Positions 1 to 64,000 of a stretch of 64,000 nt of DNA are shown in pieces. The position numbers were made by a program, and so were the translations under genes. The DNA is from Thomasclavelia ramosa DSM 1402 (GTDB taxonomy: Bacteria > Bacillota_I > Bacilli_A > Erysipelotrichales > Coprobacillaceae), in contig NZ_CP036346.1 of the NCBI RefSeq assembly GCF_014131695.1, positions 1,984,001 through 2,048,000 on the forward strand, in the 5' to 3' direction. Under the pieces are notes generated by a model. The model searched no databases. It saw only the letters and a program-made list of their open reading frames with translations, and was not told where the DNA came from. Each line of letters starts with the position of its first letter. Position 1 is the first letter of the stretch.

Positions 1-108
1 TTTTACCGGAAATGACAGTCCAATTCGAACAATCGAATCATACATTCCTTGAGTATACTCCTTTGTTTGAAAAAAAACCTCTGTTATATCTACCTGCTGG
101 ATCCTCAT
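1..108 (-). CDS. Unidentified protein, N-terminal fragment (runs off window)
   Basis: An open frame starts at ATG 108-106 and continues to the window edge, giving 36 residues that begin MRIQQVDITEVF. The ATG shares one base with the TGA stop of the acetyltransferase upstream (TGATG), and GAGGAG lies 8 bases before it, so translational coupling is likely. It would be the fourth gene of the murE-aldo/keto reductase-GNAT run. I do not recognise the family from so short a piece. Confidence 0.55.
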   Translation of the reverse strand, partial: MRIQQVDITEVFFQTKEYTQGMYDSIVRIGLSFPVK

Positions 109-542
109 CAAATATTCTCCTCATTTAAACTAAAATCACGATAAGTTAAGTCCTCACGCTCCTTAAATCCTTGACTCTGCCAAAAATCATTACCTAGCTG
201 ATTGTCCGCAAAAACAACTAAAGCAGTCTTATTAATTCCCTCAGCTTTAACCGCTGACAAACATTCTTTTACTAGCTGCGTCGCAATTCCCTGACCACGA
301 TAATCACTTCGCACAGTTGTATGATAAATATAAGCACGGCGCCCATCATTACCAGCAAGGATCACCCCAACAATTTTATTACCATCACTCGCAATAAAGT
401 TTGTTGTCGGATTGCGTTCAAGAAATTTAGCAATTCCACTACGACTATCATCAAGATTTCTCATTCCCATTCCTTTGGTATTCATCCAAAGCTCATACAC
501 ATCGTCGTAATCTTTAATTGTCATTACTCGTACCACTATCAT
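108..542 (-). CDS. GNAT family N-acetyltransferase
   Basis: A small cytosolic acetyltransferase of about 144 residues that should transfer an acetyl group from acetyl-CoA to an unknown amine. The acetyl-CoA loop is visible as RGQGIATQLV, followed by the usual closing pattern NDFWQSQGFKERED. I place the start at ATG 542-540, which overlaps the stop of the preceding gene as TAATG and has GGGAGAAG upstream. A longer frame from 560 would lie inside the neighbour. It is the third gene of a tightly coupled minus-strand run. The substrate cannot be told from sequence. Confidence 0.85.
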   Translation of the reverse strand: MIVVRVMTIKDYDDVYELWMNTKGMGMRNLDDSRSGIAKFLERNPTTNFIASDGNKIVGVILAGNDGRRAYIYHTTVRSDYRGQGIATQLVKECLSAVKAEGINKTALVVFADNQLGNDFWQSQGFKEREDLTYRDFSLNEENI

Positions 543-1495
543 TACATTTTCTTCTCCCAAAATCCTTTGATTTTTAATTGAAAATTATTACTAAAATATT
601 CTAGTTTATGAATGTCTTCTTCACTCATAGTTATTTTTAAAGCAGCCAAAGCACTATCAATATGCTTAACTTTCGTTACCCCAATAATTGGAACAGTATT
701 TTTTGCCAGAGCATAAGCAATAGCAATTTCAGCAACACCGACATTATATTTTAATCCAATATTTTTCATTTCTAGAATCAATGGTTCAATCTGTTTTAAA
801 CGTTGCTTACTAAAAGCCCTGGCACGTCTTGTCCGTTTAGGAAAGGGATGATTATAATTGTAATATCCAGTTAATGCCCCTTGTTCTAAAACCATGTAAG
901 CAAAAAAAGTAATTCCTTGTTCTTCACAATATTTCATAATCCCATTTTCTTCACTGTTACGATATAATAAACTAAAATGATTTTGAATTGCCGCTAATTT
1001 AAGACCTGCATTCTTTAAAATTAGCTCTACTTCTTTGATTTGTTTCAAATTATGATTTGAGATTCCACAATATCGAATTTTATTAGCCTTCATTAATGGA
1101 ATAATTTCTTTAGCCCATTTAGTTACATTGGCAGGTCGATGAATCCAATAAATATCAGTATCTTCTCTTTTCAATCGACTCAGACTAGAATTAAGTGTCC
1201 AAGACATTGATTTACGCGGCAGCCAAGATGTCGGCATAAACTTAGTTGAAATAAGAATATCTTCACCGTTAGATAGATCCCCAATTATTTTTTCAGATGA
1301 CCCTAAACTATAAACAGGCGCTGTATCAAAAAGCGTTAGCCCATTTTTTACTGCATAATGATATATGGGCTTTAATTCTTCAATTCCATGACTAACACCA
1401 AAAATAAATTTACTCCCAAATGGTCCTTTTCCCCAAGCCCAAGTGCCAATAGCAATTGGAGGAATAGTCAAATCTTGCATTTCTATCTGTTTCAT
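542..1495 (-). CDS. Aldo/keto reductase
   Basis: A 317-residue TIM-barrel NAD(P)H-dependent oxidoreductase. The N-terminal strand IGTWAWGKG, the LFDTAPVYSLGSSE segment with the catalytic Asp and Tyr, the Lys in ILISTKF and the His in YWIHRP give the family's Asp-Tyr-Lys-His tetrad. A C-terminal IPIIGVTKVKHI-type segment matches the cofactor-binding end (seen as VPIIGVTKV). GGAGG sits 5 bases before the ATG. It lies 28 bases after the MurE-type ligase, with a small hairpin between, and overlaps the GNAT gene by one base. The physiological carbonyl substrate is unknown. Confidence 0.88.
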   Translation of the reverse strand: MKQIEMQDLTIPPIAIGTWAWGKGPFGSKFIFGVSHGIEELKPIYHYAVKNGLTLFDTAPVYSLGSSEKIIGDLSNGEDILISTKFMPTSWLPRKSMSWTLNSSLSRLKREDTDIYWIHRPANVTKWAKEIIPLMKANKIRYCGISNHNLKQIKEVELILKNAGLKLAAIQNHFSLLYRNSEENGIMKYCEEQGITFFAYMVLEQGALTGYYNYNHPFPKRTRRARAFSKQRLKQIEPLILEMKNIGLKYNVGVAEIAIAYALAKNTVPIIGVTKVKHIDSALAALKITMSEEDIHKLEYFSNNFQLKIKGFWEKKM

Positions 1496-1517
1496 TTTAA
1501 CCTCCTTATGAGATAAA

Positions 1518-1534
1518 GGACGCTTAAAGCGTCC
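1518..1534 (-). terminator. Weak terminator or attenuator hairpin after the Mur ligase
   Basis: GGACGCT and AGCGTCC pair around a 3-base loop across the stop codon of the Mur ligase. On the minus strand only TTTATCT follows. The short stem and poor T tract suggest partial termination, so the downstream aldo/keto reductase may still be co-transcribed. Confidence 0.45.
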
Positions 1535-2900
1535 CCTGTTTAGTTATATATTTCATCACTTCTTCTTGATCACTAAAATGATGTTTCCCTGTTTTAGTAA
1601 TCTGATAATCCTCATGTCCTTTTCCAAGAATCATTAAAATATCATTATGCTTTAATTGTTGCATCCCTTTAATAATTGCCTTTTGGCGATCAACTTCTAT
1701 TTCAAAATTACTTCCAGAAAGTCCATTAGTAATATCATCTAAGATCATTTGAGGATCTTCACTGCGCGGATTATCACTTGTAAAAATTACATAATCACTA
1801 TGTTCTAACGCCGCTTTTCCCATAATTGGACGTTTAGTTGCATCACGATCACCACCACAACCAATAATGGTAATAATACGACCATTTTTAAACTCTTCAG
1901 CACTTTTTAATACATTGATCACCGCATCGGGAGTATGAGCATAATCAACAAAAATACTATTTGTTCCATATTTAAGCAATTCCATTCTTCCTGCTGGTGC
2001 CTTTAATTTATCGTTTAAAGCAAGTATATCTTCGATTTTTACACCTAACTTGTTTACTAATAATAGAGCAATTAAATAATTATAAATATTATATCGCCCC
2101 ACCATATTTAATCTAGCTTGATATTCATGATTTAAATATTCAAATTTAAATATTGTTCCTAAATGTGAAAAGCTCATTTCTAAAATTTTAACATCACTAT
2201 CATGTTGACCAATAATGATATTATTGTTTGATTCTAAAACAAAATGCTGGTAATGTTCATCATCACCATTAATAATAGCAATCTTATCATTTCTAGTCTT
2301 AGTAAATAGAATCCTTTTAGCATTAGCATAATTTTCTAATGTTTTATGATAGTCCAGATGATCTTGAGTTAAATTTGTAAAAGCCACCTCATCAAATTCT
2401 AAACCATGAATCCGATCTTTATCAAGGGCATGAGAACTTACTTCCATGACAAAATACTCTACACCATTTTCCTTAGCTTCTAATAACATATTATAAAGCA
2501 CATCGACATCAGGAGTAGTATTTACCATCGGCTTTTTCACATCACCATAATAAAATCCGATTGTTCCCATATAAGCAACATTCTTTTTCAACATTTTTAA
2601 AATCTGATAGGTCATTAAACAGGTTGTCGTTTTACCGTTAGTTCCTGTTAATCCAATTAATTTTATATCTTTAATCAATGGATAATAATTTTCATATAAA
2701 TATGTTTTTAAATATTCACGAGTGCTTTCTACGATTATTGTTTCAACCTTGTAACTTCCATGTTCTGCAATAATTTTTGTCGCACCGTTGGCAATTGCTT
2801 GTTCAATATAATCATGTCCATCACGCGCTACGTTTGGGATGGCAATAAATGTATCACCTGGTTTAACTGCTCGTGAATCTGTTTTTAAAGCTACTTCCAC
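1524..2900 (-). CDS. murE: UDP-N-acetylmuramyl-tripeptide synthetase (MurE-type Mur ligase)
   Basis: A cytosolic ATP-dependent amide ligase of 458 residues that adds the third amino acid to UDP-MurNAc-L-Ala-D-Glu. The short N-terminal UDP-binding domain (TDSRAVKPGDTFIAIP) is followed by the P-loop LTGTNGKTTT, the central ligase domain and the C-terminal domain. The motif DNPRSEDP matches the meso-DAP signature DNPR of MurE, whereas Lys-type enzymes usually have DNPA/DDP variants, so diaminopimelate is the likely substrate. The start is a GTG with GAGGTGA six bases upstream. It stands apart from any dcw cluster here. A MurE paralogue acting on a related substrate is the main alternative. Confidence 0.85.
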   Translation of the reverse strand: MEVALKTDSRAVKPGDTFIAIPNVARDGHDYIEQAIANGATKIIAEHGSYKVETIIVESTREYLKTYLYENYYPLIKDIKLIGLTGTNGKTTTCLMTYQILKMLKKNVAYMGTIGFYYGDVKKPMVNTTPDVDVLYNMLLEAKENGVEYFVMEVSSHALDKDRIHGLEFDEVAFTNLTQDHLDYHKTLENYANAKRILFTKTRNDKIAIINGDDEHYQHFVLESNNNIIIGQHDSDVKILEMSFSHLGTIFKFEYLNHEYQARLNMVGRYNIYNYLIALLLVNKLGVKIEDILALNDKLKAPAGRMELLKYGTNSIFVDYAHTPDAVINVLKSAEEFKNGRIITIIGCGGDRDATKRPIMGKAALEHSDYVIFTSDNPRSEDPQMILDDITNGLSGSNFEIEVDRQKAIIKGMQQLKHNDILMILGKGHEDYQITKTGKHHFSDQEEVMKYITKQGTL

Positions 2901-2950
2901 TTTACTTCACCTCATTTAGTTCTATTATAGTATAAATAAGTCTTTGAAAA

Positions 2951-2988
2951 AAGAAAAAGGATAGAAAATTTACTTATTTTCTATCCTT
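2951..2988 (-). terminator. Rho-independent terminator of the cation ATPase
   Basis: A perfect 13-bp stem (AAGGATAGAAAAT at 2957-2969 pairing with 2976-2988) has a 6-base loop and runs into TTTTTCTTTTTTC on the minus strand. It lies about 45 bases beyond the ATPase stop. Confidence 0.85.
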
Positions 2989-3031
2989 ATAACTACTTAG
3001 TCAATATATCCAACGCATTATTTATATAACT

Positions 3032-5629
3032 TTAGCGATTTCTAAGATATTTAATAAATTGAATAACTGGTAAATTTGCTAAAGCAAGACCATATACTAT
3101 CATTAATTGTTCAATATTTAATGTTTGAACTTTAAACATTGATTGTAAAAGCGGCATTGTTAAAACAAGTGTAATTAAAATAAAGCCGACTAAAAATGCA
3201 CCTTGCAAATATTTATTATTAAAAAATGATTTTTTAAATAATACTGGTGATTTAGATTTACAGTTATAACCATGGACTAGTCTTGAAAGACATAATGTTC
3301 CAAATGCCATTGTACTAGCAAGTAATGCACTTTCTTGATAACCGATCATAAATCCAACCATCGTCATTACAGCAATAACAAAACCTTCAATTCCAACACT
3401 TGCTAAAAATGGTTTTGTTAAAATAGATTCATTCATTGGCCGTGGTTTTTCTTTCATAACACCTGCATTATGAGGTTCTAGCCCTAGTGCAATCGCTGGC
3501 AAACTATCAGTCAATAAGTTAATAAATAACAAGTGTACTGGAGCAAACGGTACTGGCAGAGCCATTATCGAAGCATACAAAACTGCTAATATTCCACCAA
3601 AGTTACCTGATAATAAAAACTGAATTGCATCTTTGATATTAGCATAAACATTTCGCCCATTTTCAACCGCTTTAATGATTGTTGCAAAATTATCGTCAGT
3701 TAAGACCATTGCAGCTGCATCTTTAGAAACTTCACTTCCGGTAATTCCCATTGCCACTCCAATATCTGCTTGCTTTAAAGCTGGTGCATCGTTAACACCA
3801 TCACCTGTCATCGCTACAATATTACCCTTTTCTTGCCAAGCACGAACGATCCTTATTTTATGTTCCGGTGAAACTCGCGCATAAACTCGCTTATCTTCAA
3901 CATATGTTTTTAGTTCTTCATCACTTAAACCATCAATTTCACTACCTTCAACAGCTTGTGAAATATCTGTTAAGATTCCAATTCTTTTCGCAATCGCAGC
4001 TGCAGTAATCTTGTGATCTCCGGTAATCATAATTGGAGTGATTCCCGCTTGGAGACATTCTGTTACTGCTGGTGCACTTTCAACTCGTGGGGGATCCATC
4101 ATCGAAATCAGACCTAAGAAAATCAAATCATTTTCATCATCATAATCTAAACTTTTTTCAGCAGTTAATTTTTTATAAGTTATCGCTAGAACACGTAATC
4201 CATTTTGTGAGAATTCCATATTCATCGCTAAAATATCTTCTCTATCTTGTGCCGTTATTGGTACGATTTGATTATTTTTACGAATATATTTAATCCGTTC
4301 GATCAAAACATCAACTGCCCCTTTTGTAATCATCGTGTACCCATCTTTTAATAAATGAAGGGTTGACATCATTTTTCGATCACTGTCAAAAGGAATTTCA
4401 CTTAAACGTGGATATACTGCCCGAACACGACTTGCTGGTACTCCTAAATGAGCGCTTAAATTAATTAATGCCGTTTCTGTTGGATCTCCGATTTCTTGAC
4501 CATCAACATTTGATGAATCATTACATAAGATACTTAAACGCATCAAATCTTTATGCAAAGGAATACTTGGATCAATCTCACTAGCATCAATTCGTTTTCC
4601 TTCAATATAGTAATCTTCAACAGTCATCTTGTTTTGGGTCAATGTTCCAGTTTTATCAGAGCAGATAATAGAAACACTGCCCAATCCCTCAACTGCTTGT
4701 AATTTACGAATAATTGCTCCTTCTCGAGCCATCTTTTGAGTTCCAAAAGATAAAACGATTGTTACAATTGAACTTAATGCCTCAGGAATTGCAGCAACAG
4801 CTAGTGCGACAGCAAACATAAAGGCATCTCCAACATTACCACCTTGAAGGATATTAATACCAAATAACAATGCACAGAAAACCATTATTATAATTGATAG
4901 TTTTTTTCCAAAATTATCCAGATTAACTTGAAGTGGTGTCTTCTTTTCAGAAGTAGATTTCAATAATTGTGCAATTTTTCCTACTTCAGTTTCCATTCCA
5001 ATTCCTGTTACTAAAAAATTACCACGTCCATAGGTAACAAAACTCCCGGAATAAACCATATTTGTGCGATCACCTAAAGCAACTTCTCCAGTGATTAGAT
5101 CAGAGCTTTTTTCAACGGCAACACTTTCACCAGTCAAAGCACTTTCATCCACCTTCATACTAGCATTTTCTAAAATACGTCCATCTGCAGGAATAAAATC
5201 ACCGGCTTCTAAATAAACCTCATCACCGATCGTTACTTCTTTACTGGGAATTTCAATAACTTTTCCATCTCGTAAGACTTTAGCACTTGGTGAAGATAAT
5301 TCTTTTAAACTATTTAATGATTGTTCTGCTTTGACTGTTTGAACAGTTCCCAAAATAGCATTAATCGTAATAACGATTAAAATAACCAGCGTACTTTCGA
5401 TATCACCTAATACTCCAGAAATAATAGCTGCAAAAATTAGAATAATTACTAAAAAATCTTTAAATTGTTCTAAGAAAATTACAGGTATACTCTTTCCTTT
5501 AGTTTCAATTAACTCATTTAAACCATACTTTTCTTGGTTAGCTTTAACTTGTTCATTAGTTAGTGGCTTTAATGAACCATTTACTCTTTTGCGGACCTCC
5601 GTCTTGGCCTCATTGTAGTATTCTTTCAT
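3032..5629 (-). CDS. P2A-type cation-translocating ATPase, probable Mn2+/Ca2+ exporter
   Basis: An 865-residue membrane ATPase that should pump a divalent cation out of the cell. Visible in order are the N-terminal cation-ATPase domain (residues about 10-50), the actuator TGES at 166-169, the M4 transport motif PEAL near 282, the phosphorylation site DKTGTLTQNK with Asp about 325, a nucleotide-binding KGAVDVL, and the hinge TGDGVNDAPALKQADIG, then several C-terminal membrane helices. The family includes Listeria LMCA1 and Lactococcus YoaB. The leader carries a yybP-ykoY riboswitch, which in other Firmicutes turns on Mn2+ exporters of this family. Mn2+ export is therefore my preferred role, with Ca2+ as the alternative. 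Confidence 0.93.
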   Translation of the reverse strand: MKEYYNEAKTEVRKRVNGSLKPLTNEQVKANQEKYGLNELIETKGKSIPVIFLEQFKDFLVIILIFAAIISGVLGDIESTLVILIVITINAILGTVQTVKAEQSLNSLKELSSPSAKVLRDGKVIEIPSKEVTIGDEVYLEAGDFIPADGRILENASMKVDESALTGESVAVEKSSDLITGEVALGDRTNMVYSGSFVTYGRGNFLVTGIGMETEVGKIAQLLKSTSEKKTPLQVNLDNFGKKLSIIIMVFCALLFGINILQGGNVGDAFMFAVALAVAAIPEALSSIVTIVLSFGTQKMAREGAIIRKLQAVEGLGSVSIICSDKTGTLTQNKMTVEDYYIEGKRIDASEIDPSIPLHKDLMRLSILCNDSSNVDGQEIGDPTETALINLSAHLGVPASRVRAVYPRLSEIPFDSDRKMMSTLHLLKDGYTMITKGAVDVLIERIKYIRKNNQIVPITAQDREDILAMNMEFSQNGLRVLAITYKKLTAEKSLDYDDENDLIFLGLISMMDPPRVESAPAVTECLQAGITPIMITGDHKITAAAIAKRIGILTDISQAVEGSEIDGLSDEELKTYVEDKRVYARVSPEHKIRIVRAWQEKGNIVAMTGDGVNDAPALKQADIGVAMGITGSEVSKDAAAMVLTDDNFATIIKAVENGRNVYANIKDAIQFLLSGNFGGILAVLYASIMALPVPFAPVHLLFINLLTDSLPAIALGLEPHNAGVMKEKPRPMNESILTKPFLASVGIEGFVIAVMTMVGFMIGYQESALLASTMAFGTLCLSRLVHGYNCKSKSPVLFKKSFFNNKYLQGAFLVGFILITLVLTMPLLQSMFKVQTLNIEQLMIVYGLALANLPVIQFIKYLRNR

Positions 5630-5656
5630 TCATTTTCTCCTTTTCTCAACACAATA

Positions 5657-5782
5657 AAAGCGAGCCCTTTATTGCATACTTAAAATGCAATAAAAGTCTC
5701 GCTATTTCATTACGTTCCGGATGATTTAAAACCATCGTATTGACGAAATCGTAAACACATTGTGTTAGCTACTCCCTTTTAT
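5657..5782 (-). promoter_or_regulatory. yybP-ykoY (Mn2+-sensing) riboswitch
   Basis: Read on the minus strand, the leader holds the conserved landmarks of the yybP-ykoY family. These are AAAGGGAGTAGCT at the 5' end, a CCGG element, then GCGAGACTTTTATTGCAT pairing with ATGCAATAAAGGGCTCGC and followed by TTTTATTG. It ends about 28 bases before the ATPase ATG. This family binds Mn2+ and controls Mn2+ exporters. The long final stem with its T tract could act as the terminator of the switch, with Mn2+ binding permitting readthrough; that mechanism is inferred. Confidence 0.88.
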
Positions 5783-5790
5783 TAACCATA

Positions 5791-5819
5791 ATATTATCCT
5801 CTACTCATTCGAAAGTCAA
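5791..5819 (-). promoter_or_regulatory. Promoter of the riboswitch-ATPase unit
   Basis: On the minus strand TTGACT (5819-5814) and TAATAT (5796-5791) are separated by exactly 17 bases. Transcription would begin just ahead of the riboswitch. The -35 box overlaps the stop codon of the upstream lipid kinase gene, so the ATPase is a separate transcription unit. Confidence 0.8.
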
Positions 5820-6685
5820 TCTTTTTGTCGATATAAAACAATCTTTAACGAATTCTTAACAATTTTAAGATTATAAGTTCCAGACGGATATGTTTCACCA
5901 TCAATATTGACCTGCTGTCTTGTTTTTAATGTTAAATAAGGTAATTTTTGATGATAATAGAGCTTCCCTTGTTCAAGTTTGCCCGCTAATAGTAATGTTA
6001 AATAATAAGGTATGTATCGTTTGTGAAGACTTGAAACAAGATTAATATCAATCATTCCGTCATCAATTTGAGCTTCTTTACCGATTTTAAAACCACCTCC
6101 AAAATATTTTCCATTACAAAAAGCCCCGACGATTAAATTCCCTTCATAAAATTTTTTACCATCTTGGAATAAAGCGGTTGGAAACAAACAATACTGAGTT
6201 ATTCGCCGAACTAATACACTGGCATATTGCAAAGAACGAGGAAGATATTTTATTTGACTATATTTATGAACATTATTTGCAATATCGCTATCAAAAGCAC
6301 AGCATAAAACATTAATACAATAAATATCATTAGCTTTAATCAAATCAATTTCTGATGCCGCTAACGATAATGATTTCTTTAATAACTTTTCTGGATCATT
6401 TTCATCAGCAATCGTACGGACAAAATCATTTCCTGTTCCTGTTGGAATAACTACCAGTTCATTATCACTCCCCACAAGTCCCTGAACTATTTCATGAATC
6501 ATTCCATCACCACCTACTGCGTAAATTCGGTAATTGCATCCACTATAACTTTTAGCTAAGAGAGTTGCATGGCGTGGATAATGTGTATATTTAATCTCAT
6601 AACGATATCCCTGCATCACTTTAACGATCATCGCTTCAATATTCTTATTATTTTGATCAGGTTTAATAATAAATATATGTTTCAT
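5816..6685 (-). CDS. Diacylglycerol kinase-family lipid kinase (YegS/DgkB-like)
   Basis: A soluble 289-residue protein of the DAGK catalytic family, which phosphorylates diacylglycerol or related lipids at the membrane. It shows the nucleotide-binding GGDGMIHEIVQGL and the PTGTGNDFVRTI motif, with the typical beta-rich C-terminal domain (DDGMIDINLVS). I choose ATG 6685-6683 because AGGTGAG lies just before it and the protein then begins MKHIFIIKP, as family members do. An upstream in-frame ATG at 6769 would add 28 unlike residues. Recycling of diacylglycerol from lipoteichoic acid synthesis is a plausible role but is not shown. Confidence 0.88.
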   Translation of the reverse strand: MKHIFIIKPDQNNKNIEAMIVKVMQGYRYEIKYTHYPRHATLLAKSYSGCNYRIYAVGGDGMIHEIVQGLVGSDNELVVIPTGTGNDFVRTIADENDPEKLLKKSLSLAASEIDLIKANDIYCINVLCCAFDSDIANNVHKYSQIKYLPRSLQYASVLVRRITQYCLFPTALFQDGKKFYEGNLIVGAFCNGKYFGGGFKIGKEAQIDDGMIDINLVSSLHKRYIPYYLTLLLAGKLEQGKLYYHQKLPYLTLKTRQQVNIDGETYPSGTYNLKIVKNSLKIVLYRQKD

Positions 6686-6763
6686 TCTCTCACCTACTTT
6701 AGTATATTCTAACAAATTTTGATAAAAAACGTCATAACTATTATCATCTTTTTTTAAATGTGA

Positions 6764-6775
6764 TAACATATGCTA
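6764..6775. promoter_or_regulatory. Candidate Crp/Fnr-type operator, TAACATATGCTA
   Basis: An imperfect palindrome TAACATATGCTA sits directly before the ribosome binding site of the lipoprotein gene. The identical 12-mer occurs at 16376-16387 over the promoter of the Crp/Fnr-family gene. It resembles the TAACAnnTGTTA pattern of PrfA-like members of that family. Binding is inferred. Confidence 0.35.
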
Positions 6776-6787
6776 AAGGAGATTGCT

Positions 6788-7285
6788 ATGAAGAAAATAT
6801 TACTCATCACTGTTGTGACATCACTAATTGGAGTAACCGGCTGTTCTAATAAAACAATTGCTGAAGATAAAGCTAAAAAAATCGCATTGAATGACGCTGA
6901 AGTCAGTGAAGCAAATATTACTTTTACGATTCAAGGTAAAGATCAAAATGGATATCACTATTTGTTTGAAGATGATAATTACACTTATGAATATGAAATT
7001 GATATTCATGATGGAACAATTGAGAATAAAGAAATCTTAGTTAAAGAATTTTCTCCTCTCAATGATTATGATAAGATCATCAGTAGTGATGAAGCTAAAA
7101 CAATTAGCTTAAATTATTTTAATTTCACTGAATCAGATATTAGTAACTTAAACATTGAGTTAGATAATGACAGTAGCAATATCTACTATAACATCAGTTT
7201 TACTAAAGATAAGCATCACTACTCCATCAATATTGAAGCTGTAAATGGGATTCCCACTAATGCTAAAACAACAAAAAGCTCTTAG
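6788..7285 (+). CDS. PepSY-like domain lipoprotein
   Basis: A 165-residue exported protein with a positively charged N-terminus, a hydrophobic stretch and the lipobox VTGC, so it should be lipidated at Cys and anchored outside the membrane. The mature part holds two PepSY-like units, each with an Asp/Glu-Ala-Lys helix start (AEDKAKKIAL; SSDEAKTISL) and a beta segment ending in YEIDIHDGTI or YSINIEAVNG. Such domains are thought to inhibit or chaperone extracytoplasmic proteases. AAAGGAG six bases before ATG 6788 sets the start. It diverges from the lipid kinase and ends in a shared terminator. Confidence 0.8.
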   Translation: MKKILLITVVTSLIGVTGCSNKTIAEDKAKKIALNDAEVSEANITFTIQGKDQNGYHYLFEDDNYTYEYEIDIHDGTIENKEILVKEFSPLNDYDKIISSDEAKTISLNYFNFTESDISNLNIELDNDSSNIYYNISFTKDKHHYSINIEAVNGIPTNAKTTKSS

Positions 7286-7304
7286 ATTTACTAAAGAGCT
7301 TTTT
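7273..7304. terminator. Bidirectional terminator between convergent genes
   Basis: AAAAAGCTCTT (7273-7283) and AAGAGCTTTTT (7294-7304) form an 11-bp stem with T tracts on both strands. It spans the stop codons of the lipoprotein gene and the opposing multi-PAS gene. Confidence 0.85.
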
Positions 7305-10300
7305 TATTCATATCATCATGATACATCCGATAACTAGCCAAACCATCCTGCTTAGCTTTGTATAAAGCAATATCGGCCTTCTTATAAAGATTATTGAATG
7401 TCGTACCATACAAAGGGATCATCACAAACCCAATCGATAATGGAGCCATAATTTGGTACTCCTCAATCAAATATGGTATTTTCATTTGTCTTGTGACATC
7501 TTCTAATTTCATTCGGATTGATATTTCATCGATATTGCGACATAGAATCATAAATTCATCGCCTCCGAGTCGACACAAGATATCATCATTTCTAAACATC
7601 TCTTTTAATCGTTTAGCAGTTTTAGTAATTATTTTATCACCAATAGCATGACCGTAATTATCATTAATTTCTTTAAAATCATTCATATCCAGCATCAATA
7701 ATGCTCCGCACGTCATTTCGTTACTAAGCAAAATCTGATTGATTTCATTAATAGCTTTAGACCGATTATATAATCCTGTCAAACCATCATGTTCTGCTTT
7801 ATTTTTCAAAGCCAATTCTTGCCGTTTTTGTTTATCAATATCAATGACATATAAATAGCAAAAAATATCTTTATTTTCCTGCAGATCAAAAATATGATAA
7901 GTTGCCTCCATCCAATAATACTCACCATCAACATATCGTTTATACACCACAGAATTAGTTGTAGTACCTTGTTGATAGCGAGTGAGAATTGCCTCTAATC
8001 CTAAGACTTCTTTAACTTTATCCTGATATTCTTTTTGAATAATCTTTTCAGTTATGCTATTGATATAGCTGCTATAACTGCTGTTTATAAAACTTAAATC
8101 ATCCTCCTGTATATTAGTATTAATAATTCGATTTTGACTTAAATTAATTGACAACTCATAAAAAGATTTTTCTTGTAATGCTTCTAATGTTTTAGCATTT
8201 TCTAAATATTTTTGAAATGATGATTTCTCAAGAGTAACATCTTTAAAATAACCTACTAATTTCAAAGGACGGTCACCGTAATCATAAATAGTTTCTCCGA
8301 CTACTTTGATCCAAATAATTTTACTATTAAGCGTAAGCGGTAATTCATAACTAAATTTATTCTGTACTGTTTGAGCAATCAGCTGTTCCCTTATTTTTTC
8401 TTTAGTTTGTTCATTCATTACTTCAATATTATTGATTTTATTTAAATAATTATCAATAATAATATCTTCATTCCTTGGAAGATCTAATATTTGATAAATA
8501 AAACTATCTCTCTCTAAATTCATTAAAATCAGCTGCTTTGTTTGATAATCATACTGCCAAATATTTAGATTTGCCATTTTTATAACGCGATCAAGAATTT
8601 GTGATGACAGCCAAATCTCCTCTTCTTTTTGTTTCATTGATGTTACATCATTTAATACACACAAATATGTTCGATAACCATTTTCAGTATTTAAATATTT
8701 TGTTTTGGAATCCATCCACAATGTTGTTTGTTCCAATTCAAATCGATAAATCGCATTGTAATCTTCTTTATTATCTACCGCTTTGATATAGTCATCTTTA
8801 ATTGCTGCATAATCATTTTTATTGATCAATCCGCAGTTTCCACCTTTTTTCATTGCTTCGATACATGATTGTTTTGTATATCCATATTTTTCTAAAATAC
8901 CGATTGAAATCATATTTATTTCTGGATTTTCAAAATTTGGAGGAGCATCTCTCAAACGAATTAAAAAGACTACGGTCATAGTATTATCAATAACTAACTG
9001 ATTATTTTTTCGTGCATTTACTACCTCGGTAATATTAATAAAGTCACCATAAAAATATGGTCTTCCAGCCTTGTCTTCATAATAACTTGCAATCATTTGA
9101 ATATAAGCAATACTCCCATTTTTATGTTGAACACGATAGATAACATCTAATGGTCTTTTTTCCCTATAGGCTGCCTCAAATGCTTCATTAACGTAATCAA
9201 TATCACGTTTATCAATTAAATCATAGCTCCGCTTTGTCAGCTGACAATATTCTTCTTTACAATAACCTAACGATGTTGATAAATTACTGCTAAAAAATTC
9301 AATATGATTAGGTGTCATCATAAAAATATCTCCAGGCGAATTATTTACTACTGCCTCCAGATGATTTTTTAGTTCTACACGTTCGGTTATATTAATAACG
9401 ATTCCACGCCAAATCAGGTTTCCTTGATGAGCAACAAGTTCTAATTGATTAGTTACCCACATATATCCTGTACTACTATTAATTCGATACATCAAATTAA
9501 TCGATGTACTCTTACCTGTTAATTTATCAGTAATCTTATGACGATCATCAGGATGAATCAATTGTACTAATTGATTGTTATAGCTAGTAATAATTTCCAC
9601 TTGGCTAAAACCAACAATATTTAAAAAACTTTCACTAAGATAGTCAAATTCTAATTGGCTGTTGTTTTTACAATGAAAATATCCACCTAACGTACATTCA
9701 TTTAAAAATGAAAGTTGTTGTTTTTGTTTTATTAACTGTTGATTAATTTTTTCTAACTCGATTTTTGATGACATTGTTTCATTAATATCTACAATCGCGC
9801 AGATATAAGCTAATAGTCCGTCTTTAGCTTTAACGATTCGCCCTTTTTCTTGAACCCAAAGCCAAGTCTGATCTTTTTTCATAATTCGATATCGAACGGT
9901 ATATTCAAATCCTTCATCTTCTTCTAATCCAATGGCTGCATATACTGTTTGATGATCTTCAGGATGAATAATGTTAATAATTTGCCCTTTACAAAAAAGA
10001 TTAAACTCTTCCATTGTAGTAAGGTTAAGTAGACTCAACATTTCCCGATTAATAAAATAAATCGGCAATTCCTTGGTACGATAACATCCTAAAATTCCCG
10101 CAGGAACTACTTTTGAAAACATCGAAACTGCTGTTTGACTATCTTGATAATTTAAATAATCTTCTACAGCCGTATCTTCAGGAAAACCTAACAATTGATT
10201 GATTGTTTGTTTTGATGCTTTAAGCTCTTGTTCTTGCAAATTATTTTTTGTAACATCGTTCATAGCACCATAAAAAATCAGACTTTTATCTTGTTTTCGT

Positions 10301-12588
10301 AAGAAAAAAACTCTTAAACTTATCCATGAAACTTTTCCTTTTAATGAATAATAACGAATCGTAGCTTCACTACCACTTATTGGGTTTTGATAAGCTTGAT
10401 CAAATAAACTAATAAATTCATTTTGATCATCCGGATGTACAAATTCAATTATTCTATCTCGAATATTTTCAAAATCCGCTGGATTAATTTTAGTAATATG
10501 ATAAAAAATATCATTTACTTTAATTATCGATATTTTATCCTCTGAAACTTGATAAAAAGCAATCCCGCCTAAAATATTATTTAACATTGCTTCACTTGAT
10601 ATATCATTAATAAAAATATCTTGTAATCTAACTTGATCAACCTGCTTTAACATTATCCCTCGATAATCAACAAGGTCAGAATTACTGATAATAGCTTCAA
10701 ATTCCTGAACTGATAAAGGAGGATAAAAATAATATCCTTGACCATAGATACAGCCTAATTCATTCAACAAATCAATTTGCTGTTTTGTCTCCACACCTTC
10801 TGCGATTACTCGTAAACCCATCAATTTAGCCATTTTTACAATTGCCTCTAAAATTCCAATCCCACGCCCAATACTGTCTTCACGTAATTCGAGAAATTTC
10901 ATATCAATTTTTAAAATATCAACATTTACATCTTTAAGCATATTCAATGAAGAATAACCACTTCCAAAATCATCCATTAGTACAGTAAATCCAGCTAGTC
11001 TAAAATCATCTACCACTTTTGAAATAATTTCATAATCACTCGCATATGAGCTCTCAGTAATCTCAATTTCAATTAAATTTACAGGTAGTTTATATTCAGC
11101 TACGAGTTCTTTAAATGTTTTTACTACATCAATTGCATAAATATCTGTTCTAGAAACATTAACGGATACTGGTACACCTTGATTTCCTTGATCAAGCCAA
11201 TTACTCAACAAACGGCAAGTTTCTTGCCAGACAAATAAATCCAAATTTACAATAAATCCATTTTTTTCTAAAATAAAAACAAAATCCCCTGGTGAAATTA
11301 TTCCCTTGGTTGGATGATTCCATCGCACTAATGCTTCAACACCTACAATTTTTCCATTCAACATATTACATTTTGGTTGGAAATATACCATAAATTCATG
11401 GTTATAAAGGGCTTGTTGGGTATCCATTAAAATACTTTGGCTATATTCAAAATCTTGTCTTATATTGCTGTCATAGTAAGCAATTTGTTTTGTATAATTT
11501 TCTTTTATTGAACTTAAAGCGATTAAAGCCCGATCATACATTGCTGCAACGTATTCACCATCAATTACAATATAAATTCCAAATTTTGGAAAGAAACCTG
11601 GATTAACAGTTACTACTTTTATATGGGCGATTAAATCAGTCAATAATTTATCAATCAATGGTCGTTCATTTGGCATAATGACAACAAAATCATCACCACC
11701 AAAATATCCTGCTACTGTTTTAAATTCATTTTGTATCTTTTGTAATTCTAGGCCAATTTGCCCTAATATTTTATTTCCCATTTGACGACCATACCAGTCA
11801 TTAAATAATTTAAAATGCTCAATATCTATCGCAATCAAACAATAGTTATCATTACCTCCTTCTTCTAATAAAAATCTTGCCGCTTTCAAAAAACTATGCT
11901 CATTTAATAAACCGGTTGTTTGATCATATTCCTTATAGTTTGTACTTTCAACATTTATCGGAGTTAATCCCCCATCTTGAAAAAGGCACATGTAAACAGT
12001 ATCACTAAATTGTCCTTTACTTATTGCAATCAAAATACCATTGATCCAACTGTATTCACCATTATTTAAAAGTCTCCTAAACCTTCCCATAACTGGCTTA
12101 AAATCCCCATGATTATTTTTCATTTTATTAAATAACTGCAAAAAATCATTTTGATCATGTGGATGAATAATTTTCTGAGCGATTTCTCTGATTCGCTTAC
12201 TAAAACTACCTGATAATGCTGGAATAATATATTTATCTTTACGATAAAATAAAATATTATAAGTATCTCTTGTAAGATTAATTTCTACTAATTCATCATA
12301 TAATGCTGATTCTAATACAGGACTTACAGAATTAATATTTACTCTTTCAAGTGTATAAATATAGCTGGCTTGATCATTGATTATAAAGTCCTCTTTGATA
12401 ACTTTAAAATCTGTCTTTTGAATTGTATGATAAGATACTTTATTTATCTCATTTATTACAGCATCCCCTAGTTTTGTTTTATAACCAATTTTTTCTTCAT
12501 TAAATAAATTTTGATAAAAATCATTCATGTAGACTAGTTTATTATGACAATCAATGATACATACTGCTTTAGCACTAAGACTTACCAT
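7291..12588 (-). CDS. Multi-PAS c-di-GMP protein (PAS2-GGDEF-EAL-PAS7-GGDEF)
   Basis: A very large 1765-residue cytosolic protein; I see no signal peptide or membrane helix. Two N-terminal PAS-like units (about 1-60 and 100-205) precede a GGDEF domain with the variant GGDDF (about 220-385). A complete EAL domain follows (about 395-645), with EALVRW, SVNVSR, EITES, DDFGSGYSS, LKID, AEGVET and GQGYYF all present, so phosphodiesterase activity is expected. Seven more PAS/PAC units follow, each ending in a DVT/NITE-like turn, then a second GGDEF with canonical GGDEF and HDGLTGLYNR (about 1595-1765). It probably makes and breaks c-di-GMP in response to several signals. AGGTG precedes the ATG. The gene is monocistronic. 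The exact PAS count needs a profile search. Confidence 0.92.
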   Translation of the reverse strand: MVSLSAKAVCIIDCHNKLVYMNDFYQNLFNEEKIGYKTKLGDAVINEINKVSYHTIQKTDFKVIKEDFIINDQASYIYTLERVNINSVSPVLESALYDELVEINLTRDTYNILFYRKDKYIIPALSGSFSKRIREIAQKIIHPHDQNDFLQLFNKMKNNHGDFKPVMGRFRRLLNNGEYSWINGILIAISKGQFSDTVYMCLFQDGGLTPINVESTNYKEYDQTTGLLNEHSFLKAARFLLEEGGNDNYCLIAIDIEHFKLFNDWYGRQMGNKILGQIGLELQKIQNEFKTVAGYFGGDDFVVIMPNERPLIDKLLTDLIAHIKVVTVNPGFFPKFGIYIVIDGEYVAAMYDRALIALSSIKENYTKQIAYYDSNIRQDFEYSQSILMDTQQALYNHEFMVYFQPKCNMLNGKIVGVEALVRWNHPTKGIISPGDFVFILEKNGFIVNLDLFVWQETCRLLSNWLDQGNQGVPVSVNVSRTDIYAIDVVKTFKELVAEYKLPVNLIEIEITESSYASDYEIISKVVDDFRLAGFTVLMDDFGSGYSSLNMLKDVNVDILKIDMKFLELREDSIGRGIGILEAIVKMAKLMGLRVIAEGVETKQQIDLLNELGCIYGQGYYFYPPLSVQEFEAIISNSDLVDYRGIMLKQVDQVRLQDIFINDISSEAMLNNILGGIAFYQVSEDKISIIKVNDIFYHITKINPADFENIRDRIIEFVHPDDQNEFISLFDQAYQNPISGSEATIRYYSLKGKVSWISLRVFFLRKQDKSLIFYGAMNDVTKNNLQEQELKASKQTINQLLGFPEDTAVEDYLNYQDSQTAVSMFSKVVPAGILGCYRTKELPIYFINREMLSLLNLTTMEEFNLFCKGQIINIIHPEDHQTVYAAIGLEEDEGFEYTVRYRIMKKDQTWLWVQEKGRIVKAKDGLLAYICAIVDINETMSSKIELEKINQQLIKQKQQLSFLNECTLGGYFHCKNNSQLEFDYLSESFLNIVGFSQVEIITSYNNQLVQLIHPDDRHKITDKLTGKSTSINLMYRINSSTGYMWVTNQLELVAHQGNLIWRGIVINITERVELKNHLEAVVNNSPGDIFMMTPNHIEFFSSNLSTSLGYCKEEYCQLTKRSYDLIDKRDIDYVNEAFEAAYREKRPLDVIYRVQHKNGSIAYIQMIASYYEDKAGRPYFYGDFINITEVVNARKNNQLVIDNTMTVVFLIRLRDAPPNFENPEINMISIGILEKYGYTKQSCIEAMKKGGNCGLINKNDYAAIKDDYIKAVDNKEDYNAIYRFELEQTTLWMDSKTKYLNTENGYRTYLCVLNDVTSMKQKEEEIWLSSQILDRVIKMANLNIWQYDYQTKQLILMNLERDSFIYQILDLPRNEDIIIDNYLNKINNIEVMNEQTKEKIREQLIAQTVQNKFSYELPLTLNSKIIWIKVVGETIYDYGDRPLKLVGYFKDVTLEKSSFQKYLENAKTLEALQEKSFYELSINLSQNRIINTNIQEDDLSFINSSYSSYINSITEKIIQKEYQDKVKEVLGLEAILTRYQQGTTTNSVVYKRYVDGEYYWMEATYHIFDLQENKDIFCYLYVIDIDKQKRQELALKNKAEHDGLTGLYNRSKAINEINQILLSNEMTCGALLMLDMNDFKEINDNYGHAIGDKIITKTAKRLKEMFRNDDILCRLGGDEFMILCRNIDEISIRMKLEDVTRQMKIPYLIEEYQIMAPLSIGFVMIPLYGTTFNNLYKKADIALYKAKQDGLASYRMYHDDMNKKAL

Positions 12589-12709
12589 ACATAATTACAC
12601 CTACTTTCTCTTTATAACATTTAGGATATTTTACCATATTCTAAGTAATTAGTAGAGAAATTCTGTTAAATTCATCATCATTAGTTAATAATTCAACTGG
12701 TGATAAAAT

Positions 12710-13270
12710 ATGTTTTATCTATTTAATCTTTTTTTAGGTTTTATTTTTGTTTATCTTGATTTCAATAATATAGATAGCTGCTTGATTAAATATCTAACTA
12801 TTTTTAATAATTTTCTTTACCTACTCGTTAAATCTGTAAATAAAACAGCTCTTCTAGCAAGTCTATTCACCTGCATTGCTGACTACTTTTTACTTTTCAC
12901 TAATAATCAGCTTGCTGGAGTACTATGCTTTATCATTGTTCAAAGCAACTACATGAAGCTTTTAGATCAATATACTTTTTTTCCTTTTGTCACAATACTC
13001 TTATGGCCTGTTAATCCTCTTATTGCTTTAGCGTCAAATTATGCATTACTAAGTTTACACAATCTTTATTACAGTTTTAAATCACGATATCAATCAAAAC
13101 ATCAATATTATTTATTTATAGCAATTTTTCTTTTATTATGTTGTGATTTTTTTGTTGCACTTACTAATATCAATCTACCGGTCCCTGCTGTATTTAGAAT
13201 TTTGATTTGGATTTTATACTTACCTAGTCAGTTATTCTTCAGTGCTAGTCAAATTATTTCAGAAAAATAG
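12710..13270 (+). CDS. Polytopic membrane protein, possibly YhhN/TMEM86-like
   Basis: A 186-residue protein made almost wholly of hydrophobic helices, perhaps six to seven. The segment SLFTCIADYFLLFTNNQLAG followed by a further helix, and the C-terminal LLCCDFFVALTN with ILYLPSQLFF, recall the lysoplasmalogenase-like YhhN family, which has an acidic residue at the end of the second conserved helix and a late Y-x-x-Q. The similarity is weak and I would not assign the activity. GGTGATAAA before the ATG serves as a modest ribosome binding site. It precedes a tRNA gene with its own promoter. Confidence 0.6.
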   Translation: MFYLFNLFLGFIFVYLDFNNIDSCLIKYLTIFNNFLYLLVKSVNKTALLASLFTCIADYFLLFTNNQLAGVLCFIIVQSNYMKLLDQYTFFPFVTILLWPVNPLIALASNYALLSLHNLYYSFKSRYQSKHQYYLFIAIFLLLCCDFFVALTNINLPVPAVFRILIWILYLPSQLFFSASQIISEK

Positions 13271-13303
13271 TTTTTTAATATTTATTTTTTAGAGTAATGA
13301 TGA

Positions 13304-13309
13304 TATAAT
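13304..13309 (+). promoter_or_regulatory. -10 box of the tRNA-Arg promoter
   Basis: A perfect TATAAT ends 11 bases before the tRNA 5' end. No clear -35 hexamer is visible 17 bases upstream (TTTATT). Confidence 0.6.
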
Positions 13310-13320
13310 CATCAAGTACT

Positions 13321-13395
13321 GTCCTCATAGTGAAATGGATATCACGTAACCCTCCGGAGGTTAAGTTGTAGGTTCGATTCCTACTGAGGATGCCA
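13321..13395 (+). tRNA. tRNA-Arg (anticodon CCG)
   Basis: A 75-base cloverleaf with an encoded CCA end. The acceptor GTCCTCA pairs with TGAGGAT (first pair G-U). The anticodon stem TAACC/GGTTA encloses CTCCGGA with CCG at the anticodon positions. The T arm is GTAGG-TTCGATT-CCTAC. It reads the Arg codon CGG, which should be rare in so AT-rich a genome. A terminator follows 10 bases later, so it is a single-gene unit. Confidence 0.95.
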
Positions 13396-13405
13396 TGAAG
13401 TCTAT

Positions 13406-13431
13406 AAACCGCTTTCTAGAGCGGTTTTTAT
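13406..13431 (+). terminator. Terminator of tRNA-Arg
   Basis: AAACCGCT and AGCGGTTT pair around TTCTAG and are followed by TTATTTTA. It lies directly after the tRNA. Confidence 0.85.
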
Positions 13432-13544
13432 TTTATCCAAAATAATAAATATATTTTCAAATCTAGAAAAAAGACCCATTCAATAAATATCATACTATAA
13501 CATAAAATTAAACAGACAAATATGATTTTGATAAGGAGAATATT

Positions 13545-14018
13545 ATGAGAAGAAAAGATAGAGAGATTACAGATTTTAATGAAATCATTAACATTATTAA
13601 AAAATGTGATGTTTGTAGAATTGCCTTAAATGATAAAGATTTTCCCTATATTGTTCCACTCAACTTTGGATTGGATATCCAGGGAAAAGAAGTATATTTA
13701 TATTTTCATTGTGCCATGGAAGGAAAAAAATTAGACTTGATTGCGAAAGATAACCGTGTAACATTTGAAATGGATTGTGATCACAATTTTATTCTTTATG
13801 AAGAAAGAATGAGCTGCACAATGGGATATGAAAGTGTTATTGGTCATGGTGTTATTGAAACTGTTCCCGACGAGAATAAATATGAATCATTAAAGATTCT
13901 AATGCGACAATATCATGCCGAAGATTTTAAATTTAATACCGATATGATGAGGGTTACAACTGTATTAAAAATGACAGTAATAGACATGGTTGGAAAAAGA
14001 AGAAATAATATACATTAA
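13545..14018 (+). CDS. Pyridoxamine 5'-phosphate oxidase-fold flavoprotein, NimA-like
   Basis: A 157-residue FMN-binding split-barrel protein. The N-terminal MRRKDREITD, then CRIALNDKDFPYIVPLNFG and YFHCAMEGKKLDLI, are typical of the Nim/pyridoxamine-oxidase-related family, and a conserved GHGVIETV strand follows. Members are linked to 5-nitroimidazole reduction and resistance, but most chromosomal homologues are housekeeping reductases of unknown substrate. AAGGAG lies before the ATG. It has no obvious operon partner and ends at an AT-rich hairpin. Presence alone does not establish resistance. Confidence 0.85.
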   Translation: MRRKDREITDFNEIINIIKKCDVCRIALNDKDFPYIVPLNFGLDIQGKEVYLYFHCAMEGKKLDLIAKDNRVTFEMDCDHNFILYEERMSCTMGYESVIGHGVIETVPDENKYESLKILMRQYHAEDFKFNTDMMRVTTVLKMTVIDMVGKRRNNIH

Positions 14019-14045
14019 AATAATAGAAAAATATAGAATTCAAAA

Positions 14046-14079
14046 AGTATAAGTTAAAATAGTAAACTTATACTCTTTT
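14046..14079 (+). terminator. AT-rich terminator after the Nim-like gene
   Basis: AGTATAAGTT (14046-14055) pairs with AACTTATACT (14065-14074) and is followed by CTTTTACTTT. The AT-rich stem makes it a moderate call. Confidence 0.55.
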
Positions 14080-14108
14080 ACTTTGCTTGATAATAAATTT
14101 TCACCTAT

Positions 14109-14150
14109 AAAAAAACTGAAAAGTTGTAGCATAGCTACAATCCTTCAGCT
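14109..14150 (-). terminator. Terminator of uppP
   Basis: On the minus strand AGCTGAA, a short mismatch and TTGTAGC pair with GCTACAA and TTCAG, followed by seven T residues. It begins directly after the uppP stop codon. Confidence 0.8.
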
Positions 14151-14151
14151 T

Positions 14152-14976
14152 TTAAAATACCATAAAATATATTAAAACAATAATTCCTAAAATGATTCGA
14201 TACCAGCCAAATGCTTTGAAATCATGTTTTTTAATATAGCTCATTAAAAATTTGATCGTTAACATACTGACCACAAAAGCTACTAGCATTCCAATCACTA
14301 ATAATAACAATTCTGCTGTTGTAAAAGCAAAACCAAATTTAACTAATTTCAATAAACTGGCTCCAAACATTACTGGAATTGCTAAAAAGAAAGTGAATTC
14401 TGCTGCAACAGTTCGACTAACTCCAATCAATAAAGCCCCAACGATCGTTGCTCCTGAGCGTGATGTACCAGGAAATACCGCAGCAATCAATTGAAAGATT
14501 CCAATGATCAAGGCTGTATTATAAGTAATTTCACTTAATGAATTGATTTTTGTTTCTTTACCTTTGTTGTAATTTTCAATGAAAATAAACAGAACCCCAA
14601 AAACAATCAATGCAATTGCAACTGTCAAAGGATTGTAAAACAACTCATTTAATTGATCATCAAACAAAAGACCTACTACAGCTGCTGGAAGGCATGCAAA
14701 AATAATTTTAAACCACATTGAAAAAGTATCCTTCTTTATTCTCCATCTATTTTTATAATCAAAAGGTATCAACTTTTTCCAATAAAGTACAACTACTGCC
14801 AAAATTGCTCCTAGCTGAATTACAACTAGAAACATTTCTAAAAAATCAGCACTAACATTTAATTTAATAAATTCATCAACTAGAATCATATGTCCAGTAC
14901 TACTAATTGGTAGCCATTCAGTAATACCTTCAACAATTCCTAAAATAATAACTTTAATTAATTCAATAATTTCCAT
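14152..14976 (-). CDS. uppP: Undecaprenyl-diphosphatase (UppP/BacA)
   Basis: A 274-residue polytopic membrane enzyme that dephosphorylates undecaprenyl diphosphate to recycle the lipid carrier of cell-wall synthesis. The signatures [17 protein letters not shown] near residue 20 and [10 protein letters not shown] near 170 are both intact, including the catalytic Glu, Ser and Arg residues. About eight membrane helices are visible. I start at ATG 14976-14974 because GGTGGAGGAG sits just upstream, whereas the longer TTG frame overlaps that site. Overproduction of this family is associated with bacitracin tolerance. The gene stands alone. Confidence 0.95.
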
Positions 14977-15089
14977 ACTCTCCTCCACCAATTATACTAG
15001 TGCATTATAGCACTATCTTAACTAAATTACATTAAATATATTCTTAAGATTTTATTAATATGATAGAATATACGCAGAGGAAAAATGAA

Positions 15090-15497
15090 ATGAAAAGAAA
15101 TGTAAACATAATTGTCGTATTTAATCAAAATAAATCAAAAGTATTAATGTGTAAAAGAAAAAAAGCTCCTTTTAAAGGACTCTATAATTTTGTCGGAGGA
15201 AAAATCGAGCCAAATGAAGATCATCTTCAGGCAGCATATCGTGAATTAGCCGAGGAAACTAATATATCTAAAACAGATATTGAACTGATCCATTTTATGG
15301 ATTTTACCTATTACCTTGATGATACTCTTCTAGAAACATATATTGGTACCCTTTCAACCAATGTTGATATTCACGGTGAAGAAAATCAGTTAGCCTGGAT
15401 CAAGCTAACTGATGATTTTAAAGATCTTAATCGTTTTGCAGGAAATGGTAATATTTACCATATTCTCAAAGAAATATCACTAATGATGCCGTTCTAA
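15090..15497 (+). CDS. Nudix hydrolase
   Basis: A 135-residue pyrophosphohydrolase, probably acting on nucleoside diphosphate derivatives such as oxidised dNTPs or Ap4A-like compounds. The Nudix box is complete: GGKIEPNEDHLQAAYRELAEETNI contributes the G-x5-E-x7-REL-x-EE pattern. It closely resembles the MutT/8-oxo-dGTPase style Nudix proteins of Firmicutes. AGAGGAAA before ATG 15090 supports this start over the in-frame ATG at 15060, which has no ribosome binding site. Its last 18 bases overlap the convergent YitT gene. Confidence 0.88.
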   Translation: MKRNVNIIVVFNQNKSKVLMCKRKKAPFKGLYNFVGGKIEPNEDHLQAAYRELAEETNISKTDIELIHFMDFTYYLDDTLLETYIGTLSTNVDIHGEENQLAWIKLTDDFKDLNRFAGNGNIYHILKEISLMMPF

Positions 15498-16328
15498 TGT
15501 ATATCCTCGGCCACTAACTTCATCAACCGTTGCTACTACCATAAATGCAACAGGATCAATTAATTTAATCTGTTCTTTGATTTTGGTTAATTTAACCGGT
15601 GGAATAATTGTTAATAAGGTTTTAGTGTCAGTCTCATTAAAACCTTTTTGACTATATAAAGAAGTTACCCCAGCATCCGCTTCTTCAATAATCATTTTTT
15701 TGATCATTTCATGGCAGTCGCTAATTACTACTAATTGAACCATCTTAGAACCTTTTGTTAAAGTTTTATTCAACATAAATGATGTTACAAAAACAAGAAC
15801 AATACTGTATAAGATTTTAGTTGGATTACTGAAGGTTGCTTGCATACATAAGATAATAAAATCAAATACGTTAACCATAATGAATACTGGAATTCCTAAT
15901 TTTCTATTCAAGATAATCGCAATAATATCCATACCTCCAGATGATGCATCTGAACGGATCATTAATCCTACCCCAATTCCAACTAAGCAGCCTGCTAAAA
16001 CGACTGCTAATAAAGTATCTTGACAATAATTATGGAAAATTGCATTGGTATTGAAAAATTCTAGCAAAACAGGAAAAGCAAATGTTGATATAAGTGTAGA
16101 TAAAGCAAATTTTTTACCAATAAAAAATAATCCTAATAAAAATAATAAAACATTAATGATTCCTACGATAAGTGAAATATTTATCCCAGTATAATGATTA
16201 GTAACGATTCCTAGACCAGTTACTCCTCCAGAAATTAATTGATTTTCTAAAACCAGAGTACTTACCGCAAAAGCTACAAAAACATTTCCTAATATAATAG
16301 TTCCGATTCTTAATAATTTTCCTTTCAT
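15480..16328 (-). CDS. YitT family membrane protein (DUF161-DUF2179)
   Basis: A 282-residue membrane protein. About five or six hydrophobic helices (including LISGGVTGLGIV and SDASSGGMDIIAIILN, typical of DUF161) precede a soluble C-terminal DUF2179-type domain of about 85 residues ending VATVDEVSGRGYTL. The family is widespread in Firmicutes and its transported substrate is unknown. GAGGTGATAAT precedes the ATG. It diverges from the Crp/Fnr regulator with about 85 bases between the two start codons, so shared control is possible. Confidence 0.9.
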   Translation of the reverse strand: MKGKLLRIGTIILGNVFVAFAVSTLVLENQLISGGVTGLGIVTNHYTGINISLIVGIINVLLFLLGLFFIGKKFALSTLISTFAFPVLLEFFNTNAIFHNYCQDTLLAVVLAGCLVGIGVGLMIRSDASSGGMDIIAIILNRKLGIPVFIMVNVFDFIILCMQATFSNPTKILYSIVLVFVTSFMLNKTLTKGSKMVQLVVISDCHEMIKKMIIEEADAGVTSLYSQKGFNETDTKTLLTIIPPVKLTKIKEQIKLIDPVAFMVVATVDEVSGRGYTLERHH

Positions 16329-16362
16329 ATTATCACCTCGGGGTATAAGATAGCATAATTAT

Positions 16363-16391
16363 TTACCAAAGAATGTAACATATGCTACAAT
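16363..16391 (+). promoter_or_regulatory. Promoter of the Crp/Fnr gene with overlapping palindrome
   Basis: TTACCA (16363-16368) and TACAAT (16386-16391) are 17 bases apart. The near-palindrome TGTAACATATGCTACA overlaps the spacer and -10 box and contains the 12-mer TAACATATGCTA (16376-16387), also found at 6764-6775. Its position suggests autoregulation by the adjacent Crp/Fnr protein. Confidence 0.6.
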
Positions 16392-16413
16392 TAAGAAAAA
16401 AGGTGGAAAAAAT

Positions 16414-17025
16414 ATGAAAATAGCAGAAAATCTCTTTAATTACTTTAAAAATACAGGTACATTGATCAAATATCAGCCCAACGATATTATCTATATGCAA
16501 GAAGATTCAAGCAACAATCTTTATTTGATTTTAAAAGGACGTGTTCGTGTTTATTTAATTTCAAAAGACGGACAAGAAATCACTTTAGATATCATCGATA
16601 AAGGAAGAATCTTTGGCGAATCTTCATTTTTATTAAACACTTCAAGACCAGTTTGTGTTAGTGCTATTGATGAAGTTGAATTGATCTCTTGTAATCTTGA
16701 AAATTTGTATCCTGCCATTTTAGAATCAAAAGAACTAACTATAGCAATCATGCAGCTCTTATCTTCAACTAATGATCATCTTACTAACCAAGTAAAAAAA
16801 GCATATTTTTATAACCGCCATGAAAAAATTGCTGCTTTTTTATTAGAACAAAAGAAAAAGACTATCTCATACACACATGAAGAAATAGCCTCTTTAACAG
16901 GACTTAATCGCGTTACTGTTACTAAAATTCTCAATGATTTTTATCAAAAGGGCTGGATCGACCTAGCCTATCGTAAAATCATTATTGTTGACCATGATGA
17001 GTTAAGCAATTATCTAGATAAATAA
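16414..17025 (+). CDS. Crp/Fnr family transcriptional regulator
   Basis: A 203-residue two-domain regulator. Residues about 20-110 form a cyclic-nucleotide-binding-type beta roll (LILKGRVRVYLISKDGQEITLDII, GRIFGESSFLLN). Residues about 140-200 form a winged helix-turn-helix (THEEIASLTGLNRVTVTKILNDFYQKGWI). There is no N-terminal cysteine cluster of the Fnr type, so an oxygen-sensing Fe-S cluster is unlikely and the ligand is unknown. AAAGGTGG precedes the ATG. Its promoter carries a family-like palindrome. The 3' end overlaps the convergent phosphatase gene by 16 bases. Confidence 0.9.
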   Translation: MKIAENLFNYFKNTGTLIKYQPNDIIYMQEDSSNNLYLILKGRVRVYLISKDGQEITLDIIDKGRIFGESSFLLNTSRPVCVSAIDEVELISCNLENLYPAILESKELTIAIMQLLSSTNDHLTNQVKKAYFYNRHEKIAAFLLEQKKKTISYTHEEIASLTGLNRVTVTKILNDFYQKGWIDLAYRKIIIVDHDELSNYLDK

Positions 17026-17546
17026 TCATATTTAAGCAATTGGCAATTTTCCGTTTGATAATAAAAAATATCATCGTTGCTCATCTCATTAAAATACGTA
17101 TTAATTGCCCGACAAACAGCACCATGACACACTAATAAAACATTACTTTTGGTTGCCTGTTCTTTGATTTCACCAAGAAATTCATAGACCCGCTTGCATA
17201 ATTCAATAAACGATTCACCATTAGGATACCGTATTGCTAAATTATGTTTATTAGCAATAAAACCAGGATCATCACGATGTACCCCCTCATAGATACCAAA
17301 ATTAATTTCACTGATTCTCGGTTCAATAATCACTTCTAAACCTTCTACATTAGCATAGTCAGCAGTATCAATAGCACGTTGTAACGGTGATACATATAAA
17401 AAATCATATTTAATTGATTTTAATTGTCGACCCAATTCTTTGGCTTGTTCAATTCCATCTGTTGTCAAAGCGGCTGGACTAATTCCGCAAACTAAATTAT
17501 TAACATTATAATTTGTCTGTCCGTGTCTCGTTACATAAAGACTCAT
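17010..17546 (-). CDS. Histidine phosphatase family protein
   Basis: A 178-residue phosphatase of the phosphoglycerate mutase-like superfamily. It carries the catalytic LYVTRHGQTNYN at the N-terminus, a second Arg in SPLQRAIDTA, a Glu in INFGIYEG and the late His in LLVCHGAVCRAI. Members remove phosphate from small metabolites such as sugar phosphates or nucleotide precursors. I start at ATG 17546-17544 with AGGTGA upstream, because RHG then falls near residue 8 as in relatives; the longer frame would add 12 residues. It has no operon partner. Confidence 0.88.
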   Translation of the reverse strand: MSLYVTRHGQTNYNVNNLVCGISPAALTTDGIEQAKELGRQLKSIKYDFLYVSPLQRAIDTADYANVEGLEVIIEPRISEINFGIYEGVHRDDPGFIANKHNLAIRYPNGESFIELCKRVYEFLGEIKEQATKSNVLLVCHGAVCRAINTYFNEMSNDDIFYYQTENCQLLKYDYLSR

Positions 17547-17664
17547 TTCATTCACCTGCTTTACTTTTATCACTGTACTCACAATGATTTTTTCTTAACT
17601 AACGGTTATTCTACTACAAATAAGTCTCTTTATTCAACTAATTATAGTATATTCTTTTGATAAA

Positions 17665-17699
17665 ACAAAAGAAAAGACAAGGCCCTTGCTTCCTTGTCT
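17665..17699 (-). terminator. Terminator of the iron alcohol dehydrogenase
   Basis: AGACAAGG and CCTTGTCT pair around a 9-base loop and run into TTTCTTTTG on the minus strand, 25 bases past the dehydrogenase stop. Confidence 0.8.
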
Positions 17700-17723
17700 A
17701 AATCGCTAAAAAGTTTTTATTTT

Positions 17724-18941
17724 TTAAAAATCTACTTCGCTGTCATAATAGCAAGCTTTTAACAACTCAACCATTTCTTCTTGAGTTGGAATTCTTGGAT
17801 TAGAACCTGTACAAGCATCTTCAATTGCTAGTGCTGCAATATTATCAACTCGTGCCAAGAATACATCTTCGCTAACAAAACCAGTATCTGCCGGTAATCC
17901 ATCAGCTCCATAATGATTGATTGAATGTGGAATATTTAATTCATCATTCATTTTGCGTAAGTATGCAATTAATAAAGCTACTTTTTCATCATCACTATTT
18001 CCACCTAAATGCATATAATCAGCAATTACACCATAACGTTTTTTAGCTGTTTCATCTTTTGCATTAAAGGCAATAACTTTTGGCAAGTACATTGCATTTG
18101 CTGCCCCGTGAATAATGTGACCACCTTGATCAACAAAAGCTGCACCAGTTTTATGTGCCATTGAATGCACGATTCCTAATAGCGCATTAGAGAATGCTTG
18201 TCCTGCTAAACATTGGGCATCATGCATATCGTCACGAGCACCCATATCCCCATTGTATGATTTAACTAAATTAGCTTGAATCATTTCAATGGCATGAATC
18301 GCTAATGGATCAGTGTAATTACAATTCGCAGTTGAAACATATGCCTCAATCGCATGCGTCATCGCATCCATACCGGTATGCGCAACTAGCTTAAGTGGCA
18401 TTGTTTCAGCTAAATCAGGATCAACAATTGCTACATCTGGTGTAATTTCAAAATCAGCAATTGGATATTTAATTCCTTTTTCATAATCTGTAATGATTGA
18501 GAATGCTGTTACTTCTGTAGCAGTTCCACTAGTTGATGGAATTGCACAAAAATGTGCTTTTTTTCTTAGTTTAGGAATACCAAAAACTTTACACATTTCT
18601 TCAAATGTAATTTCCGGATATTCATACTTAATCCACATTGCTTTAGCAGCATCGATTGGTGAACCACCACCCATAGCTACGATCCAATCAGGTTGGAACT
18701 CTTCCATGACTGCAGCACCTTTCATCACTGTTTCCACAGATGGATCAGGTTCAATCCCTTCAAATAGTTTTACTTGCATTCCAGCTTCTTCTAAATAAGC
18801 GATAGCACGATCAAGAAAACCATTTCTTTTCATACTTCCGCCACCGACACAAATAATCGCTTTTTTTCCTTCTAAAGATTTTAAAGCTTCTAACGAACCT
18901 TTTCCGTGATACAAATCTCTAGGTAATGTAAATCTTTGCAT
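17724..18941 (-). CDS. Iron-containing alcohol dehydrogenase
   Basis: A 405-residue cytosolic oxidoreductase of the Fe-ADH family, likely interconverting short-chain aldehydes and alcohols with NAD(P)H during fermentation. The N-terminal Rossmann half has AMGGGSPIDAAKA near 90-100 and PSTSGTATEVTAF near 135. The metal ligands are visible as Asp192 and His196 in GMDAMTHAIEAY and His263 and His278 in SMAHKTGAAF...GGHIIHG. GGAGGTGG precedes the ATG. A cre-like site overlaps its promoter, suggesting CcpA control. The LysR gene upstream, read in the same direction but separated by a terminator, is a candidate specific regulator. Confidence 0.92.
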   Translation of the reverse strand: MQRFTLPRDLYHGKGSLEALKSLEGKKAIICVGGGSMKRNGFLDRAIAYLEEAGMQVKLFEGIEPDPSVETVMKGAAVMEEFQPDWIVAMGGGSPIDAAKAMWIKYEYPEITFEEMCKVFGIPKLRKKAHFCAIPSTSGTATEVTAFSIITDYEKGIKYPIADFEITPDVAIVDPDLAETMPLKLVAHTGMDAMTHAIEAYVSTANCNYTDPLAIHAIEMIQANLVKSYNGDMGARDDMHDAQCLAGQAFSNALLGIVHSMAHKTGAAFVDQGGHIIHGAANAMYLPKVIAFNAKDETAKKRYGVIADYMHLGGNSDDEKVALLIAYLRKMNDELNIPHSINHYGADGLPADTGFVSEDVFLARVDNIAALAIEDACTGSNPRIPTQEEMVELLKACYYDSEVDF

Positions 18942-18961
18942 CAGACCACCTCCATAAATAA

Positions 18962-18990
18962 ATTATAGCGCTTACATATTTAGTTATGAA
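18962..18990 (-). promoter_or_regulatory. Promoter of the alcohol dehydrogenase with overlapping cre-like site
   Basis: On the minus strand TTCATA and TATAAT are 17 bases apart. The 16-mer ATGTAAGCGCTATAAT (18977-18962) matches the CcpA cre consensus WTGNAARCGNWWWCAW except for one base and includes the -10 box. CcpA-type repression is the inference. Confidence 0.6.
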
Positions 18991-18995
18991 GAGAC

Positions 18996-19024
18996 AAAAA
19001 AGGAATAGCCCTATCCCTTTTTAT
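18996..19024 (-). terminator. Terminator of the LysR gene
   Basis: AAAAAGG pairs with CCTTTTT, with a further ATAG/CTAT inner pairing, and a T tract follows on the minus strand. It lies a few bases past the LysR stop codon. Confidence 0.6.
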
Positions 19025-19030
19025 GTATAC

Positions 19031-19960
19031 CTAGATATTAATTTCTTTAATACTACACTTGATTGCTCTAATAAAGCCCTCATCTTCTTTCGACAAACGA
19101 TATCCTTTTCTCGTAATCAACAGATCTTGATAACTCATTTTATTTTCTTGACACTCCTTAGTAACTAAATTAAAACGTCTTAAAACTTCTTGAGGAATCG
19201 GTGACACCCACATAAAAGTATGAGGTAGATGATTTAATAACTCAAATTGACTAGCCCGTTCATATACCGAAATTTCTTTTTTACTATGACGTGTTTCATC
19301 ATTACGATTGGTTGCTACGATCGGTAATGATGGTAAAGCTGTATCCCCATGTGTAATTTCTATTTGGGTTTCTAGATCAGATAGATAAATAATCTCTTTA
19401 AATGATAACGGATTTTCATTTGAAAATAATAATTGATAATTAAATTGATATAGTTTTTCAAAATTTAGTTCCTTTGTTTCTAATAAATGGAGAAAATAAC
19501 TCTCTTCATCAATAGGAAAGCGAATTATTCCAATATTTGCTTCTCCTTCATAAACATCCTTGATTGTATCAAAAGAATTCGTTTCGCGATAATTAACCTT
19601 AATATTTTTATCATGAAAATTAATCATCGATAAATAATTAGTAAACGCATTAGCGACATAACTAGCCCGCGGTACACATATATCTAAATGAACAGACTTA
19701 TCATCATATCCTTGATACATGGCTTCCATCTCTTCTACCTGCATAATGATACTTTTAGCTCGTTCAATAAATTCAGCACCTTTTTTTGTTGGAATAACTC
19801 CTTTTGAAGTTCGTTCAAAAATAATTATCTGCATATTTTCTTCCAGATCTTTAATTGTTTTACTTAAATGCGGCTGATTCATATATAAATTGCTGGCAGC
19901 TTTACTAATTGAGCCGGCTTTTGCAACTTCAATCACGTATTTTAAATGTAATAGATTCAT
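19031..19960 (-). CDS. LysR family transcriptional regulator
   Basis: A 309-residue regulator with an N-terminal winged helix-turn-helix (residues 1-60: LHLKYVIEVAKAGSISKAA, then NQPHLSKTIKDLEE and FERTSKGVIPTKKG) and a C-terminal ligand-binding domain of the periplasmic-binding fold. AAGGAG lies 8 bases before the ATG. It sits between the alcohol dehydrogenase gene (same strand, downstream) and the hydrogenase operon (divergent), so either could be its target. The effector is not predictable. The divergent arrangement with the hydrogenase operon over about 200 bases is typical of LysR regulation. Confidence 0.92.
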   Translation of the reverse strand: MNLLHLKYVIEVAKAGSISKAASNLYMNQPHLSKTIKDLEENMQIIIFERTSKGVIPTKKGAEFIERAKSIIMQVEEMEAMYQGYDDKSVHLDICVPRASYVANAFTNYLSMINFHDKNIKVNYRETNSFDTIKDVYEGEANIGIIRFPIDEESYFLHLLETKELNFEKLYQFNYQLLFSNENPLSFKEIIYLSDLETQIEITHGDTALPSLPIVATNRNDETRHSKKEISVYERASQFELLNHLPHTFMWVSPIPQEVLRRFNLVTKECQENKMSYQDLLITRKGYRLSKEDEGFIRAIKCSIKEINI

Positions 19961-20094
19961 CCCAATATCTCCTTAGTGATTATTTTAACATAGAAAAGAT
20001 AAATTGTGTTTATATTCTAGCATATTTATCAAATATATATTTTTTTATCTATCGCTATAACTTACAAATATATGGTACTTTTGACTTAATTGTA

Positions 20095-20123
20095 TTTAAA
20101 GCGCTTTCAACTTATGTTATAAT
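20095..20123 (+). promoter_or_regulatory. Hydrogenase operon promoter with overlapping cre-like site
   Basis: TATAAT (20118-20123) has TTTAAA 17 bases upstream (20095-20100). The 16-mer TTTAAAGCGCTTTCAA (20095-20110) matches the CcpA cre consensus with one mismatch and covers the -35 box. This would place the whole hydrogenase operon under carbon catabolite control. I see no convincing Rex site in this interval. Confidence 0.65.
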
Positions 20124-20157
20124 TAAATCAAATGATAAAAAAGAAAGAGGTGTAAAA

Positions 20158-20649
20158 ATGAAAAAGTTGAAACAAGAATATTTGGATAAAATTGACGAAA
20201 TCGTTGCTAAGCACAAAGATGAAAAAGGTCCAATGAAACTTATGCTTCACGAGATTCAAAACGAATTAGGCTATATTCCTTTTGAAGCAATGGAAAAAAT
20301 TTCTGAAACAATTGGTGTTCCAGTATCTAAAGTATACGGTGTAGTCACTTTCTATTCTCAATTTACAACTGAACCTAAAGGTAAACATGTTATCGCCGTA
20401 TGTTTAGGAACAGCTTGTTATGTCAATGGTTCCCAAACTATTCTAGACTTACTTTGTGAAATGACGGGATGCGAAGTAAATTCTACTAGTCCTGATGGAC
20501 TATTTTCAATTGATGCAACACGCTGCGTTGGTGCCTGTGGTCTTGCGCCAGTTGTCAGTGTTGACGGAATTGTTTTTGGATGTACTAAACAATTAGAAGA
20601 TTTAAAAATGCTTGTCTTAGATTATTTGAAAGAAGAAGCCCCATGTTAG
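20158..20649 (+). CDS. hydC: NuoE-like [2Fe-2S] subunit of bifurcating [FeFe] hydrogenase (HydC-type)
   Basis: A 163-residue thioredoxin-fold iron-sulfur subunit equivalent to the 24-kDa subunit of complex I. The helical N-terminus (EIQNELGYIPFEAMEKISE, YGVVTFYSQF) precedes four cluster cysteines in CLGTACYVNG and RCVGACGLAPV. It should pass electrons between the NuoF-like flavoprotein and HydA in the cytosolic HydABC complex. AGAGGTG precedes ATG 20158; a longer in-frame extension upstream crosses the promoter and is rejected. It is the first gene of the operon, separated from the other catalytic subunits by six accessory genes. Confidence 0.92.
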   Translation: MKKLKQEYLDKIDEIVAKHKDEKGPMKLMLHEIQNELGYIPFEAMEKISETIGVPVSKVYGVVTFYSQFTTEPKGKHVIAVCLGTACYVNGSQTILDLLCEMTGCEVNSTSPDGLFSIDATRCVGACGLAPVVSVDGIVFGCTKQLEDLKMLVLDYLKEEAPC

Positions 20650-20996
20650 TTAAAGAGATTGTCGATATACTAAAAGCGAAGGAAATATATATTGATGATC
20701 AAGCAATCTATCAAAAAGACTATAAAAAGGGCTTCTCTTCTGATTTAATGTCAGATGCTCTAGCATTATTGAAAAACGAAACCGAAGAAGTATTATTTAT
20801 TACTGGTCTAGCCAACGTACAATCTTTAAGGACAGCAGAAGTTTTAGATATTGATACAATTTTATTTGTTAGAGGAAAGCCACTAGACATGACAATTGTT
20901 GATATGGCTAAAAATCTTCATATTAATCTCTTCCAAACTGATGAAACAATGTTTGAAGCTTGCGGCAAGCTATACGAGGCAGGAATGCGACGATGA
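20643..20996 (+). CDS. DRTGG-like domain protein of the hydrogenase operon
   Basis: A 117-residue soluble protein. After about 50 residues the pattern VLFITGLANVQSLRTAEV and TILFVRGKPLDMTIVDMA resembles the Rossmann-like DRTGG domain, found next to CBS or kinase domains and often as small proteins beside [FeFe] hydrogenase genes in Clostridia. No catalytic motif is evident. It overlaps the NuoE-like gene by 7 bases and the next HATPase gene by 4 (ATGA), so expression is coupled. A ligand-sensing or scaffold role in the accessory module is inferred; the function is unknown. Confidence 0.65.
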   Translation: MLVKEIVDILKAKEIYIDDQAIYQKDYKKGFSSDLMSDALALLKNETEEVLFITGLANVQSLRTAEVLDIDTILFVRGKPLDMTIVDMAKNLHINLFQTDETMFEACGKLYEAGMRR

Positions 20997-21397
20997 TTAA
21001 AACTTATCAAGTAGAAAAAGATAATTATCAAGATGCCGGGAAAGCATCAAGTGATATCAAAAGGACTCTAAAAGCCCTAGGAATTGACCGAAAAATTCTA
21101 AAAGCAGTAGCGATTGCTTGCTATGAAGCTGAGATCAATATTGCAATTCATTCCGATGGAGGAACAGTTACTTTTGAAATTGATGATGACGGTATTGTTC
21201 ATTTAGCTTTTGATGACATTGGTCCTGGGATTGAAGATTTAAACCTTGCTCAAACACCCGGTTATTCAACGGCCTCACCCAAAGCACGGGAATTAGGTTT
21301 TGGTGCCGGAATGGGTCTTTACAACATGAAAAGTGTGGCTTCTACCTTTGAAATTACTTCTTCAAATGAGGGAACCCACATCAAGATGACATTTTAA
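20993..21397 (+). CDS. Small HATPase (anti-sigma factor/RsbW-like ATP-binding protein)
   Basis: A 134-residue GHKL-fold ATP-binding protein. The N box is ACYEAEINIAIHS, the G1 box DDIGPGI and the G2 region GFGAGMGLYNMKSVA, followed by EGTHIKMTF at the end. It lacks a histidine phosphoacceptor domain, which resembles serine kinases and anti-sigma factors of the RsbW/SpoIIAB type. I start at ATG 20993, overlapping the previous stop. The next gene overlaps by one base (TAATG). Homologues occur in hydrogenase clusters of anaerobes, but their partner is not known to me. Confidence 0.85.
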   Translation: MIKTYQVEKDNYQDAGKASSDIKRTLKALGIDRKILKAVAIACYEAEINIAIHSDGGTVTFEIDDDGIVHLAFDDIGPGIEDLNLAQTPGYSTASPKARELGFGAGMGLYNMKSVASTFEITSSNEGTHIKMTF

Positions 21398-22560
21398 TGA
21401 AGCAAGTTATTAGTTATTTAGGCAGTGGTTGTAAAAACTGCATTAAATGTGTTAAATCATGTCCTATGGATGCCATTTCAATTGTCAATGAACAAGTAAT
21501 TATCGATGAAGATAAGTGTATTAATTGCGACATTTGTATTCAGGCATGTGACCAGAAAGTATTAAGAATTAAAAATATCGATCTTGAAAGCACCTTAAAA
21601 AAACATGATTACAATATTGCATTGATTCCTACTGCAATCTTATCTGATTTAAAAACATATGATGAGATAAAAAATATTGCTCATGCAATCAAGGAGTTTG
21701 GATTTGATGAAGTAGTTCAATATAGTGATATTGAAGGACTTTTATATAAACAGGGTTTAAAAGATAGTAAAAATGGTGAAGAAGTAATGTTAACATCATT
21801 TTGCCCGACAATTAATAAACTGATTATTAATGATTACCCTACTTTGATCGATCATTTACTACCATATGATTATCCTGTTGAGATTGCTGCTAAAAAATTA
21901 CGGCAAAAATACGCACAGAAAGATATTGCTATCTATTCTTTATGTGAGTGTGTTGGAAAATTAACACTTGCTAAACAACCTTTTGGTAATGAAGATTCAA
22001 ATATCGATTATGCCTTAAGTGTTTCACAAATGTTTCCACGGATAAATCAATTTAAAAATGATTCACAAGAAGAACTTGAAATCAATGAATATGGAGTAAA
22101 AAGTATTGTTGGTGATCTTTATGGAGATAAAAGACTTTCAGCAATCAGTGTTGAAGGATTATCACAAATTAGAAAAGCCTTGGATTTAATTGAATTTGAT
22201 CAACTAAAACATGTAGATTTAATGGCATTATTTGCTTGTTTCCAAGGATGTATCGGCGGCTATTATTTATGGTCTAATCCTTTTGAAGGCTGCTTTAATA
22301 TTGAAAGCATGATCGATGATTGTAATGGTAATTTAGCTTCGTTAGATAAAAAAGATTATATCAAAGCACATGAAATAACAAGTGGTAATGAAAAGAATTT
22401 CAAAGAACGCTTAGCTTGGTTTAATAAAGTAAATGCTATTTTAGAAACTTTACCTCAATATGATTGTGGCAGCTGTGGATTCGCAAATTGTCGCGGTCTA
22501 GCTTCACGAATTGCTAGTGGTGAGGTTGATGATTCATTATGTCGAGTAAAAAGAAGGTGA
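21397..22560 (+). CDS. Iron-sulfur protein with a degenerate [FeFe] hydrogenase-like domain
   Basis: A 387-residue soluble protein. Two N-terminal [4Fe-4S] ferredoxin motifs bind through Cys12/15/18/22 and Cys41/44/47/51. The middle region resembles the catalytic domain of HydA, but with altered motifs: TSFCPTIN where HydA has TSCSPGW, LCECVGK for MPCVAKK, and ACFQGCIGG for GCPGGCVNGG. A C-terminal four-Cys cluster motif follows (Cys357, 360, 365, 382; DCGSCGFANC). This architecture recalls sensory or accessory hydrogenase homologues and not a catalytic enzyme. It is embedded among HATPase and DRTGG genes, so I infer a redox or H2-sensing role. Whether it holds an H-cluster is unknown. Confidence 0.75.
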   Translation: MKQVISYLGSGCKNCIKCVKSCPMDAISIVNEQVIIDEDKCINCDICIQACDQKVLRIKNIDLESTLKKHDYNIALIPTAILSDLKTYDEIKNIAHAIKEFGFDEVVQYSDIEGLLYKQGLKDSKNGEEVMLTSFCPTINKLIINDYPTLIDHLLPYDYPVEIAAKKLRQKYAQKDIAIYSLCECVGKLTLAKQPFGNEDSNIDYALSVSQMFPRINQFKNDSQEELEINEYGVKSIVGDLYGDKRLSAISVEGLSQIRKALDLIEFDQLKHVDLMALFACFQGCIGGYYLWSNPFEGCFNIESMIDDCNGNLASLDKKDYIKAHEITSGNEKNFKERLAWFNKVNAILETLPQYDCGSCGFANCRGLASRIASGEVDDSLCRVKRR

Positions 22561-22564
22561 TGGT

Positions 22565-22891
22565 ATGAATATCAAAGAAATACTTCAACTAGAAATCAAA
22601 CAAATAAACAAAGCACCTTTGACTAATATTGTTGAAAATGTATATATTGGAGATTTGTTAAGTTTTGTTATGGCAAATGGTAAGGAAGGTGCTTTATGGT
22701 TGACTGTCCAAAAACATTTAAATGTTGTAGCAGTAGCTGAATTAAATGATTTTGCTGGAATTATCTTTGTCCAAAATAGTTTTCCGGATGGAGATACCAT
22801 CGCTAAAGCTGACGAATTAGAAATTCCGTTATTTATTAGTCAGCTTGATGCTTATCATCTTTGTAAACAATTAATTTCTTTAGGTCTTTAA
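22565..22891 (+). CDS. Second small DRTGG-like protein
   Basis: A 108-residue soluble protein. Residues 50-108 (LNVVAVAELNDFAGIIFVQN, then DELEIPLFISQLDAYHLCKQL) have the alternating strand-helix pattern of DRTGG domains, matching the small protein earlier in the operon. AAGGTGATGG precedes the ATG, 5 bases after the iron-sulfur gene. Having two such proteins in one operon suggests that they act together or with the two HATPases. No enzymatic motif is seen. Confidence 0.65.
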   Translation: MNIKEILQLEIKQINKAPLTNIVENVYIGDLLSFVMANGKEGALWLTVQKHLNVVAVAELNDFAGIIFVQNSFPDGDTIAKADELEIPLFISQLDAYHLCKQLISLGL

Positions 22892-22892
22892 A

Positions 22893-23597
22893 ATGTATTA
22901 CGATCTGCATATTCATTCAGCTCTCTCTCCTTGTGGCGATGATACTATGACAATCAATAACATTTTTAATATGTCTTATATTAAAGGTCTGGAATTAATT
23001 GCAATTACTGATCATAATTCTTTAAAACAACAAAACTACTTAGAAGAAATCATCAATCATGAAATCTTAAAAGGCAAGATTGATTATATCCATGGTGTTG
23101 AATTACAGAGTAAAGAAGAGATTCATATTCTCGCCTACTTTTTAAAAGACACCGATTTAAAACCGATTCAAGCATGGATCGACAGTTATTTAATAAAAGT
23201 TCCAAATAATCCCGATTATTATGGCAATCAATATATCTTTAATGTCAATGATGAAATTATCGATCATGAAGACAATTTATTGATCAGTTCCCTTGATCTA
23301 GATATATATCAAATCATTGAGACAATCCATTCTTTTAATGGAATAGCTGTTTTAGCTCATGTATTAGCTAAAAAATTTGGAATCTATGAGATATATCAAG
23401 GAATTCCCGATGATTTAGCTTATGATGGTATTGAAGTTGGTAATTTAAGGGAATTAAAAGAACTAAAAAAAAGATGCCCTTCTGTGCGTTGTGAACATGT
23501 CTTTTATAACAGCGATGCTCATAATTTAGAAGCTATCAATGAACCAGTCAATCAAATTAATAAAGATGATTTTTATCAACTGTGGAGGAAAATATAA
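22893..23597 (+). CDS. PHP domain phosphoesterase
   Basis: A 234-residue metal-dependent phosphoesterase of the PHP superfamily. The metal-binding motifs appear in order: DLHIHSALSPC at the N-terminus, AITDHNS near 40, HGVELQSKEEIHIL near 70, AVLAHV near 150 and YNSDAHN near 205. TrpH-like relatives hydrolyse nucleotide or small-molecule phosphates. The gene starts 2 bases after the preceding DRTGG gene and shares one base with the next HATPase gene. In this setting it could reverse a phosphorylation made by the HATPases, which is inference only. Confidence 0.88.
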   Translation: MYYDLHIHSALSPCGDDTMTINNIFNMSYIKGLELIAITDHNSLKQQNYLEEIINHEILKGKIDYIHGVELQSKEEIHILAYFLKDTDLKPIQAWIDSYLIKVPNNPDYYGNQYIFNVNDEIIDHEDNLLISSLDLDIYQIIETIHSFNGIAVLAHVLAKKFGIYEIYQGIPDDLAYDGIEVGNLRELKELKKRCPSVRCEHVFYNSDAHNLEAINEPVNQINKDDFYQLWRKI

Positions 23598-24130
23598 TGC
23601 AGGAAATCGCAATGAATATTCTCGATATTGCTTATAACTCAATAAAAGCTCAGGCTAATTTGATCAAGATCATTATTCACGATAGCAGTAAATTAAATAT
23701 TATTAATATCCAAATTATTGATAATGGCATTGGGATGGACAAAACAACTGTAAAAAATGTTATTGATCCATTCTATACAACAAGAACCACTAGAAAAGTC
23801 GGTCTTGGAGTCCCAATGTTTAAGGAAAACATTGAAGCTACTGGAGGAACCTTTAAAATCGAATCCGAAGTTGGAAAAGGTACTCATGTAACTGGTGAAT
23901 TTATTAAAAATCATTTGGATACGCCACCAATGGGAAATATTGTTGAAACAATTATTACTTTGATTCAAGCTGATGAAAAAATTAATTATTTATTTAAATA
24001 TACAAGTGATAAATTAGAATTTATTTTAGACACTCAAGAAATTAAAAAAATTCTTGAGGGTGTTCCAATTAATCAACCAGAGATAATTGTCTGGTTAAAA
24101 GAATATATAAAGGAGGGATTGCAACTATGA
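23597..24130 (+). CDS. Second small HATPase (histidine-kinase-like ATP-binding protein)
   Basis: A 177-residue protein whose first 115 residues form a GHKL ATP-binding domain. The N box region is MNILDIAYNSIKAQA, the G1 box IDNGIGMD, a lid PFYTTRTTRKVGLGVPM and the G2 region EVGKGTHVTGEF. The C-terminal 60 residues are charged and unassigned. No His phosphoacceptor or sensor is present. ATG 23597 overlaps the PHP stop as TAATG and has GGAGG upstream; the 3' end overlaps the next gene by 4 bases. Equivalent proteins accompany bifurcating hydrogenase genes in Clostridia. Confidence 0.82.
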   Translation: MQEIAMNILDIAYNSIKAQANLIKIIIHDSSKLNIINIQIIDNGIGMDKTTVKNVIDPFYTTRTTRKVGLGVPMFKENIEATGGTFKIESEVGKGTHVTGEFIKNHLDTPPMGNIVETIITLIQADEKINYLFKYTSDKLEFILDTQEIKKILEGVPINQPEIIVWLKEYIKEGLQL

Positions 24131-24495
24131 AATCCTTAGAAGATTTAAAAAAACTTCGTGATGCTGCTCAAAGCAACATGTCAATGCGAACAGATGAACA
24201 ACAAAAATATCGGGTTGTCGTAGGAATGGCAACTTGCGGGATTGCAGCAGGAGCGCGTCCTGTTTTAAACACTTTAGTAGAAACTGTTGCCCAAGAAAAA
24301 TTACCTGCAACAGTATTACAAACTGGATGTATTGGAATGTGCACTCTAGAACCAATCGTAGAAGTGTTTGATCGCGATGACAATAAAACAACATATGTAT
24401 TAGTAAACCCTGCTAAAGCTAAAGAAATTGCTGAAAAACACTTAAAACATGATGAAATAATCGACGAGTATACTGTCGGACATTATAAGAAATAG
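24127..24495 (+). CDS. Thioredoxin-like [2Fe-2S] ferredoxin of the hydrogenase
   Basis: A 122-residue protein of the thioredoxin-like [2Fe-2S] family. The four cluster cysteines are spread over VGMATCGIAAGA and QTGCIGMCTLEP, the latter matching the N-terminal part of HydB-type subunits. Small proteins of this kind occur next to hydB in many anaerobes, probably as an additional electron carrier or subunit of the bifurcating complex. AAAGGAGGG precedes the ATG, which overlaps the HATPase stop (ATGA). It is followed by hydB after 11 bases. Confidence 0.88.
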   Translation: MKSLEDLKKLRDAAQSNMSMRTDEQQKYRVVVGMATCGIAAGARPVLNTLVETVAQEKLPATVLQTGCIGMCTLEPIVEVFDRDDNKTTYVLVNPAKAKEIAEKHLKHDEIIDEYTVGHYKK

Positions 24496-24506
24496 GAGGT
24501 TGTAAG

Positions 24507-26306
24507 ATGCCAACAAAAAGAACCCAAGTGTTAGTTTGTGCTGGAACTGGTTGTACAATCGGTAATTCAGGTGAGCTAATCACGGAATTCGAAAAAGAAA
24601 TCAAAGCTCTTGGGCTTGAAAAAGAAGTTGAAGTTTTAAGAACTGGTTGTTTAGGATTATGTGGAGTTGGTCCAAATATTTCTATCTATCCAGATAATAT
24701 CATTTATAAAACTGTTCAGGTTTCTGATGTTAAAGAAATCGTTATGGAACACTTCTATAAAGGTCGTCCAGTTCATCGTTTAATGTTAAATGAATCTGAT
24801 GAAGAAACAAAAGAGATTCATGATATAAATGATACTAAATTCTATAATAAACAAAAAAGAATCGCCCTTCATAATTGTGGTGTAATTGACCCAGAAAACA
24901 TTAATGAATATATCGGGAAAGATGGCTACTTTGCCTTAGCTAAAGTAGTTAGCGAAATGACTCCACAAGAAGTCGTAGATGTAATTAAAGCTAGTGGATT
25001 ACGCGGCCGTGGAGGTGGTGGATTCCCTGCTGGAGTTAAATGGCAATTTGCTTTAAATGAACCCGGTAAAGAAAAATATGTTATTTGTAACGCTGATGAA
25101 GGTGATCCTGGAGCATTTATGGATCGTTCAATTCTTGAGGGAAATCCCCACAGTGTTATTGAAGCAATGGCTATTGCCGCTTATGCAATTGGTGCTAACC
25201 ATGGATATATTTATATTCGAGCTGAATATCCTATTGCCGTAGAACGTTTAAATACAGCTTTAGAGCAAGCACGTGAGCTAGGACTAATCGGTAAAAATAT
25301 TTTTGAGAGTGGTTTTGATTTTGATTTAGAACTACGTTTAGGAGCTGGAGCCTTCGTTTGTGGTGAAGAAACAGCTTTGATTCAATCAATTGAAGGTGAA
25401 CGGGGAATGCCTAATCCGAAACCACCATTTCCTGCCCATAAAGGGGTCTGGGGAAAACCAACTATTATTAACAACGTTGAAACATATGCCAATATTGCTC
25501 AAATTATTCAACATGGTGCTGAATGGTTTAGGAGCATTGGTACTGAAACATCACCTGGTACAAAAGTATTTGCCCTTGGAGGAAAAATTGTTAATACTGG
25601 ATTAGTTGAAGTTCCAATGGGAACTACTTTACGTGAAGTAATTTATGAAATTGGTGGTGGCTGCCCAAATCACAAACGCTTTAAAGCAGTTCAAACAGGT
25701 GGTCCATCAGGTGGCTGTTTGACTGAAGAACAACTAGATACACCAATTGGTTTTGATGAATTAGTAAAACTTGGCTCAATGATGGGATCAGGTGGAATGA
25801 TCGTTCTCGACGAAGACAACTGTATGGTCGATGTAGCCCGCTTCTATATGGATTTTATTGTTGATGAATCATGTGGTAAATGCACTCCTTGCCGTGTAGG
25901 AACCAAACGAATGCTAGAATTGCTTGAACAAATTTGTGACGGTAAAGGAACAATGGAAACTTTAGATGAACTTGAATTACTAGCTTCAACAATTCAAGAT
26001 ACTGCTCTATGCGGCTTAGGTCAAACTGCTCCTAACCCTGTACTTTCTACGATCCATCAATTTAGAGACGAATATATTGCACATATCGTTGATAAAAAAT
26101 GTCCTGCTGGGGTATGTAAAGAATTATTACAATATGAAATCGATGAAGATAAATGTCGTAAGTGTGGTCTTTGTGCTAAACAATGTCCAGTTGGAGCAAT
26201 CAGTGGTGAACTTGGAAAAGTTCCATATGTTATCGATCAAGAAAAATGTATTAAATGTGGTCAATGTATTAAAGCATGCCACTTTAATGTAATTGAAAGA
26301 AAGTAG
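24507..26306 (+). CDS. hydB: NuoF-like flavoprotein subunit of bifurcating hydrogenase (HydB)
   Basis: A 599-residue subunit carrying the NAD(H) and flavin site. Domains in order: a thioredoxin-like [2Fe-2S] domain (residues 1-85, CAGTGCTIGN and LRTGCLGLCG); the NuoF core with FMN-binding GRGGGGFPAGVKW, NADEGDPGAFMDR and GAGAFVCGEETALI; the cluster motif ESCGKCTPCRVGTKRM; and two C-terminal [4Fe-4S] motifs (CRKCGLCAKQCPVGAI, CIKCGQCIKACHF). This layout is diagnostic of HydB of electron-bifurcating HydABC, which couples NADH and ferredoxin oxidation to H2 production. AGGAGG precedes the ATG, and hydA follows after 9 bases. Confidence 0.96.
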   Translation: MPTKRTQVLVCAGTGCTIGNSGELITEFEKEIKALGLEKEVEVLRTGCLGLCGVGPNISIYPDNIIYKTVQVSDVKEIVMEHFYKGRPVHRLMLNESDEETKEIHDINDTKFYNKQKRIALHNCGVIDPENINEYIGKDGYFALAKVVSEMTPQEVVDVIKASGLRGRGGGGFPAGVKWQFALNEPGKEKYVICNADEGDPGAFMDRSILEGNPHSVIEAMAIAAYAIGANHGYIYIRAEYPIAVERLNTALEQARELGLIGKNIFESGFDFDLELRLGAGAFVCGEETALIQSIEGERGMPNPKPPFPAHKGVWGKPTIINNVETYANIAQIIQHGAEWFRSIGTETSPGTKVFALGGKIVNTGLVEVPMGTTLREVIYEIGGGCPNHKRFKAVQTGGPSGGCLTEEQLDTPIGFDELVKLGSMMGSGGMIVLDEDNCMVDVARFYMDFIVDESCGKCTPCRVGTKRMLELLEQICDGKGTMETLDELELLASTIQDTALCGLGQTAPNPVLSTIHQFRDEYIAHIVDKKCPAGVCKELLQYEIDEDKCRKCGLCAKQCPVGAISGELGKVPYVIDQEKCIKCGQCIKACHFNVIERK

Positions 26307-26315
26307 GTGTAAGGA

Positions 26316-28064
26316 ATGTCGAAAATAAAAATGACTATCAACAACCGTGAGGTAGAGGCATATGAAGGCCAAACAGTCTTGGAAGCAGCCAAAAATAACG
26401 GAATCCATATCCCTACTTTATGTTATTTAAAAGATGTTACAGGAACAGGTGCTTGCCGTGTTTGCCAAGTTGAAATCGAAGGTGCAAAAACATTATGCGC
26501 TGCCTGTGTTTATCCTGTTAGAGAAGGACTAGTAGTTAAAACTAATTCTCAACGAGCTTTAGATGCAAGACGTCGAGTCGTAGAATTAATTGTTTCTAAC
26601 CACTCTAAAGATTGTCTATCTTGTATCCGTAATACAAACTGCGAATTACAACGACTTTGTCAAGAATTAGGAGTCCGCGAAGATGCTTTTGCTGGCGAAA
26701 AAACAGCTCCTACCTTTGATGAAGTTTCGCCTGGAATCGTTCGTAATACTTCAAAGTGTGTCCTTTGCGGCCGCTGCGTTGAAACATGTGCTAAAACCCA
26801 AGGTTTAGGAATCCTAGGCTTTATGAATCGTGGTTTCAAAACTAAAGTTGGTCCAGTTTATGATAAGAGTATGAATGATGTCAACTGTATGCAATGTGGA
26901 CAATGTATCAATGTTTGTCCAGTTGGAGCGTTACAAGAAAAAGAAGAAGTCCATAATGTTATTGCGGCTTTAAATGACGACAGTAAACATGTTGTAGTGC
27001 AAACTGCACCAGCAGTTAGAGCCAGTTTAGGCGAAGAATTTGGAATGCCAATAGGAACTAGAGTAACTGGTAAAATGGTCCATGCCTTAAAATTAATGGG
27101 CTTTGATAGAGTATATGACACAAATTTTGGTGCAGATTTGACCATAATGGAAGAAGGATACGAGTTTATCCATCGTATCAGCAATGATGGAGTTTTACCA
27201 ATGATTACATCTTGTAGTCCTGGATGGGTAAACTATATTGAACACGAATATCCTGAATTATTAGATCATTTATCAAGTTGTAAATCACCACATATGATGC
27301 TAGGTTCAATGATTAAATCTTATTATGCAAAAGAAAATAACCTTGATCCAAAAGATATCTATGTTGTTTCTATTATGCCTTGTGTTGCTAAAAAAGGTGA
27401 AAAAGAACGTGAAGAAAACTTAACTGATGGTTTAAAAGATGTTGATGCGGTATTAACAACTAGAGAGTTAGGTAAATTAATTAAAATGTTTGGGATTAAT
27501 TTCCGTGATTTAAAAGACGAAGATTTTGATCAAGACATGTTCGGTGAATACACAGGTGCCGGAGTTATCTTTGGTGCCAGTGGTGGTGTAATGGAAGCTG
27601 CCTTAAGAACTGTAACTGATGTTTTAACAAAAGAAGACTTAACTAATTTAGACTATCATGCAGTTCGTGGTGAAGAAGGAGTCAAAGAAGCTAGTTTAAA
27701 AATTGGTGATATGACAGTAAATGTTGCAGTTGCCCATAGTATGGTTCTAGCTAAACCTTTACTCGAAGAAATTAAAAACGGTACATCTAAATATCATTTC
27801 ATTGAAATCATGGGATGTCCTGGCGGATGTGTTAACGGTGGTGGTCAATCATATGTTAATGCTTTAACTCGTAATAGCGGTTTTGACTGGAAACAAGCTC
27901 GTGCTAAAGCGTTGTATGATGAAGACTTAGCATTACCTGTTAGAAAATCCCATAAGAATTCACAAATTCAAAAATTATATGCTGATTTCTTAGGTGAACC
28001 AAACAGCGAAAAAGCACATCATTTATTACACACACATTATACAAGAAAAGAACGGTTTAAATAA
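26316..28064 (+). CDS. hydA: [FeFe] hydrogenase catalytic subunit (HydA)
   Basis: A 582-residue cytosolic hydrogenase producing H2 from protons. The N-terminal [2Fe-2S] domain uses Cys36/47/50/61. A His-ligated cluster follows (HSKDCLSCIRNTNC, residues 96-109), then two [4Fe-4S] motifs (Cys148-158, Cys191-201). The H-cluster motifs TSCSPGW (298-304), IMPCVAKKGE (about 353) and GCPGGCVNGGG (about 497) are intact. The C-terminal small-subunit-like extension is present. Full length and motif set indicate an active enzyme. The maturases hydE, hydF and hydG are not in this window. It ends the catalytic part of the operon. Confidence 0.97.
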   Translation: MSKIKMTINNREVEAYEGQTVLEAAKNNGIHIPTLCYLKDVTGTGACRVCQVEIEGAKTLCAACVYPVREGLVVKTNSQRALDARRRVVELIVSNHSKDCLSCIRNTNCELQRLCQELGVREDAFAGEKTAPTFDEVSPGIVRNTSKCVLCGRCVETCAKTQGLGILGFMNRGFKTKVGPVYDKSMNDVNCMQCGQCINVCPVGALQEKEEVHNVIAALNDDSKHVVVQTAPAVRASLGEEFGMPIGTRVTGKMVHALKLMGFDRVYDTNFGADLTIMEEGYEFIHRISNDGVLPMITSCSPGWVNYIEHEYPELLDHLSSCKSPHMMLGSMIKSYYAKENNLDPKDIYVVSIMPCVAKKGEKEREENLTDGLKDVDAVLTTRELGKLIKMFGINFRDLKDEDFDQDMFGEYTGAGVIFGASGGVMEAALRTVTDVLTKEDLTNLDYHAVRGEEGVKEASLKIGDMTVNVAVAHSMVLAKPLLEEIKNGTSKYHFIEIMGCPGGCVNGGGQSYVNALTRNSGFDWKQARAKALYDEDLALPVRKSHKNSQIQKLYADFLGEPNSEKAHHLLHTHYTRKERFK

Positions 28065-28084
28065 TTATCGTTAGGGGGGAATAT

Positions 28085-28978
28085 ATGAAGAAAATAATTA
28101 AATATTTATTATGTTTAATGATGATATTCACGATGATTGGGTGTTCAAATACAGAAACTAAAGATAAATCCAATACAGTTAAAATACTATGTCCTGCGGG
28201 AGCTCCGTCACTTGCCTTTGTCAGTGAGTATGAAAATATCAGTAAAAAAGGAAAAATAGATTTTGTTGATGGTAGCGATCAGCTTGTTGCTGAATTATCA
28301 AAAAATAGCAGTGATTACGATATTATTGTTGCCCCAATTAATTTAGGTGCTAAATTGATTGCTAGCGAACAAACCGATTATCGTATTCAAGGGGTTATTA
28401 CCTGGGGTAATTTATACTATATTGGAACTAGTAACGAAGCATTAAATCAGACTGGCGAACTGGGTTTATTCGGTGAAGGTGCAGTTCCTCAAAAAATCGT
28501 TGATACTGTAAAAATTAATACTTCATTGACTCCTAAGTACTATCAATCAGCAACATTAGTACAACAACAATTATTATCGGGCAACATTCAAGTTGGAATG
28601 TTAGCTGAACCACTTGCAAGTGCAACGATTGCTAAAGCTAAACAAGCAGGAATTGAACTTTCAATTATTGCTGATTTACAAAAAGAATACGGTAAAGATG
28701 GTTATCCTCAAGCCGCTATCTTTGTTAAAGAAAATAACAACTATGATGAACTATTTGAAGCAATCGATCAGTTCACTAATAATGATTACAATGGATTAAA
28801 AGACTATCTAGAAAAAATTGGTATCGAGACATTGAGTTTGCCAAGTGTTGAAATTACAGTTAAATCTATCGATCGTCAAAATGTCCATTATAAAAAAGCT
28901 AGTGAATGTTCTGAGCAAATTAAAGACTTCTTAAAATTATTTAACATTGATTATAATAAAAATATGTTAAGTTCATGA
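28085..28978 (+). CDS. ABC transporter substrate-binding lipoprotein (SsuA/THI5-like)
   Basis: A 297-residue exported lipoprotein with a hydrophobic leader and the lipobox TMIGC. The mature protein has the periplasmic-binding fold of the NMT1/SsuA type: VKILCPAGAPSLAFV at the N-terminus, a YDIIVAPINLGAKLI segment and QVGMLAEPLASATIA. Relatives bind sulfonates, taurine, riboflavin or pyrimidine precursors; the ligand here is unknown. AGGGGGGA lies before the ATG, 20 bases after hydA with no terminator between, so it is probably transcribed with the hydrogenase. It overlaps the permease gene by 4 bases. Confidence 0.88.
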   Translation: MKKIIKYLLCLMMIFTMIGCSNTETKDKSNTVKILCPAGAPSLAFVSEYENISKKGKIDFVDGSDQLVAELSKNSSDYDIIVAPINLGAKLIASEQTDYRIQGVITWGNLYYIGTSNEALNQTGELGLFGEGAVPQKIVDTVKINTSLTPKYYQSATLVQQQLLSGNIQVGMLAEPLASATIAKAKQAGIELSIIADLQKEYGKDGYPQAAIFVKENNNYDELFEAIDQFTNNDYNGLKDYLEKIGIETLSLPSVEITVKSIDRQNVHYKKASECSEQIKDFLKLFNIDYNKNMLSS

Positions 28979-29697
28979 GACGTAAAATAATTACTTTAAT
29001 ATTAATTATTGGTTTATGGCAAGGTTTTGCTTTATCAATTGATAAAGCAGTAATCTTGCCTTTACCACTTGTAGTCTTTAACCAAATGTTCAACCTAGCA
29101 ACTAGTCAATCCTTCTATATCGCAATTGGAGCAACTTTATCACGTGTTGCTTTAAGTTTCTTTTTAGCTTTAATAGTTGGGACCATCTTAGGCGTTTTTA
29201 GTGGCTTGTTTAAAAGTGTTAATGAATACTTAGCTCCAATTTTCTCATTCTTACAAACTATCCCTCAAATTGCCTATATTTTAATTTTATTGGTATGGTT
29301 TAAAAGTCTGACTGCATTGATCATCATTGTTTTATTGATGATTTTGCCAGTATTTTATAATAATGCTGTTAACGGTATTAAAAACATAAGTAACGATTTA
29401 AATGATGTTACGATTCTCTATCACCATCCATTTAAATTTAATCTAATTCATGTTTATCTCCCTTTAATCAAAGGGTATATCGTCTCAGCCGTTGAAACAG
29501 CTCTACCACAAAGTTTAAAGGTCGGTGTGATGGCTGAAATTTTTGTTTCCTCAAATCAAGGAATTGGTAAACAGTTGTATTTTGCTAGAGCACAAATTGA
29601 TATGGTCAGTATTTTTGCCTGGACCATCTGGATGGTTATTATTATTATGTTAATTACATATTTTACTAATAAAATAATTAATAAAGATAAAAAGTAA
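28975..29697 (+). CDS. ABC transporter permease (SsuC-like)
   Basis: A 240-residue permease with about six membrane helices. The cytoplasmic coupling region is visible as HVYLPLIKGYIVSAVETALPQSLKVGV, in the place of the EAA loop. It overlaps the substrate-binding lipoprotein gene (ATGA), and together they form an importer of the nitrate/sulfonate/taurine class. The expected ATPase gene is absent: the next gene is convergent. Either a distant ATPase is shared or the operon has lost its third gene. It ends in a perfect 18-bp inverted repeat. Confidence 0.88.
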   Translation: MRRKIITLILIIGLWQGFALSIDKAVILPLPLVVFNQMFNLATSQSFYIAIGATLSRVALSFFLALIVGTILGVFSGLFKSVNEYLAPIFSFLQTIPQIAYILILLVWFKSLTALIIIVLLMILPVFYNNAVNGIKNISNDLNDVTILYHHPFKFNLIHVYLPLIKGYIVSAVETALPQSLKVGVMAEIFVSSNQGIGKQLYFARAQIDMVSIFAWTIWMVIIIMLITYFTNKIINKDKK

Positions 29698-29752
29698 AGA
29701 AGTCAAGCGATTTGCCATAACTAGCGCTAATCACACTTCTTTACTTTTTATC
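29686..29752. repeat. 18-bp inverted repeat joining two convergent gene ends
   Basis: GATAAAAAGTAAAGAAGT (29686-29703) is repeated inverted and perfectly at 29735-29752, around a 31-base spacer containing the palindrome TAGCGCTA. The arms contain the last codons and stop of the ABC permease and, on the other strand, of the diguanylate cyclase, so both proteins end in Asp-Lys-Lys. It may be a bidirectional terminator, although no clean T tract lies outside the stem. Confidence 0.75.
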
Positions 29753-30784
29753 ATCTACAATTATCTGATCTTTTCCACAACGTTTTCCTTTATATAAACG
29801 ATCATCAGCACACTTTATCATAGTATTTAAATGCTTTGCTTTCATCGTATCTGAAATTCCAAAAGTCATCGTTATCTTAATAACATTACCCTCATAAATG
29901 AAAGAGTGCTGCCTTAAGAGATTATTAAAACGTTCAATTACATAAGTAAGTTCTTCTTTATTTGTATTAAAACATAAGAAAACAAACTCTTCACCACCCC
30001 AACGACATATATCAATATCATCAGGTATCTTATCTTTCATCAAATTTGCTAAACTATGTAATACATAATCACCACATAAATGACCATAAGTATCGTTAAT
30101 AATCTTATAATCATCAATGTCGCCTATTACAATATTACAATCTAAATTAGGAGATGAATTTAAACTATCAAATAGATAATGACGTGTTCTAAGTCCTGTT
30201 AACTGATCATTATCAGCTATTTCTTGTAAATTTTCATTTAATTTATCTATTGCTTTTGAAGAAACATCAGAAATAAAAACACTGTATATCATAACAATAA
30301 AACAACAAACTGCATTAAATATTGAAAGAGTTAAAATAATATTTTTATCGGAAATTATATATATTGGAGCATCTTGGGTTGAACTGATTATTCTAATAAT
30401 AATATAAATAAACACTTCAATAATTGCACATAAATAAGCCCATCTTGAATTTTTAAATGGCCAAAAATATACTAGCGATACCATTGCTAATAAGTACAAG
30501 GGAAAACCACTTTCCCATCCAAGTGTAAAAACTGTAATTCCAACAAATGTGATAACCTCAAGATGTACCGATAATACTGCAGTTCGATAATAGCCTTTAT
30601 TTATTATTACCAGCATGATTCCATAAAAAATAACACTAAACAGATTGTAAACTACTAAAAAATTAAAGTTTAATAAATAGAAAATACATAAATAGATTAG
30701 ATGCATAATTAATGCTAAAGCTACAATTTGTAAATACACACTTCGTACATAGTTACTATGAGCAGCTTTCCCCTTTTCATTCAT
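29741..30784 (-). CDS. Membrane-bound diguanylate cyclase (GGDEF)
   Basis: A 347-residue protein with about six N-terminal membrane helices (residues 15-185) followed by a GGDEF domain. The active site reads WGGEEFVFLC, and the upstream NDQLTGLRTRHYLFD and IGDIDDYKIINDTYGH match the GTP- and metal-binding strands, so c-di-GMP synthesis is expected. I see no clear RxxD inhibitory site. AAGGTGATTAG precedes the ATG. The membrane region has no recognised sensor family. It is a second c-di-GMP enzyme in this window besides the multi-PAS protein. Confidence 0.92.
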   Translation of the reverse strand: MNEKGKAAHSNYVRSVYLQIVALALIMHLIYLCIFYLLNFNFLVVYNLFSVIFYGIMLVIINKGYYRTAVLSVHLEVITFVGITVFTLGWESGFPLYLLAMVSLVYFWPFKNSRWAYLCAIIEVFIYIIIRIISSTQDAPIYIISDKNIILTLSIFNAVCCFIVMIYSVFISDVSSKAIDKLNENLQEIADNDQLTGLRTRHYLFDSLNSSPNLDCNIVIGDIDDYKIINDTYGHLCGDYVLHSLANLMKDKIPDDIDICRWGGEEFVFLCFNTNKEELTYVIERFNNLLRQHSFIYEGNVIKITMTFGISDTMKAKHLNTMIKCADDRLYKGKRCGKDQIIVDDKK

Positions 30785-30844
30785 CTAATCACCTTCGTTC
30801 ATCTCTATTATAGTAAATTTATACCATTTTTCATATATAAACTT

Positions 30845-30913
30845 AAAATAAAAAGGAACCTAATAATTTGGGTTCACTTCATATCTCTCATAGACGATAT
30901 TCCTTTTTATTTT
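30845..30913 (-). terminator. Large-loop hairpin at the end of scpAB-DUF5662
   Basis: AAAATAAAAAGGAA (30845-30858) pairs perfectly with 30900-30913 around 41 bases. Inside, GAACC/GGTTC can form a further hairpin. It lies 23 bases past the DUF5662 stop and ends in an A/T-rich arm, so termination is likely, though the loop is far larger than usual. Confidence 0.55.
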
Positions 30914-30935
30914 GTAGCTATTCTATAAGAACAGT

Positions 30936-31460
30936 TTAATGATTTCTTAAATATTTTTCTTTAATATATTCAATTGTTTCATCTAAATTAGAATTCGCCA
31001 AGCGTTCAAGCATATCTCTCAAGATTCTATCTGTATTTTCATTAATCACATAATAGTGATGCGTCTTATTATAATAATCAAGTGGTGCTTTAAAATTAAA
31101 CTGAGTTCCTTGATAAACCATCGTTGCAGCAACACGGTCGCAAAACATTTCAACAACATAATTAATTGGCATTTCAATGGCGATAATTCCTTTGCTAGTA
31201 AAATCGATCCAATATTCCCAATGATGTTTATTACGTCCTTTGTGATGCAGCCAGGCACTGCTATAACCAATAGTATCACGTTCATTACTATTTGGTGATT
31301 TATAGCCCAAATAATATTTAGCACCTGTTACTAATTCAGTCCAAGAATATTTAGATAAATCATGTTTTAACCCTTGTTTATACAAACCAAATCTGAAACA
31401 TAATTTCATTACATAAAATTTATGTTTTGTAATTGTTTTAAAATGCTTAAACAGTTTCAT
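30936..31460 (-). CDS. DUF5662 family protein
   Basis: A 174-residue soluble basic protein. The segments KHDLSKYSWTEL, SSAWLHHKGRNKHHWEYW and EMPINYVVEMFCDRVAA, rich in His and Asp, match a small Firmicutes and phage family (DUF5662) of unknown function; the His/Asp spacing suggests a metal site of HD-like character, which is inference. Its ATG lies inside the end of scpB (14-base overlap), making it the third gene of the scpA-scpB unit. Its link to chromosome segregation is not known. Confidence 0.8.
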   Translation of the reverse strand: MKLFKHFKTITKHKFYVMKLCFRFGLYKQGLKHDLSKYSWTELVTGAKYYLGYKSPNSNERDTIGYSSAWLHHKGRNKHHWEYWIDFTSKGIIAIEMPINYVVEMFCDRVAATMVYQGTQFNFKAPLDYYNKTHHYYVINENTDRILRDMLERLANSNLDETIEYIKEKYLRNH

Positions 31461-32061
31461 TTAATTCACTTTCTGCCTTTGAAATATCGTCACTAGTATC
31501 TTCACGATATCGTGTAGCAAATATATCCTCTTGTTCATCCACTTCAACAATGTCAGCTAGATCTGGTAATTCTTCAAGTGTTGTTAAACCAAAAGTATCC
31601 ATGAACTCATCAGTTACACCATACAAAATAGGCATTCCCGGAGTATCCTCTCGCCCAACCTCTTTGATCAAGGCTTTAGCTACGAGCTTACGAATCATTG
31701 CATCGCATCCAACTCCACGAATATCTTCAACTCCAGCCCGTGTAATGGGCTGATTATAAGCAATAATTGCTAATGTCTCTAAAGCAGCATTCGATAAACT
31801 AGCACTGCTTTGTTCGACCATCTTTTGATAATAAATAAAGTAATCAGCATTAGTAGCTAATTTATAACGTCCGCCAAAATTAACTAGAACAATCCCCTTT
31901 AAAGCTTTATTCCCATAAATTTCTGTAAATTGATCCATTAATAGCGTTGCTTCTTTTTTACTTATTTCTAATACTCCGGCTACTTGTTTAATATCAACAC
32001 CATCATCACCAGCTAGATACAACATACCCTCAATAATATCTAAATAATTATTTTGTTCCAT
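31447..32061 (-). CDS. scpB: Segregation and condensation protein B (ScpB)
   Basis: A 204-residue protein with two winged-helix domains that works with ScpA as the kleisin-associated part of the SMC condensin complex in chromosome segregation. Recognisable segments are IEGMLYLAGDDGVDIKQVAGVL at the start, ALETLAIIAYNQPITRAGVEDIRGV in the middle and GREDTPGMPILYGVTDEFMDTFGL near residue 145, followed by an acidic tail. It begins one base into the scpA stop codon (TAATG), so the two are translationally coupled. Confidence 0.95.
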   Translation of the reverse strand: MEQNNYLDIIEGMLYLAGDDGVDIKQVAGVLEISKKEATLLMDQFTEIYGNKALKGIVLVNFGGRYKLATNADYFIYYQKMVEQSSASLSNAALETLAIIAYNQPITRAGVEDIRGVGCDAMIRKLVAKALIKEVGREDTPGMPILYGVTDEFMDTFGLTTLEELPDLADIVEVDEQEDIFATRYREDTSDDISKAESELNETV

Positions 32062-32789
32062 TAAACTTTCCCCTCTACATATATTTCTTCAAATAACCCA
32101 TCTTGAATAATCTCTACTTCTTTATCTTTAGCTAAAACTAATATTGAAATAAAAGTTACAATAAAATAGAAACGGTCATGACGGTCAAATAATTCCTCAA
32201 ATTTAACTTTCTTATTTACTCTTGTTTTAAAATAATTTCGTATTTGAGCTGTTCTTTCATCAATTGAAATATCTTTTTTAGCAATATGTGTATCCAGTGG
32301 TTTCATCATTGCTTTTCGCTGAAACATTTTTTGCATTGCTTTCATTAAATCATAAACTTCTAATCCTTCAGGAATCATTGAACTAGTATCCACAACATAC
32401 TCGTCCATTGACTCTGCCGGTTTAATAATAACTGTTTGACGCTGTTCATATTTATCACGAATTTCATCTAAAACATCTTTATAACGCTTATACTCGATTA
32501 GTCGTTTGATCAAAGCTTCACGAGGGTCTTCTTGATATTCATCATTAATTGTCACCTTTTCTTTAGGAATCAGCATCTTACTTTTCATTTCAATCAAATC
32601 TGCCGCCATCACTAAATACTCTGACATGATTTCTAATTTAGAAGGATCCATAGCATGAATATATTGCAAATATTGATCTGCAATCAAAGACAATTCTAAT
32701 TTTTCTAAGTCCATTTCTTTTTCCTTGATCAAATGTAGTAATAAATCTAATGGACCTTGAAAATCTTCAATTATTACTTGATATTCCAC
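32061..32789 (-). CDS. scpA: Segregation and condensation protein A (ScpA)
   Basis: A 242-residue kleisin that bridges the SMC dimer. The N-terminal signature IEDFQGPLDLLLHLIKEKEMDL and the C-terminal winged-helix region (FEELFDRHDRFYFIVTFISILVLAK) are typical. I choose the GTG at 32789-32787 because AAGGAGGT stands 7 bases upstream; the longer frame beginning at 32807 includes that site. It heads the scpA-scpB-DUF5662 operon and is separated from the spoVA operon by a terminator. Confidence 0.95.
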   Translation of the reverse strand: MEYQVIIEDFQGPLDLLLHLIKEKEMDLEKLELSLIADQYLQYIHAMDPSKLEIMSEYLVMAADLIEMKSKMLIPKEKVTINDEYQEDPREALIKRLIEYKRYKDVLDEIRDKYEQRQTVIIKPAESMDEYVVDTSSMIPEGLEVYDLMKAMQKMFQRKAMMKPLDTHIAKKDISIDERTAQIRNYFKTRVNKKVKFEELFDRHDRFYFIVTFISILVLAKDKEVEIIQDGLFEEIYVEGKV

Positions 32790-32874
32790 TATCGATACCT
32801 CCTTCACTTCGATTACGCATTTGTTATTATAACATATATATTATTGCTTTAGAAGTATTCTTTTAGGACCGTAA

Positions 32875-32911
32875 CAAACAAAAAACTATAGCGTTTAAAT
32901 CACGTTATAGT
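32875..32911 (-). terminator. Terminator of the spoVA operon
   Basis: ACTATAACG and CGCTATAGT (one G-U pair) form a 9-bp stem, then TTTTTTGTTTG on the minus strand, directly after the spoVAF stop. Confidence 0.8.
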
Positions 32912-32914
32912 CTA

Positions 32915-34198
32915 TTATGAGCCTCTTTTCGTCTTGGGCTTACGAATAATAAAATTAAGCATTTCTTTGCCATCAAAAGGATATAGAGGATATAAATAAG
33001 ATACCCCAAATGGTTTTAAAGATACTAAATAACCAATTAAGATCACATGATAAATGACAAAACCGATCCATCCTAAAAAACCAACAAAAATAATTAAAAA
33101 TATTTTTAAATATTTATTAGTAAGCGATAGCTCATAGTTAGGGGTTGCAAAACCACCGACATCACCAATTGCACAGAATAATAAAATTTCTTCACTAAAA
33201 ATTCCTAAATCAATTGCAAACTGTCCTAATAATACAGCGGCAATCATCCCCATCGCATTTGACAAAGAGGTAGGAGTATGAATCGTAGCAATCCGTAACA
33301 ACTCAATCGCTAATTCAACAAGCAAGACTTGTCCTAAAAAGACTAGATCAATAGTCCCCTTACTTGTCAATAGTAGCCATAAAGGTACTAAATAAATAGA
33401 AATTAATACTGCACTACAACGAATTAATCGTATAAAAGTCCCAATGATTGGTGTTTGACGATGCTCCTCAACATGCTCCAATATTTCAAATAATGTGGTC
33501 GGCAGCATCATTACTGAAGACGATGTATCGCAAATAATAGCAATATGACCATGAAGGATATGCGTAGCTACTACATCCGGGCGTTCACTATATCGAACAA
33601 GTGGAAATGGATTATATCCTTGATCTAAGATCATCTCTTCAACGGCACGATCAGACATGACCAAATCTTCATTTTTAATTTCTTTTATACGTTGTAATAC
33701 TGTTTCCAGCATAGTTTGATCAACTGTGCTATCTAAATAACATAAACAAACATCTAAGGGATTATTTTTCCCAATCGTCTGTTTATTCATAACTAGATCA
33801 ATCGTACGAATTCGTCGGCGAATCAAACCCGCACAAGTCAGCATCGATTCATTAAAACCATCTTTAGAGCCTCTGACGCTTTTTTCTGTCTCGGGTTCTT
33901 CTACAGAACGACTAGGAAAGTGACGAGTATCTAAAACATAAGTTTTATTGCGATAACTAATCATTGCACAACCAGTTAACATTGAATACATGGCCTTTTG
34001 ATAATCCGGTTCGTCTTTAACATCACCATTATTTAAGCAATCTTTTAATGTTTCACCACGATGGTTGGTAATCCCTTCAACTAAATAAGCAATTAGATCA
34101 TCAGAGCAAAGACTAGAAACATAATTAATTGTAACTTTTTCATTTTCAAAATCAAGCGTTCGGGTATTTAAATCAAATGATGGATTGTTATTGATCAT
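32915..34198 (-). CDS. spoVAF: Spore germination protein SpoVAF (GerA family)
   Basis: A 427-residue inner spore membrane protein of the GerA A-subunit family. An N-terminal soluble region of about 230 residues contains RRRIRTIDLVM, LCYLDSTVDQ and DQGYNPFPLVRYSERPD. About five C-terminal membrane helices follow, with HTPTSLSNAMG and GDVGGFATPNYELS. It belongs to the SpoVA machinery that moves dipicolinic acid. It is somewhat shorter than Bacillus SpoVAF. The start overlaps spoVAE by 4 bases (ATGA). It is the last gene of the operon. Confidence 0.92.
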   Translation of the reverse strand: MINNNPSFDLNTRTLDFENEKVTINYVSSLCSDDLIAYLVEGITNHRGETLKDCLNNGDVKDEPDYQKAMYSMLTGCAMISYRNKTYVLDTRHFPSRSVEEPETEKSVRGSKDGFNESMLTCAGLIRRRIRTIDLVMNKQTIGKNNPLDVCLCYLDSTVDQTMLETVLQRIKEIKNEDLVMSDRAVEEMILDQGYNPFPLVRYSERPDVVATHILHGHIAIICDTSSSVMMLPTTLFEILEHVEEHRQTPIIGTFIRLIRCSAVLISIYLVPLWLLLTSKGTIDLVFLGQVLLVELAIELLRIATIHTPTSLSNAMGMIAAVLLGQFAIDLGIFSEEILLFCAIGDVGGFATPNYELSLTNKYLKIFLIIFVGFLGWIGFVIYHVILIGYLVSLKPFGVSYLYPLYPFDGKEMLNFIIRKPKTKRGS

Positions 34199-34545
34199 GA
34201 TTTTGGCTTAGTACAAATTGCAACTAAAAAAGCAAATAAAATAGCACTACTAATACCCGCTGCGGTTAAATCAAAAATACCCATCGCTAATCCAAAAACG
34301 CCAAATTCTTTAGTTGCTGCAAGCGCTCCATGCATCAACGAATGACCAAAACTTGTGATTGGCAATAATGCTCCTGCATGAAATATTTCAACTAGTTTAT
34401 CATAGATATGAAACAAATCTAAAAAAGCACCAATAACAACAAATAGACTCGTAATATGTCCAGGAGTTAATTTTGAATATTCATAAATCAACTGTGCAAT
34501 TACACAGACAAAGCCACAAAAAATAAATGCTAATAGATAATTCAT
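34195..34545 (-). CDS. spoVAE: Stage V sporulation protein AE
   Basis: A 116-residue membrane protein with three to four helices. The motif GALLPITSFGHSLMHGALAATKEFG closely matches SpoVAE and parallels the GTFIPITGFANSMTSSALEAKSEG of SpoVAC in the same operon. It forms part of the channel that takes up and releases dipicolinic acid in the forespore and germinating spore. The start shares one base with the spoVAD stop and the end overlaps spoVAF. Confidence 0.93.
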   Translation of the reverse strand: MNYLLAFIFCGFVCVIAQLIYEYSKLTPGHITSLFVVIGAFLDLFHIYDKLVEIFHAGALLPITSFGHSLMHGALAATKEFGVFGLAMGIFDLTAAGISSAILFAFLVAICTKPKS

Positions 34546-35549
34546 TATTCAACAACCTCCAAACTAAAGGCATGGGCAATACAAGGTATACTTTGTTTTT
34601 GATTAGTCATAACCGGTGACAATAATGCCCCTGTTGTAATCACTAAAACCCGCTTGTACTTATGTTTTAACATTTTCTGATAGATGTACCCAAATGCTAC
34701 TAAAGCACTGCACGAAGGCCCACTCCCACCTTGATTAACATCTTGATCACTATCATATAATAGACAGCCGCAATCATCATACTCATTATAGGTAACACTA
34801 TTTTCATTCATTAATTCCTTCATAATCGATTTCCCATAAGTTGATAAATCACCAGTAAGAATCAAATCATAATCAGTTCCTTGCCGGTTTAAATCTTTTA
34901 GATGATTAACTAATGTATCAAAGGCTGCTGGTGCCATTGCTCTTCCCATGTCATTAGGATCACTTTGGTTCATATCAATAACACGACCAATAGTTAATGC
35001 TTCTATTCTAACAGCGCTAGGATTATTATCAAGAATTACACTGACTGCACCTGTAGCTGTCGTTGTCATTGTTTCTTTACGTTGGACACCATATTCAATT
35101 GGATAACGAAATTGTCTTTCAGCAGTTGCATTATGGCTGCAAACAAAACAATTTGCATTATGAATACAATGATTTTCAATTAACATTGAGGCTGTATTAA
35201 TAACTAGCCCCATTGTTGCACAAGCACCATACATCGCCATAAATGGTCTTTGAAAATCTTTAGCAGTGTAATTACTGGCAGTGACTTGATTATTTAAATC
35301 TCCACCTAAAAAGACATTAATGTCATCTTTTTTCAACTTTCCTTTTTTTAAAGCATGACTAATCGCATCTTGAAGCATTGCCATTTCTGCTAATTCATAA
35401 GATTTATGTCCAAAATGAAAATCAGGGTAGTGTCTATCAAAATATTGACCTAACGGTCCATTAAATTCGTCAATCCCGCACGTTGTTCCTGTTGCTCTAA
35501 CATAAACATTATTCAACTGCATTGAACTACCAGATAAGACTGATGACAT
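34545..35549 (-). CDS. spoVAD: Stage V sporulation protein AD
   Basis: A 334-residue soluble protein of the thiolase-like fold; in Bacillus it sits on the inner spore membrane and binds dipicolinic acid. Typical segments include RATGTTCGIDEFNGPLG, MYGACATMG around Cys105, CSHNATAERQFRYPIEYG and the late GGSGPSCSALVAFGY. AGGAGGT precedes the ATG, which lies 23 bases inside the end of spoVAC. Together with spoVAC and spoVAE it forms the minimal SpoVA set of clostridia and their relatives. Confidence 0.95.
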   Translation of the reverse strand: MSSVLSGSSMQLNNVYVRATGTTCGIDEFNGPLGQYFDRHYPDFHFGHKSYELAEMAMLQDAISHALKKGKLKKDDINVFLGGDLNNQVTASNYTAKDFQRPFMAMYGACATMGLVINTASMLIENHCIHNANCFVCSHNATAERQFRYPIEYGVQRKETMTTTATGAVSVILDNNPSAVRIEALTIGRVIDMNQSDPNDMGRAMAPAAFDTLVNHLKDLNRQGTDYDLILTGDLSTYGKSIMKELMNENSVTYNEYDDCGCLLYDSDQDVNQGGSGPSCSALVAFGYIYQKMLKHKYKRVLVITTGALLSPVMTNQKQSIPCIAHAFSLEVVE

Positions 35550-35979
35550 AACGAATACCTCCTAACACAAACGAAGCAACAATCCCAAAAGTAATGACTG
35601 TTCCTCCTAATTTAAACATATTAGCTCCTATACCTGTTACTAAACCTTCGCTTTTAGCTTCTAAGGCACTAGAAGTCATACTATTAGCAAATCCAGTAAT
35701 TGGGATAAAAGTTCCAGCTCCTGCCTTTTTTCCAATTCGATCATATATTCCCAATCCTGTCAAAATAGCAGCAGCCAAAACAATCGTAATAATCATCATT
35801 GGTGTTGCTTCTTTTTCACTCACATCAAAAATATACATGTAAAACTCTAAAATGCCTTGACCGACAGCACCGATAATGCCACCATAAATAAATGCACTTA
35901 AACAATGCTTCCCCACTTGTTTTTGGGGTTTTAAATCTTCAGCAATTTCATTATACTGTGATGTATTCATATTATTCAC
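35527..35979 (-). CDS. spoVAC: Stage V sporulation protein AC
   Basis: A 150-residue membrane protein with about four helices and the signature GTFIPITGFANSMTSSALEAKSEG. SpoVAC is thought to be the mechanosensitive channel for dipicolinic acid in spores. GAGGTGAATAAT contains the ribosome binding site. It is the first spoVA gene here; spoVAA and spoVAB, known in Bacillus, are absent, as is usual outside Bacilli. I could not recognise a sigma-G promoter in the 58 bases upstream, which follow the terminator of the folT-like gene. Confidence 0.94.
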   Translation of the reverse strand: MNNMNTSQYNEIAEDLKPQKQVGKHCLSAFIYGGIIGAVGQGILEFYMYIFDVSEKEATPMMIITIVLAAAILTGLGIYDRIGKKAGAGTFIPITGFANSMTSSALEAKSEGLVTGIGANMFKLGGTVITFGIVASFVLGGIRYVISLIW

Positions 35980-36013
35980 CTCACAATATTTTTTCCATAT
36001 TAAAAAAAATTAA

Positions 36014-36039
36014 ACAAAAAAGAGTCAAAACTGACTCTT
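36014..36039 (-). terminator. Terminator of the FolT-like gene
   Basis: AAGAGTCA and TGACTCTT pair around GTTT and run into TTTTTG on the minus strand. The stem overlaps the stop codon of the FolT-like gene and separates it from spoVAC. Confidence 0.85.
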
Positions 36040-36832
36040 ATAGGCGTTTTAACACTCTTAAAACACTATATCCTAAAATGATATCTACTGGAATCATGAT
36101 ACATTCTTTAATGACTCGGATAAATAACGATAATGTAAATGGAATTCCATACATAACTTGTAACCAATAAGGCGTTAACATAAATGTAATTACCATTTCA
36201 ACTAATACTACCGAAATCAACCACAGATTAAACAAATGATATTCCTGATCATTTAATTTCTTTTTATAATAACGCATAACAGTAAACAAGACACTTATCA
36301 TCACAATACAAACCACACTAATTATTATTTTAAAATTAAGTGTAATGTCTACAACATTCTTAGAAATAACTACTTGATCTAAACTAAATACATAAAAGCA
36401 AGCCCCTATTCCTAAAAAAATTAAAATTACTTGGATTGCCTTTTCTAAATAATTCATATAATTTTCTTTAATCGTGGCAACTACAATGGATGGAATCAAA
36501 CATTGTAATACCGCACTCAAAGTAAATCCTAAAAAAGGAAATCCCGTTGGTGTCACAATTAATCCAACTAAATCAACAGCAAGACCAATTATATAACAAT
36601 ATCCTGGTGCAAGTATTATCCCTGCTAAAAGCATTGGGATTACTTCAATTGAGATTTTTAGACTCTCAAAACCAAACAAAGGTATCATAATCGATAACCT
36701 TTTTAAAATAGCGGCTAAAACAATAAATAAAGCTGCTAATGTGAGTGATTTAGTATCACTCTTAATTGGAAATTTCCAAAATACAAAAATTCCAATTAAA
36801 ACTAAAATAATTCCGCAAATAATTTGAATCAT
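36038..36832 (-). CDS. ECF transporter S component, FolT-like
   Basis: A 264-residue membrane protein with about seven helices. The stretch LTLAALFIVLAAILKRLSI, the GFESLKISIEVIPMLLAGIILAPG loop and GFPFLGFTLSAVL are typical of substrate-capture S components, closest to folate (FolT) types. It would work with an energising EcfA/A'/T module encoded elsewhere. The start has no good ribosome binding site, and the leader contains a relic of an IS605-family element. The substrate assignment is tentative. Confidence 0.75.
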   Translation of the reverse strand: MIQIICGIILVLIGIFVFWKFPIKSDTKSLTLAALFIVLAAILKRLSIMIPLFGFESLKISIEVIPMLLAGIILAPGYCYIIGLAVDLVGLIVTPTGFPFLGFTLSAVLQCLIPSIVVATIKENYMNYLEKAIQVILIFLGIGACFYVFSLDQVVISKNVVDITLNFKIIISVVCIVMISVLFTVMRYYKKKLNDQEYHLFNLWLISVVLVEMVITFMLTPYWLQVMYGIPFTLSLFIRVIKECIMIPVDIILGYSVLRVLKRL

Positions 36833-36837
36833 AACTT

Positions 36838-36930
36838 GATTGCTACTTATTTACAATCTTTCCTGCTTCAACCTCATTTCTAGTCCACAGGCGTTAATTC
36901 CGATCACTGACCGTACATGCGATTGCTACT
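36838..36930. repeat. 10-bp direct repeats flanking the tnpB relic
   Basis: GATTGCTACT occurs at 36838-36847 and again at 36921-36930 in the same orientation, bracketing the 24-codon tnpB-like tail. The copies may be deletion endpoints or part of the element's terminal structures. One copy lies directly before the FolT-like start codon. Confidence 0.5.
36851..36925 (-). pseudogene. Relic of an IS605-family tnpB 3' end and right-end RNA region
   Basis: On the minus strand a closed 24-codon frame reads QSHVRSVIGINACGLEM and ends RLKQERL-stop. Many Firmicutes TnpB proteins end in a tail of this style (for example GINACGL or EIYACGL), encoded by the right end of the element, which also specifies the omega RNA. 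An in-frame stop lies directly before it and no RuvC-like or zinc-finger coding remains. A small CTACT/AGTAG hairpin stands just upstream at about 36925-36940. I judge it an inactive remnant; a search against IS605 elements would decide. Confidence 0.5.
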
Positions 36931-37022
36931 AAAAAGTAGACTCCCCCTTTTTCTAAATTATATACAAGATTGTATACAATGGAAATAATACTACAAATTA
37001 GCAGACACTTCAACATATTTAA

Positions 37023-38633
37023 TTATTCATCAACAAAGCCTAAGTACTCCTTTTTACAAATTACAAGCATATCATCACGTTTTATCCGTGTTTTACCATC
37101 AGGGATAATCATTTTATTATCACGTTTAATTAAGACTACTAAAAACTTATTACGAGGATTGATCATCGCTAGAGTACAATCGATCCAATGATGATGCTCT
37201 TCAATGTATTCCTCATCTAAATAAATATCATTTCCTTCGTAACCTGGTGCACACATAATCAATAGATCACCTTTTAAAACCCTTGTTGTCCCTTTAGGTA
37301 AGATCATCTGATTATCGCGAATAATTGTAGCAACTAACATATTAGTCGGCATTACAATATCAATTAATGTTTGATTTATCCATGGATGATCATCACTCAA
37401 ATAAACTCGAATTAATTCAAATGAGCTATCATCACTATAATCATTAAATGTTTTCATTGTATCATTTTGATCATCTTCCACTTTGAGCCATTTTGCTACT
37501 AAAGGCAATAGACTCCCTTGAAATGTTATTGAAAGTAAAGCAACGAAAAAGACAATATGAAAAATGTCATTATTCGTATATGCAGGTGATACCACTGTCA
37601 TGATTGCAAAAACAATCGAAGCCGCACCTCTTAAACCACACCAGGAAATAAACAATTGTTGTTTAAACGGTACTCTAAACGGCGTTAAACAGATAAATAC
37701 CGTTAACGGACGCGCAACAAAAGTTAAAAATAGTGTAATTAGGATAGCAGAGCCTATTATATCGGGAATTTGTGACGGGAAAGACAATAAACCTAGTAAG
37801 AAAAACAACAAGATCTGCATCATATGAGAAATACTGTCAAAAAAATGAACTAGTGAAACTTTCTTTTTTAAACGACTATTTCCTAATATTATTCCAAATA
37901 GATAAACACTTAAAAAACCATTTCCATTCAGTGCTACTGGTAATGCATATGCTAACAATGCTAGAGCAGCTACAAAAATCGATTTTAAGCCAACTTCATT
38001 TAATTGAATCTTATCTAAATAATTTTTTGCTAAAAGACCAATTACTACACCACTAATAATCCCGAATATTATCTGACTAAAAATAAGCATATAAATATTA
38101 GTTTTCCCGCTTGATAAAAGGGTCAAAATAATAATTGTCAGCATATATGCTGTAGGATCATTACTTCCACTTTCCATTTCAAGCAATGGAGCAATACCTG
38201 CTTTTAGATTTAAACGCTTCATTCTTAAAATACTAAATACTGAAGCCGCATCAGTTGAAGCCGTTACTGCTCCAATCAGCATCCCTTCAATTAAACTAGT
38301 GTGCAATACCCAATAACAAAATAAACCAACAAAGCCACAAGTTAAAATAACGCCAAGTGTCGACATTATCGTTGCTCTAATAAGTACCGGTTTAGCACTA
38401 TTAAAATTCAAACAAAAACCACCATAAAACATAATATAAATTAATGCAAATGTACAAATTTGCTCACTTATAATAAAATCATCAAAGCTGATTTTAAACA
38501 AGCCATCACTTCCAAATACCATTCCCAACAAAATAAAAATCAATAAAGTTGGTACTCCAAATTTAGATGAAAGCCTTGTTGCAAGAATACACACAATTAC
38601 TACTACTGCAATCAATAATAAAAATAACGTCAT
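37023..38633 (-). CDS. CPA1-type K+/H+ (or Na+/H+) antiporter with RCK-C domains
   Basis: A 536-residue protein. Residues 1-390 form a 12-13 helix antiporter domain with GGFCLNFNSAKPVLIRA, GAVTASTDAASVFSILR and ESGSNDPTAYML, as in NhaP2/CvrA-type exchangers. Two RCK-C (TrkA-C) units follow (about 415-475 and 485-536), ending in DMLVICKKEY. RCK-C domains in such antiporters can bind c-di-AMP; a DarA-type c-di-AMP receptor is encoded nearby. AGGAGGAATGAC holds the ribosome binding site. The gene is flanked by its own intergenic gaps. Confidence 0.9.
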   Translation of the reverse strand: MTLFLLLIAVVVIVCILATRLSSKFGVPTLLIFILLGMVFGSDGLFKISFDDFIISEQICTFALIYIMFYGGFCLNFNSAKPVLIRATIMSTLGVILTCGFVGLFCYWVLHTSLIEGMLIGAVTASTDAASVFSILRMKRLNLKAGIAPLLEMESGSNDPTAYMLTIIILTLLSSGKTNIYMLIFSQIIFGIISGVVIGLLAKNYLDKIQLNEVGLKSIFVAALALLAYALPVALNGNGFLSVYLFGIILGNSRLKKKVSLVHFFDSISHMMQILLFFLLGLLSFPSQIPDIIGSAILITLFLTFVARPLTVFICLTPFRVPFKQQLFISWCGLRGAASIVFAIMTVVSPAYTNNDIFHIVFFVALLSITFQGSLLPLVAKWLKVEDDQNDTMKTFNDYSDDSSFELIRVYLSDDHPWINQTLIDIVMPTNMLVATIIRDNQMILPKGTTRVLKGDLLIMCAPGYEGNDIYLDEEYIEEHHHWIDCTLAMINPRNKFLVVLIKRDNKMIIPDGKTRIKRDDMLVICKKEYLGFVDE

Positions 38634-38712
38634 GTCATTCCTCCTATCTTTGTATTATTATATCATATCTAATTAAAAATAATAAATAAAACTCATTATG
38701 AAATTTTTTTAG

Positions 38713-38741
38713 CAAAAAAAGAATCAGTATTACCTGATTCT
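38713..38741 (-). terminator. Terminator of the GNAT-FolC gene
   Basis: AGAATCAG and CTGATTCT pair around a 6-base loop and are followed by TTTTTTGC on the minus strand; the stem overlaps the stop codon. Confidence 0.85.
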
Positions 38742-40401
38742 AACTTCTATCAATTATATATTCCCTTACCTTAGAGATGAAATATAACGATCCCGTTACA
38801 AATACTGTCCCCTCATGAGTAAAAGCCTTATCAATCGCTGTTTTAAAATTTGGCTCAATTTTAACATCAAAGCCATTTGCTAATGTCTTAGCATCACTAG
38901 CTCGAACATGTTCAAATTCACAAATAGTTATATCTTTAGTTAATTCTAACAATTTTTCAATCATATGTTTATAATCTTTATCCCGTAAAGCACTAAAGAT
39001 TATTTTTATATTGTCATATTTTTTAGCACATTCATAGAAAGCATCAATTCCTTCTTTATTATGAGCACCATCTATAATAATCAAAGGTTCAATATTAATT
39101 ATTTCAAATCTACCAGCCCAGCGAGCATTATACATTCCCTGAAGTAAATCATCATCACTAAAATCAACAAATTGATGTTCTTTTAAATATATCAGTGCTT
39201 CTAGTGCTAAAGCACTATTATTAATCTGATATAAAGCCGGTGTATCAAGAATAATATCATAATCACGATAATGATAACTAACATTATTCCCATCAATAAT
39301 TTTAGTTATTGGTTTTAAAGTTATAAGCTCACTATGATGTTTTAAACAAACATCTCTAAATACAGCCAAACATTCTTCCTTTGTTTCCCCGGTTAAGTAA
39401 TCAATTCCTTCTTTAACAATTCCAGCTTTATTTAAAGCAATACTTTGATAATCATGACCTAAATAATCAACGTGATCTAAACCAATATTAGTATTGATTG
39501 CTAATTTAGGCATAATGATATTCGTTGCATCCAATAAACCGCCTAATCCTACTTCAAATAACGCAAAATCGACATTCTGCTCAATAAAATACATAATTGC
39601 AATAAATACTTCAATTTCAAACATTGAGATTTCATATTTTAACCATAGTTCCACATATCGATTTGCATATCTAACCATTGTTTCTTCATCAATGAACTGG
39701 TCATTGATACGAATAATATCTAATCTTGAGTATAGTGCTGGTGAGGTAAATGTTGCAATCCTATATCCCGCCTGTTTTAAAACTTCTTTAATATAATTAG
39801 TAGTTGAACCCTTTCCATTTGTCCCACCAATATGAACACAGTCAAGAAATAACTGAGGATTTCCTATATCTTCCATATAATGTTTAAAATTATTAAGGCT
39901 GTATACCCGATCTTTTTGACTATTTATAAAATTAACTACCTCATCATAAGTATTAAAACGTTTATTGACTACCCTTTGTTTAAGCATTGGATAATATAAT
40001 ATACCATTTTTCTTAGTTAGATCACCGACCATTTTAAAACCTAAGTTTAAATAAAATCCTTTAGCCCCAATTCCAGAATTAACTTCAAGATCAGCTAAAG
40101 CCAAATTATCAATCAACTCAAATAATTTTGTTCCAATCCCATTTCCCTGATAATCATTATCAACAAATAATAAACTTAGATGTTTTCCCTGAGTAAGTGT
40201 AATAATCCCAATTATTTTTTTATTCTCTAAACATATATAAGTCAAATTTTGTTTATTACGATAAAATGTATCACAATTTACTTGATTAAAACTATTAATT
40301 CCCTCTTGATCAAAGTCTTTATAAATATCTTTTTTAGCTACTCGTGCAACTAATTCAATTGCTTCTTTTATTTCATTTTCTTTTAATATTCTATATTCCA
40401 T
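38740..40401 (-). CDS. folC: Fusion protein: GNAT acetyltransferase - folylpolyglutamate synthase (FolC)
   Basis: A 553-residue single open frame joining two enzymes. Residues 1-145 are a GNAT domain (KKIIGIITLTQGKHLSLLFVDNDYQGNGIGTKLFE and a closing GFYLNLGFKMVGD). Residues 150-553 are a complete Mur-ligase-type FolC with P-loop GGTNGKGSTTNYI, FEVGLGGLLDATN, the GLDHVDYLGHD motif and IDGAHNKEGI near 430. FolC adds glutamates to folates. ATG 40401 is preferred over an upstream GTG because AAGGTGG lies ahead of it. The acetyl acceptor is unknown. No internal stop or frameshift is visible, so the fusion looks real. Confidence 0.9.
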   Translation of the reverse strand: MEYRILKENEIKEAIELVARVAKKDIYKDFDQEGINSFNQVNCDTFYRNKQNLTYICLENKKIIGIITLTQGKHLSLLFVDNDYQGNGIGTKLFELIDNLALADLEVNSGIGAKGFYLNLGFKMVGDLTKKNGILYYPMLKQRVVNKRFNTYDEVVNFINSQKDRVYSLNNFKHYMEDIGNPQLFLDCVHIGGTNGKGSTTNYIKEVLKQAGYRIATFTSPALYSRLDIIRINDQFIDEETMVRYANRYVELWLKYEISMFEIEVFIAIMYFIEQNVDFALFEVGLGGLLDATNIIMPKLAINTNIGLDHVDYLGHDYQSIALNKAGIVKEGIDYLTGETKEECLAVFRDVCLKHHSELITLKPITKIIDGNNVSYHYRDYDIILDTPALYQINNSALALEALIYLKEHQFVDFSDDDLLQGMYNARWAGRFEIINIEPLIIIDGAHNKEGIDAFYECAKKYDNIKIIFSALRDKDYKHMIEKLLELTKDITICEFEHVRASDAKTLANGFDVKIEPNFKTAIDKAFTHEGTVFVTGSLYFISKVREYIIDRS

Positions 40402-40430
40402 ATTCTCCACCTTAGAACATTATAGAATAA

Positions 40431-40452
40431 AAGAAGTGGCTAAGCCACTTCT
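40431..40452 (-). terminator. Terminator of the c-di-AMP receptor gene
   Basis: AAGAAGTGG and CCACTTCTT pair across a short loop, with T tracts on both sides. It lies between the receptor gene and the GNAT-FolC gene. Confidence 0.8.
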
Positions 40453-40456
40453 TTTT

Positions 40457-40783
40457 TTAGAATTTTTCAAATTGATCAATATTTAAAACAAATACGGTTG
40501 CCCCACCAACTAAAACATCAACCATAATTGGTGTAAAGAATTCTCCCATCTCTGTTGGAGGAACAGTAGGTTCTTTTTCTACCCGTTTCTTTGAATGTGC
40601 TTTGATAATAGAAATACAGTCTTCTACTTTATCATCATTAGTTCCAACAAAAAATGTTGTATTTCCTTTTTTCAAAAATCCCCCAGTAGTAGATAATTTA
40701 GTTACGAAGTATCCGCCTTCAGTAAGAGCTCCTTGAACCGATGAGCTGTCATCTGAATTAACAATTGCGATTATAAGTTTCAT
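40457..40783 (-). CDS. PII-like cyclic-di-AMP receptor (DarA/PstA)
   Basis: A 108-residue trimeric PII-fold protein. MKLIIAIVNSDDSSSVQGALTEGGYFVTKLSTTGGFLKKGNTTFFVG and the C-terminal GGATVFVLNIDQFEKF match the DarA/PstA family, which binds c-di-AMP through the T-loop region (TEMGEFFTP) and TTGGFL. Its downstream target is unsettled in other species. AAGGAGG precedes the ATG. It is encoded between the dGTPase-like gene and the GNAT-FolC gene, near several potassium transport genes whose products are often c-di-AMP targets. Confidence 0.93.
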   Translation of the reverse strand: MKLIIAIVNSDDSSSVQGALTEGGYFVTKLSTTGGFLKKGNTTFFVGTNDDKVEDCISIIKAHSKKRVEKEPTVPPTEMGEFFTPIMVDVLVGGATVFVLNIDQFEKF

Positions 40784-40855
40784 ATTAACTCCTCCTTATA
40801 CTTCTTATACATATATTATACTACGATTTTTCAAAAGATAGTACAAATATAATAA

Positions 40856-42034
40856 TTAAAGTATTTCATTATGTTGAATAGGTAAGAAGATAGATTCATA
40901 TTCATTTAAAACATAAGAATCTGTCATCATTGATAAATAGTCAGCAACTATTAATGCTGGATCATTTTTACTATATGCCGGAGCCATCTTATTAACAAAT
41001 GCTTTTATTTTACAATCATGATTATTAGGATCAGTTAATTCATCATAATAAACATGATATAACTGATTAATCATTCGGACTAATTTTGTATTTTCTTTTA
41101 CTAGCACCGGATGTTGATGAACCCGATTGGATAAAAAATTCAATAAAGTTTTCAAAGCACTAAACACTTCATTAGAAAAGCGAAGATATGGCTTTCCATA
41201 ACTATGAATAACAATATCTCCAATCAATCGATTTATCATTGATTTATTATCAAAACCTAAAATATCAGTTACCTCTTTAGGAAGATCAGACTGTTTAATG
41301 ATTCCTACTTTAATTGCGTCTTCAATATCTTTACCAATATATGAGATAACATCTGACACCCGAACAACACAGCCTTCTAATGTCATTGGACGAATAATTA
41401 AGCTAGTATTCTTTTGGTGCCAACAATCTTCATATTCCTGCCAAAATTGCGCAATAGTTTTATCATAATCCGGCATATATTTTTTCGATAACATTTCACC
41501 GTTATGACACAGAATCGCATCTAACACTTGTAAAGAGACATTATAACCGATTCCATCGCGTTCAATAAAAAGAATATTCCGTACACTATTAGCATTATGG
41601 GCAAAATATCCAAATCCCTTTATCTGCAGAATTTTATCAAGAGCTTTTTCTCCAACATGTCCATATGGTGCATGGCCTAGATCATGTCCTAAAGCCGCCG
41701 CTTCAATCAAATCTTGATTTAAAGCAAGACCACGACCAATCTGACGAGCAATCCGACTCACCCATTGGACATGAATAGAACGCTTTGAAATATGAGCATT
41801 ATTAAAAAAAGATAATGCTTGAGTTTTATCAACATATCGCTGATATGATTTACAATATAAAATTCGATCAATGTCTTCTTCAAACGGCCATCGGATATCA
41901 AATTCTTCACGATTTCTAATCGTCTGTTTTACTTTTATACAATCACGATTTTTAGTGGCATAGATAGAAAGCTGATCATCGGCCTCTTTAGTCATTCGTA
42001 ATGCATTTTTTATGACTATTTCTTCTTTTTTCAT
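40856..42034 (-). CDS. dGTPase-like HD-domain phosphohydrolase
   Basis: A 392-residue HD-superfamily enzyme of the deoxyguanosinetriphosphate triphosphohydrolase-like family. The metal-binding His and Asp are visible in HVQWVSRIARQIGRG and AAALGHDLGHAPYGHVGE, with later HNANSVRNI and a C-terminal ADYLSMMTDSYVL. It should hydrolyse dNTPs to nucleosides and tripolyphosphate. The N-terminal DIDRILYCKSYQRYVDKTQ region is typical. GAGGTG precedes the ATG. It lies 43 bases after trkH with no strong terminator, so co-transcription is possible. Confidence 0.9.
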   Translation of the reverse strand: MKKEEIVIKNALRMTKEADDQLSIYATKNRDCIKVKQTIRNREEFDIRWPFEEDIDRILYCKSYQRYVDKTQALSFFNNAHISKRSIHVQWVSRIARQIGRGLALNQDLIEAAALGHDLGHAPYGHVGEKALDKILQIKGFGYFAHNANSVRNILFIERDGIGYNVSLQVLDAILCHNGEMLSKKYMPDYDKTIAQFWQEYEDCWHQKNTSLIIRPMTLEGCVVRVSDVISYIGKDIEDAIKVGIIKQSDLPKEVTDILGFDNKSMINRLIGDIVIHSYGKPYLRFSNEVFSALKTLLNFLSNRVHQHPVLVKENTKLVRMINQLYHVYYDELTDPNNHDCKIKAFVNKMAPAYSKNDPALIVADYLSMMTDSYVLNEYESIFLPIQHNEIL

Positions 42035-42077
42035 TGGAACACCTCTCTATATTCTACACGATTTTTTCTTATTTATG

Positions 42078-43517
42078 CTACTTTCGCCAAAGTGATGGTG
42101 AAAACAAAAGCAGCATTGGGAAAAGTTCTAAACGTCCTGCCAGCATGTCGAAAGTTAAAACTATTTTAGAAACATCTGGCAACGAACCAAAATTACTTAC
42201 TGGTCCAACAACATCTAAACCAGGACCGATATTATTTAAACAAGAAGCAATAGCTGAAAAAGCACTTTTAAAATCAAGATTAAGAAATGTTAAAATCAAT
42301 AACGATAGAGCAAATATCGTAATATATACGACTAAATATGCATGAATCGTTCTGATTACATTATCTTCAACCGGTTGATTTTCAAATTCAACTGCACGAA
42401 CGCTATGGGGATGTAATAATTTATGCAGTTCATTTCTTGCATTTTTAAAATAAATTACAATTCTTGATACCTTGATTCCACCACCAGTTGAGCCTGAACA
42501 AGCACCAACAAACATCAATGATAATAATATTACTTGTGAAAATACTGGCCATTGCCCATAGTCAGCAGTTACAAATCCTGTCGTCGTTATGATTGACCCA
42601 ACCTGGAAACTTGAATAACGGAATGCAGATAAGATTGAATCATATAATGGTAAAATATTAATCGTAATTAAAGCTATTGCAGCAACAATTATAATCAAAT
42701 ACCAGCGCAATTCTTCGCTTTTTAATACTTCCTTGATTCGCCCTAAAATGAAGAAATAAATCAAGTTAAAATTAATTCCAAATAAGATCATAAAAACAGT
42801 TATCACACCATCAATATAAGCACTATCATAAGCAGCGATACTTGCGTTTTTAATTCCAAACCCTCCTGTACCAGCGGTTCCAAAAGCATTCAAAATGCAA
42901 TCAAATAACGGCATTCCGCCAAATAGTAAAAGAATTATTTCAATAACCGTCATAATTGCATAAATCACATATAAGATTCGTGCAGTTAATCGTACTTTAG
43001 AAACCAATTTTCCAACCACCGGTCCAGGAACCTCAGCTCGTAAAATATGTAATGAACGTCCTGAAGCAATCGGGATAAATGCGATTACAAACACAAGAAT
43101 CCCCATTCCTCCAACCCAATGTGTAAAGCTTCGCCAAAATAAACTTGTATGGCTTAATGCCTCCACATTGGATAAAATCGAAGATCCGGTTGTTGTAAAA
43201 CCCGATACAGTTTCAAACACCGCATCTACATATGAAGGTATCTCACCAGTTAAACAAAACGGAATGGCCCCTAATAATGATATCAATAACCAGCTCAATG
43301 CTACGATAGCAAAACCCTCACGAGCATAAATATTCTTTTTACGAGGAGCTTTTCTTGAAATTAGAATTCCTAAAGCCAGCATTATTATGCCAAGTATCGC
43401 ATAATAAACCCCCTCTGTTTCTTGATAAATCAACGAGACAATTACTGGCATGAACATTAATAAACCGGTAATTGTTAATAACTTACCGATTGTAAAAACA
43501 ATCATTTTTTTATTCAT
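42078..43517 (-). CDS. trkH: TrkH family potassium channel subunit
   Basis: A 479-residue membrane protein with four M1-P-M2-like repeats typical of the TrkH/KtrB family. Selectivity-filter loops appear as TVSGFTTTGSSIL, GTAGTGGFG, TTTGFVTADY and SCLNNIGPGLDVVG. TSLFWRSFTHWVGGMGILVFV is a strong TrkH signature. It imports K+ with the RCK protein TrkA, whose gene lies immediately upstream (5-base gap). The length and N-terminal extra helices favour TrkH over KtrB. Confidence 0.94.
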   Translation of the reverse strand: MNKKMIVFTIGKLLTITGLLMFMPVIVSLIYQETEGVYYAILGIIMLALGILISRKAPRKKNIYAREGFAIVALSWLLISLLGAIPFCLTGEIPSYVDAVFETVSGFTTTGSSILSNVEALSHTSLFWRSFTHWVGGMGILVFVIAFIPIASGRSLHILRAEVPGPVVGKLVSKVRLTARILYVIYAIMTVIEIILLLFGGMPLFDCILNAFGTAGTGGFGIKNASIAAYDSAYIDGVITVFMILFGINFNLIYFFILGRIKEVLKSEELRWYLIIIVAAIALITINILPLYDSILSAFRYSSFQVGSIITTTGFVTADYGQWPVFSQVILLSLMFVGACSGSTGGGIKVSRIVIYFKNARNELHKLLHPHSVRAVEFENQPVEDNVIRTIHAYLVVYITIFALSLLILTFLNLDFKSAFSAIASCLNNIGPGLDVVGPVSNFGSLPDVSKIVLTFDMLAGRLELFPMLLLFSPSLWRK

Positions 43518-43522
43518 CCTGC

Positions 43523-44884
43523 TTATCTCCTTATAATATCATTTAGACTTTTCATTGTCTCACCACGAGAAATAATGACTAAATGATCCCCTAATTCAAT
43601 CGTCGTATCCCCCTTAGGTACAATTGTTTCATTTTCTCGGGAAATAGCAGCAACTAACACATGATTCTTTAAATTCAAATCATTTAACGTCATTCCTAAA
43701 AAAGTTATTTTAGGTGTAGCGATAAATTCACTAGCTTCCACTTCACCATCTACAATCTTATATAAAGTTTTAACACTTGAATCATCATCTTTATTCATTT
43801 TTGCTCGAACATAACGAATTATTTGACCAGCAATAATTTTCTTTGGAGCTACGATACTATCAACCTTTAGACTATCCGCAAGACCTGTAAAACTCATCCG
43901 AGTAACTTTAGCAATAGTCTTTTTATGATAAATATTTTTAGCATACAAAGATAAAATTAAATTTTCTTCATCTAACCCTGTCAATGCTAAAAAAGCATCT
44001 GTTGTCTCTAAACCTTCTTCTAATAATACCTCTTCATCACTTCCATCTGCATTAATAACAGTAACAAACGGTAATTTTTTAGCAAGCACACGACAATGTT
44101 CAATATCCTTTTCAATGATTTTTACTTTTATTCCTTGAACCCCTAACTGTTTAGCTAAATAATAAGCAATCTTTCCTCCACCAACAATTAAAACATTTTT
44201 TATCCTATTTGTAACAATGCCAATATCTAAACAAAATCTTGATAAGTCTCGATGTGATCCTGTAATAAATAAATGATCACCTGGTTTAATAATATAATTA
44301 CCATCTGGTATAATTACTTCTTCATTGTGACTTACAGCACATACTAAAATATTAGTCTTAGTAATACTATGTAATTGACTTAGCGGAATATCACGTAAAT
44401 AACTATCTTCTTCTACATAAAATTCTGCCAATTCAACTTTTCCACGAGCAAAGGTATCAACCTTTACCGCCGAAGGAAATGATAATGATCTTCTAATCTC
44501 ATTTGCTGCTTCTAATTCAGGATTAATAATCATTGAAAAACCTAACTGATTACGCATAAAATCACGTTGTTTAGAATAATCGGGATTTCTTACTCGAGCA
44601 ATTGTATGGCGAGTCCCCATTTGTTTTGCCATTAATCCAGCTAAGATATTTAATTCATCCGATGCAGTAACACAAATAATCAAATTTGCTGTAGTTGCCC
44701 CTGCCTCCATCAAGATATCATAAGAACCACCATTACCTACAACTCCAATGACATCATATAAGTTTACTACATCTTCTATTTTTTGTGCATCCTGGTCAAT
44801 CACAATAATATCATGATCCTCGTTGGACATATGCTTAATTAAAGTTTTTCCAACCTTACCAGCACCCAAAATTATAACATTCAT
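43523..44884 (-). CDS. trkA: Trk system potassium uptake protein TrkA
   Basis: A 453-residue cytosolic gating subunit with two RCK units. Each has an NAD-binding Rossmann domain (NVIILGAGKVGKTLIKHM at 1; VLIVGGGKIAYYLAKQLGVQ near 225) and a TrkA-C domain (near 140-215 and 370-450). The double-RCK architecture is that of TrkA proper, pairing with TrkH. AGGGAGG precedes the ATG. The promoter upstream has TTGAGA and TACAAT with 17-base spacing. A separate KtrAB system is encoded just upstream. Confidence 0.94.
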   Translation of the reverse strand: MNVIILGAGKVGKTLIKHMSNEDHDIIVIDQDAQKIEDVVNLYDVIGVVGNGGSYDILMEAGATTANLIICVTASDELNILAGLMAKQMGTRHTIARVRNPDYSKQRDFMRNQLGFSMIINPELEAANEIRRSLSFPSAVKVDTFARGKVELAEFYVEEDSYLRDIPLSQLHSITKTNILVCAVSHNEEVIIPDGNYIIKPGDHLFITGSHRDLSRFCLDIGIVTNRIKNVLIVGGGKIAYYLAKQLGVQGIKVKIIEKDIEHCRVLAKKLPFVTVINADGSDEEVLLEEGLETTDAFLALTGLDEENLILSLYAKNIYHKKTIAKVTRMSFTGLADSLKVDSIVAPKKIIAGQIIRYVRAKMNKDDDSSVKTLYKIVDGEVEASEFIATPKITFLGMTLNDLNLKNHVLVAAISRENETIVPKGDTTIELGDHLVIISRGETMKSLNDIIRR

Positions 44885-44913
44885 AAAGAATAGCCTCCCT
44901 TGATAATAACCAA

Positions 44914-44942
44914 ATTGTAGTCCATTTTCCTATATTTCTCAA
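44914..44942 (-). promoter_or_regulatory. Promoter of trkA-trkH
   Basis: On the minus strand TTGAGA (44942-44937) and TACAAT (44919-44914) are exactly 17 bases apart, ending 29 bases before the trkA ATG. The leader is too short for a ydaO c-di-AMP riboswitch. Confidence 0.7.
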
Positions 44943-45135
44943 TAGGAATTCGGCAAATACATAAGAAGTTTACCAAATTGAAACATTTTTACAAGGACTT
45001 AATAAGTTCTTATAAGATTAACAATTTTTATATCATTTAATTTTAAAATAGATTTCTCATTTTCATTAACTATGATTCATTAGTATAAATTTAAATAACT
45101 TAGCCTATATTAGCCTTCGTAAACCATTTATAACA
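44943..45135. other. AT-rich intergenic stretch without a gene
   Basis: The 342 bases between trkA and the KtrA-like gene hold the trkA promoter and a large terminator hairpin at the two ends. In between I find no open frame with a ribosome binding site, no RNA motif and no repeat. Confidence 0.6.
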
Positions 45136-45228
45136 AAATAAAAAAGGACTAAATAAACTAAATCCTATAGATGACACTCCTCTTTATTTTGTGTCTTTTC
45201 TATAGGATTTAGTTTAAAAAGTGTCCTT
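45136..45228 (-). terminator. Large compound terminator hairpin of the KtrA-like gene
   Basis: A perfect 17-bp pair (AAACTAAATCCTATAGA at 45155-45171 with 45199-45215) is enclosed by AAGGAC/GTCCTT and encloses a further GACAC/GTGTC stem. TTTTTTATTTT follows on the minus strand. The stop codon of the KtrA-like gene lies in the outer stem. Confidence 0.7.
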
Positions 45229-45892
45229 ATTTAGTCATATAATCGAATCTTTCCAGTTCTTTAGTCTTACCAATTACCAAGAAATGATCCCCATTTTGGA
45301 TCACATATTCTGGAGCAACATCTAGAGAAAGATGATCTTCATCACCATGTTTGATTCCAATAATATTCATATTATAAACACGACGAATATTTAAATCAAT
45401 AAAATTCTTTCCTACCCAATCAAGTGGTGCTTTAATTTCAACTACTGAATAATCTTCATCAAGTTCAACTAAGTCAACAATACTTTTTCTCAATAAACTC
45501 TTAGCTACTTTAAGTCCCATATCTTTTTCAGCACGAATAACTTTATTAGCCCCTACCTTTTCAAGAATTTTCATAAATTGTTTATTTTTAGCCTTGGCAA
45601 TAACATATGGAACACCCAATTCTTTTAAATTCATAGTTGCTAAAACAGCTTCTTCCAAATGTGTTCCGATTGCAACAATAGCAACATCAATATCCTCAAT
45701 ACCGATAGCTCGCAGCTCTTCTTGATCAGTAACATTCGCTACAACTGCTTTCGTTACTTCATCAGCTACCCGCTCAACACATGATTCATCTTGATCAACA
45801 GCAATAACCTCACAGCCATATTCTGCCAATGTTGTTGCGACTGTTGAACCGAAAATTCCTAATCCTAATACTGCATATTGTTTACTATTCAT
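45227..45892 (-). CDS. ktrA: KtrA-like potassium channel regulator (RCK)
   Basis: A 221-residue cytosolic RCK protein: an N-terminal Rossmann domain (YAVLGLGIFGSTVATTLAEYGCEVIAVDQDE) and a C-terminal TrkA-C domain (from about residue 135) ending HFLVIGKTKELERFD. The single-unit length is typical of KtrA/KtrC, which gate KtrB/KtrD with ATP/ADP, and c-di-AMP binding to the C-domain is established for the family. It follows the KtrB-like gene by 15 bases and ends the five-gene operon. Confidence 0.94.
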   Translation of the reverse strand: MNSKQYAVLGLGIFGSTVATTLAEYGCEVIAVDQDESCVERVADEVTKAVVANVTDQEELRAIGIEDIDVAIVAIGTHLEEAVLATMNLKELGVPYVIAKAKNKQFMKILEKVGANKVIRAEKDMGLKVAKSLLRKSIVDLVELDEDYSVVEIKAPLDWVGKNFIDLNIRRVYNMNIIGIKHGDEDHLSLDVAPEYVIQNGDHFLVIGKTKELERFDYMTK

Positions 45893-45907
45893 CTTTATAC
45901 CCTCTTT

Positions 45908-47311
45908 TTATCCTAATAAGATATTCCCATCAGGATACCTTACCTCTTTTTTACTTGCTTGCATATATGATTTTCTTGCAAAAGAAATCATCATTGTAAT
46001 TGGTCCGATTCGACCAATATACATCAACATAATTATTACAATTTTACCGAAAACACTTAAATACGGTGTTAGTGAAGCACTTAATCCTACCGTTGCTCCT
46101 GCAGAAACAACCTCAAAACAAATATCAATAAATGGTGCCTGTTCGGTAATACTCAAAGCAAATATACTTAAAAATACAATTGCTAATGCCATAGAAATAA
46201 TCGCAAATGAACGCACAATTAAACGTTTAGGAATTCTTCTTGAAAAAGCTGTTACTTCTTTGCGTCCATGATAAATATTGTATACTTCTAATACACCTAT
46301 TGCAAACGTTACTGTTTTGATTCCTCCAGCAGTACCTGCAGGTGAACCACCAATAAACATCAATACACACATCATCAACTTCGTTGAAGGATGTAAACTT
46401 GCCATGTCAACTGAAGCAAACCCAGCCGTTCTAAGAGTTGCTGATTGAAAAAAAGAAATCTGTATTTGATCAAATAGAGGTAGTCCTCCAATTGTTTTGA
46501 TATTATTAAATTCACACAAATAAAATAAAACAGCTCCTGCTAATAACAATACTACTGTTGCAATAATAACCAGTTTTGTATGTAATGAAAAACTTTTAAA
46601 TAAATGTTTTTTACTAAATTTCGACCGTTTTCCATACTCTTTTTTTATACAATGAGCAACATCAAACCAAACAACAAATCCAAGACCACCCATTATAATC
46701 AAACCTGGAATAACCAAATTGATAATCAGATTATTTTGATATCCAATCAATGAGTTAGCTCCTAGCACATCAAATCCAGCATTACAAAATGCTGAAATCG
46801 AGTGAAAGATTGAATAATAAATTCCTTTCACGATTCCAAAATCAGGAATAAATACAAATGCTAGAATGATTGCACCTAACCCTTCAACAATAAATGTATA
46901 TTTAATTACATTTTTTACAAACTTAGGCAGATCATTTAACGATGGCTGATTTAAAGCTTCTTGTAAAACCAACTTATTTGTAAGAGATATTTTCTTTTTG
47001 ACCATTATTAATAATAAATTTAAAAAAGTCAAAAAACCTAACCCACCAATTTGAATTAAAATAATAATAACGATTTGTCCTAATATATTGAACTGTTCAC
47101 TTGTTACTACAGGTACTAATCCTGTTACACAAGTTGCTGAAGTAGCAATAAATAAATTATTTAAATATGCTGTCGGTGTTGTATTATTACAAATTGGCAG
47201 CATTAACAAAACTGAACCAATTAAGATAACTGCTAAAAAGCTAATGGCAATCTGTCTTGTTGGTCGCATAGGATGGTGCTCATGATGCATCTTTAAAGTC
47301 GAGACCTTCAT
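45908..47311 (-). CDS. ktrB: KtrB-like potassium transporter membrane subunit
   Basis: A 467-residue TrkH/KtrB family channel with four selectivity-filter repeats, visible as ATSATCVTGLVPV, SAFCNAGFDVLG, ATLRTAGFASVD and SAGATVGLSASLT. GGSPAGTAGGIKTVTFAI and a C-terminal MYIGRIGPITMMI are typical of KtrB. It forms K+ uptake (often Na+-dependent) with the adjacent KtrA-like protein. It starts 11 bases after the mntP stop. The N-terminus is short and charged, as in KtrB rather than TrkH. Confidence 0.95.
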   Translation of the reverse strand: MKVSTLKMHHEHHPMRPTRQIAISFLAVILIGSVLLMLPICNNTTPTAYLNNLFIATSATCVTGLVPVVTSEQFNILGQIVIIILIQIGGLGFLTFLNLLLIMVKKKISLTNKLVLQEALNQPSLNDLPKFVKNVIKYTFIVEGLGAIILAFVFIPDFGIVKGIYYSIFHSISAFCNAGFDVLGANSLIGYQNNLIINLVIPGLIIMGGLGFVVWFDVAHCIKKEYGKRSKFSKKHLFKSFSLHTKLVIIATVVLLLAGAVLFYLCEFNNIKTIGGLPLFDQIQISFFQSATLRTAGFASVDMASLHPSTKLMMCVLMFIGGSPAGTAGGIKTVTFAIGVLEVYNIYHGRKEVTAFSRRIPKRLIVRSFAIISMALAIVFLSIFALSITEQAPFIDICFEVVSAGATVGLSASLTPYLSVFGKIVIIMLMYIGRIGPITMMISFARKSYMQASKKEVRYPDGNILLG

Positions 47312-47322
47312 TTTTTATCCTC

Positions 47323-47883
47323 CTAAAAGAACAAGTGGTCAATTAATATTTTTGCGCCCATCACAATTAATATTAATCCACCGGCTAATTCTGCTTTACT
47401 CTTATATTTTTCACCAAATACATTACCAACTTTGACCCCAATTACACAAATAATAAAGGTAATAATTCCAATCATGCTTACTGAAAGCAATAATGACACA
47501 TTAAAGAACGCAAAAGTAATGCCAACAGCTAGGGCATCTATGCTGGTAGCAATTGACAACATGATCAAATCCCCTAATCTCAAACTATCATCTTGACATT
47601 CATCATCATCACTTGATAATGCTTCTTTAATCATATTCGCCCCGATTAAAGCTAATAAGATAAAAGCAATCCAGTGATCAATAGCTGCAATCTTATTGGC
47701 AAATGTTGTTCCTAAAACATAACCTAATGCCGGCATTAAAGCTTGAAACACCCCGAAAAAAGCAGCAATGATAATAGCTTTTTTATAGTTCATTCTTCGC
47801 ATTGCTAAACCTTTACAGATTGAAACTGCAAAAGCATCCATTGCTAAGCCCACTCCAATGAGGGCTATTTCTATTATTGACAT
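47323..47883 (-). CDS. mntP: Manganese efflux pump MntP
   Basis: A 186-residue six-helix membrane protein that exports Mn2+. The conserved acidic helices are visible as IGVGLAMDAFAVSICKGLAMR and, in the second half, ATSIDALAVGITFAF, the inverted-repeat motifs of the family. It starts 7 bases after the FAD-dependent oxidoreductase stop and precedes ktrB by 11 bases, so it is part of a five-gene operon. No Mn2+ riboswitch stands in front of it here, unlike the P-type ATPase at 3032-5629. Confidence 0.94.
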   Translation of the reverse strand: MSIIEIALIGVGLAMDAFAVSICKGLAMRRMNYKKAIIIAAFFGVFQALMPALGYVLGTTFANKIAAIDHWIAFILLALIGANMIKEALSSDDDECQDDSLRLGDLIMLSIATSIDALAVGITFAFFNVSLLLSVSMIGIITFIICVIGVKVGNVFGEKYKSKAELAGGLILIVMGAKILIDHLFF

Positions 47884-47890
47884 TCCTTAT

Positions 47891-49462
47891 CTATTCCCCT
47901 TTTAAAATAAATTCACTACATTTTAAACCATCTATTGCACTAGACATAATTCCACCAGCATACCCAGCGCCTTCACCAATCGGCATGATTCCCTTAATAT
48001 TACTTTGAAAATTTTCATCACGATATAAGCGTACTGGTGCTGAACTTCTAGATTCAACTCCTGAAAGCATTGCTTTTTCTGTAAACCCTGTAAATTTATG
48101 ATTCATTAATTGTAATCCTTCTTTTAAAGCAAGATTGACCTCATTACTAAATATTTGACTTAATTTAGCATATCTCACATTTGGTTGAACACTGCAGCTT
48201 ACTTCTTCCATTTTTAAATCCAGAGTATCATTTAAATAATCTTCAACCCTCATGACTGGCACACTATAATCTTTACCACCTAATTCAAAAGCTTTTTGTT
48301 CTAATTCTCGTTGATAGGTAATACCAGCTAATGGATGCGAACTAGCAAAATCTTCAGGTCCCACAGTAACCAGAACTGCACTATTAGCATTTGCTTCATC
48401 ACGAGCTTGATTACTCATTCCATTAACAACGATTCCACCAGCCTCACTACTTGAGTTTATAACTTTACCTCCCGGACACATACAAAAAGTATATACTCCA
48501 CGACCATTACTAGTTTTGACCGCTAATTTATAATCAGCAGCTTTTAAACTTGGATGATTCGCATATTTACCATATTGATGCTCATTTATGAATGACTGCA
48601 AGTGTTCAATTCGAAGTCCTACCGCAAATGATTTTTGCTCCATTTTTATTCCTTTTTGATATAGCATTTCATAAGTGTCTCGAGCACTATGACCAATTGC
48701 TAGAACTAATTTATCTAATTCCATCGTAGTTTTAATATTATTTTTTTCAACAACAATGTTTACTAGCTGATCATCTGCTAAATTAACATCAACTAATTTT
48801 GTCTCAAATAACACTTCACCACCATTAGCAATAATCGTCTCACGCATACTTTTAACAACCTTAATTAAATAATCAGTCCCTACATGTGGCTTATTTACAT
48901 ATAAAATATCACTTTCAGCACCATGCTTAACAAAGGTTTCAAGAATAAATTTTTTTCGTTTATCCTTAACCCCAGTTGTTAATTTGCCATCACTAAAAGT
49001 TCCTGCTCCCCCTTCCCCAAATTGAACATTACTATCAGGACTTAATTTCCCTGTTTTAAAAAAGTTATCGATATCTTCTTTCCTCTGTTCAACCGCATTG
49101 CCACGTTCAATCAATGTTACCTTTTGATGAGCCCGCGCCAAATTATAAGCGCAAAAAAGTCCAGCGGGACCACTGCCTACTACTACAATATGCTCGTCAG
49201 TTGATTTTAAAACCGGATAGTCATAAGCAACTACTTTTGATAAGTTTAATTTAGGATATTTTTTTATCATTAAATCTTCATTCTCGACAGTAAAATTAAA
49301 ACTACAAACAAAGTGAACTTTGTTTTTTCTTCTTGCATCAACAGCCTGTTTAACTAGTTTAACGTCAAATATTTTATTTTTAGAAATATTTAATTGTTGT
49401 GAGATTATTTTTCGATAATCTGCCAGTTCCAAAGGAACTTTTACATTATTTATTAATAACAT
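47891..49462 (-). CDS. FAD-dependent dehydrogenase, COG2509-like
   Basis: A 523-residue cytosolic flavoprotein. After a 90-residue N-terminal domain (MLLINNVKVPLELADYRKII), the FAD-binding motif VVVGSGPAGLFCAYNLARA appears, then NVQFGEGGAGTFSDGKLTTGVKDKR, and a C-terminal IMPIGEGAGYAGGIMSSAIDG. This is the widespread uncharacterised FAD-dependent dehydrogenase family of Firmicutes, sometimes annotated as RNA- or menaquinone-linked without proof. It overlaps the next flavoprotein gene by 10 bases. The substrate is unknown. Confidence 0.88.
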   Translation of the reverse strand: MLLINNVKVPLELADYRKIISQQLNISKNKIFDVKLVKQAVDARRKNKVHFVCSFNFTVENEDLMIKKYPKLNLSKVVAYDYPVLKSTDEHIVVVGSGPAGLFCAYNLARAHQKVTLIERGNAVEQRKEDIDNFFKTGKLSPDSNVQFGEGGAGTFSDGKLTTGVKDKRKKFILETFVKHGAESDILYVNKPHVGTDYLIKVVKSMRETIIANGGEVLFETKLVDVNLADDQLVNIVVEKNNIKTTMELDKLVLAIGHSARDTYEMLYQKGIKMEQKSFAVGLRIEHLQSFINEHQYGKYANHPSLKAADYKLAVKTSNGRGVYTFCMCPGGKVINSSSEAGGIVVNGMSNQARDEANANSAVLVTVGPEDFASSHPLAGITYQRELEQKAFELGGKDYSVPVMRVEDYLNDTLDLKMEEVSCSVQPNVRYAKLSQIFSNEVNLALKEGLQLMNHKFTGFTEKAMLSGVESRSSAPVRLYRDENFQSNIKGIMPIGEGAGYAGGIMSSAIDGLKCSEFILKGE

Positions 49463-50577
49463 TTTTTTACCTGCTTATTCATTATTGTTTTAGCGATATG
49501 ATGGCCTGAAGCAAAAGCAAAATGTAAATTATATCCGCCACAATCACCATCAACATCTAAAAGCTCCCCAGCCAAATATATTCCAGGGTATTTAATCACT
49601 TCCAAATTTTCATCTATTTCATCCAAACTAACCCCACCACTCATAACTTGAGCTTTACTGTAATCATATGTATCGATAATTTTAAAGCGGATATCTTTTA
49701 AATTATCAATATCTTTTAATATTTTAGCTAATTTATCATTGAAGATTCCTTCTAAATAATAATGACCAAATCTATCATGCCGCTCTTTTAAAAATCGTTC
49801 TAATTCTTGGCTAGTATATTCCTCCATTAGATCTAAACTAATCTCTTTATTTCCGCAATAACGTGATAATAATCGTGATAACTGCATAATACATATTCCT
49901 GATAACCCATTATCACTAAATAACACTTCACCATTTTGACTTTCAATTAATTTTCCATCTACTAATAAACTCGCTTTACATTTAGTTCGAACGCCTTTTA
50001 AGCTTCGGTAGGCTGGTTTGGTTTTTATTTGAACTAGACTAGGATACAACTTTGTCACCTTTAAATCAAGCAATTTAACCAAATCATAACTATTTTTGCC
50101 TGATAATAAAGAAGCAGGTGAGCCTGTTGCAATAACAATATTATTACAAAAGTATTCACCTTTATTAGTTTTAACTATATACCCATCCTTTTTAACGATA
50201 ATATTTTTAGCCTGACACTCTTCAATTAAAGCAACTTGATCAAAATTATTCATTAAAGCATTTTTTACGGTTAAACTTTGATTAGAACGCGGATAAAGAA
50301 GTGTTCCCACCTGTCGAGTCATTACTCCAATTTGGTTAAAATATTTTCTTGCATCAAAGGCATGAATAATCCTCTTAATCTTGGATTCATCAGTATTGTA
50401 AAAATACATATCTAAATTAGTATTAGATAAATTACAGCGACCATTACCACTAGCTAAAATTTTTCGTCCTGCCTTATTTGATTGTTCAAGAATAATTACA
50501 TTATGATTACTTTTAGCTAGTTCATGACCACAAATCAGTCCACTAGCTCCAGCTCCAATAATTACTGTTGTTTCCAT
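49453..50577 (-). CDS. HI0933 family flavoprotein (NAD(P)/FAD-dependent oxidoreductase)
   Basis: A 374-residue flavoprotein. The N-terminal VIIGAGASGLICGHELA and AGRKILASGNGRCNLSNTNLD, and the C-terminal LAGELLDVDGDCGGYNLHFAFASGHHIA, are signatures of the HI0933 family (BaiN-like), whose members include a bile-acid-related reductase but mostly lack known substrates. AAGGAG precedes the ATG. It is the first gene of an operon running HI0933-like, COG2509-like, mntP, ktrB, ktrA. Confidence 0.9.
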   Translation of the reverse strand: METTVIIGAGASGLICGHELAKSNHNVIILEQSNKAGRKILASGNGRCNLSNTNLDMYFYNTDESKIKRIIHAFDARKYFNQIGVMTRQVGTLLYPRSNQSLTVKNALMNNFDQVALIEECQAKNIIVKKDGYIVKTNKGEYFCNNIVIATGSPASLLSGKNSYDLVKLLDLKVTKLYPSLVQIKTKPAYRSLKGVRTKCKASLLVDGKLIESQNGEVLFSDNGLSGICIMQLSRLLSRYCGNKEISLDLMEEYTSQELERFLKERHDRFGHYYLEGIFNDKLAKILKDIDNLKDIRFKIIDTYDYSKAQVMSGGVSLDEIDENLEVIKYPGIYLAGELLDVDGDCGGYNLHFAFASGHHIAKTIMNKQVKKCY

Positions 50578-50600
50578 ACATTGCTCCTTTTAATGCCTAG

Positions 50601-50629
50601 ATTATAGCATACTCGCTATTTATTTAAAA
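50601..50629 (-). promoter_or_regulatory. Promoter of the flavoprotein-mntP-ktrBA operon
   Basis: On the minus strand TATAAT is preceded by TG one base upstream (extended -10) and by TTTTAA 17 bases further. It ends about 24 bases before the first ATG of the operon. Confidence 0.65.
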
Positions 50630-50793
50630 CTAATCTTAATGTTTTTAGCAGAGTTCTTTTGAATTAGAAAAGGATGAACTACTATTTTATTCCATGAAAC
50701 CTTTTTGATTATTTTAAAACAACTGCTTTTTATCTATTAAACTCTGCTTTTTCCTCATAAAATCAGAATATTTATCTCATTTAAAACGCCCCT

Positions 50794-50822
50794 TGATAAT
50801 ATTAATCGATAAGTGTATAATT
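50794..50822 (+). promoter_or_regulatory. Promoter of the yebC-like gene
   Basis: TTGATA (50794-50799) and a perfect TATAAT (50817-50822) are 17 bases apart. AAGGAGGAG follows 20 bases later, before the ATG. A 9-bp inverted repeat (50647-50655 with 50740-50748) lies upstream without an obvious role. Confidence 0.8.
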
Positions 50823-50856
50823 TAAAAGAATTTATCACTTTAAGGAGGAGTTATTT

Positions 50857-51591
50857 ATGGGTAGAGCACATGAGGTGCGCAAAGTTGCAATGGCAAAAAC
50901 AGCAGCAAAAAAAGCTAAATTGTACTCACGTTATGGTAAAGAGATTTACTTAGCTGCAAAAGCAGGTGGACCTGAACCAGATGGTAACTTAGCATTACGT
51001 CGTTTAATTGAAAAAGCTAAAAAAGAACAAGTACCCGCTGATGTTATTAAAAGAGCAATTGATAAAGTAAAAAGTGGTGTTACTGAAAATTATGAAGAAA
51101 AAGTATTTGAAGGGTATGCTAATGGTGGAGCTACTTTAATCGTTAAATGTCTAACTGATAATATTAATCGTACTATTTCATCAGTACGTCCTGCTTTTAC
51201 AAAGTCAAAAGCAAAATTAGGAAATGAAGGATCTGTTTCATATTTATATGACGTTATCAGCGTCGTTGCTTTTAAAGGACTAGATGAAGAAACTGTTTTA
51301 GATGCTTTAGTCATGGCTGAAGTTGATGCTCAAGATATTGTTAGTGAAGAAGATGGAACTATCAAAATTATTGGTGAACCAACTGATTTATATAAAATCA
51401 AAGAGGCAATTGAAGGTATTAAATCTGATATTGAATTTGAAATAGATGAAATTCAGACTTTACCACAAGACACTGTTGAACTTGAAGGTGAAGATATGGA
51501 ATTATTTGAACGTTTAATGAATAATCTTAATGATTGTGATGATGTTGATCAAATTTATCATAATGTTGCAAATTACGACGAGGGAGAATAA
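50857..51591 (+). CDS. YebC/PmpR family regulator
   Basis: A 244-residue cytosolic protein of the TACO1/YebC family. MGRAHEVRKVAMAKTAAKKAKLYSRYGKEI at the N-terminus, DGNLALRRLIEKAKKEQVPADVIKRAI and the acidic C-terminus are characteristic. Family members act as DNA-binding regulators or help ribosomes through difficult peptide sequences; which applies here is not decidable. AAGGAGG precedes the ATG, with a near-perfect promoter ahead and a terminator overlapping the stop codon, so it is mostly monocistronic. Confidence 0.95.
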   Translation: MGRAHEVRKVAMAKTAAKKAKLYSRYGKEIYLAAKAGGPEPDGNLALRRLIEKAKKEQVPADVIKRAIDKVKSGVTENYEEKVFEGYANGGATLIVKCLTDNINRTISSVRPAFTKSKAKLGNEGSVSYLYDVISVVAFKGLDEETVLDALVMAEVDAQDIVSEEDGTIKIIGEPTDLYKIKEAIEGIKSDIEFEIDEIQTLPQDTVELEGEDMELFERLMNNLNDCDDVDQIYHNVANYDEGE

Positions 51592-51606
51592 TTCTCCCTT
51601 TTTTTA
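51581..51606 (+). terminator. Terminator of the yebC-like gene
   Basis: GGGAGAA and TTCTCCC pair around TAA, which is part of the stop codon region, and are followed by TTTTTTT. Confidence 0.85.
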
Positions 51607-51620
51607 CAAGGAGGTATTTT

Positions 51621-52298
51621 ATGCAAGTAACTTATATTTATAACAGTGGGTTTTTAGTTGAATTGGATAAGCATATTTTACTATTCGATTATTATCAAGG
51701 AACAATTCCCCCGCTTAATCAAAATAAACCATTATATGTCTTTGTCTCTCATTTTCATCATGACCACTACAATCCTGCAATTTATCAAATCAACCATCCT
51801 AAAATCACTTATATTATCGACCGAAAAATCAATAATACTGGAATTAAAGTTCGCCCTAGCGAAATATATGAAATTGATGATTTGTATATTCAAACCCTAT
51901 TATCAACAGATGCAGGTGTAGCTTTTGTTGTAAAGGTTGAAAATAAACAAATTTATCATGCTGGTGATTTACACTGGTGGCACTGGATTGGTGAACCTGA
52001 GGCTGACAACAAATATCAAGCTGGAACTTTTAAAAAAGAAATTAGTAAAATTAAAGATATTCATTTTGATTTAATGATGATTCCTCTAGACCCTCGTCTT
52101 GAAGAAAGTAGCTGGTGGGGTATGGAGCATATTTTAAAAAATATTAAAACAAAATATGTTTTGCCAATGCATTTTACTGATAATCCTAAAATGATGCTTA
52201 AATATCTCAATCACGAACCTTTGAAACAGTATAATAATATTTTAAAGATAAATAATGAAGGGGAAATATTTATTATTGGTGATAACAATGATGATTAG
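51621..52298 (+). CDS. Metallo-beta-lactamase-fold hydrolase (UlaG-like)
   Basis: A 225-residue MBL-fold protein. The zinc motif HFHHDHYNP (about residues 44-52), a later HAGDLHWWHW and a C-terminal LPMHFTDN supply the metal ligands. It is closest in layout to small MBL-fold hydrolases of the UlaG/YtkL group, which act on phosphoesters or lactones; the substrate is unknown. AAGGAGG precedes the ATG. It overlaps the thioesterase gene by 11 bases and shares its terminator. Confidence 0.85.
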   Translation: MQVTYIYNSGFLVELDKHILLFDYYQGTIPPLNQNKPLYVFVSHFHHDHYNPAIYQINHPKITYIIDRKINNTGIKVRPSEIYEIDDLYIQTLLSTDAGVAFVVKVENKQIYHAGDLHWWHWIGEPEADNKYQAGTFKKEISKIKDIHFDLMMIPLDPRLEESSWWGMEHILKNIKTKYVLPMHFTDNPKMMLKYLNHEPLKQYNNILKINNEGEIFIIGDNNDD

Positions 52299-52701
52299 AC
52301 CTTATTTACATAATGCTAAATACTATGAAACCGATCAAATGGGAATTATTCATCACTCTAACTATATTCGCTGGTTTGAAGAAGCAAGAATCGATTATAT
52401 GAACCAAATTGGTTTAACATATAAAAAAATGGAAGAAGAAGGTATCATTTCTCCTGTTTTATCAATTAATTGTAATTATCAAAAAATGATGTATTTTGAT
52501 GACCTTGCTATAATTGAAGTTAAAATAACTAAATATACTGGTGTCCGCTTCGCCTGTGAATATAAGATATATAATCAAAAACATACACTTTGTACTACTG
52601 GCAACTCTAATCATTGTTTTACTGATCGGAGTGGACGACCAATTAATTTAAAAAAAATCAAACCAGATTTTGATCGACTTTTTAAAAAAATTATTGAATA
52701 A
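52288..52701 (+). CDS. Acyl-CoA thioesterase, 4HBT family (YbgC/FadM-like)
   Basis: A 137-residue hotdog-fold thioesterase that should cleave short acyl-CoA or acyl thioesters. ETDQMGIIHHSNYIRWFEEARIDYM holds the catalytic Asp and the family's HxNY signature. I start at the first of two adjacent ATGs (52288; the second is 52291), with GGTGAT upstream; the open frame extends further into the preceding gene but lacks a better site. It overlaps the hydrolase gene and is followed by a terminator. Confidence 0.9.
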   Translation: MMIRPYLHNAKYYETDQMGIIHHSNYIRWFEEARIDYMNQIGLTYKKMEEEGIISPVLSINCNYQKMMYFDDLAIIEVKITKYTGVRFACEYKIYNQKHTLCTTGNSNHCFTDRSGRPINLKKIKPDFDRLFKKIIE

Positions 52702-52702
52702 C

Positions 52703-52735
52703 AAAAAATATATCCTTAATGGATATATTTTTTAT
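52703..52735 (+). terminator. Terminator of the MBL-thioesterase pair
   Basis: AAAAAATATATCC and GGATATATTTTTT form a 13-bp stem around a 5-base loop. The stem is AT-rich, followed by TATTAG. The next 190 bases hold no gene that I can see. Confidence 0.7.
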
Positions 52736-52930
52736 TAGCTCGCTAATACTAGTATATATTGATTTATGACATAGGGATAATTATAGAACAAATCATTTCA
52801 GTATTAACACCCAAATTGCTAATTCCCAGAAACATCTCAATATTTCATTTCCCATAATATCTTCTATATTACCTATCTATAATAACTCTTTAAACAAGAT
52901 TAAGCAAATAAATATACAAAAAAATACAGT

Positions 52931-53299
52931 CTATTTTTTAGGAATAATTTCAATCCAATAATCATCAGGATCATTAATAAAATATAATCCCATTGCCTTA
53001 TTTTCAAAACATATACATCCCATTTCCTTATGTAACTGATAAGCTTGATCAAAATCATCTACTTCAAAACAAATATGACTTTCATTTTCACCTAATTCAT
53101 AAGCTTGCGGATGATCCCTTAACCAAGTTAACTCAATTTGAAAATTACTTAAACCATCACCAAGATAAGTTAAAATAAAACTACCATCATTAGCTTCTTT
53201 AGTTCTTTCGACTTTTAAACCTAAAGCCTTTTGGTAAAAAGCAACACTTTTATTGATATCTGTAATATTAATATTACAATGTATACACTTAAATTTCAT
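52931..53299 (-). CDS. VOC family protein (glyoxalase-like)
   Basis: A 122-residue protein with the paired beta-alpha-beta-beta-beta units of the vicinal oxygen chelate fold. HCNINITDINKSVAFYQKALGLKVER starts the first half and ESHICFEVDDFDQAYQLHKEMG the second, closing with YFINDPDDYWIEI, whose Glu and the earlier His are probable metal ligands. It resembles lactoylglutathione lyase, but glutathione-dependent activity is doubtful in an anaerobic Firmicute. It follows the dehydrogenase gene by 16 bases. Confidence 0.85.
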   Translation of the reverse strand: MKFKCIHCNINITDINKSVAFYQKALGLKVERTKEANDGSFILTYLGDGLSNFQIELTWLRDHPQAYELGENESHICFEVDDFDQAYQLHKEMGCICFENKAMGLYFINDPDDYWIEIIPKK

Positions 53300-53315
53300 C
53301 TTTCTCTCCTAATAA

Positions 53316-54437
53316 TTAATAAACCGTTTTATAATCATTATCTTCAATATCTAATTTACCAAAGTATTTTTCAAAATCAACACCAACAAAGTTAGATAGA
53401 TCCTTCATCTCTAATACTGTCTTGACATCAACGTCAATTCCATTTTCCATGCGATCTTTTGTAGCCTCAACTTCTTTTTCACCATGAGTATATATACGCG
53501 GTTGTCCTTCAGCTTTTGGAGCATCCCTTAATTCTTGCAGGAACGTTGAAAAATGTGTCTCAATATCTTCTGGGTTTCCAAATATTTTAGGATCAATAGC
53601 AATAAATCCATGACATGTTCCCCCAATGCCATTTGTATGTGTATGATTCGAAGTCAGTCCTTGTGATAAAATAGAACAGAAAATCTCACAGAACATTCCA
53701 TAACCATATCCTTTATGGCTTCCTAATTGTTCCGTTGAACCACCTAAAGGCATAATCCCACCACCGATTTTATTAGCAATGTTGTCTAAAACATCTGGTG
53801 CATCTATAGAAGGATTACCATCTTTATCTAGTGCCCATCCATTTGGTAATTCTTTTTCAGCTTTTCGATACATTTCTAACTTACCACGAGTAACTACTGT
53901 AGTAGAAGCATCAAAAAAGAATGGATATGGTTTAGCTGGCATTGCTAAAGCAATAGGATTAGATCCTAGCATTGCTTTACGGGCAAAAGTAGGAACCATA
54001 ATAGCTTCTGAGTTAGTAAATGACATCCCCATTAATCCCTCGTCACAAGCCATTTTTGCATAATAACCAGCAATTCCATAATGATTAGAATTTCTTACCG
54101 TTACAATTGCCATCCCTACTGTTTTAGCTTTTTCAATACATTTTTCCATTGCAAATTTACTAATCAATTGGCCCATTCCAGCATGACCATCAATCACTGC
54201 CGAAACAGGGGTTTCAAAAACAATCTCAGGTTTTGCATCAACCTTAATCATGCCTTTTTCAATCCCTTTGTGATACCGTGAAAGCCGCTGCATACCATGT
54301 GACTCAATTCCATATACGTCTGACAATAATAATACATCTGTGATTGTTTTGCTTTCATCACTTGTAAAACCGAATTTTTCAAATGCTTCATTACAAAAAG
54401 CATTTAATGTTTCAAATTTAAATTTCAAATGTGCCAT
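53316..54437 (-). CDS. Type-2 malate/lactate dehydrogenase (Ldh2/MDH2 family)
   Basis: A 373-residue NAD(P)-dependent 2-hydroxyacid dehydrogenase of the COG2055 family, structurally distinct from classical lactate dehydrogenase. Typical features are ESHGMQRLSRYHKGIEKG, VRNSNHYGIAGYYAKMA, MSFTNSEAIMVPTFARKAMLGSNPIALAMPA and GSHKGYGYGMFCEI. It interconverts malate and oxaloacetate or related acids such as lactate or ureidoglycolate; which one is unclear. It may form an operon with the VOC gene. Confidence 0.9.
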   Translation of the reverse strand: MAHLKFKFETLNAFCNEAFEKFGFTSDESKTITDVLLLSDVYGIESHGMQRLSRYHKGIEKGMIKVDAKPEIVFETPVSAVIDGHAGMGQLISKFAMEKCIEKAKTVGMAIVTVRNSNHYGIAGYYAKMACDEGLMGMSFTNSEAIMVPTFARKAMLGSNPIALAMPAKPYPFFFDASTTVVTRGKLEMYRKAEKELPNGWALDKDGNPSIDAPDVLDNIANKIGGGIMPLGGSTEQLGSHKGYGYGMFCEIFCSILSQGLTSNHTHTNGIGGTCHGFIAIDPKIFGNPEDIETHFSTFLQELRDAPKAEGQPRIYTHGEKEVEATKDRMENGIDVDVKTVLEMKDLSNFVGVDFEKYFGKLDIEDNDYKTVY

Positions 54438-54529
54438 AATTTACCTCACTTAATCGTTATCGTCAACATTCTATCACAAAGTTCCCATTTAGTCATTATT
54501 TCCGCCAATGATTTATTACATTATTGTTC

Positions 54530-54555
54530 AAAAAAAGTAGATCACTGATCTACTT
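54530..54555 (-). terminator. Terminator after the zinc-ribbon gene
   Basis: AGTAGATCA and TGATCTACT pair almost without loop and are followed by TTTTTTG on the minus strand. The stem includes the stop codon of the zinc-ribbon membrane protein gene. Confidence 0.8.
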
Positions 54556-54832
54556 CATATAGGCGGTATTTATCAAAATATATTAATAAGATATTCATAA
54601 TAACTTCAATTGGCCAATAAACAAGAATAAAGACACTTAATCCAACCAATAAATCAAATTGCAGTACTGAAACCATATATACTGCTGGAAGTATTGCAAC
54701 AATGATAGGAATGAACCCCATTCCCGAAGGAAACTGGATTTGCATCAACGTTCCACACTCAGGACATCTTTGTCTTGCTTTATAGGCAAAAGAAGCTGCT
54801 TTAAATTCATGATTACAGTTCGAACAATACAT
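54542..54832 (-). CDS. Small zinc-ribbon membrane protein
   Basis: A 96-residue protein with an N-terminal zinc ribbon (CSNC at residues 3-6 and CPEC at 23-26, separated by 16 residues) followed by two hydrophobic helices and a short basic tail. Such CXXC-CXXC proteins with two helices are common in Firmicutes and uncharacterised. Its ATG shares one base with the manA stop, so it is the last gene of a manA-linked operon. Confidence 0.75.
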   Translation of the reverse strand: MYCSNCNHEFKAASFAYKARQRCPECGTLMQIQFPSGMGFIPIIVAILPAVYMVSVLQFDLLVGLSVFILVYWPIEVIMNILLIYFDKYRLYEVDQ

Positions 54833-55767
54833 TATAATGTACAGATCATAACTGTCATTGTACCATCATATTCTACGGCATCTTGATCAGCACAAACTAC
54901 AAAGTTATCGCCCATTTTTACACTATTCCCATTAATAACACCATTACCTTTAATAACAGTGACTAATTGGAATGGTTTATCATTAACAATCGTATTTTTA
55001 CCAGTCATTTCGTATTTATTAACTGTAAAAAATTCACTTGATACCAACTTCGTCCTCGTTCCATTTTCAATTGCTGTTTCAACCATACTATCCGCCGCAA
55101 GTGGAACATATGGAACTGTTGCAACATCAATCGATTGTTGTACATGCAATTGACGTTCATTTCCTTGAGCATCTTTACGATGATAATCATAAACACGATA
55201 TGTAATATCTGAAGATTGTTGTGCTTCATAAATTAATGAACCACTGCAAATAGCATGAATCGTACCTGAAGGAATATAGAAGAAGTCTCCTTCTTTGATA
55301 TCAAATTTATTTAACAGATTGTCGTAGTCATCATTTTCAATCGCTTTTACTAACTCTTCTTTAGTCTTAGCATGGTGTCCCATTACCATTTTTGTTCCTT
55401 CATCGGTATTTAGAACATACCAGCATTCTGTTTTACCTAAAGAATTTTCATGAGCTTTAGCGTATTCATCATTTGGATGAACTTGAACAGATAAATCGTT
55501 ACAAGCATCAATAATTTTTACCAATAATGGAAATTGGTCACCTTCAATATTAGCAAATAACTCTCGATGTTCATCCCATAAACTAGATAATGTCTTTCCA
55601 GCAAATTCTCCATCACTAATAGTGCAATCTCCATTTTTGTGAGCTGAGATTGCCCAACACTCACCAGTATTGTCACTAGGAATATCATAGCCATAAACAT
55701 CTCTTAATTTATGACCTCCCCAAATCATTTCTTTAAAAACTGGATTAATTTTTAATACGTGTCCCAT
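54832..55767 (-). CDS. manA: Mannose-6-phosphate isomerase, class I
   Basis: A 311-residue zinc enzyme that interconverts mannose 6-phosphate and fructose 6-phosphate. The cupin-fold metal site is visible in LSVQVHPNDEYAKAHE and KTECWYVL, with GDFFYIPSGTIHAICSG containing another His ligand. N-terminal PVFKEMIWGGHKLRDVYGYDIP is typical. It lies downstream of a DUF523 gene (4-base gap) and a HAD phosphatase gene in one minus-strand run. Entry of mannose into glycolysis is the expected role. Confidence 0.94.
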   Translation of the reverse strand: MGHVLKINPVFKEMIWGGHKLRDVYGYDIPSDNTGECWAISAHKNGDCTISDGEFAGKTLSSLWDEHRELFANIEGDQFPLLVKIIDACNDLSVQVHPNDEYAKAHENSLGKTECWYVLNTDEGTKMVMGHHAKTKEELVKAIENDDYDNLLNKFDIKEGDFFYIPSGTIHAICSGSLIYEAQQSSDITYRVYDYHRKDAQGNERQLHVQQSIDVATVPYVPLAADSMVETAIENGTRTKLVSSEFFTVNKYEMTGKNTIVNDKPFQLVTVIKGNGVINGNSVKMGDNFVVCADQDAVEYDGTMTVMICTL

Positions 55768-55771
55768 TTTT

Positions 55772-56215
55772 TTACCTTCTTTCTATGTATTTTAAAAATT
55801 CATCAATATTATCATCATTGAATACTATTATGCCATGTTTTTCTAGTAGTTGGCAAGTAATACCATCACCATTTATAATGGTATGACTAAACGTCCCATC
55901 ATATATATAGTTTTTTCCACAACTAGGACTTTTTGCCTTTAACAAAACTACATCAACATCATGTTCTTGTAATATTTCTAAACTCTTTTGTGCTCCTAAT
56001 CGATATTCCTTAGTCCAATCAACACCATTAATATCAACTACTTTTCCATCTCTTATCTCACAAGGAGAACGAGGAATACTCAATCCCCCTAACACTTCAG
56101 GACAAATCATTATTGCTTCATTTCGCATAACCATCTCTTTGACTAATTTAATTAATTTATCATCACCACTATAAGTGCATTTGCATCCTGCTAGACAACT
56201 ACTTACACCAATCAT
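55772..56215 (-). CDS. DUF523 family protein
   Basis: A 147-residue cytosolic protein. SSCLAGCKCTYSG at the N-terminus, CPEVLGGLSIPRSPCEI and KAKSPSCGKNYIYDG are the conserved cysteine-containing motifs of DUF523, whose function is unknown; clustered cysteines suggest an Fe-S or zinc site. It overlaps the HAD phosphatase gene by 17 bases and is followed by manA after 4 bases, so the three are probably co-expressed. Confidence 0.88.
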   Translation of the reverse strand: MIGVSSCLAGCKCTYSGDDKLIKLVKEMVMRNEAIMICPEVLGGLSIPRSPCEIRDGKVVDINGVDWTKEYRLGAQKSLEILQEHDVDVVLLKAKSPSCGKNYIYDGTFSHTIINGDGITCQLLEKHGIIVFNDDNIDEFLKYIERR

Positions 56216-56852
56216 TTATAGCCTCTTTAATTTCATTGGCATGATCAACAACAAGATCTGCACCATTTTCAAGCAGCTCCTGACGTCCTCTAAATCCCCA
56301 TGATACGCCTATTGATCTAACCTTCGTATTTTTTGCAGTTAAAATATCAACGTCACTATCGCCTATATAGACGACTTCGTTTTTACGCACATCAAAAAGA
56401 TTAATAACTAGATTTGTTAAACAGGGATCCGGCTTTTTAGGATGTCTAATACTACTACCGAAAATATATTTAAAACATCCTGGAAATAAAGTCTTAACAA
56501 TTTTAACTGCATGGTCTTGCGGTTTATTAGTCACAACAGCCAAATTATATCCTTGATCAGCCAAAGTATTAATTAATTTTGTGATTCCAGGATATGGTTT
56601 GGTATTTTCTAAACAAATTTCACCATAAATTTCATCAAAACGTTTCTTTACAGCTGTAATATCCCCCTGATGATCAGCAGGTAAAGCCCGCTCAAGCAAT
56701 TTTAATACACCATTTCCAACAAAATAACGATATTCATCAAGGGTATGCGTAGGATATCCTTTTTCTGTTAAAATAACATTAACAGTATTTGCAAGATCAA
56801 CTAAAGAATCTATCAATGTACCATCTAAGTCAAATATAATTGTATTTATCAT
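56199..56852 (-). CDS. HAD family phosphatase (phosphoglycolate phosphatase-like)
   Basis: A 217-residue HAD-superfamily phosphatase. Motif I is IIFDLDGTLIDS, motif II AVVTNKP, motif III the Lys in HPKKPDP and motif IV VVYIGDSDVDILTA. The four-helix cap lies between residues 15 and 80, as in Gph/PpaX-like enzymes that clear phosphoglycolate or pyrophosphate. GGAGTGATAAG precedes the ATG. It heads the run HAD, DUF523, manA, zinc-ribbon protein. Confidence 0.9.
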   Translation of the reverse strand: MINTIIFDLDGTLIDSLVDLANTVNVILTEKGYPTHTLDEYRYFVGNGVLKLLERALPADHQGDITAVKKRFDEIYGEICLENTKPYPGITKLINTLADQGYNLAVVTNKPQDHAVKIVKTLFPGCFKYIFGSSIRHPKKPDPCLTNLVINLFDVRKNEVVYIGDSDVDILTAKNTKVRSIGVSWGFRGRQELLENGADLVVDHANEIKEAINDWCK

Positions 56853-56897
56853 CTTATCACTCCATTATTTACGACAGTATTATAACACATATTTTAC

Positions 56898-56925
56898 TTG
56901 TATGCGCACTTTGTTGTGGTATAAT
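56898..56925 (+). promoter_or_regulatory. Promoter of the small membrane protein gene
   Basis: TTGTAT (56898-56903) and TATAAT (56920-56925) are 16 bases apart, placed 21 bases before the start codon region. It diverges from the HAD phosphatase gene. Confidence 0.65.
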
Positions 56926-56946
56926 TTAGAATTGAGGAGTGAAAGG

Positions 56947-57153
56947 ATGAAAGAAAAAAGTAGTGTATTTATGACATTAGGTACAGCTGTTGGATTAACG
57001 ATCGCAGTTATTATTTTTGTTATTGGCTTTGTTAATAAAGAAACAAGTTCATGGAGCGCACTCTGGTTTATCGTATTTGCATTTATTGGACGTGTAATTG
57101 GATATGGCTTAGATCGAATTGTCGATAAAAACAATCAAAAAAAGCATGGTTAA
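56947..57153 (+). CDS. Small two-helix membrane protein
   Basis: A 68-residue hydrophobic protein with two membrane helices (TLGTAVGLTIAVIIFVIGFV and WSALWFIVFAFIGRVIGYGL) and charged ends. I place the start at ATG 56947 with GAGGAG upstream; an in-frame ATG at 56902 would lie inside the promoter. I do not recognise the family. It is monocistronic between its own promoter and a terminator. Confidence 0.75.
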   Translation: MKEKSSVFMTLGTAVGLTIAVIIFVIGFVNKETSSWSALWFIVFAFIGRVIGYGLDRIVDKNNQKKHG

Positions 57154-57158
57154 TATTT

Positions 57159-57184
57159 AAGGATTCGCTTAAGAATCCTTTTTT
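57159..57184 (+). terminator. Terminator of the small membrane protein gene
   Basis: AAGGATTC and GAATCCTT pair around GCTTAA and are followed by TTTTC. The stem overlaps the stop of the opposing Rrf2 gene and may weakly serve it too. Confidence 0.8.
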
Positions 57185-57609
57185 CGTTCTACCATAGCCA
57201 TTTTTAATGTGATCGTTTTTAATTTTTCTTTATAACTTGCTTCTGCAGCATTAAATGCATCTAAAATCATCGCCTGCTTTTGATCCATGATTTCTTTTAA
57301 TTCATTAACAAAAACACGTTCTACTAGTCCCGTTGCTTTTGCAAACGGCTCTTTACCCTCGATAGCCTCAAAAATATCCAGCAAAGTAATCTTATCAGGT
57401 TTCCGGCTTAAGCATACACCACCTTTTTTCCCTGCTTCAGATGTAATCAGCCCAGCTACAACTAATTGCCTAATAATTTTTTTTAAATAAGAATCAGAAA
57501 CACCTAAACTATCAGAGATATTATAACTTTTTAAAGGTTTTTCATCATTGCTATGGGCGATAATTATTAATAAACAAATTGCTTGTTCGACACTATTTTT
57601 TACTTTCAT
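57169..57609 (-). CDS. Rrf2 family transcriptional regulator
   Basis: A 146-residue winged-helix regulator. The DNA-binding helix region is NISDSLGVSDSYLKKIIRQLVVAGLITSEAGKKGGVCLSR, typical of Rrf2. The three-cysteine [2Fe-2S] cluster motif of IscR/NsrR is missing; the region after KPDKITLLDIFEAIEG has no Cys cluster, so it probably senses something other than Fe-S status. It diverges from the YhgE/Pip gene across about 200 bases containing nested palindromes, which are its most likely binding sites. Confidence 0.9.
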   Translation of the reverse strand: MKVKNSVEQAICLLIIIAHSNDEKPLKSYNISDSLGVSDSYLKKIIRQLVVAGLITSEAGKKGGVCLSRKPDKITLLDIFEAIEGKEPFAKATGLVERVFVNELKEIMDQKQAMILDAFNAAEASYKEKLKTITLKMAMVERKKDS

Positions 57610-57649
57610 TACTTCATTTCCCCTTTACTATATATTGTAACATTATTCG

Positions 57650-57662
57650 AGATTAATAATCT
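57650..57662. promoter_or_regulatory. Palindrome AGATTAATAATCT near the Rrf2 start
   Basis: A 13-base palindrome with a central base lies 41-53 bases before the Rrf2 ATG, on the side of its own promoter. It could be an autoregulatory site; it does not match the +1 palindromes of the divergent gene closely. Confidence 0.35.
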
Positions 57663-57685
57663 AGAAAATATTTTTTATAAATTGA

Positions 57686-57714
57686 TTGACAAACTTATAG
57701 TAGATGATTAAAAT
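57686..57714 (+). promoter_or_regulatory. Promoter of the YhgE/Pip gene
   Basis: A perfect TTGACA (57686-57691) and TAAAAT (57709-57714) are 17 bases apart. The expected transcription start is near 57721, exactly where a large inverted repeat begins. Confidence 0.8.
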
Positions 57715-57720
57715 ATGCTT

Positions 57721-57766
57721 TATTAATAGATAAACTTTATCCATGGATAGATTATATCTATTAATA
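57721..57766. promoter_or_regulatory. Nested palindromic operator at the YhgE/Pip transcription start
   Basis: TATTAATAGATA (57721-57732) and TATCTATTAATA (57755-57766) form a perfect 12-bp inverted repeat. Centred in the 22-base gap is a second perfect palindrome TATCCATGGATA (57738-57749). The site would block early transcription. The adjacent Rrf2 protein is the leading candidate ligand. Confidence 0.65.
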
Positions 57767-57812
57767 TATTAAATTTCAAGATAAAACTATAATTTAATGG
57801 AAAGGAGAAAAA

Positions 57813-60260
57813 ATGATAAAAAAAGAGTGGTCAGCATTTCGTAAAAATTGGTGGCTGAAAATAGTGGCCGTAGCCATCATTGCAATTCCAAGTATTTATG
57901 CGGGGGTATTCTTAGGGTCAATATGGGATCCGTATGGAAATACTAAAGAAATTCCCGTAGCGGTAGTTAATGAGGATAAAAAGGTTGAATATAATGATTC
58001 CACTTTAAATGTCGGTAAAGAGTTAGCAAAAAGTCTTCAAAACAATGATTCAATGGATTTTAAACTGGTTGACAGTAAAACTGCTGATCAAGGATTAAAA
58101 GACGGTGATTATTATATGGTAATTACTATTCCTAGTAATTTTTCTAAAAATGCAACGACATTATTAGATGCCCAACCACAAAAAATGATTTTAAACTATA
58201 CTACTAATCCTGGCAGCAGTTACATTGCTTCTAAAATGGATGATTCAGCAATTGCTAAAATCAAAGCTGAAGTTTCTTCAACCGTAACTAAGACTTATGC
58301 TGAAACTATTTTCAATCAATTGGGAACAGTTGGAAGCGGCATGAGTGAGGCAGCTAATGGTTCTAATCAAATTAATGATGGGGCTAATCAGTTAATTAGT
58401 GGTAATAAAACTATTTCGGATAATCTTCAAGTATTAGCAACTAGTTCAATCACTTTTAAAGATGGGGCTTCTACCCTTACAAACGGGTTACAAGATTATA
58501 CCGATGGTGTAGTAACTGTAAATAATGGTGTATATTCATTAAAGGATGGTATCAATTCTCTAAACAACGCTACTCCTGCATTATCAAGTGGAATAAATCA
58601 ACTTGATAATGGAGCCACAGAACTTCAAACTGGAATAAGTCAATATACTGGCGGTGTTACTAGCGCTTATCAAGGTTCTCAAGCTTTAGTTAGCAATAAT
58701 TCTACCTTAAGTAATGGTGTAGATACTCTCGCAGCCGGGGCAAGTCAATTAAAAGCTGGTAACCAGCAAATCAGTGATGGCTTAACACAAATGGCTTCAC
58801 AAGTAAAAACATCTAGTATTTCTTTATCAAATTATACTACCTTAATCAATACACTTCAAAATAGTGGTAATGCAGACTATAAAAAGCTAGCACAAACAAT
58901 TTTGGATACAGGTCTAAGTAAAGAAGAAGTTGAACAATACGGATTAACAAAGTTTGGTGTAACTGATGCTTTGCCTTCTTCATATCAATTGGTTCAGCAG
59001 ATGAGTTCTAGTCTTAGTACGATGAATACAGCCTTAAATGGTGATACAACTACCCCAGGTCTAGCAACTGCTAGTAGAACTATACAAGCTGGTTTAAATA
59101 ATCTTGATGCTTCAATTAGTGGTGGTGAATATACTAACACTGATGGTAGTAAAACTACTATTCCCACAGAGAAAAGTTTAAAAACTGGAATTAAAAGCTA
59201 TCTTGCTGGAACAAGTCAAATCAATAGTGGCTTAGCTCAATTAAATGACAATTCAAGTTCTTTAGTAGATGGTGCCAATAAATTAAAAACTGGTACTTCT
59301 CAATTAGCTAGCCAAACACCAACTCTAACTAACGGTATCGGTGCCCTTGATCAAGGAGCAAAACAATTAGCTGATGGTACTAGTACTTTAGTAAGCAATA
59401 ATCCAACTTTGCTCAGCGGTGCTGATCAGTTAGCTGATGGAGCTAATCAAATCAGTGACGGCGCTGGACAATTAGCAGCTGGATCAACTACTCTTGGAAC
59501 TGGGTTAACCACCTTACAAGACGGCGCAAATACTTTAGCTACTTCACTTCATGATGGTGCAGAGCAGGTAAATAGTATTAACAGTAACGACAGCACATTT
59601 GATATGCTTGCTAGTCCTGTAGATACTTCTCATAAGGAAATTTCAACAGTTGAAAACAATGGTCATGGAATGGCTCCATATATGATGAGTGTAGGTTTAT
59701 ATGTAGCTTGTATGGCATTTACGTTGATGTATCCATTATTCAATGATGTTGAAAAAGCAGAAAGCGGCTTTAAATATTGGTTATCTAAAGCTTCAGTCTG
59801 GTTTACAGTATCTACAATTGCTTCAATTGTAATGATTGCATCATTGATGTTCTTCTGTGATTTTGCTCCGCAACAGTTACTAATGACTTTTATCTTTGCT
59901 GTAATTGTAGGAGCGGCTTCAATGGCATTAGTGACCTTGTTAAGTATTGTGTGTGGTAAAATTGGTGAATTTGTACTCTTAGTCTTCATGGTTATTAATT
60001 TGGGTGGTTCGGCCGGTACTTATCCACTAGAAACATCAAGTGCAATTTTTAAAGCAATTCATCCTTTTATGCCATTCACATATAGCGTTGATGGCTTCAG
60101 AAAAGTTATTAGTATGTCAAATGTTTCATTGAATACAGAAATAATTGTATTTGTAGGAATTATTATTATTTGCAGTTTATTAACCATTCTGGTTTATAAT
60201 CATCGAATTAAAAAACCAACTCCATTAATTCCTCAAGCATTTGAAAATGTTAATGAATAA
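57813..60260 (+). CDS. YhgE/Pip family membrane protein
   Basis: An 815-residue protein with one N-terminal membrane helix (residues 13-35), a long extracellular region (about 40-615) and about five C-terminal helices (from 625) of the ABC-2 permease-like type. The extracellular part is a long run of degenerate repeats of the form Gly-Ala-x-Gln-Leu-x-x-Gly (for example DGANQISDGAGQLAAG), expected to form helical coiled rods. The family includes the phage infection protein Pip and type VII secretion-linked YueB/YhgE proteins. AAAGGAG precedes the ATG. Expression is probably controlled by the palindromic operator. Confidence 0.92.
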   Translation: MIKKEWSAFRKNWWLKIVAVAIIAIPSIYAGVFLGSIWDPYGNTKEIPVAVVNEDKKVEYNDSTLNVGKELAKSLQNNDSMDFKLVDSKTADQGLKDGDYYMVITIPSNFSKNATTLLDAQPQKMILNYTTNPGSSYIASKMDDSAIAKIKAEVSSTVTKTYAETIFNQLGTVGSGMSEAANGSNQINDGANQLISGNKTISDNLQVLATSSITFKDGASTLTNGLQDYTDGVVTVNNGVYSLKDGINSLNNATPALSSGINQLDNGATELQTGISQYTGGVTSAYQGSQALVSNNSTLSNGVDTLAAGASQLKAGNQQISDGLTQMASQVKTSSISLSNYTTLINTLQNSGNADYKKLAQTILDTGLSKEEVEQYGLTKFGVTDALPSSYQLVQQMSSSLSTMNTALNGDTTTPGLATASRTIQAGLNNLDASISGGEYTNTDGSKTTIPTEKSLKTGIKSYLAGTSQINSGLAQLNDNSSSLVDGANKLKTGTSQLASQTPTLTNGIGALDQGAKQLADGTSTLVSNNPTLLSGADQLADGANQISDGAGQLAAGSTTLGTGLTTLQDGANTLATSLHDGAEQVNSINSNDSTFDMLASPVDTSHKEISTVENNGHGMAPYMMSVGLYVACMAFTLMYPLFNDVEKAESGFKYWLSKASVWFTVSTIASIVMIASLMFFCDFAPQQLLMTFIFAVIVGAASMALVTLLSIVCGKIGEFVLLVFMVINLGGSAGTYPLETSSAIFKAIHPFMPFTYSVDGFRKVISMSNVSLNTEIIVFVGIIIICSLLTILVYNHRIKKPTPLIPQAFENVNE

Positions 60261-60274
60261 ATAAAATCAATTTA

Positions 60275-60308
60275 GACAGTGTAGGATTCTATACTGTCTT
60301 TTGCTTTT
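60275..60308 (+). terminator. Terminator of the YhgE/Pip gene
   Basis: GACAGT...ACTGTC with one inner G-U pair forms a stem of about 10 bp, followed by TTTTGCTTTT. Confidence 0.75.
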
Positions 60309-60369
60309 AAAATACACTTTTTATCCCATTAAAATGACTTTTAATACCTTTGATTTTATAAACACATAT

Positions 60370-60415
60370 TGGAACATAAAAACAGTACAATTTCTTGTAC
60401 TGTTTTTATGTTCCA
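60370..60415. terminator. Very strong hairpin (21-bp perfect stem)
   Basis: Positions 60370-60390 pair without mismatch with 60395-60415 around the 4-base loop TTTC. It stands between convergent genes, 30 bases past the carboxypeptidase stop, and probably terminates that gene, perhaps in both directions. The stem itself includes the A/T run. Confidence 0.75.
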
Positions 60416-60444
60416 CTCAAGTAAATGCATAAAAATTTAATTTC

Positions 60445-61680
60445 TCATCTTTTTTTCATTCTTAAAATCAGTATATAAATAATTACTAAAATAATCGCAA
60501 GACCATATGGAAACATAAAATCTTTAACTACTCCAAGGATGTAACTAAAAGTATCTTTTTCAATTTCTTTAGTAGTAGCATACTCTTCTTGATATAATAA
60601 TTTGTCTTGATAATATACTTTTAAATCACCAACTTTTTCTCCCTTTTTAACAGGTGCTTCTAATTTTTTAAATGAGTATTTATATTCTAAATCATCTTTA
60701 TTAAAATCATTTGGTAAAAAGGCACTAACGTCATTTAAATTTGTAATAGCTATTTTTTGTTCGTCCTTTGCTAAAGTTACATCTAACGTTCTTACTTTAG
60801 CACCCTTAGTTAAAATATTTTGTAATGAATAATGTTGCCCCACATAATTCATTATATCTAAAGTATCACTTACTGCAGCATGAGTTTTAACATCATTATT
60901 AACACTATGACCTACAATGGTAATAATTTCATTATCATTAACCCGATTTAAACTTGATAGACAACTCTTAGCCTCGTTTGTATACCCACTTTTACAACCA
61001 AGAATATCATCAACATTTATTTTTGCTCGTTTAGCATTATACATCGATTTATTAACCCATTGATGTAATCCATTTGAAGACGTTTTATAACGTTGAGCAT
61101 ATATATTTTTAAAATCTTCATTTTGAATTGCATATTGAACAATTAATGCCATATCATGAACTGTAGTATAATGATTTTCATCATGAATCCCGGTCGTATT
61201 TACAAAATGAGTATCTTTTAAATTTAATTTTTGTGCTAATTCATTCATTTTATCAACAAATGCCTCTTGACTTCCACATAAATTATTTGCTAGAGCTCTA
61301 GTTGCATCCGCCCCACTTGGTAAAATAGCGCCATATAATAAATCTTCATATGTAACTGTCTCTCCAACTTCAAAATTAGCTGAGGAAGCTCCAGTTTCCC
61401 ATACAGTATCAATATCACTTTGTGTAATTACTGTTGTTTTCTTCATATCATCCATTAATTCTAAAGCAAGAATAACGGTCATTACCTTGGTCATACTCGC
61501 AGGATACATCCGTTCATCCATGTTCTTATTATATAAAACCAAACCACTTTTTGCATCAATTGCAACTGCATAATCACAAGTAAGCCCAATATCTTCACTA
61601 TTTTCTAAAGCTCTTATCGGTGTTAGTGTTGCTATTAAGCATATTCCAACTAATAAAAACGATAATATTTTTTTACACAT
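60445..61680 (-). CDS. D-alanyl-D-alanine carboxypeptidase (serine, PBP5-like)
   Basis: A 411-residue extracellular enzyme that trims the terminal D-Ala of peptidoglycan stem peptides. An N-terminal signal sequence (residues 4-25), catalytic Ser62-x-x-Lys65 in PASMTKVMT, the second motif SGAD at 122 and Lys230-Ser-Gly follow the peptidase S11 order. A C-terminal beta domain and a final membrane helix (about 385-405) anchor it. SGAD and KSG are the variants common in clostridial DacA/DacF. Its start overlaps the EamA gene by 8 bases. Confidence 0.93.
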   Translation of the reverse strand: MCKKILSFLLVGICLIATLTPIRALENSEDIGLTCDYAVAIDAKSGLVLYNKNMDERMYPASMTKVMTVILALELMDDMKKTTVITQSDIDTVWETGASSANFEVGETVTYEDLLYGAILPSGADATRALANNLCGSQEAFVDKMNELAQKLNLKDTHFVNTTGIHDENHYTTVHDMALIVQYAIQNEDFKNIYAQRYKTSSNGLHQWVNKSMYNAKRAKINVDDILGCKSGYTNEAKSCLSSLNRVNDNEIITIVGHSVNNDVKTHAAVSDTLDIMNYVGQHYSLQNILTKGAKVRTLDVTLAKDEQKIAITNLNDVSAFLPNDFNKDDLEYKYSFKKLEAPVKKGEKVGDLKVYYQDKLLYQEEYATTKEIEKDTFSYILGVVKDFMFPYGLAIILVIIYILILRMKKR

Positions 61681-62575
61681 TCAATTCTTCCTCCCTGACA
61701 TTACTTCGTTTTAAAAATGATAGTTTCGTTTCAGAAACAATAATTGCAACAAAAATGATAACAAATCCTGCAATAACTTTTAACGTAAGTACTTCTCCAT
61801 ATAATAGAACTGAAAATATTACACCAAATACAGACTCAAGACTTAATAAAATCGCTGCATTACACTCACTCACAAGATTTTGACCAATATTTTGACATAG
61901 TAATGTTAGCGCAGTAGCAAAAAAAACTAGATAGCCAATCTGCAAGATCACACTACTGTCAATTTGTTTTATCACTGTAATATCTTCAAATAATAATGAA
62001 CCAAACAAAGCTAAGATCGCAGTCATTCCAAATTGTAGTGTGGTTAATTTAATAGGATGCATCTCTTGTGAATACTTTTTTATCGCCAAGATATGTAAGG
62101 CATAAAAAAATCCTCCACAAATAGTTAAAAGATCACCAGTATTCATTGTCAAATCACCATCTAAAGAAACTAAAGCAACTCCTGATACACAGAGTAAAGC
62201 TGCAACAAAGTTATAATTATCAGGTCGTTTATGATAGAATAACCAAACTAAAAAAGGTACAATTGCACAATAAATAGCAGTTAAAAATGCATTTTTCCCT
62301 GGGGTTGTCATTGTCAGACCTAATGTCTGTATCAAATAAGCCAAAAATAAACAGGTTCCTGTAATCGCACCCCCTTTTAAATCACGAATACAAGTATCTT
62401 TAATATATTTATAAAACATTATGATCATTACTAATGTTGCCAATGTAAACCGAACAAATAACAGGACATTAGGAGTTAAGAAATCCACTGCACTTTTCAT
62501 AACAATAAATGAACTCCCCCAAATCAAGGCTGCTAATAACAACAAAAATGACCCTTTAAATTTATCACTTTTCAT
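61673..62575 (-). CDS. EamA/DMT superfamily transporter
   Basis: A 300-residue membrane protein with ten helices in two EamA repeats: LLLAALIWGSSFIVMKSAVDFL opens the first and GGFFYALHILAIKKYSQ the second. The family exports or imports small metabolites such as amino acids and sugars; substrate unknown. The gene overlaps the D,D-carboxypeptidase gene downstream by 8 bases, implying co-transcription. Confidence 0.9.
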   Translation of the reverse strand: MKSDKFKGSFLLLLAALIWGSSFIVMKSAVDFLTPNVLLFVRFTLATLVMIIMFYKYIKDTCIRDLKGGAITGTCLFLAYLIQTLGLTMTTPGKNAFLTAIYCAIVPFLVWLFYHKRPDNYNFVAALLCVSGVALVSLDGDLTMNTGDLLTICGGFFYALHILAIKKYSQEMHPIKLTTLQFGMTAILALFGSLLFEDITVIKQIDSSVILQIGYLVFFATALTLLCQNIGQNLVSECNAAILLSLESVFGVIFSVLLYGEVLTLKVIAGFVIIFVAIIVSETKLSFLKRSNVREEELNV

Positions 62576-62695
62576 TTGAACCCTCCATACATACTTGTTT
62601 ATTTTAACACTTTCGACCTATTTCAACAATATTTATTTAATAAAACCCCATTAAACAGCTACTTTTTCTATTTTAGTAATAACTATTGCAATAAA

Positions 62696-62771
62696 AAAAG
62701 TAATCTAAATCGAACAGTCATCCTTGGCTATCCAAGATCAGAGATGCAGTCCAATTTATATGATTACTTTT
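62696..62771 (-). terminator. Large-loop hairpin beyond ileS
   Basis: AAAAGTAATC (62696-62705) pairs with GATTACTTTT (62762-62771), extended by TAAAT/ATTTA after a 3-base bulge. Inside, CTTGG/CCAAG forms a second hairpin. TTTTTTTATTG follows on the minus strand, so it probably terminates ileS, although the loop is unusually long. Confidence 0.6.
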
Positions 62772-62802
62772 AGCTATACTTATTTAAACTTAGAGATTTT
62801 AT

Positions 62803-64000
62803 CTATCCATTGATTACAGCATGACAACGAGGGCACAATTCGCCTTCCATTTCATCTTCATCAAAATAGTTCCAACATCGTGGACATTGATGACCTTCGA
62901 ACTTTTCAACTTTGATATAAGCGCTATCAAATTCTTCTAACGAAGAATCTTTCACTAACTCAACTTTAGCAACAATAAATAATTGTTTTAAGTCAGCAAG
63001 CATTGAAGCCATTTCCTTAAATTCATCTTTTAATGAAATCGTCACTTTTGCTTCCATATTTGATTTTATAATTTTTTCATTTCTCAATCCTTCTAAAGCT
63101 TTCATGACATCTTTACGAAGCTCTAGGAAACGATCAAAATGAGCTTTTAATTGATCACTGTTAGGCATATTGATCATTTCAACATTAGGTTCTAAGAAAA
63201 TTGAATCAGCCTTATTATCATCACAATGGAAATGATCATGTAATTCTTCAGCAGTAAATACTAGAACTGGTGAAATCAATTTCATCATTGCTTTAGCATG
63301 ATAATATAAAACTGTTTGGACTTGTCTTCTACGAAGACTATCGGCTTTTTCAATATAAAGAATATCTTTAGTAAAGTCCATATAGAATGAGCTTAATAAA
63401 TTAGTAAAATAATTTAAAATTAATTGATTTGCTTCAGCAAAATCATAATTATCATAAGCTTTATGATATCCTTTAATCAAGTCATTTAATTGAGCTAGCA
63501 TATATTTATCAACATCAGCCAAAGCTTCAACTGCAACTAGATCAGCTTGTTTAAAATCATTTAAGTTTCCTAATACGAAACGCATTGTATTTCTAATTTT
63601 ACGATAATTTTCAGAAATTTGTTTCATAATATCATTACTGATTCTTACATCTTGCTGGTAAGCTACTGAAGTTGCCCATAATCTTACAATATCAGCTCCA
63701 TATTGGTTAACTAATTTAATTGGATCAACAGTATTACCTAATGATTTAGACATTTTATTGCCTTTGCCATCTAAAACAAATCCATGTGATAAAACTGTTT
63801 TGTATGGTGCACAACCATGAGCTGCTGTTCCAACAATCAGTGAAGAGTTAAACCAGCCACGGTATTGATCACTACCTTCAAAATATAAATCAACTGGATA
63901 ACGATATCCCCGTTCAATCATACATCCAGTATGGCTGGAACCTGAGTCAAACCATACATCCATAATATCTTTTTCTTTTTTAAAGATACCATTTGGTGAA
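62803..64000 (-). CDS. ileS: Isoleucyl-tRNA synthetase, C-terminal part (truncated by window)
   Basis: The last 399 codons of a class I aminoacyl-tRNA synthetase; the frame runs open to the window edge. DIMDVWFDSGSSH, GSDQYRGWFNSSL and the catalytic loop GNKMSKSLGN lie in the catalytic core, followed by the anticodon-binding helical domain and a C-terminal zinc finger (CPRCWNYF and CPRCHAVING). These are diagnostic of IleS. The start, the N-terminal HIGH motif and any upstream T-box lie outside the window. Confidence 0.97.
   Translation of the reverse strand, partial: SPNGIFKKEKDIMDVWFDSGSSHTGCMIERGYRYPVDLYFEGSDQYRGWFNSSLIVGTAAHGCAPYKTVLSHGFVLDGKGNKMSKSLGNTVDPIKLVNQYGADIVRLWATSVAYQQDVRISNDIMKQISENYRKIRNTMRFVLGNLNDFKQADLVAVEALADVDKYMLAQLNDLIKGYHKAYDNYDFAEANQLILNYFTNLLSSFYMDFTKDILYIEKADSLRRRQVQTVLYYHAKAMMKLISPVLVFTAEELHDHFHCDDNKADSIFLEPNVEMINMPNSDQLKAHFDRFLELRKDVMKALEGLRNEKIIKSNMEAKVTISLKDEFKEMASMLADLKQLFIVAKVELVKDSSLEEFDSAYIKVEKFEGHQCPRCWNYFDEDEMEGELCPRCHAVING

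Follow-up and report, generated by a model that had tools for sequence, protein, structure and literature searches.

A six-gene cassette beside NADH/ferredoxin enzymes of anaerobes looks like a redox or energy control system rather than a hydrogen sensor

Six small genes embedded in a hydrogenase operon of the gut bacterium Thomasclavelia ramosa DSM 1402, D1, K1, HydX, D2, PHP and K2, were found to form a real conserved unit, located mostly beside hydABC-type genes. Well over a hundred anaerobes have the cassette next to NADH/ferredoxin enzymes, whether or not a hydrogenase is present, and it looks like an uncharacterised redox or energy control system rather than a hydrogen sensor. The original prediction for this DNA had described the genes as a phosphorylation switch sensing H2 or redox state and acting on the hydrogenase.

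In the window, the whole analysed stretch of 64,000 nucleotides, hydC-D1-K1-HydX-D2-PHP-K2-hydD-hydB-hydA constituted a single run on the forward strand (20158 to 28064) with a largest gap of 11 bp. The cassette was placed between hydC (20158..20649), encoding the NuoE-type [2Fe-2S] thioredoxin-like subunit of the NADH/ferredoxin module (PF01257, 144.8 bits), and hydDBA, encoding the thioredoxin-like small subunit HydD (24127..24495; PF01257 at 21.9 bits, below the cut-off), the NuoF-type FMN/NADH subunit HydB (24507..26306; PF01512 and PF10589) and the group A6 [FeFe] hydrogenase HydA (26316..28064). HydA scored 886.5 bits against the cut-off of 765 for NF040763, the model of NADH-dependent group A6 enzymes, and its H-cluster motifs were complete and canonical (TSCSPGW, MPCVAKKGE and GCPGGCVNGGGQ). 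Overlaps were present at HydC/D1 (7 bp), D1/K1 (4 bp), K1/HydX (1 bp), PHP/K2 (1 bp) and K2/HydD (4 bp), and gaps at HydX/D2 (4 bp) and D2/PHP (1 bp). The location of the six genes inside the hydrogenase operon, their coordinates and domain guesses, and the overlap of five of the seven junctions by 1 to 7 bases, all previously proposed, were thus confirmed by the open reading frames and Pfam searches. Terminator-like sites within the run were no more numerous than expected by chance. The best promoter-like site upstream of hydC (20095..20123, forward strand) and a cre-like site with one mismatch overlapping it (20096-20109, forward strand) are consensus matches of kinds whose numbers were not above chance.

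HydX (21397..22560; 387 aa) is composed of a 2x[4Fe-4S] ferredoxin-like part, a short [FeFe]-hydrogenase H-domain (PF02906, 71.5 bits) and a PF04060 [4Fe-4S] domain (40.4 bits). The Fer4 pair, Fe_hyd_lg_C and FeS matches were above the Pfam cut-offs, and the Pfam search found no PAS domain in the window protein. Among 30 diverse HydX members, eight ferredoxin cysteines, four [4Fe-4S]H cysteines (C136, C185, C281 and C285 in HydX) and the four-cysteine PF04060 domain were invariant. The equivalents of C299, M353 and M497, the proton-relay cysteine and both methionines near the [2Fe] of active hydrogenases, were changed as in HydS, in line with the altered H-cluster motifs noticed earlier. The lysine equivalent to K358 was retained in the window HydX and replaced by Gln or Asn in several lineages. 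As the cysteine and methionines of the [2Fe] pocket were lost, and neither HydF nor HydG was detected above the cut-off in the genomes possessing HydX without hydrogenase, the sequences suggest that HydX is a plain Fe-S redox protein. The maturase argument was weakened by ten genomes carrying canonical HydA without HydE, HydF and HydG, and missing maturases were not taken as proof of an HydX lacking [2Fe].

The two ATPases were, as proposed, sensor-less GHKL proteins. K1 (20993..21397, ATG start) is of the SpoIIAB/RsbW type and matched HATPase_c_2 (PF13581, 37.4 bits) above the cut-off. Its N, G1 and G2 boxes were intact in the alignment with invariant E45, N49, D75, G77, G79 and GFGAGMGL, and the K1 profile hit SpoIIAB structures best in the PDB (4e-11), making K1 a probable Ser/Thr kinase. 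K2 (23597..24130) is of the histidine-kinase type, with HATPase_c (PF02518, 55.5 bits, above the cut-off) as the sole Pfam domain found, no HisKA/DHp phosphoacceptor domain, and a conserved C-terminal extension. The AF2 model of K2 (pLDDT 92) was nearest to the MutL N-domain and histidine kinase catalytic domains among PDB structures. Because of the missing phosphoacceptor domain and the predicted structural likeness to MutL, K2 need not be a kinase. No STAS partner, PP2C phosphatase, sigma factor or response regulator was encoded between 20158 and 28064. K1 was accordingly not assigned to classic partner switching, whose STAS and PP2C parts are absent from the operon, and membership in the classic two-component systems was likewise rejected for lack of the defining parts.

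D1 (20643..20996) and D2 (22565..22891) are single-domain proteins that had been labelled DRTGG-like. The window copies themselves stayed below the Pfam cut-off for PF07085 (E=0.061 for D2, no match for D1), whereas 28 of 33 D1 and 30 of 36 D2 relatives matched at E<=0.01, by which the label stands for the two families. The AF2 model of D1 (pLDDT 95) also predicted the DRTGG fold, with TM scores of 0.80 to the DRTGG structure 2ioj and 0.68-0.71 to 3l2b/3l31. Both proteins have a conserved serine in a D-L-[LM]-S motif. We do not claim it as a phosphoacceptor; since 2ioj, from another context, has an aligned serine, it may be a feature of the fold or of ligand binding. PHP (22893..23597; PF02811, 28.5 bits, above the cut-off) belongs to the PHP-family metal-dependent phosphoesterases, and its metal-binding set was invariant in 30 sequences (H6, H8, D40, H41, E70, H78, H156, D208 and H210). 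A sequence search of PHP alone against the PDB gave no useful match.

Conservation was investigated in two samples. Among 245 genomes of the window's own phylum, HydX homologues (E<1e-40) were found in 12, window included, the closest named relatives being T. saccharogumia and T. cocleata. The order D1-K1-HydX-D2-PHP-K2 beside HydC/D/B/A was kept in all 12; its retention in 11/11 relatives is far beyond chance. The second sample comprised 299 genomes from the phylum of Acidaminobacter, where the HydX profile gave full-length matches of at least 400 bits in 117 genomes, followed by fragments and then by HydS-like proteins, which scored about 220 bits or less. We fetched 100 of about 122 loci, the first ten chosen for missing or weak hydrogenase and the others by rank. 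The core order D1-K1-HydX-D2-PHP was present in about 80 of the 100 clostridial loci and about 71/80 others. D1 and HydX occurred together in 107 of the 299 genomes, HydX alone in 13, D1 alone in 9 and neither in 170 (Fisher P=1.5e-54, a value which is only indicative because the genomes are related by descent).

The enzymes accompanying the cassette were examined in the 80 complete-context loci, having at least 7 kb on either side of HydX. The co-occurrence with hydABC-type genes that had been anticipated was indeed observed, with HydC in 73/80, HydB in 71/80, HydD in 70/80 and HydA in 52/80, and HydB is likely the hub of the target enzymes. Eleven loci had a NuoG-like N-terminal part (228-253 bits) instead of HydA. 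This part went with a molybdopterin oxidoreductase, most likely formate dehydrogenase, in all three loci checked by Pfam (L165, L173 and L231). The cassette was also located immediately upstream of rnfC-D-G-E-A-B (L238 and L255), and HydX-less cassettes preceded rnf genes at L270 and L272. In Alkaliphilus, HydX stood immediately before an rnfD-G-E-A-like run with no rnfC at that site; it is not a stand-in for the sole RnfC, as a second, complete rnf operon is present. In six genomes (G281, G357, G407, G426, G476 and G548) HydX was the sole [FeFe] hydrogenase match at 1e-20. Judging from these sequences, the partner enzymes, HydB-type, molybdopterin formate dehydrogenase and Rnf, have an NADH/ferredoxin step in common. 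Other recurrent neighbours were Rex-type regulators and an RseC-family gene (L166).

At the sequence level, the parts of the cassette are connected by fusions and by cassettes that are divided between two loci of a genome. Natural in-frame fusions were found for D1-K1 (8 loci), PHP-K2 (6 loci), HydX-D2 (3 loci; L102, L196 and L200) and K2-HydD (1 locus; L195). In three genomes the set was split, with K1-HydX at L191, L199 and L206 and D1-D2-PHP-K2 elsewhere at L278, L273 and L274, respectively. The K1-HydX pairs, all from one lineage, had OmpR-type response regulators and a large sensor histidine kinase around them. In two of these genomes the D1-D2-PHP-K2 part was next to a Rex-type gene, recognised by Pfam at L278 and by reading the sequence at L273. 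At L206, a related hydrogenase-like protein had a fused MCP signalling domain and CheW as a neighbour. In the HydX-less cassettes at L267, L269, L270 and L271, K1 had N-terminal tandem CBS domains, and CBS sequence was also seen at two HydX-bearing loci (L238 and L275). As K1 carries CBS domains where HydX is missing, the simplest reading of these sequences is that HydX or CBS serves as the input of K1.

We lean towards reading the cassette as a redox/energy signalling switch that works in the cytoplasm on enzymes coupling NAD(H) and ferredoxin. The sequence-level basis for this is which genes are present and in what order, how often they occur together, how they are fused, which enzymes accompany them, the intact sites for ATP and metal and the loss of pocket residues in HydX. 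A signalling role as such, the part of the original prediction that gained ground, is favoured by the K1 ATP site, the PHP ligands, the altered HydX motifs, the fusions, the two-component neighbours and the CBS-K1 proteins; the specificity for H2 or for the hydrogenase was not supported. The input would be redox or adenylate state. The [4Fe-4S] clusters of HydX may sense the cellular redox state; we infer that what they read is most likely ferredoxin in its reduced form or the electron flow of the enzyme itself. HydX, or the CBS domains, would control K1, acting as a SpoIIAB-like ATPase/kinase or an ATP-dependent partner. We also infer kinase activity, phosphorylation, its substrates and the direction of control: D1 would be the target or partner of K1, D2 would be reached through HydX, and phosphorylation would be reversed by PHP together with the second ATPase K2. 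D1 and D2 may bind adenine nucleotides like other DRTGG proteins, and K2 may link the cassette with HydC, HydD and HydB. Probably post-translationally, the switch would tune how active the bifurcating enzyme is or how it routes electrons, the enzyme being the hydrogenase in T. ramosa and formate dehydrogenase or Rnf elsewhere. Against the switch stand the absence of STAS, PP2C, sigma factor and response regulator genes from the operon, a K2 that need not be a kinase, a D1/D2 serine that may serve the fold or a ligand instead of accepting phosphate, and the limitation of K1-HydX amid two-component genes to one lineage. The broader proposal, a widespread anaerobe system whose SpoIIAB-like kinase is controlled by a [4Fe-4S] protein of hydrogenase origin or by CBS domains, with DRTGG partners and a PHP phosphatase, to set NADH/ferredoxin electron flow, is tentative, with a chance of being right a little short of even.

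The tight linkage to HydB, HydC and HydD whatever the catalytic partner would also suit an ATP-dependent chaperone or quality control system, in which the GHKL ATPases, DRTGG proteins and HydX insert or repair the Fe-S/flavin cofactors of HydBC(D). The K2-HydD fusion agrees with this, as does the presence of MutL, an ATP-driven clamp, among the structural matches of K2, and the A. woodii authors proposed assembly or signalling for HydE (PMC3315566). We nevertheless regard assembly or repair as unlikely, considering that the cassette is absent from most sampled genomes (D1 in 116/299 versus PF02906 in 237/299) and also adjoins rnf operons, and that K1-HydX beside two-component genes, although in one lineage, and the CBS-K1 fusions imply a regulated input. 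Some second operons (L224, L241 and L252) retain just HydX and D2 with Hyd subunits and no kinases; these count against the switch and fit equally well with HydX and D2 being electron-transfer or regulatory subunits bound to the bifurcating enzyme, whose docking is modulated by K1, K2 and PHP. Such an arrangement would accord with the HydX-D2 fusions and with the Alkaliphilus HydX standing where rnfC is missing, but the enzyme of A. woodii was reported as HydA-D with no such subunits (PMC3315566), and K1-HydX is away from any such enzyme at the three split loci. Bound subunits seem rather improbable.

H2 sensing by HydX through an altered H-cluster, with a phospho-switch acting on the hydrogenase itself, is suggested by the relationship of HydX to HydS, a group proposed as H2 sensors, and by HydA being nearby in most of the complete loci. 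As a general function it was discarded, since formate dehydrogenase and Rnf are also found next to the cassette and some genomes have the cassette without another [FeFe] hydrogenase. The absence of HydF and HydG above the cut-off in those six genomes, the lost [2Fe]-pocket residues, the Q or N replacing the K358 equivalent in several lineages and the lack of a PAS domain further argue against it, and we consider this explanation very doubtful. The preferred reading remains the redox/energy switch at NADH/ferredoxin enzymes.

Transcriptional control by Rex is the best known part of how fermenters and acetogens choose among H2, formate and NADH. If the proposed switch is true, a conserved post-translational control cassette exists at the bifurcating enzymes, which could be tested directly in anaerobes amenable to genetics and would be relevant to the engineering of H2, ethanol and acetate. 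The open-access literature, with subscription papers mostly outside the scope of the search, yielded no paper on a function for the D1-K1-HydX-D2-PHP set and no functional paper on DRTGG with hydrogenase. The earlier remark that no assigned function is known agrees with this search, although parts of the set had previously been listed. The annotation of Halsa_1862-1871 in Halanaerobium hydrogeniformans includes hydrogenase, NADH dehydrogenase, ferredoxin-like protein, histidine kinase, NuoE, PHP, Fe-S hydrogenase and anti-sigma/Ser-Thr kinase (PMC4237134), where no role was proposed and the DRTGG proteins were unnamed. The other is HydE of Acetobacterium woodii (Awo_c27000), a small ATPase of the hyd operon described, like K2, as similar to histidine-kinase ATP-binding domains; according to the same report (PMC3315566) the active enzyme does not include it. 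It is likened to K2 by description and position only, and the published description of that hyd operon gives five genes, with D1, K1, HydX, D2 and PHP not among them.

Among better known proteins, the SpoIIAB/RsbW anti-sigma kinases share the fold and the N/G1/G2 boxes of K1, but the cassette is without their STAS anti-anti-sigma protein, PP2C phosphatase and sigma factor. The solved CBS-DRTGG region of the Clostridium perfringens pyrophosphatase (3l2b, 3l31), closely related to D1, binds adenine nucleotides. This region and the HprK N-domain have a DRTGG fold like D1/D2, and the likeness extends to the CBS domains fused to K1 in some cassettes, whereas D1 and D2 are free-standing. The nearest functional relatives are the HydS systems, represented by Ruminococcus albus HydS, Thermoanaerobacterium hfsABCD and T. 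maritima HydS. The hfsB/HydS systems alter fermentation on deletion, and deletion of the PAS hydrogenase HfsB strongly shifts ethanol yield (PMC5707799). HydS resembles HydX in the combination of Fer4, short H-domain and PF04060 FeS, the changed equivalents of C299/M353/M497, the adjacent signalling proteins and the linkage to hydrogenase. In contrast, HydS has about 560 aa with PAS, and its neighbours are a phosphatase of the SpoIIE type and a second hydrogenase, whereas HydX, separated from it by the scores on the HydX profile, has no PAS and is accompanied by DRTGG proteins, K1 and PHP.

Ten genomes (G163, G243, G107, G164, G095, G150, G082, G145, G158 and G221; loci L035-L044) encoded a HydA with canonical H-cluster motifs within a hyd operon. 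None of the [FeFe] hydrogenase maturases HydE, HydF and HydG was detected above the cut-off in these 98-100% complete genomes, unlike in both Thomasclavelia genomes, where all three were found. Either the ten genomes employ a different maturation, or their HydA is something other than an ordinary hydrogenase. HydF and HydG also gave no match above the cut-off in G305 (3.17 Mb contig; L173), despite the presence of the cassette and a hydrogenase-domain match at E 7e-68.

In the window, a CcpA cre-like site with one mismatch (TTAAAGCGCTTTCA, 20096-20109) overlapped the best promoter-like site of the hyd operon; the number of cre-like sites within the 64 kb was not above chance. Sequence reading alone assigned a divergent LysR-type regulator (19031-19960) upstream of the operon and an SsuA/SsuC-like ABC transporter pair (28085-29697) downstream.

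Second hyd operons with a partial cassette were observed in L224, L241 and L252, containing the hydrogenase-like iron-sulfur protein HydX along with D2, HydD, HydB and HydA, and lacking K1, D1, PHP and K2. One scan also assigned a HydC to each of these operons, with a less clear call in L252. In Alkaliphilus transvaalensis, HydX was located immediately 5' of an rnfD-G-E-A-like run without rnfC (L101, 8965-13506), and another rnf operon, holding the sole RnfC match of the genome, was accompanied by a HydX-less cassette upstream (L272, 6381-14319).

The PAS-bearing sensory hydrogenase HydS and a SpoIIE-type phosphatase adjoined the cassette in divergent orientation in L117 (2205-5354), a possible link between both systems. 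In L206, a single protein (7034-8947) combined Fer4, Fe_hyd_lg_C and FeS domains with an MCP signalling domain, and a CheW gene and K1-HydX were located nearby. The domain make-up of this fusion protein is that of a hydrogenase-like chemotaxis receptor.
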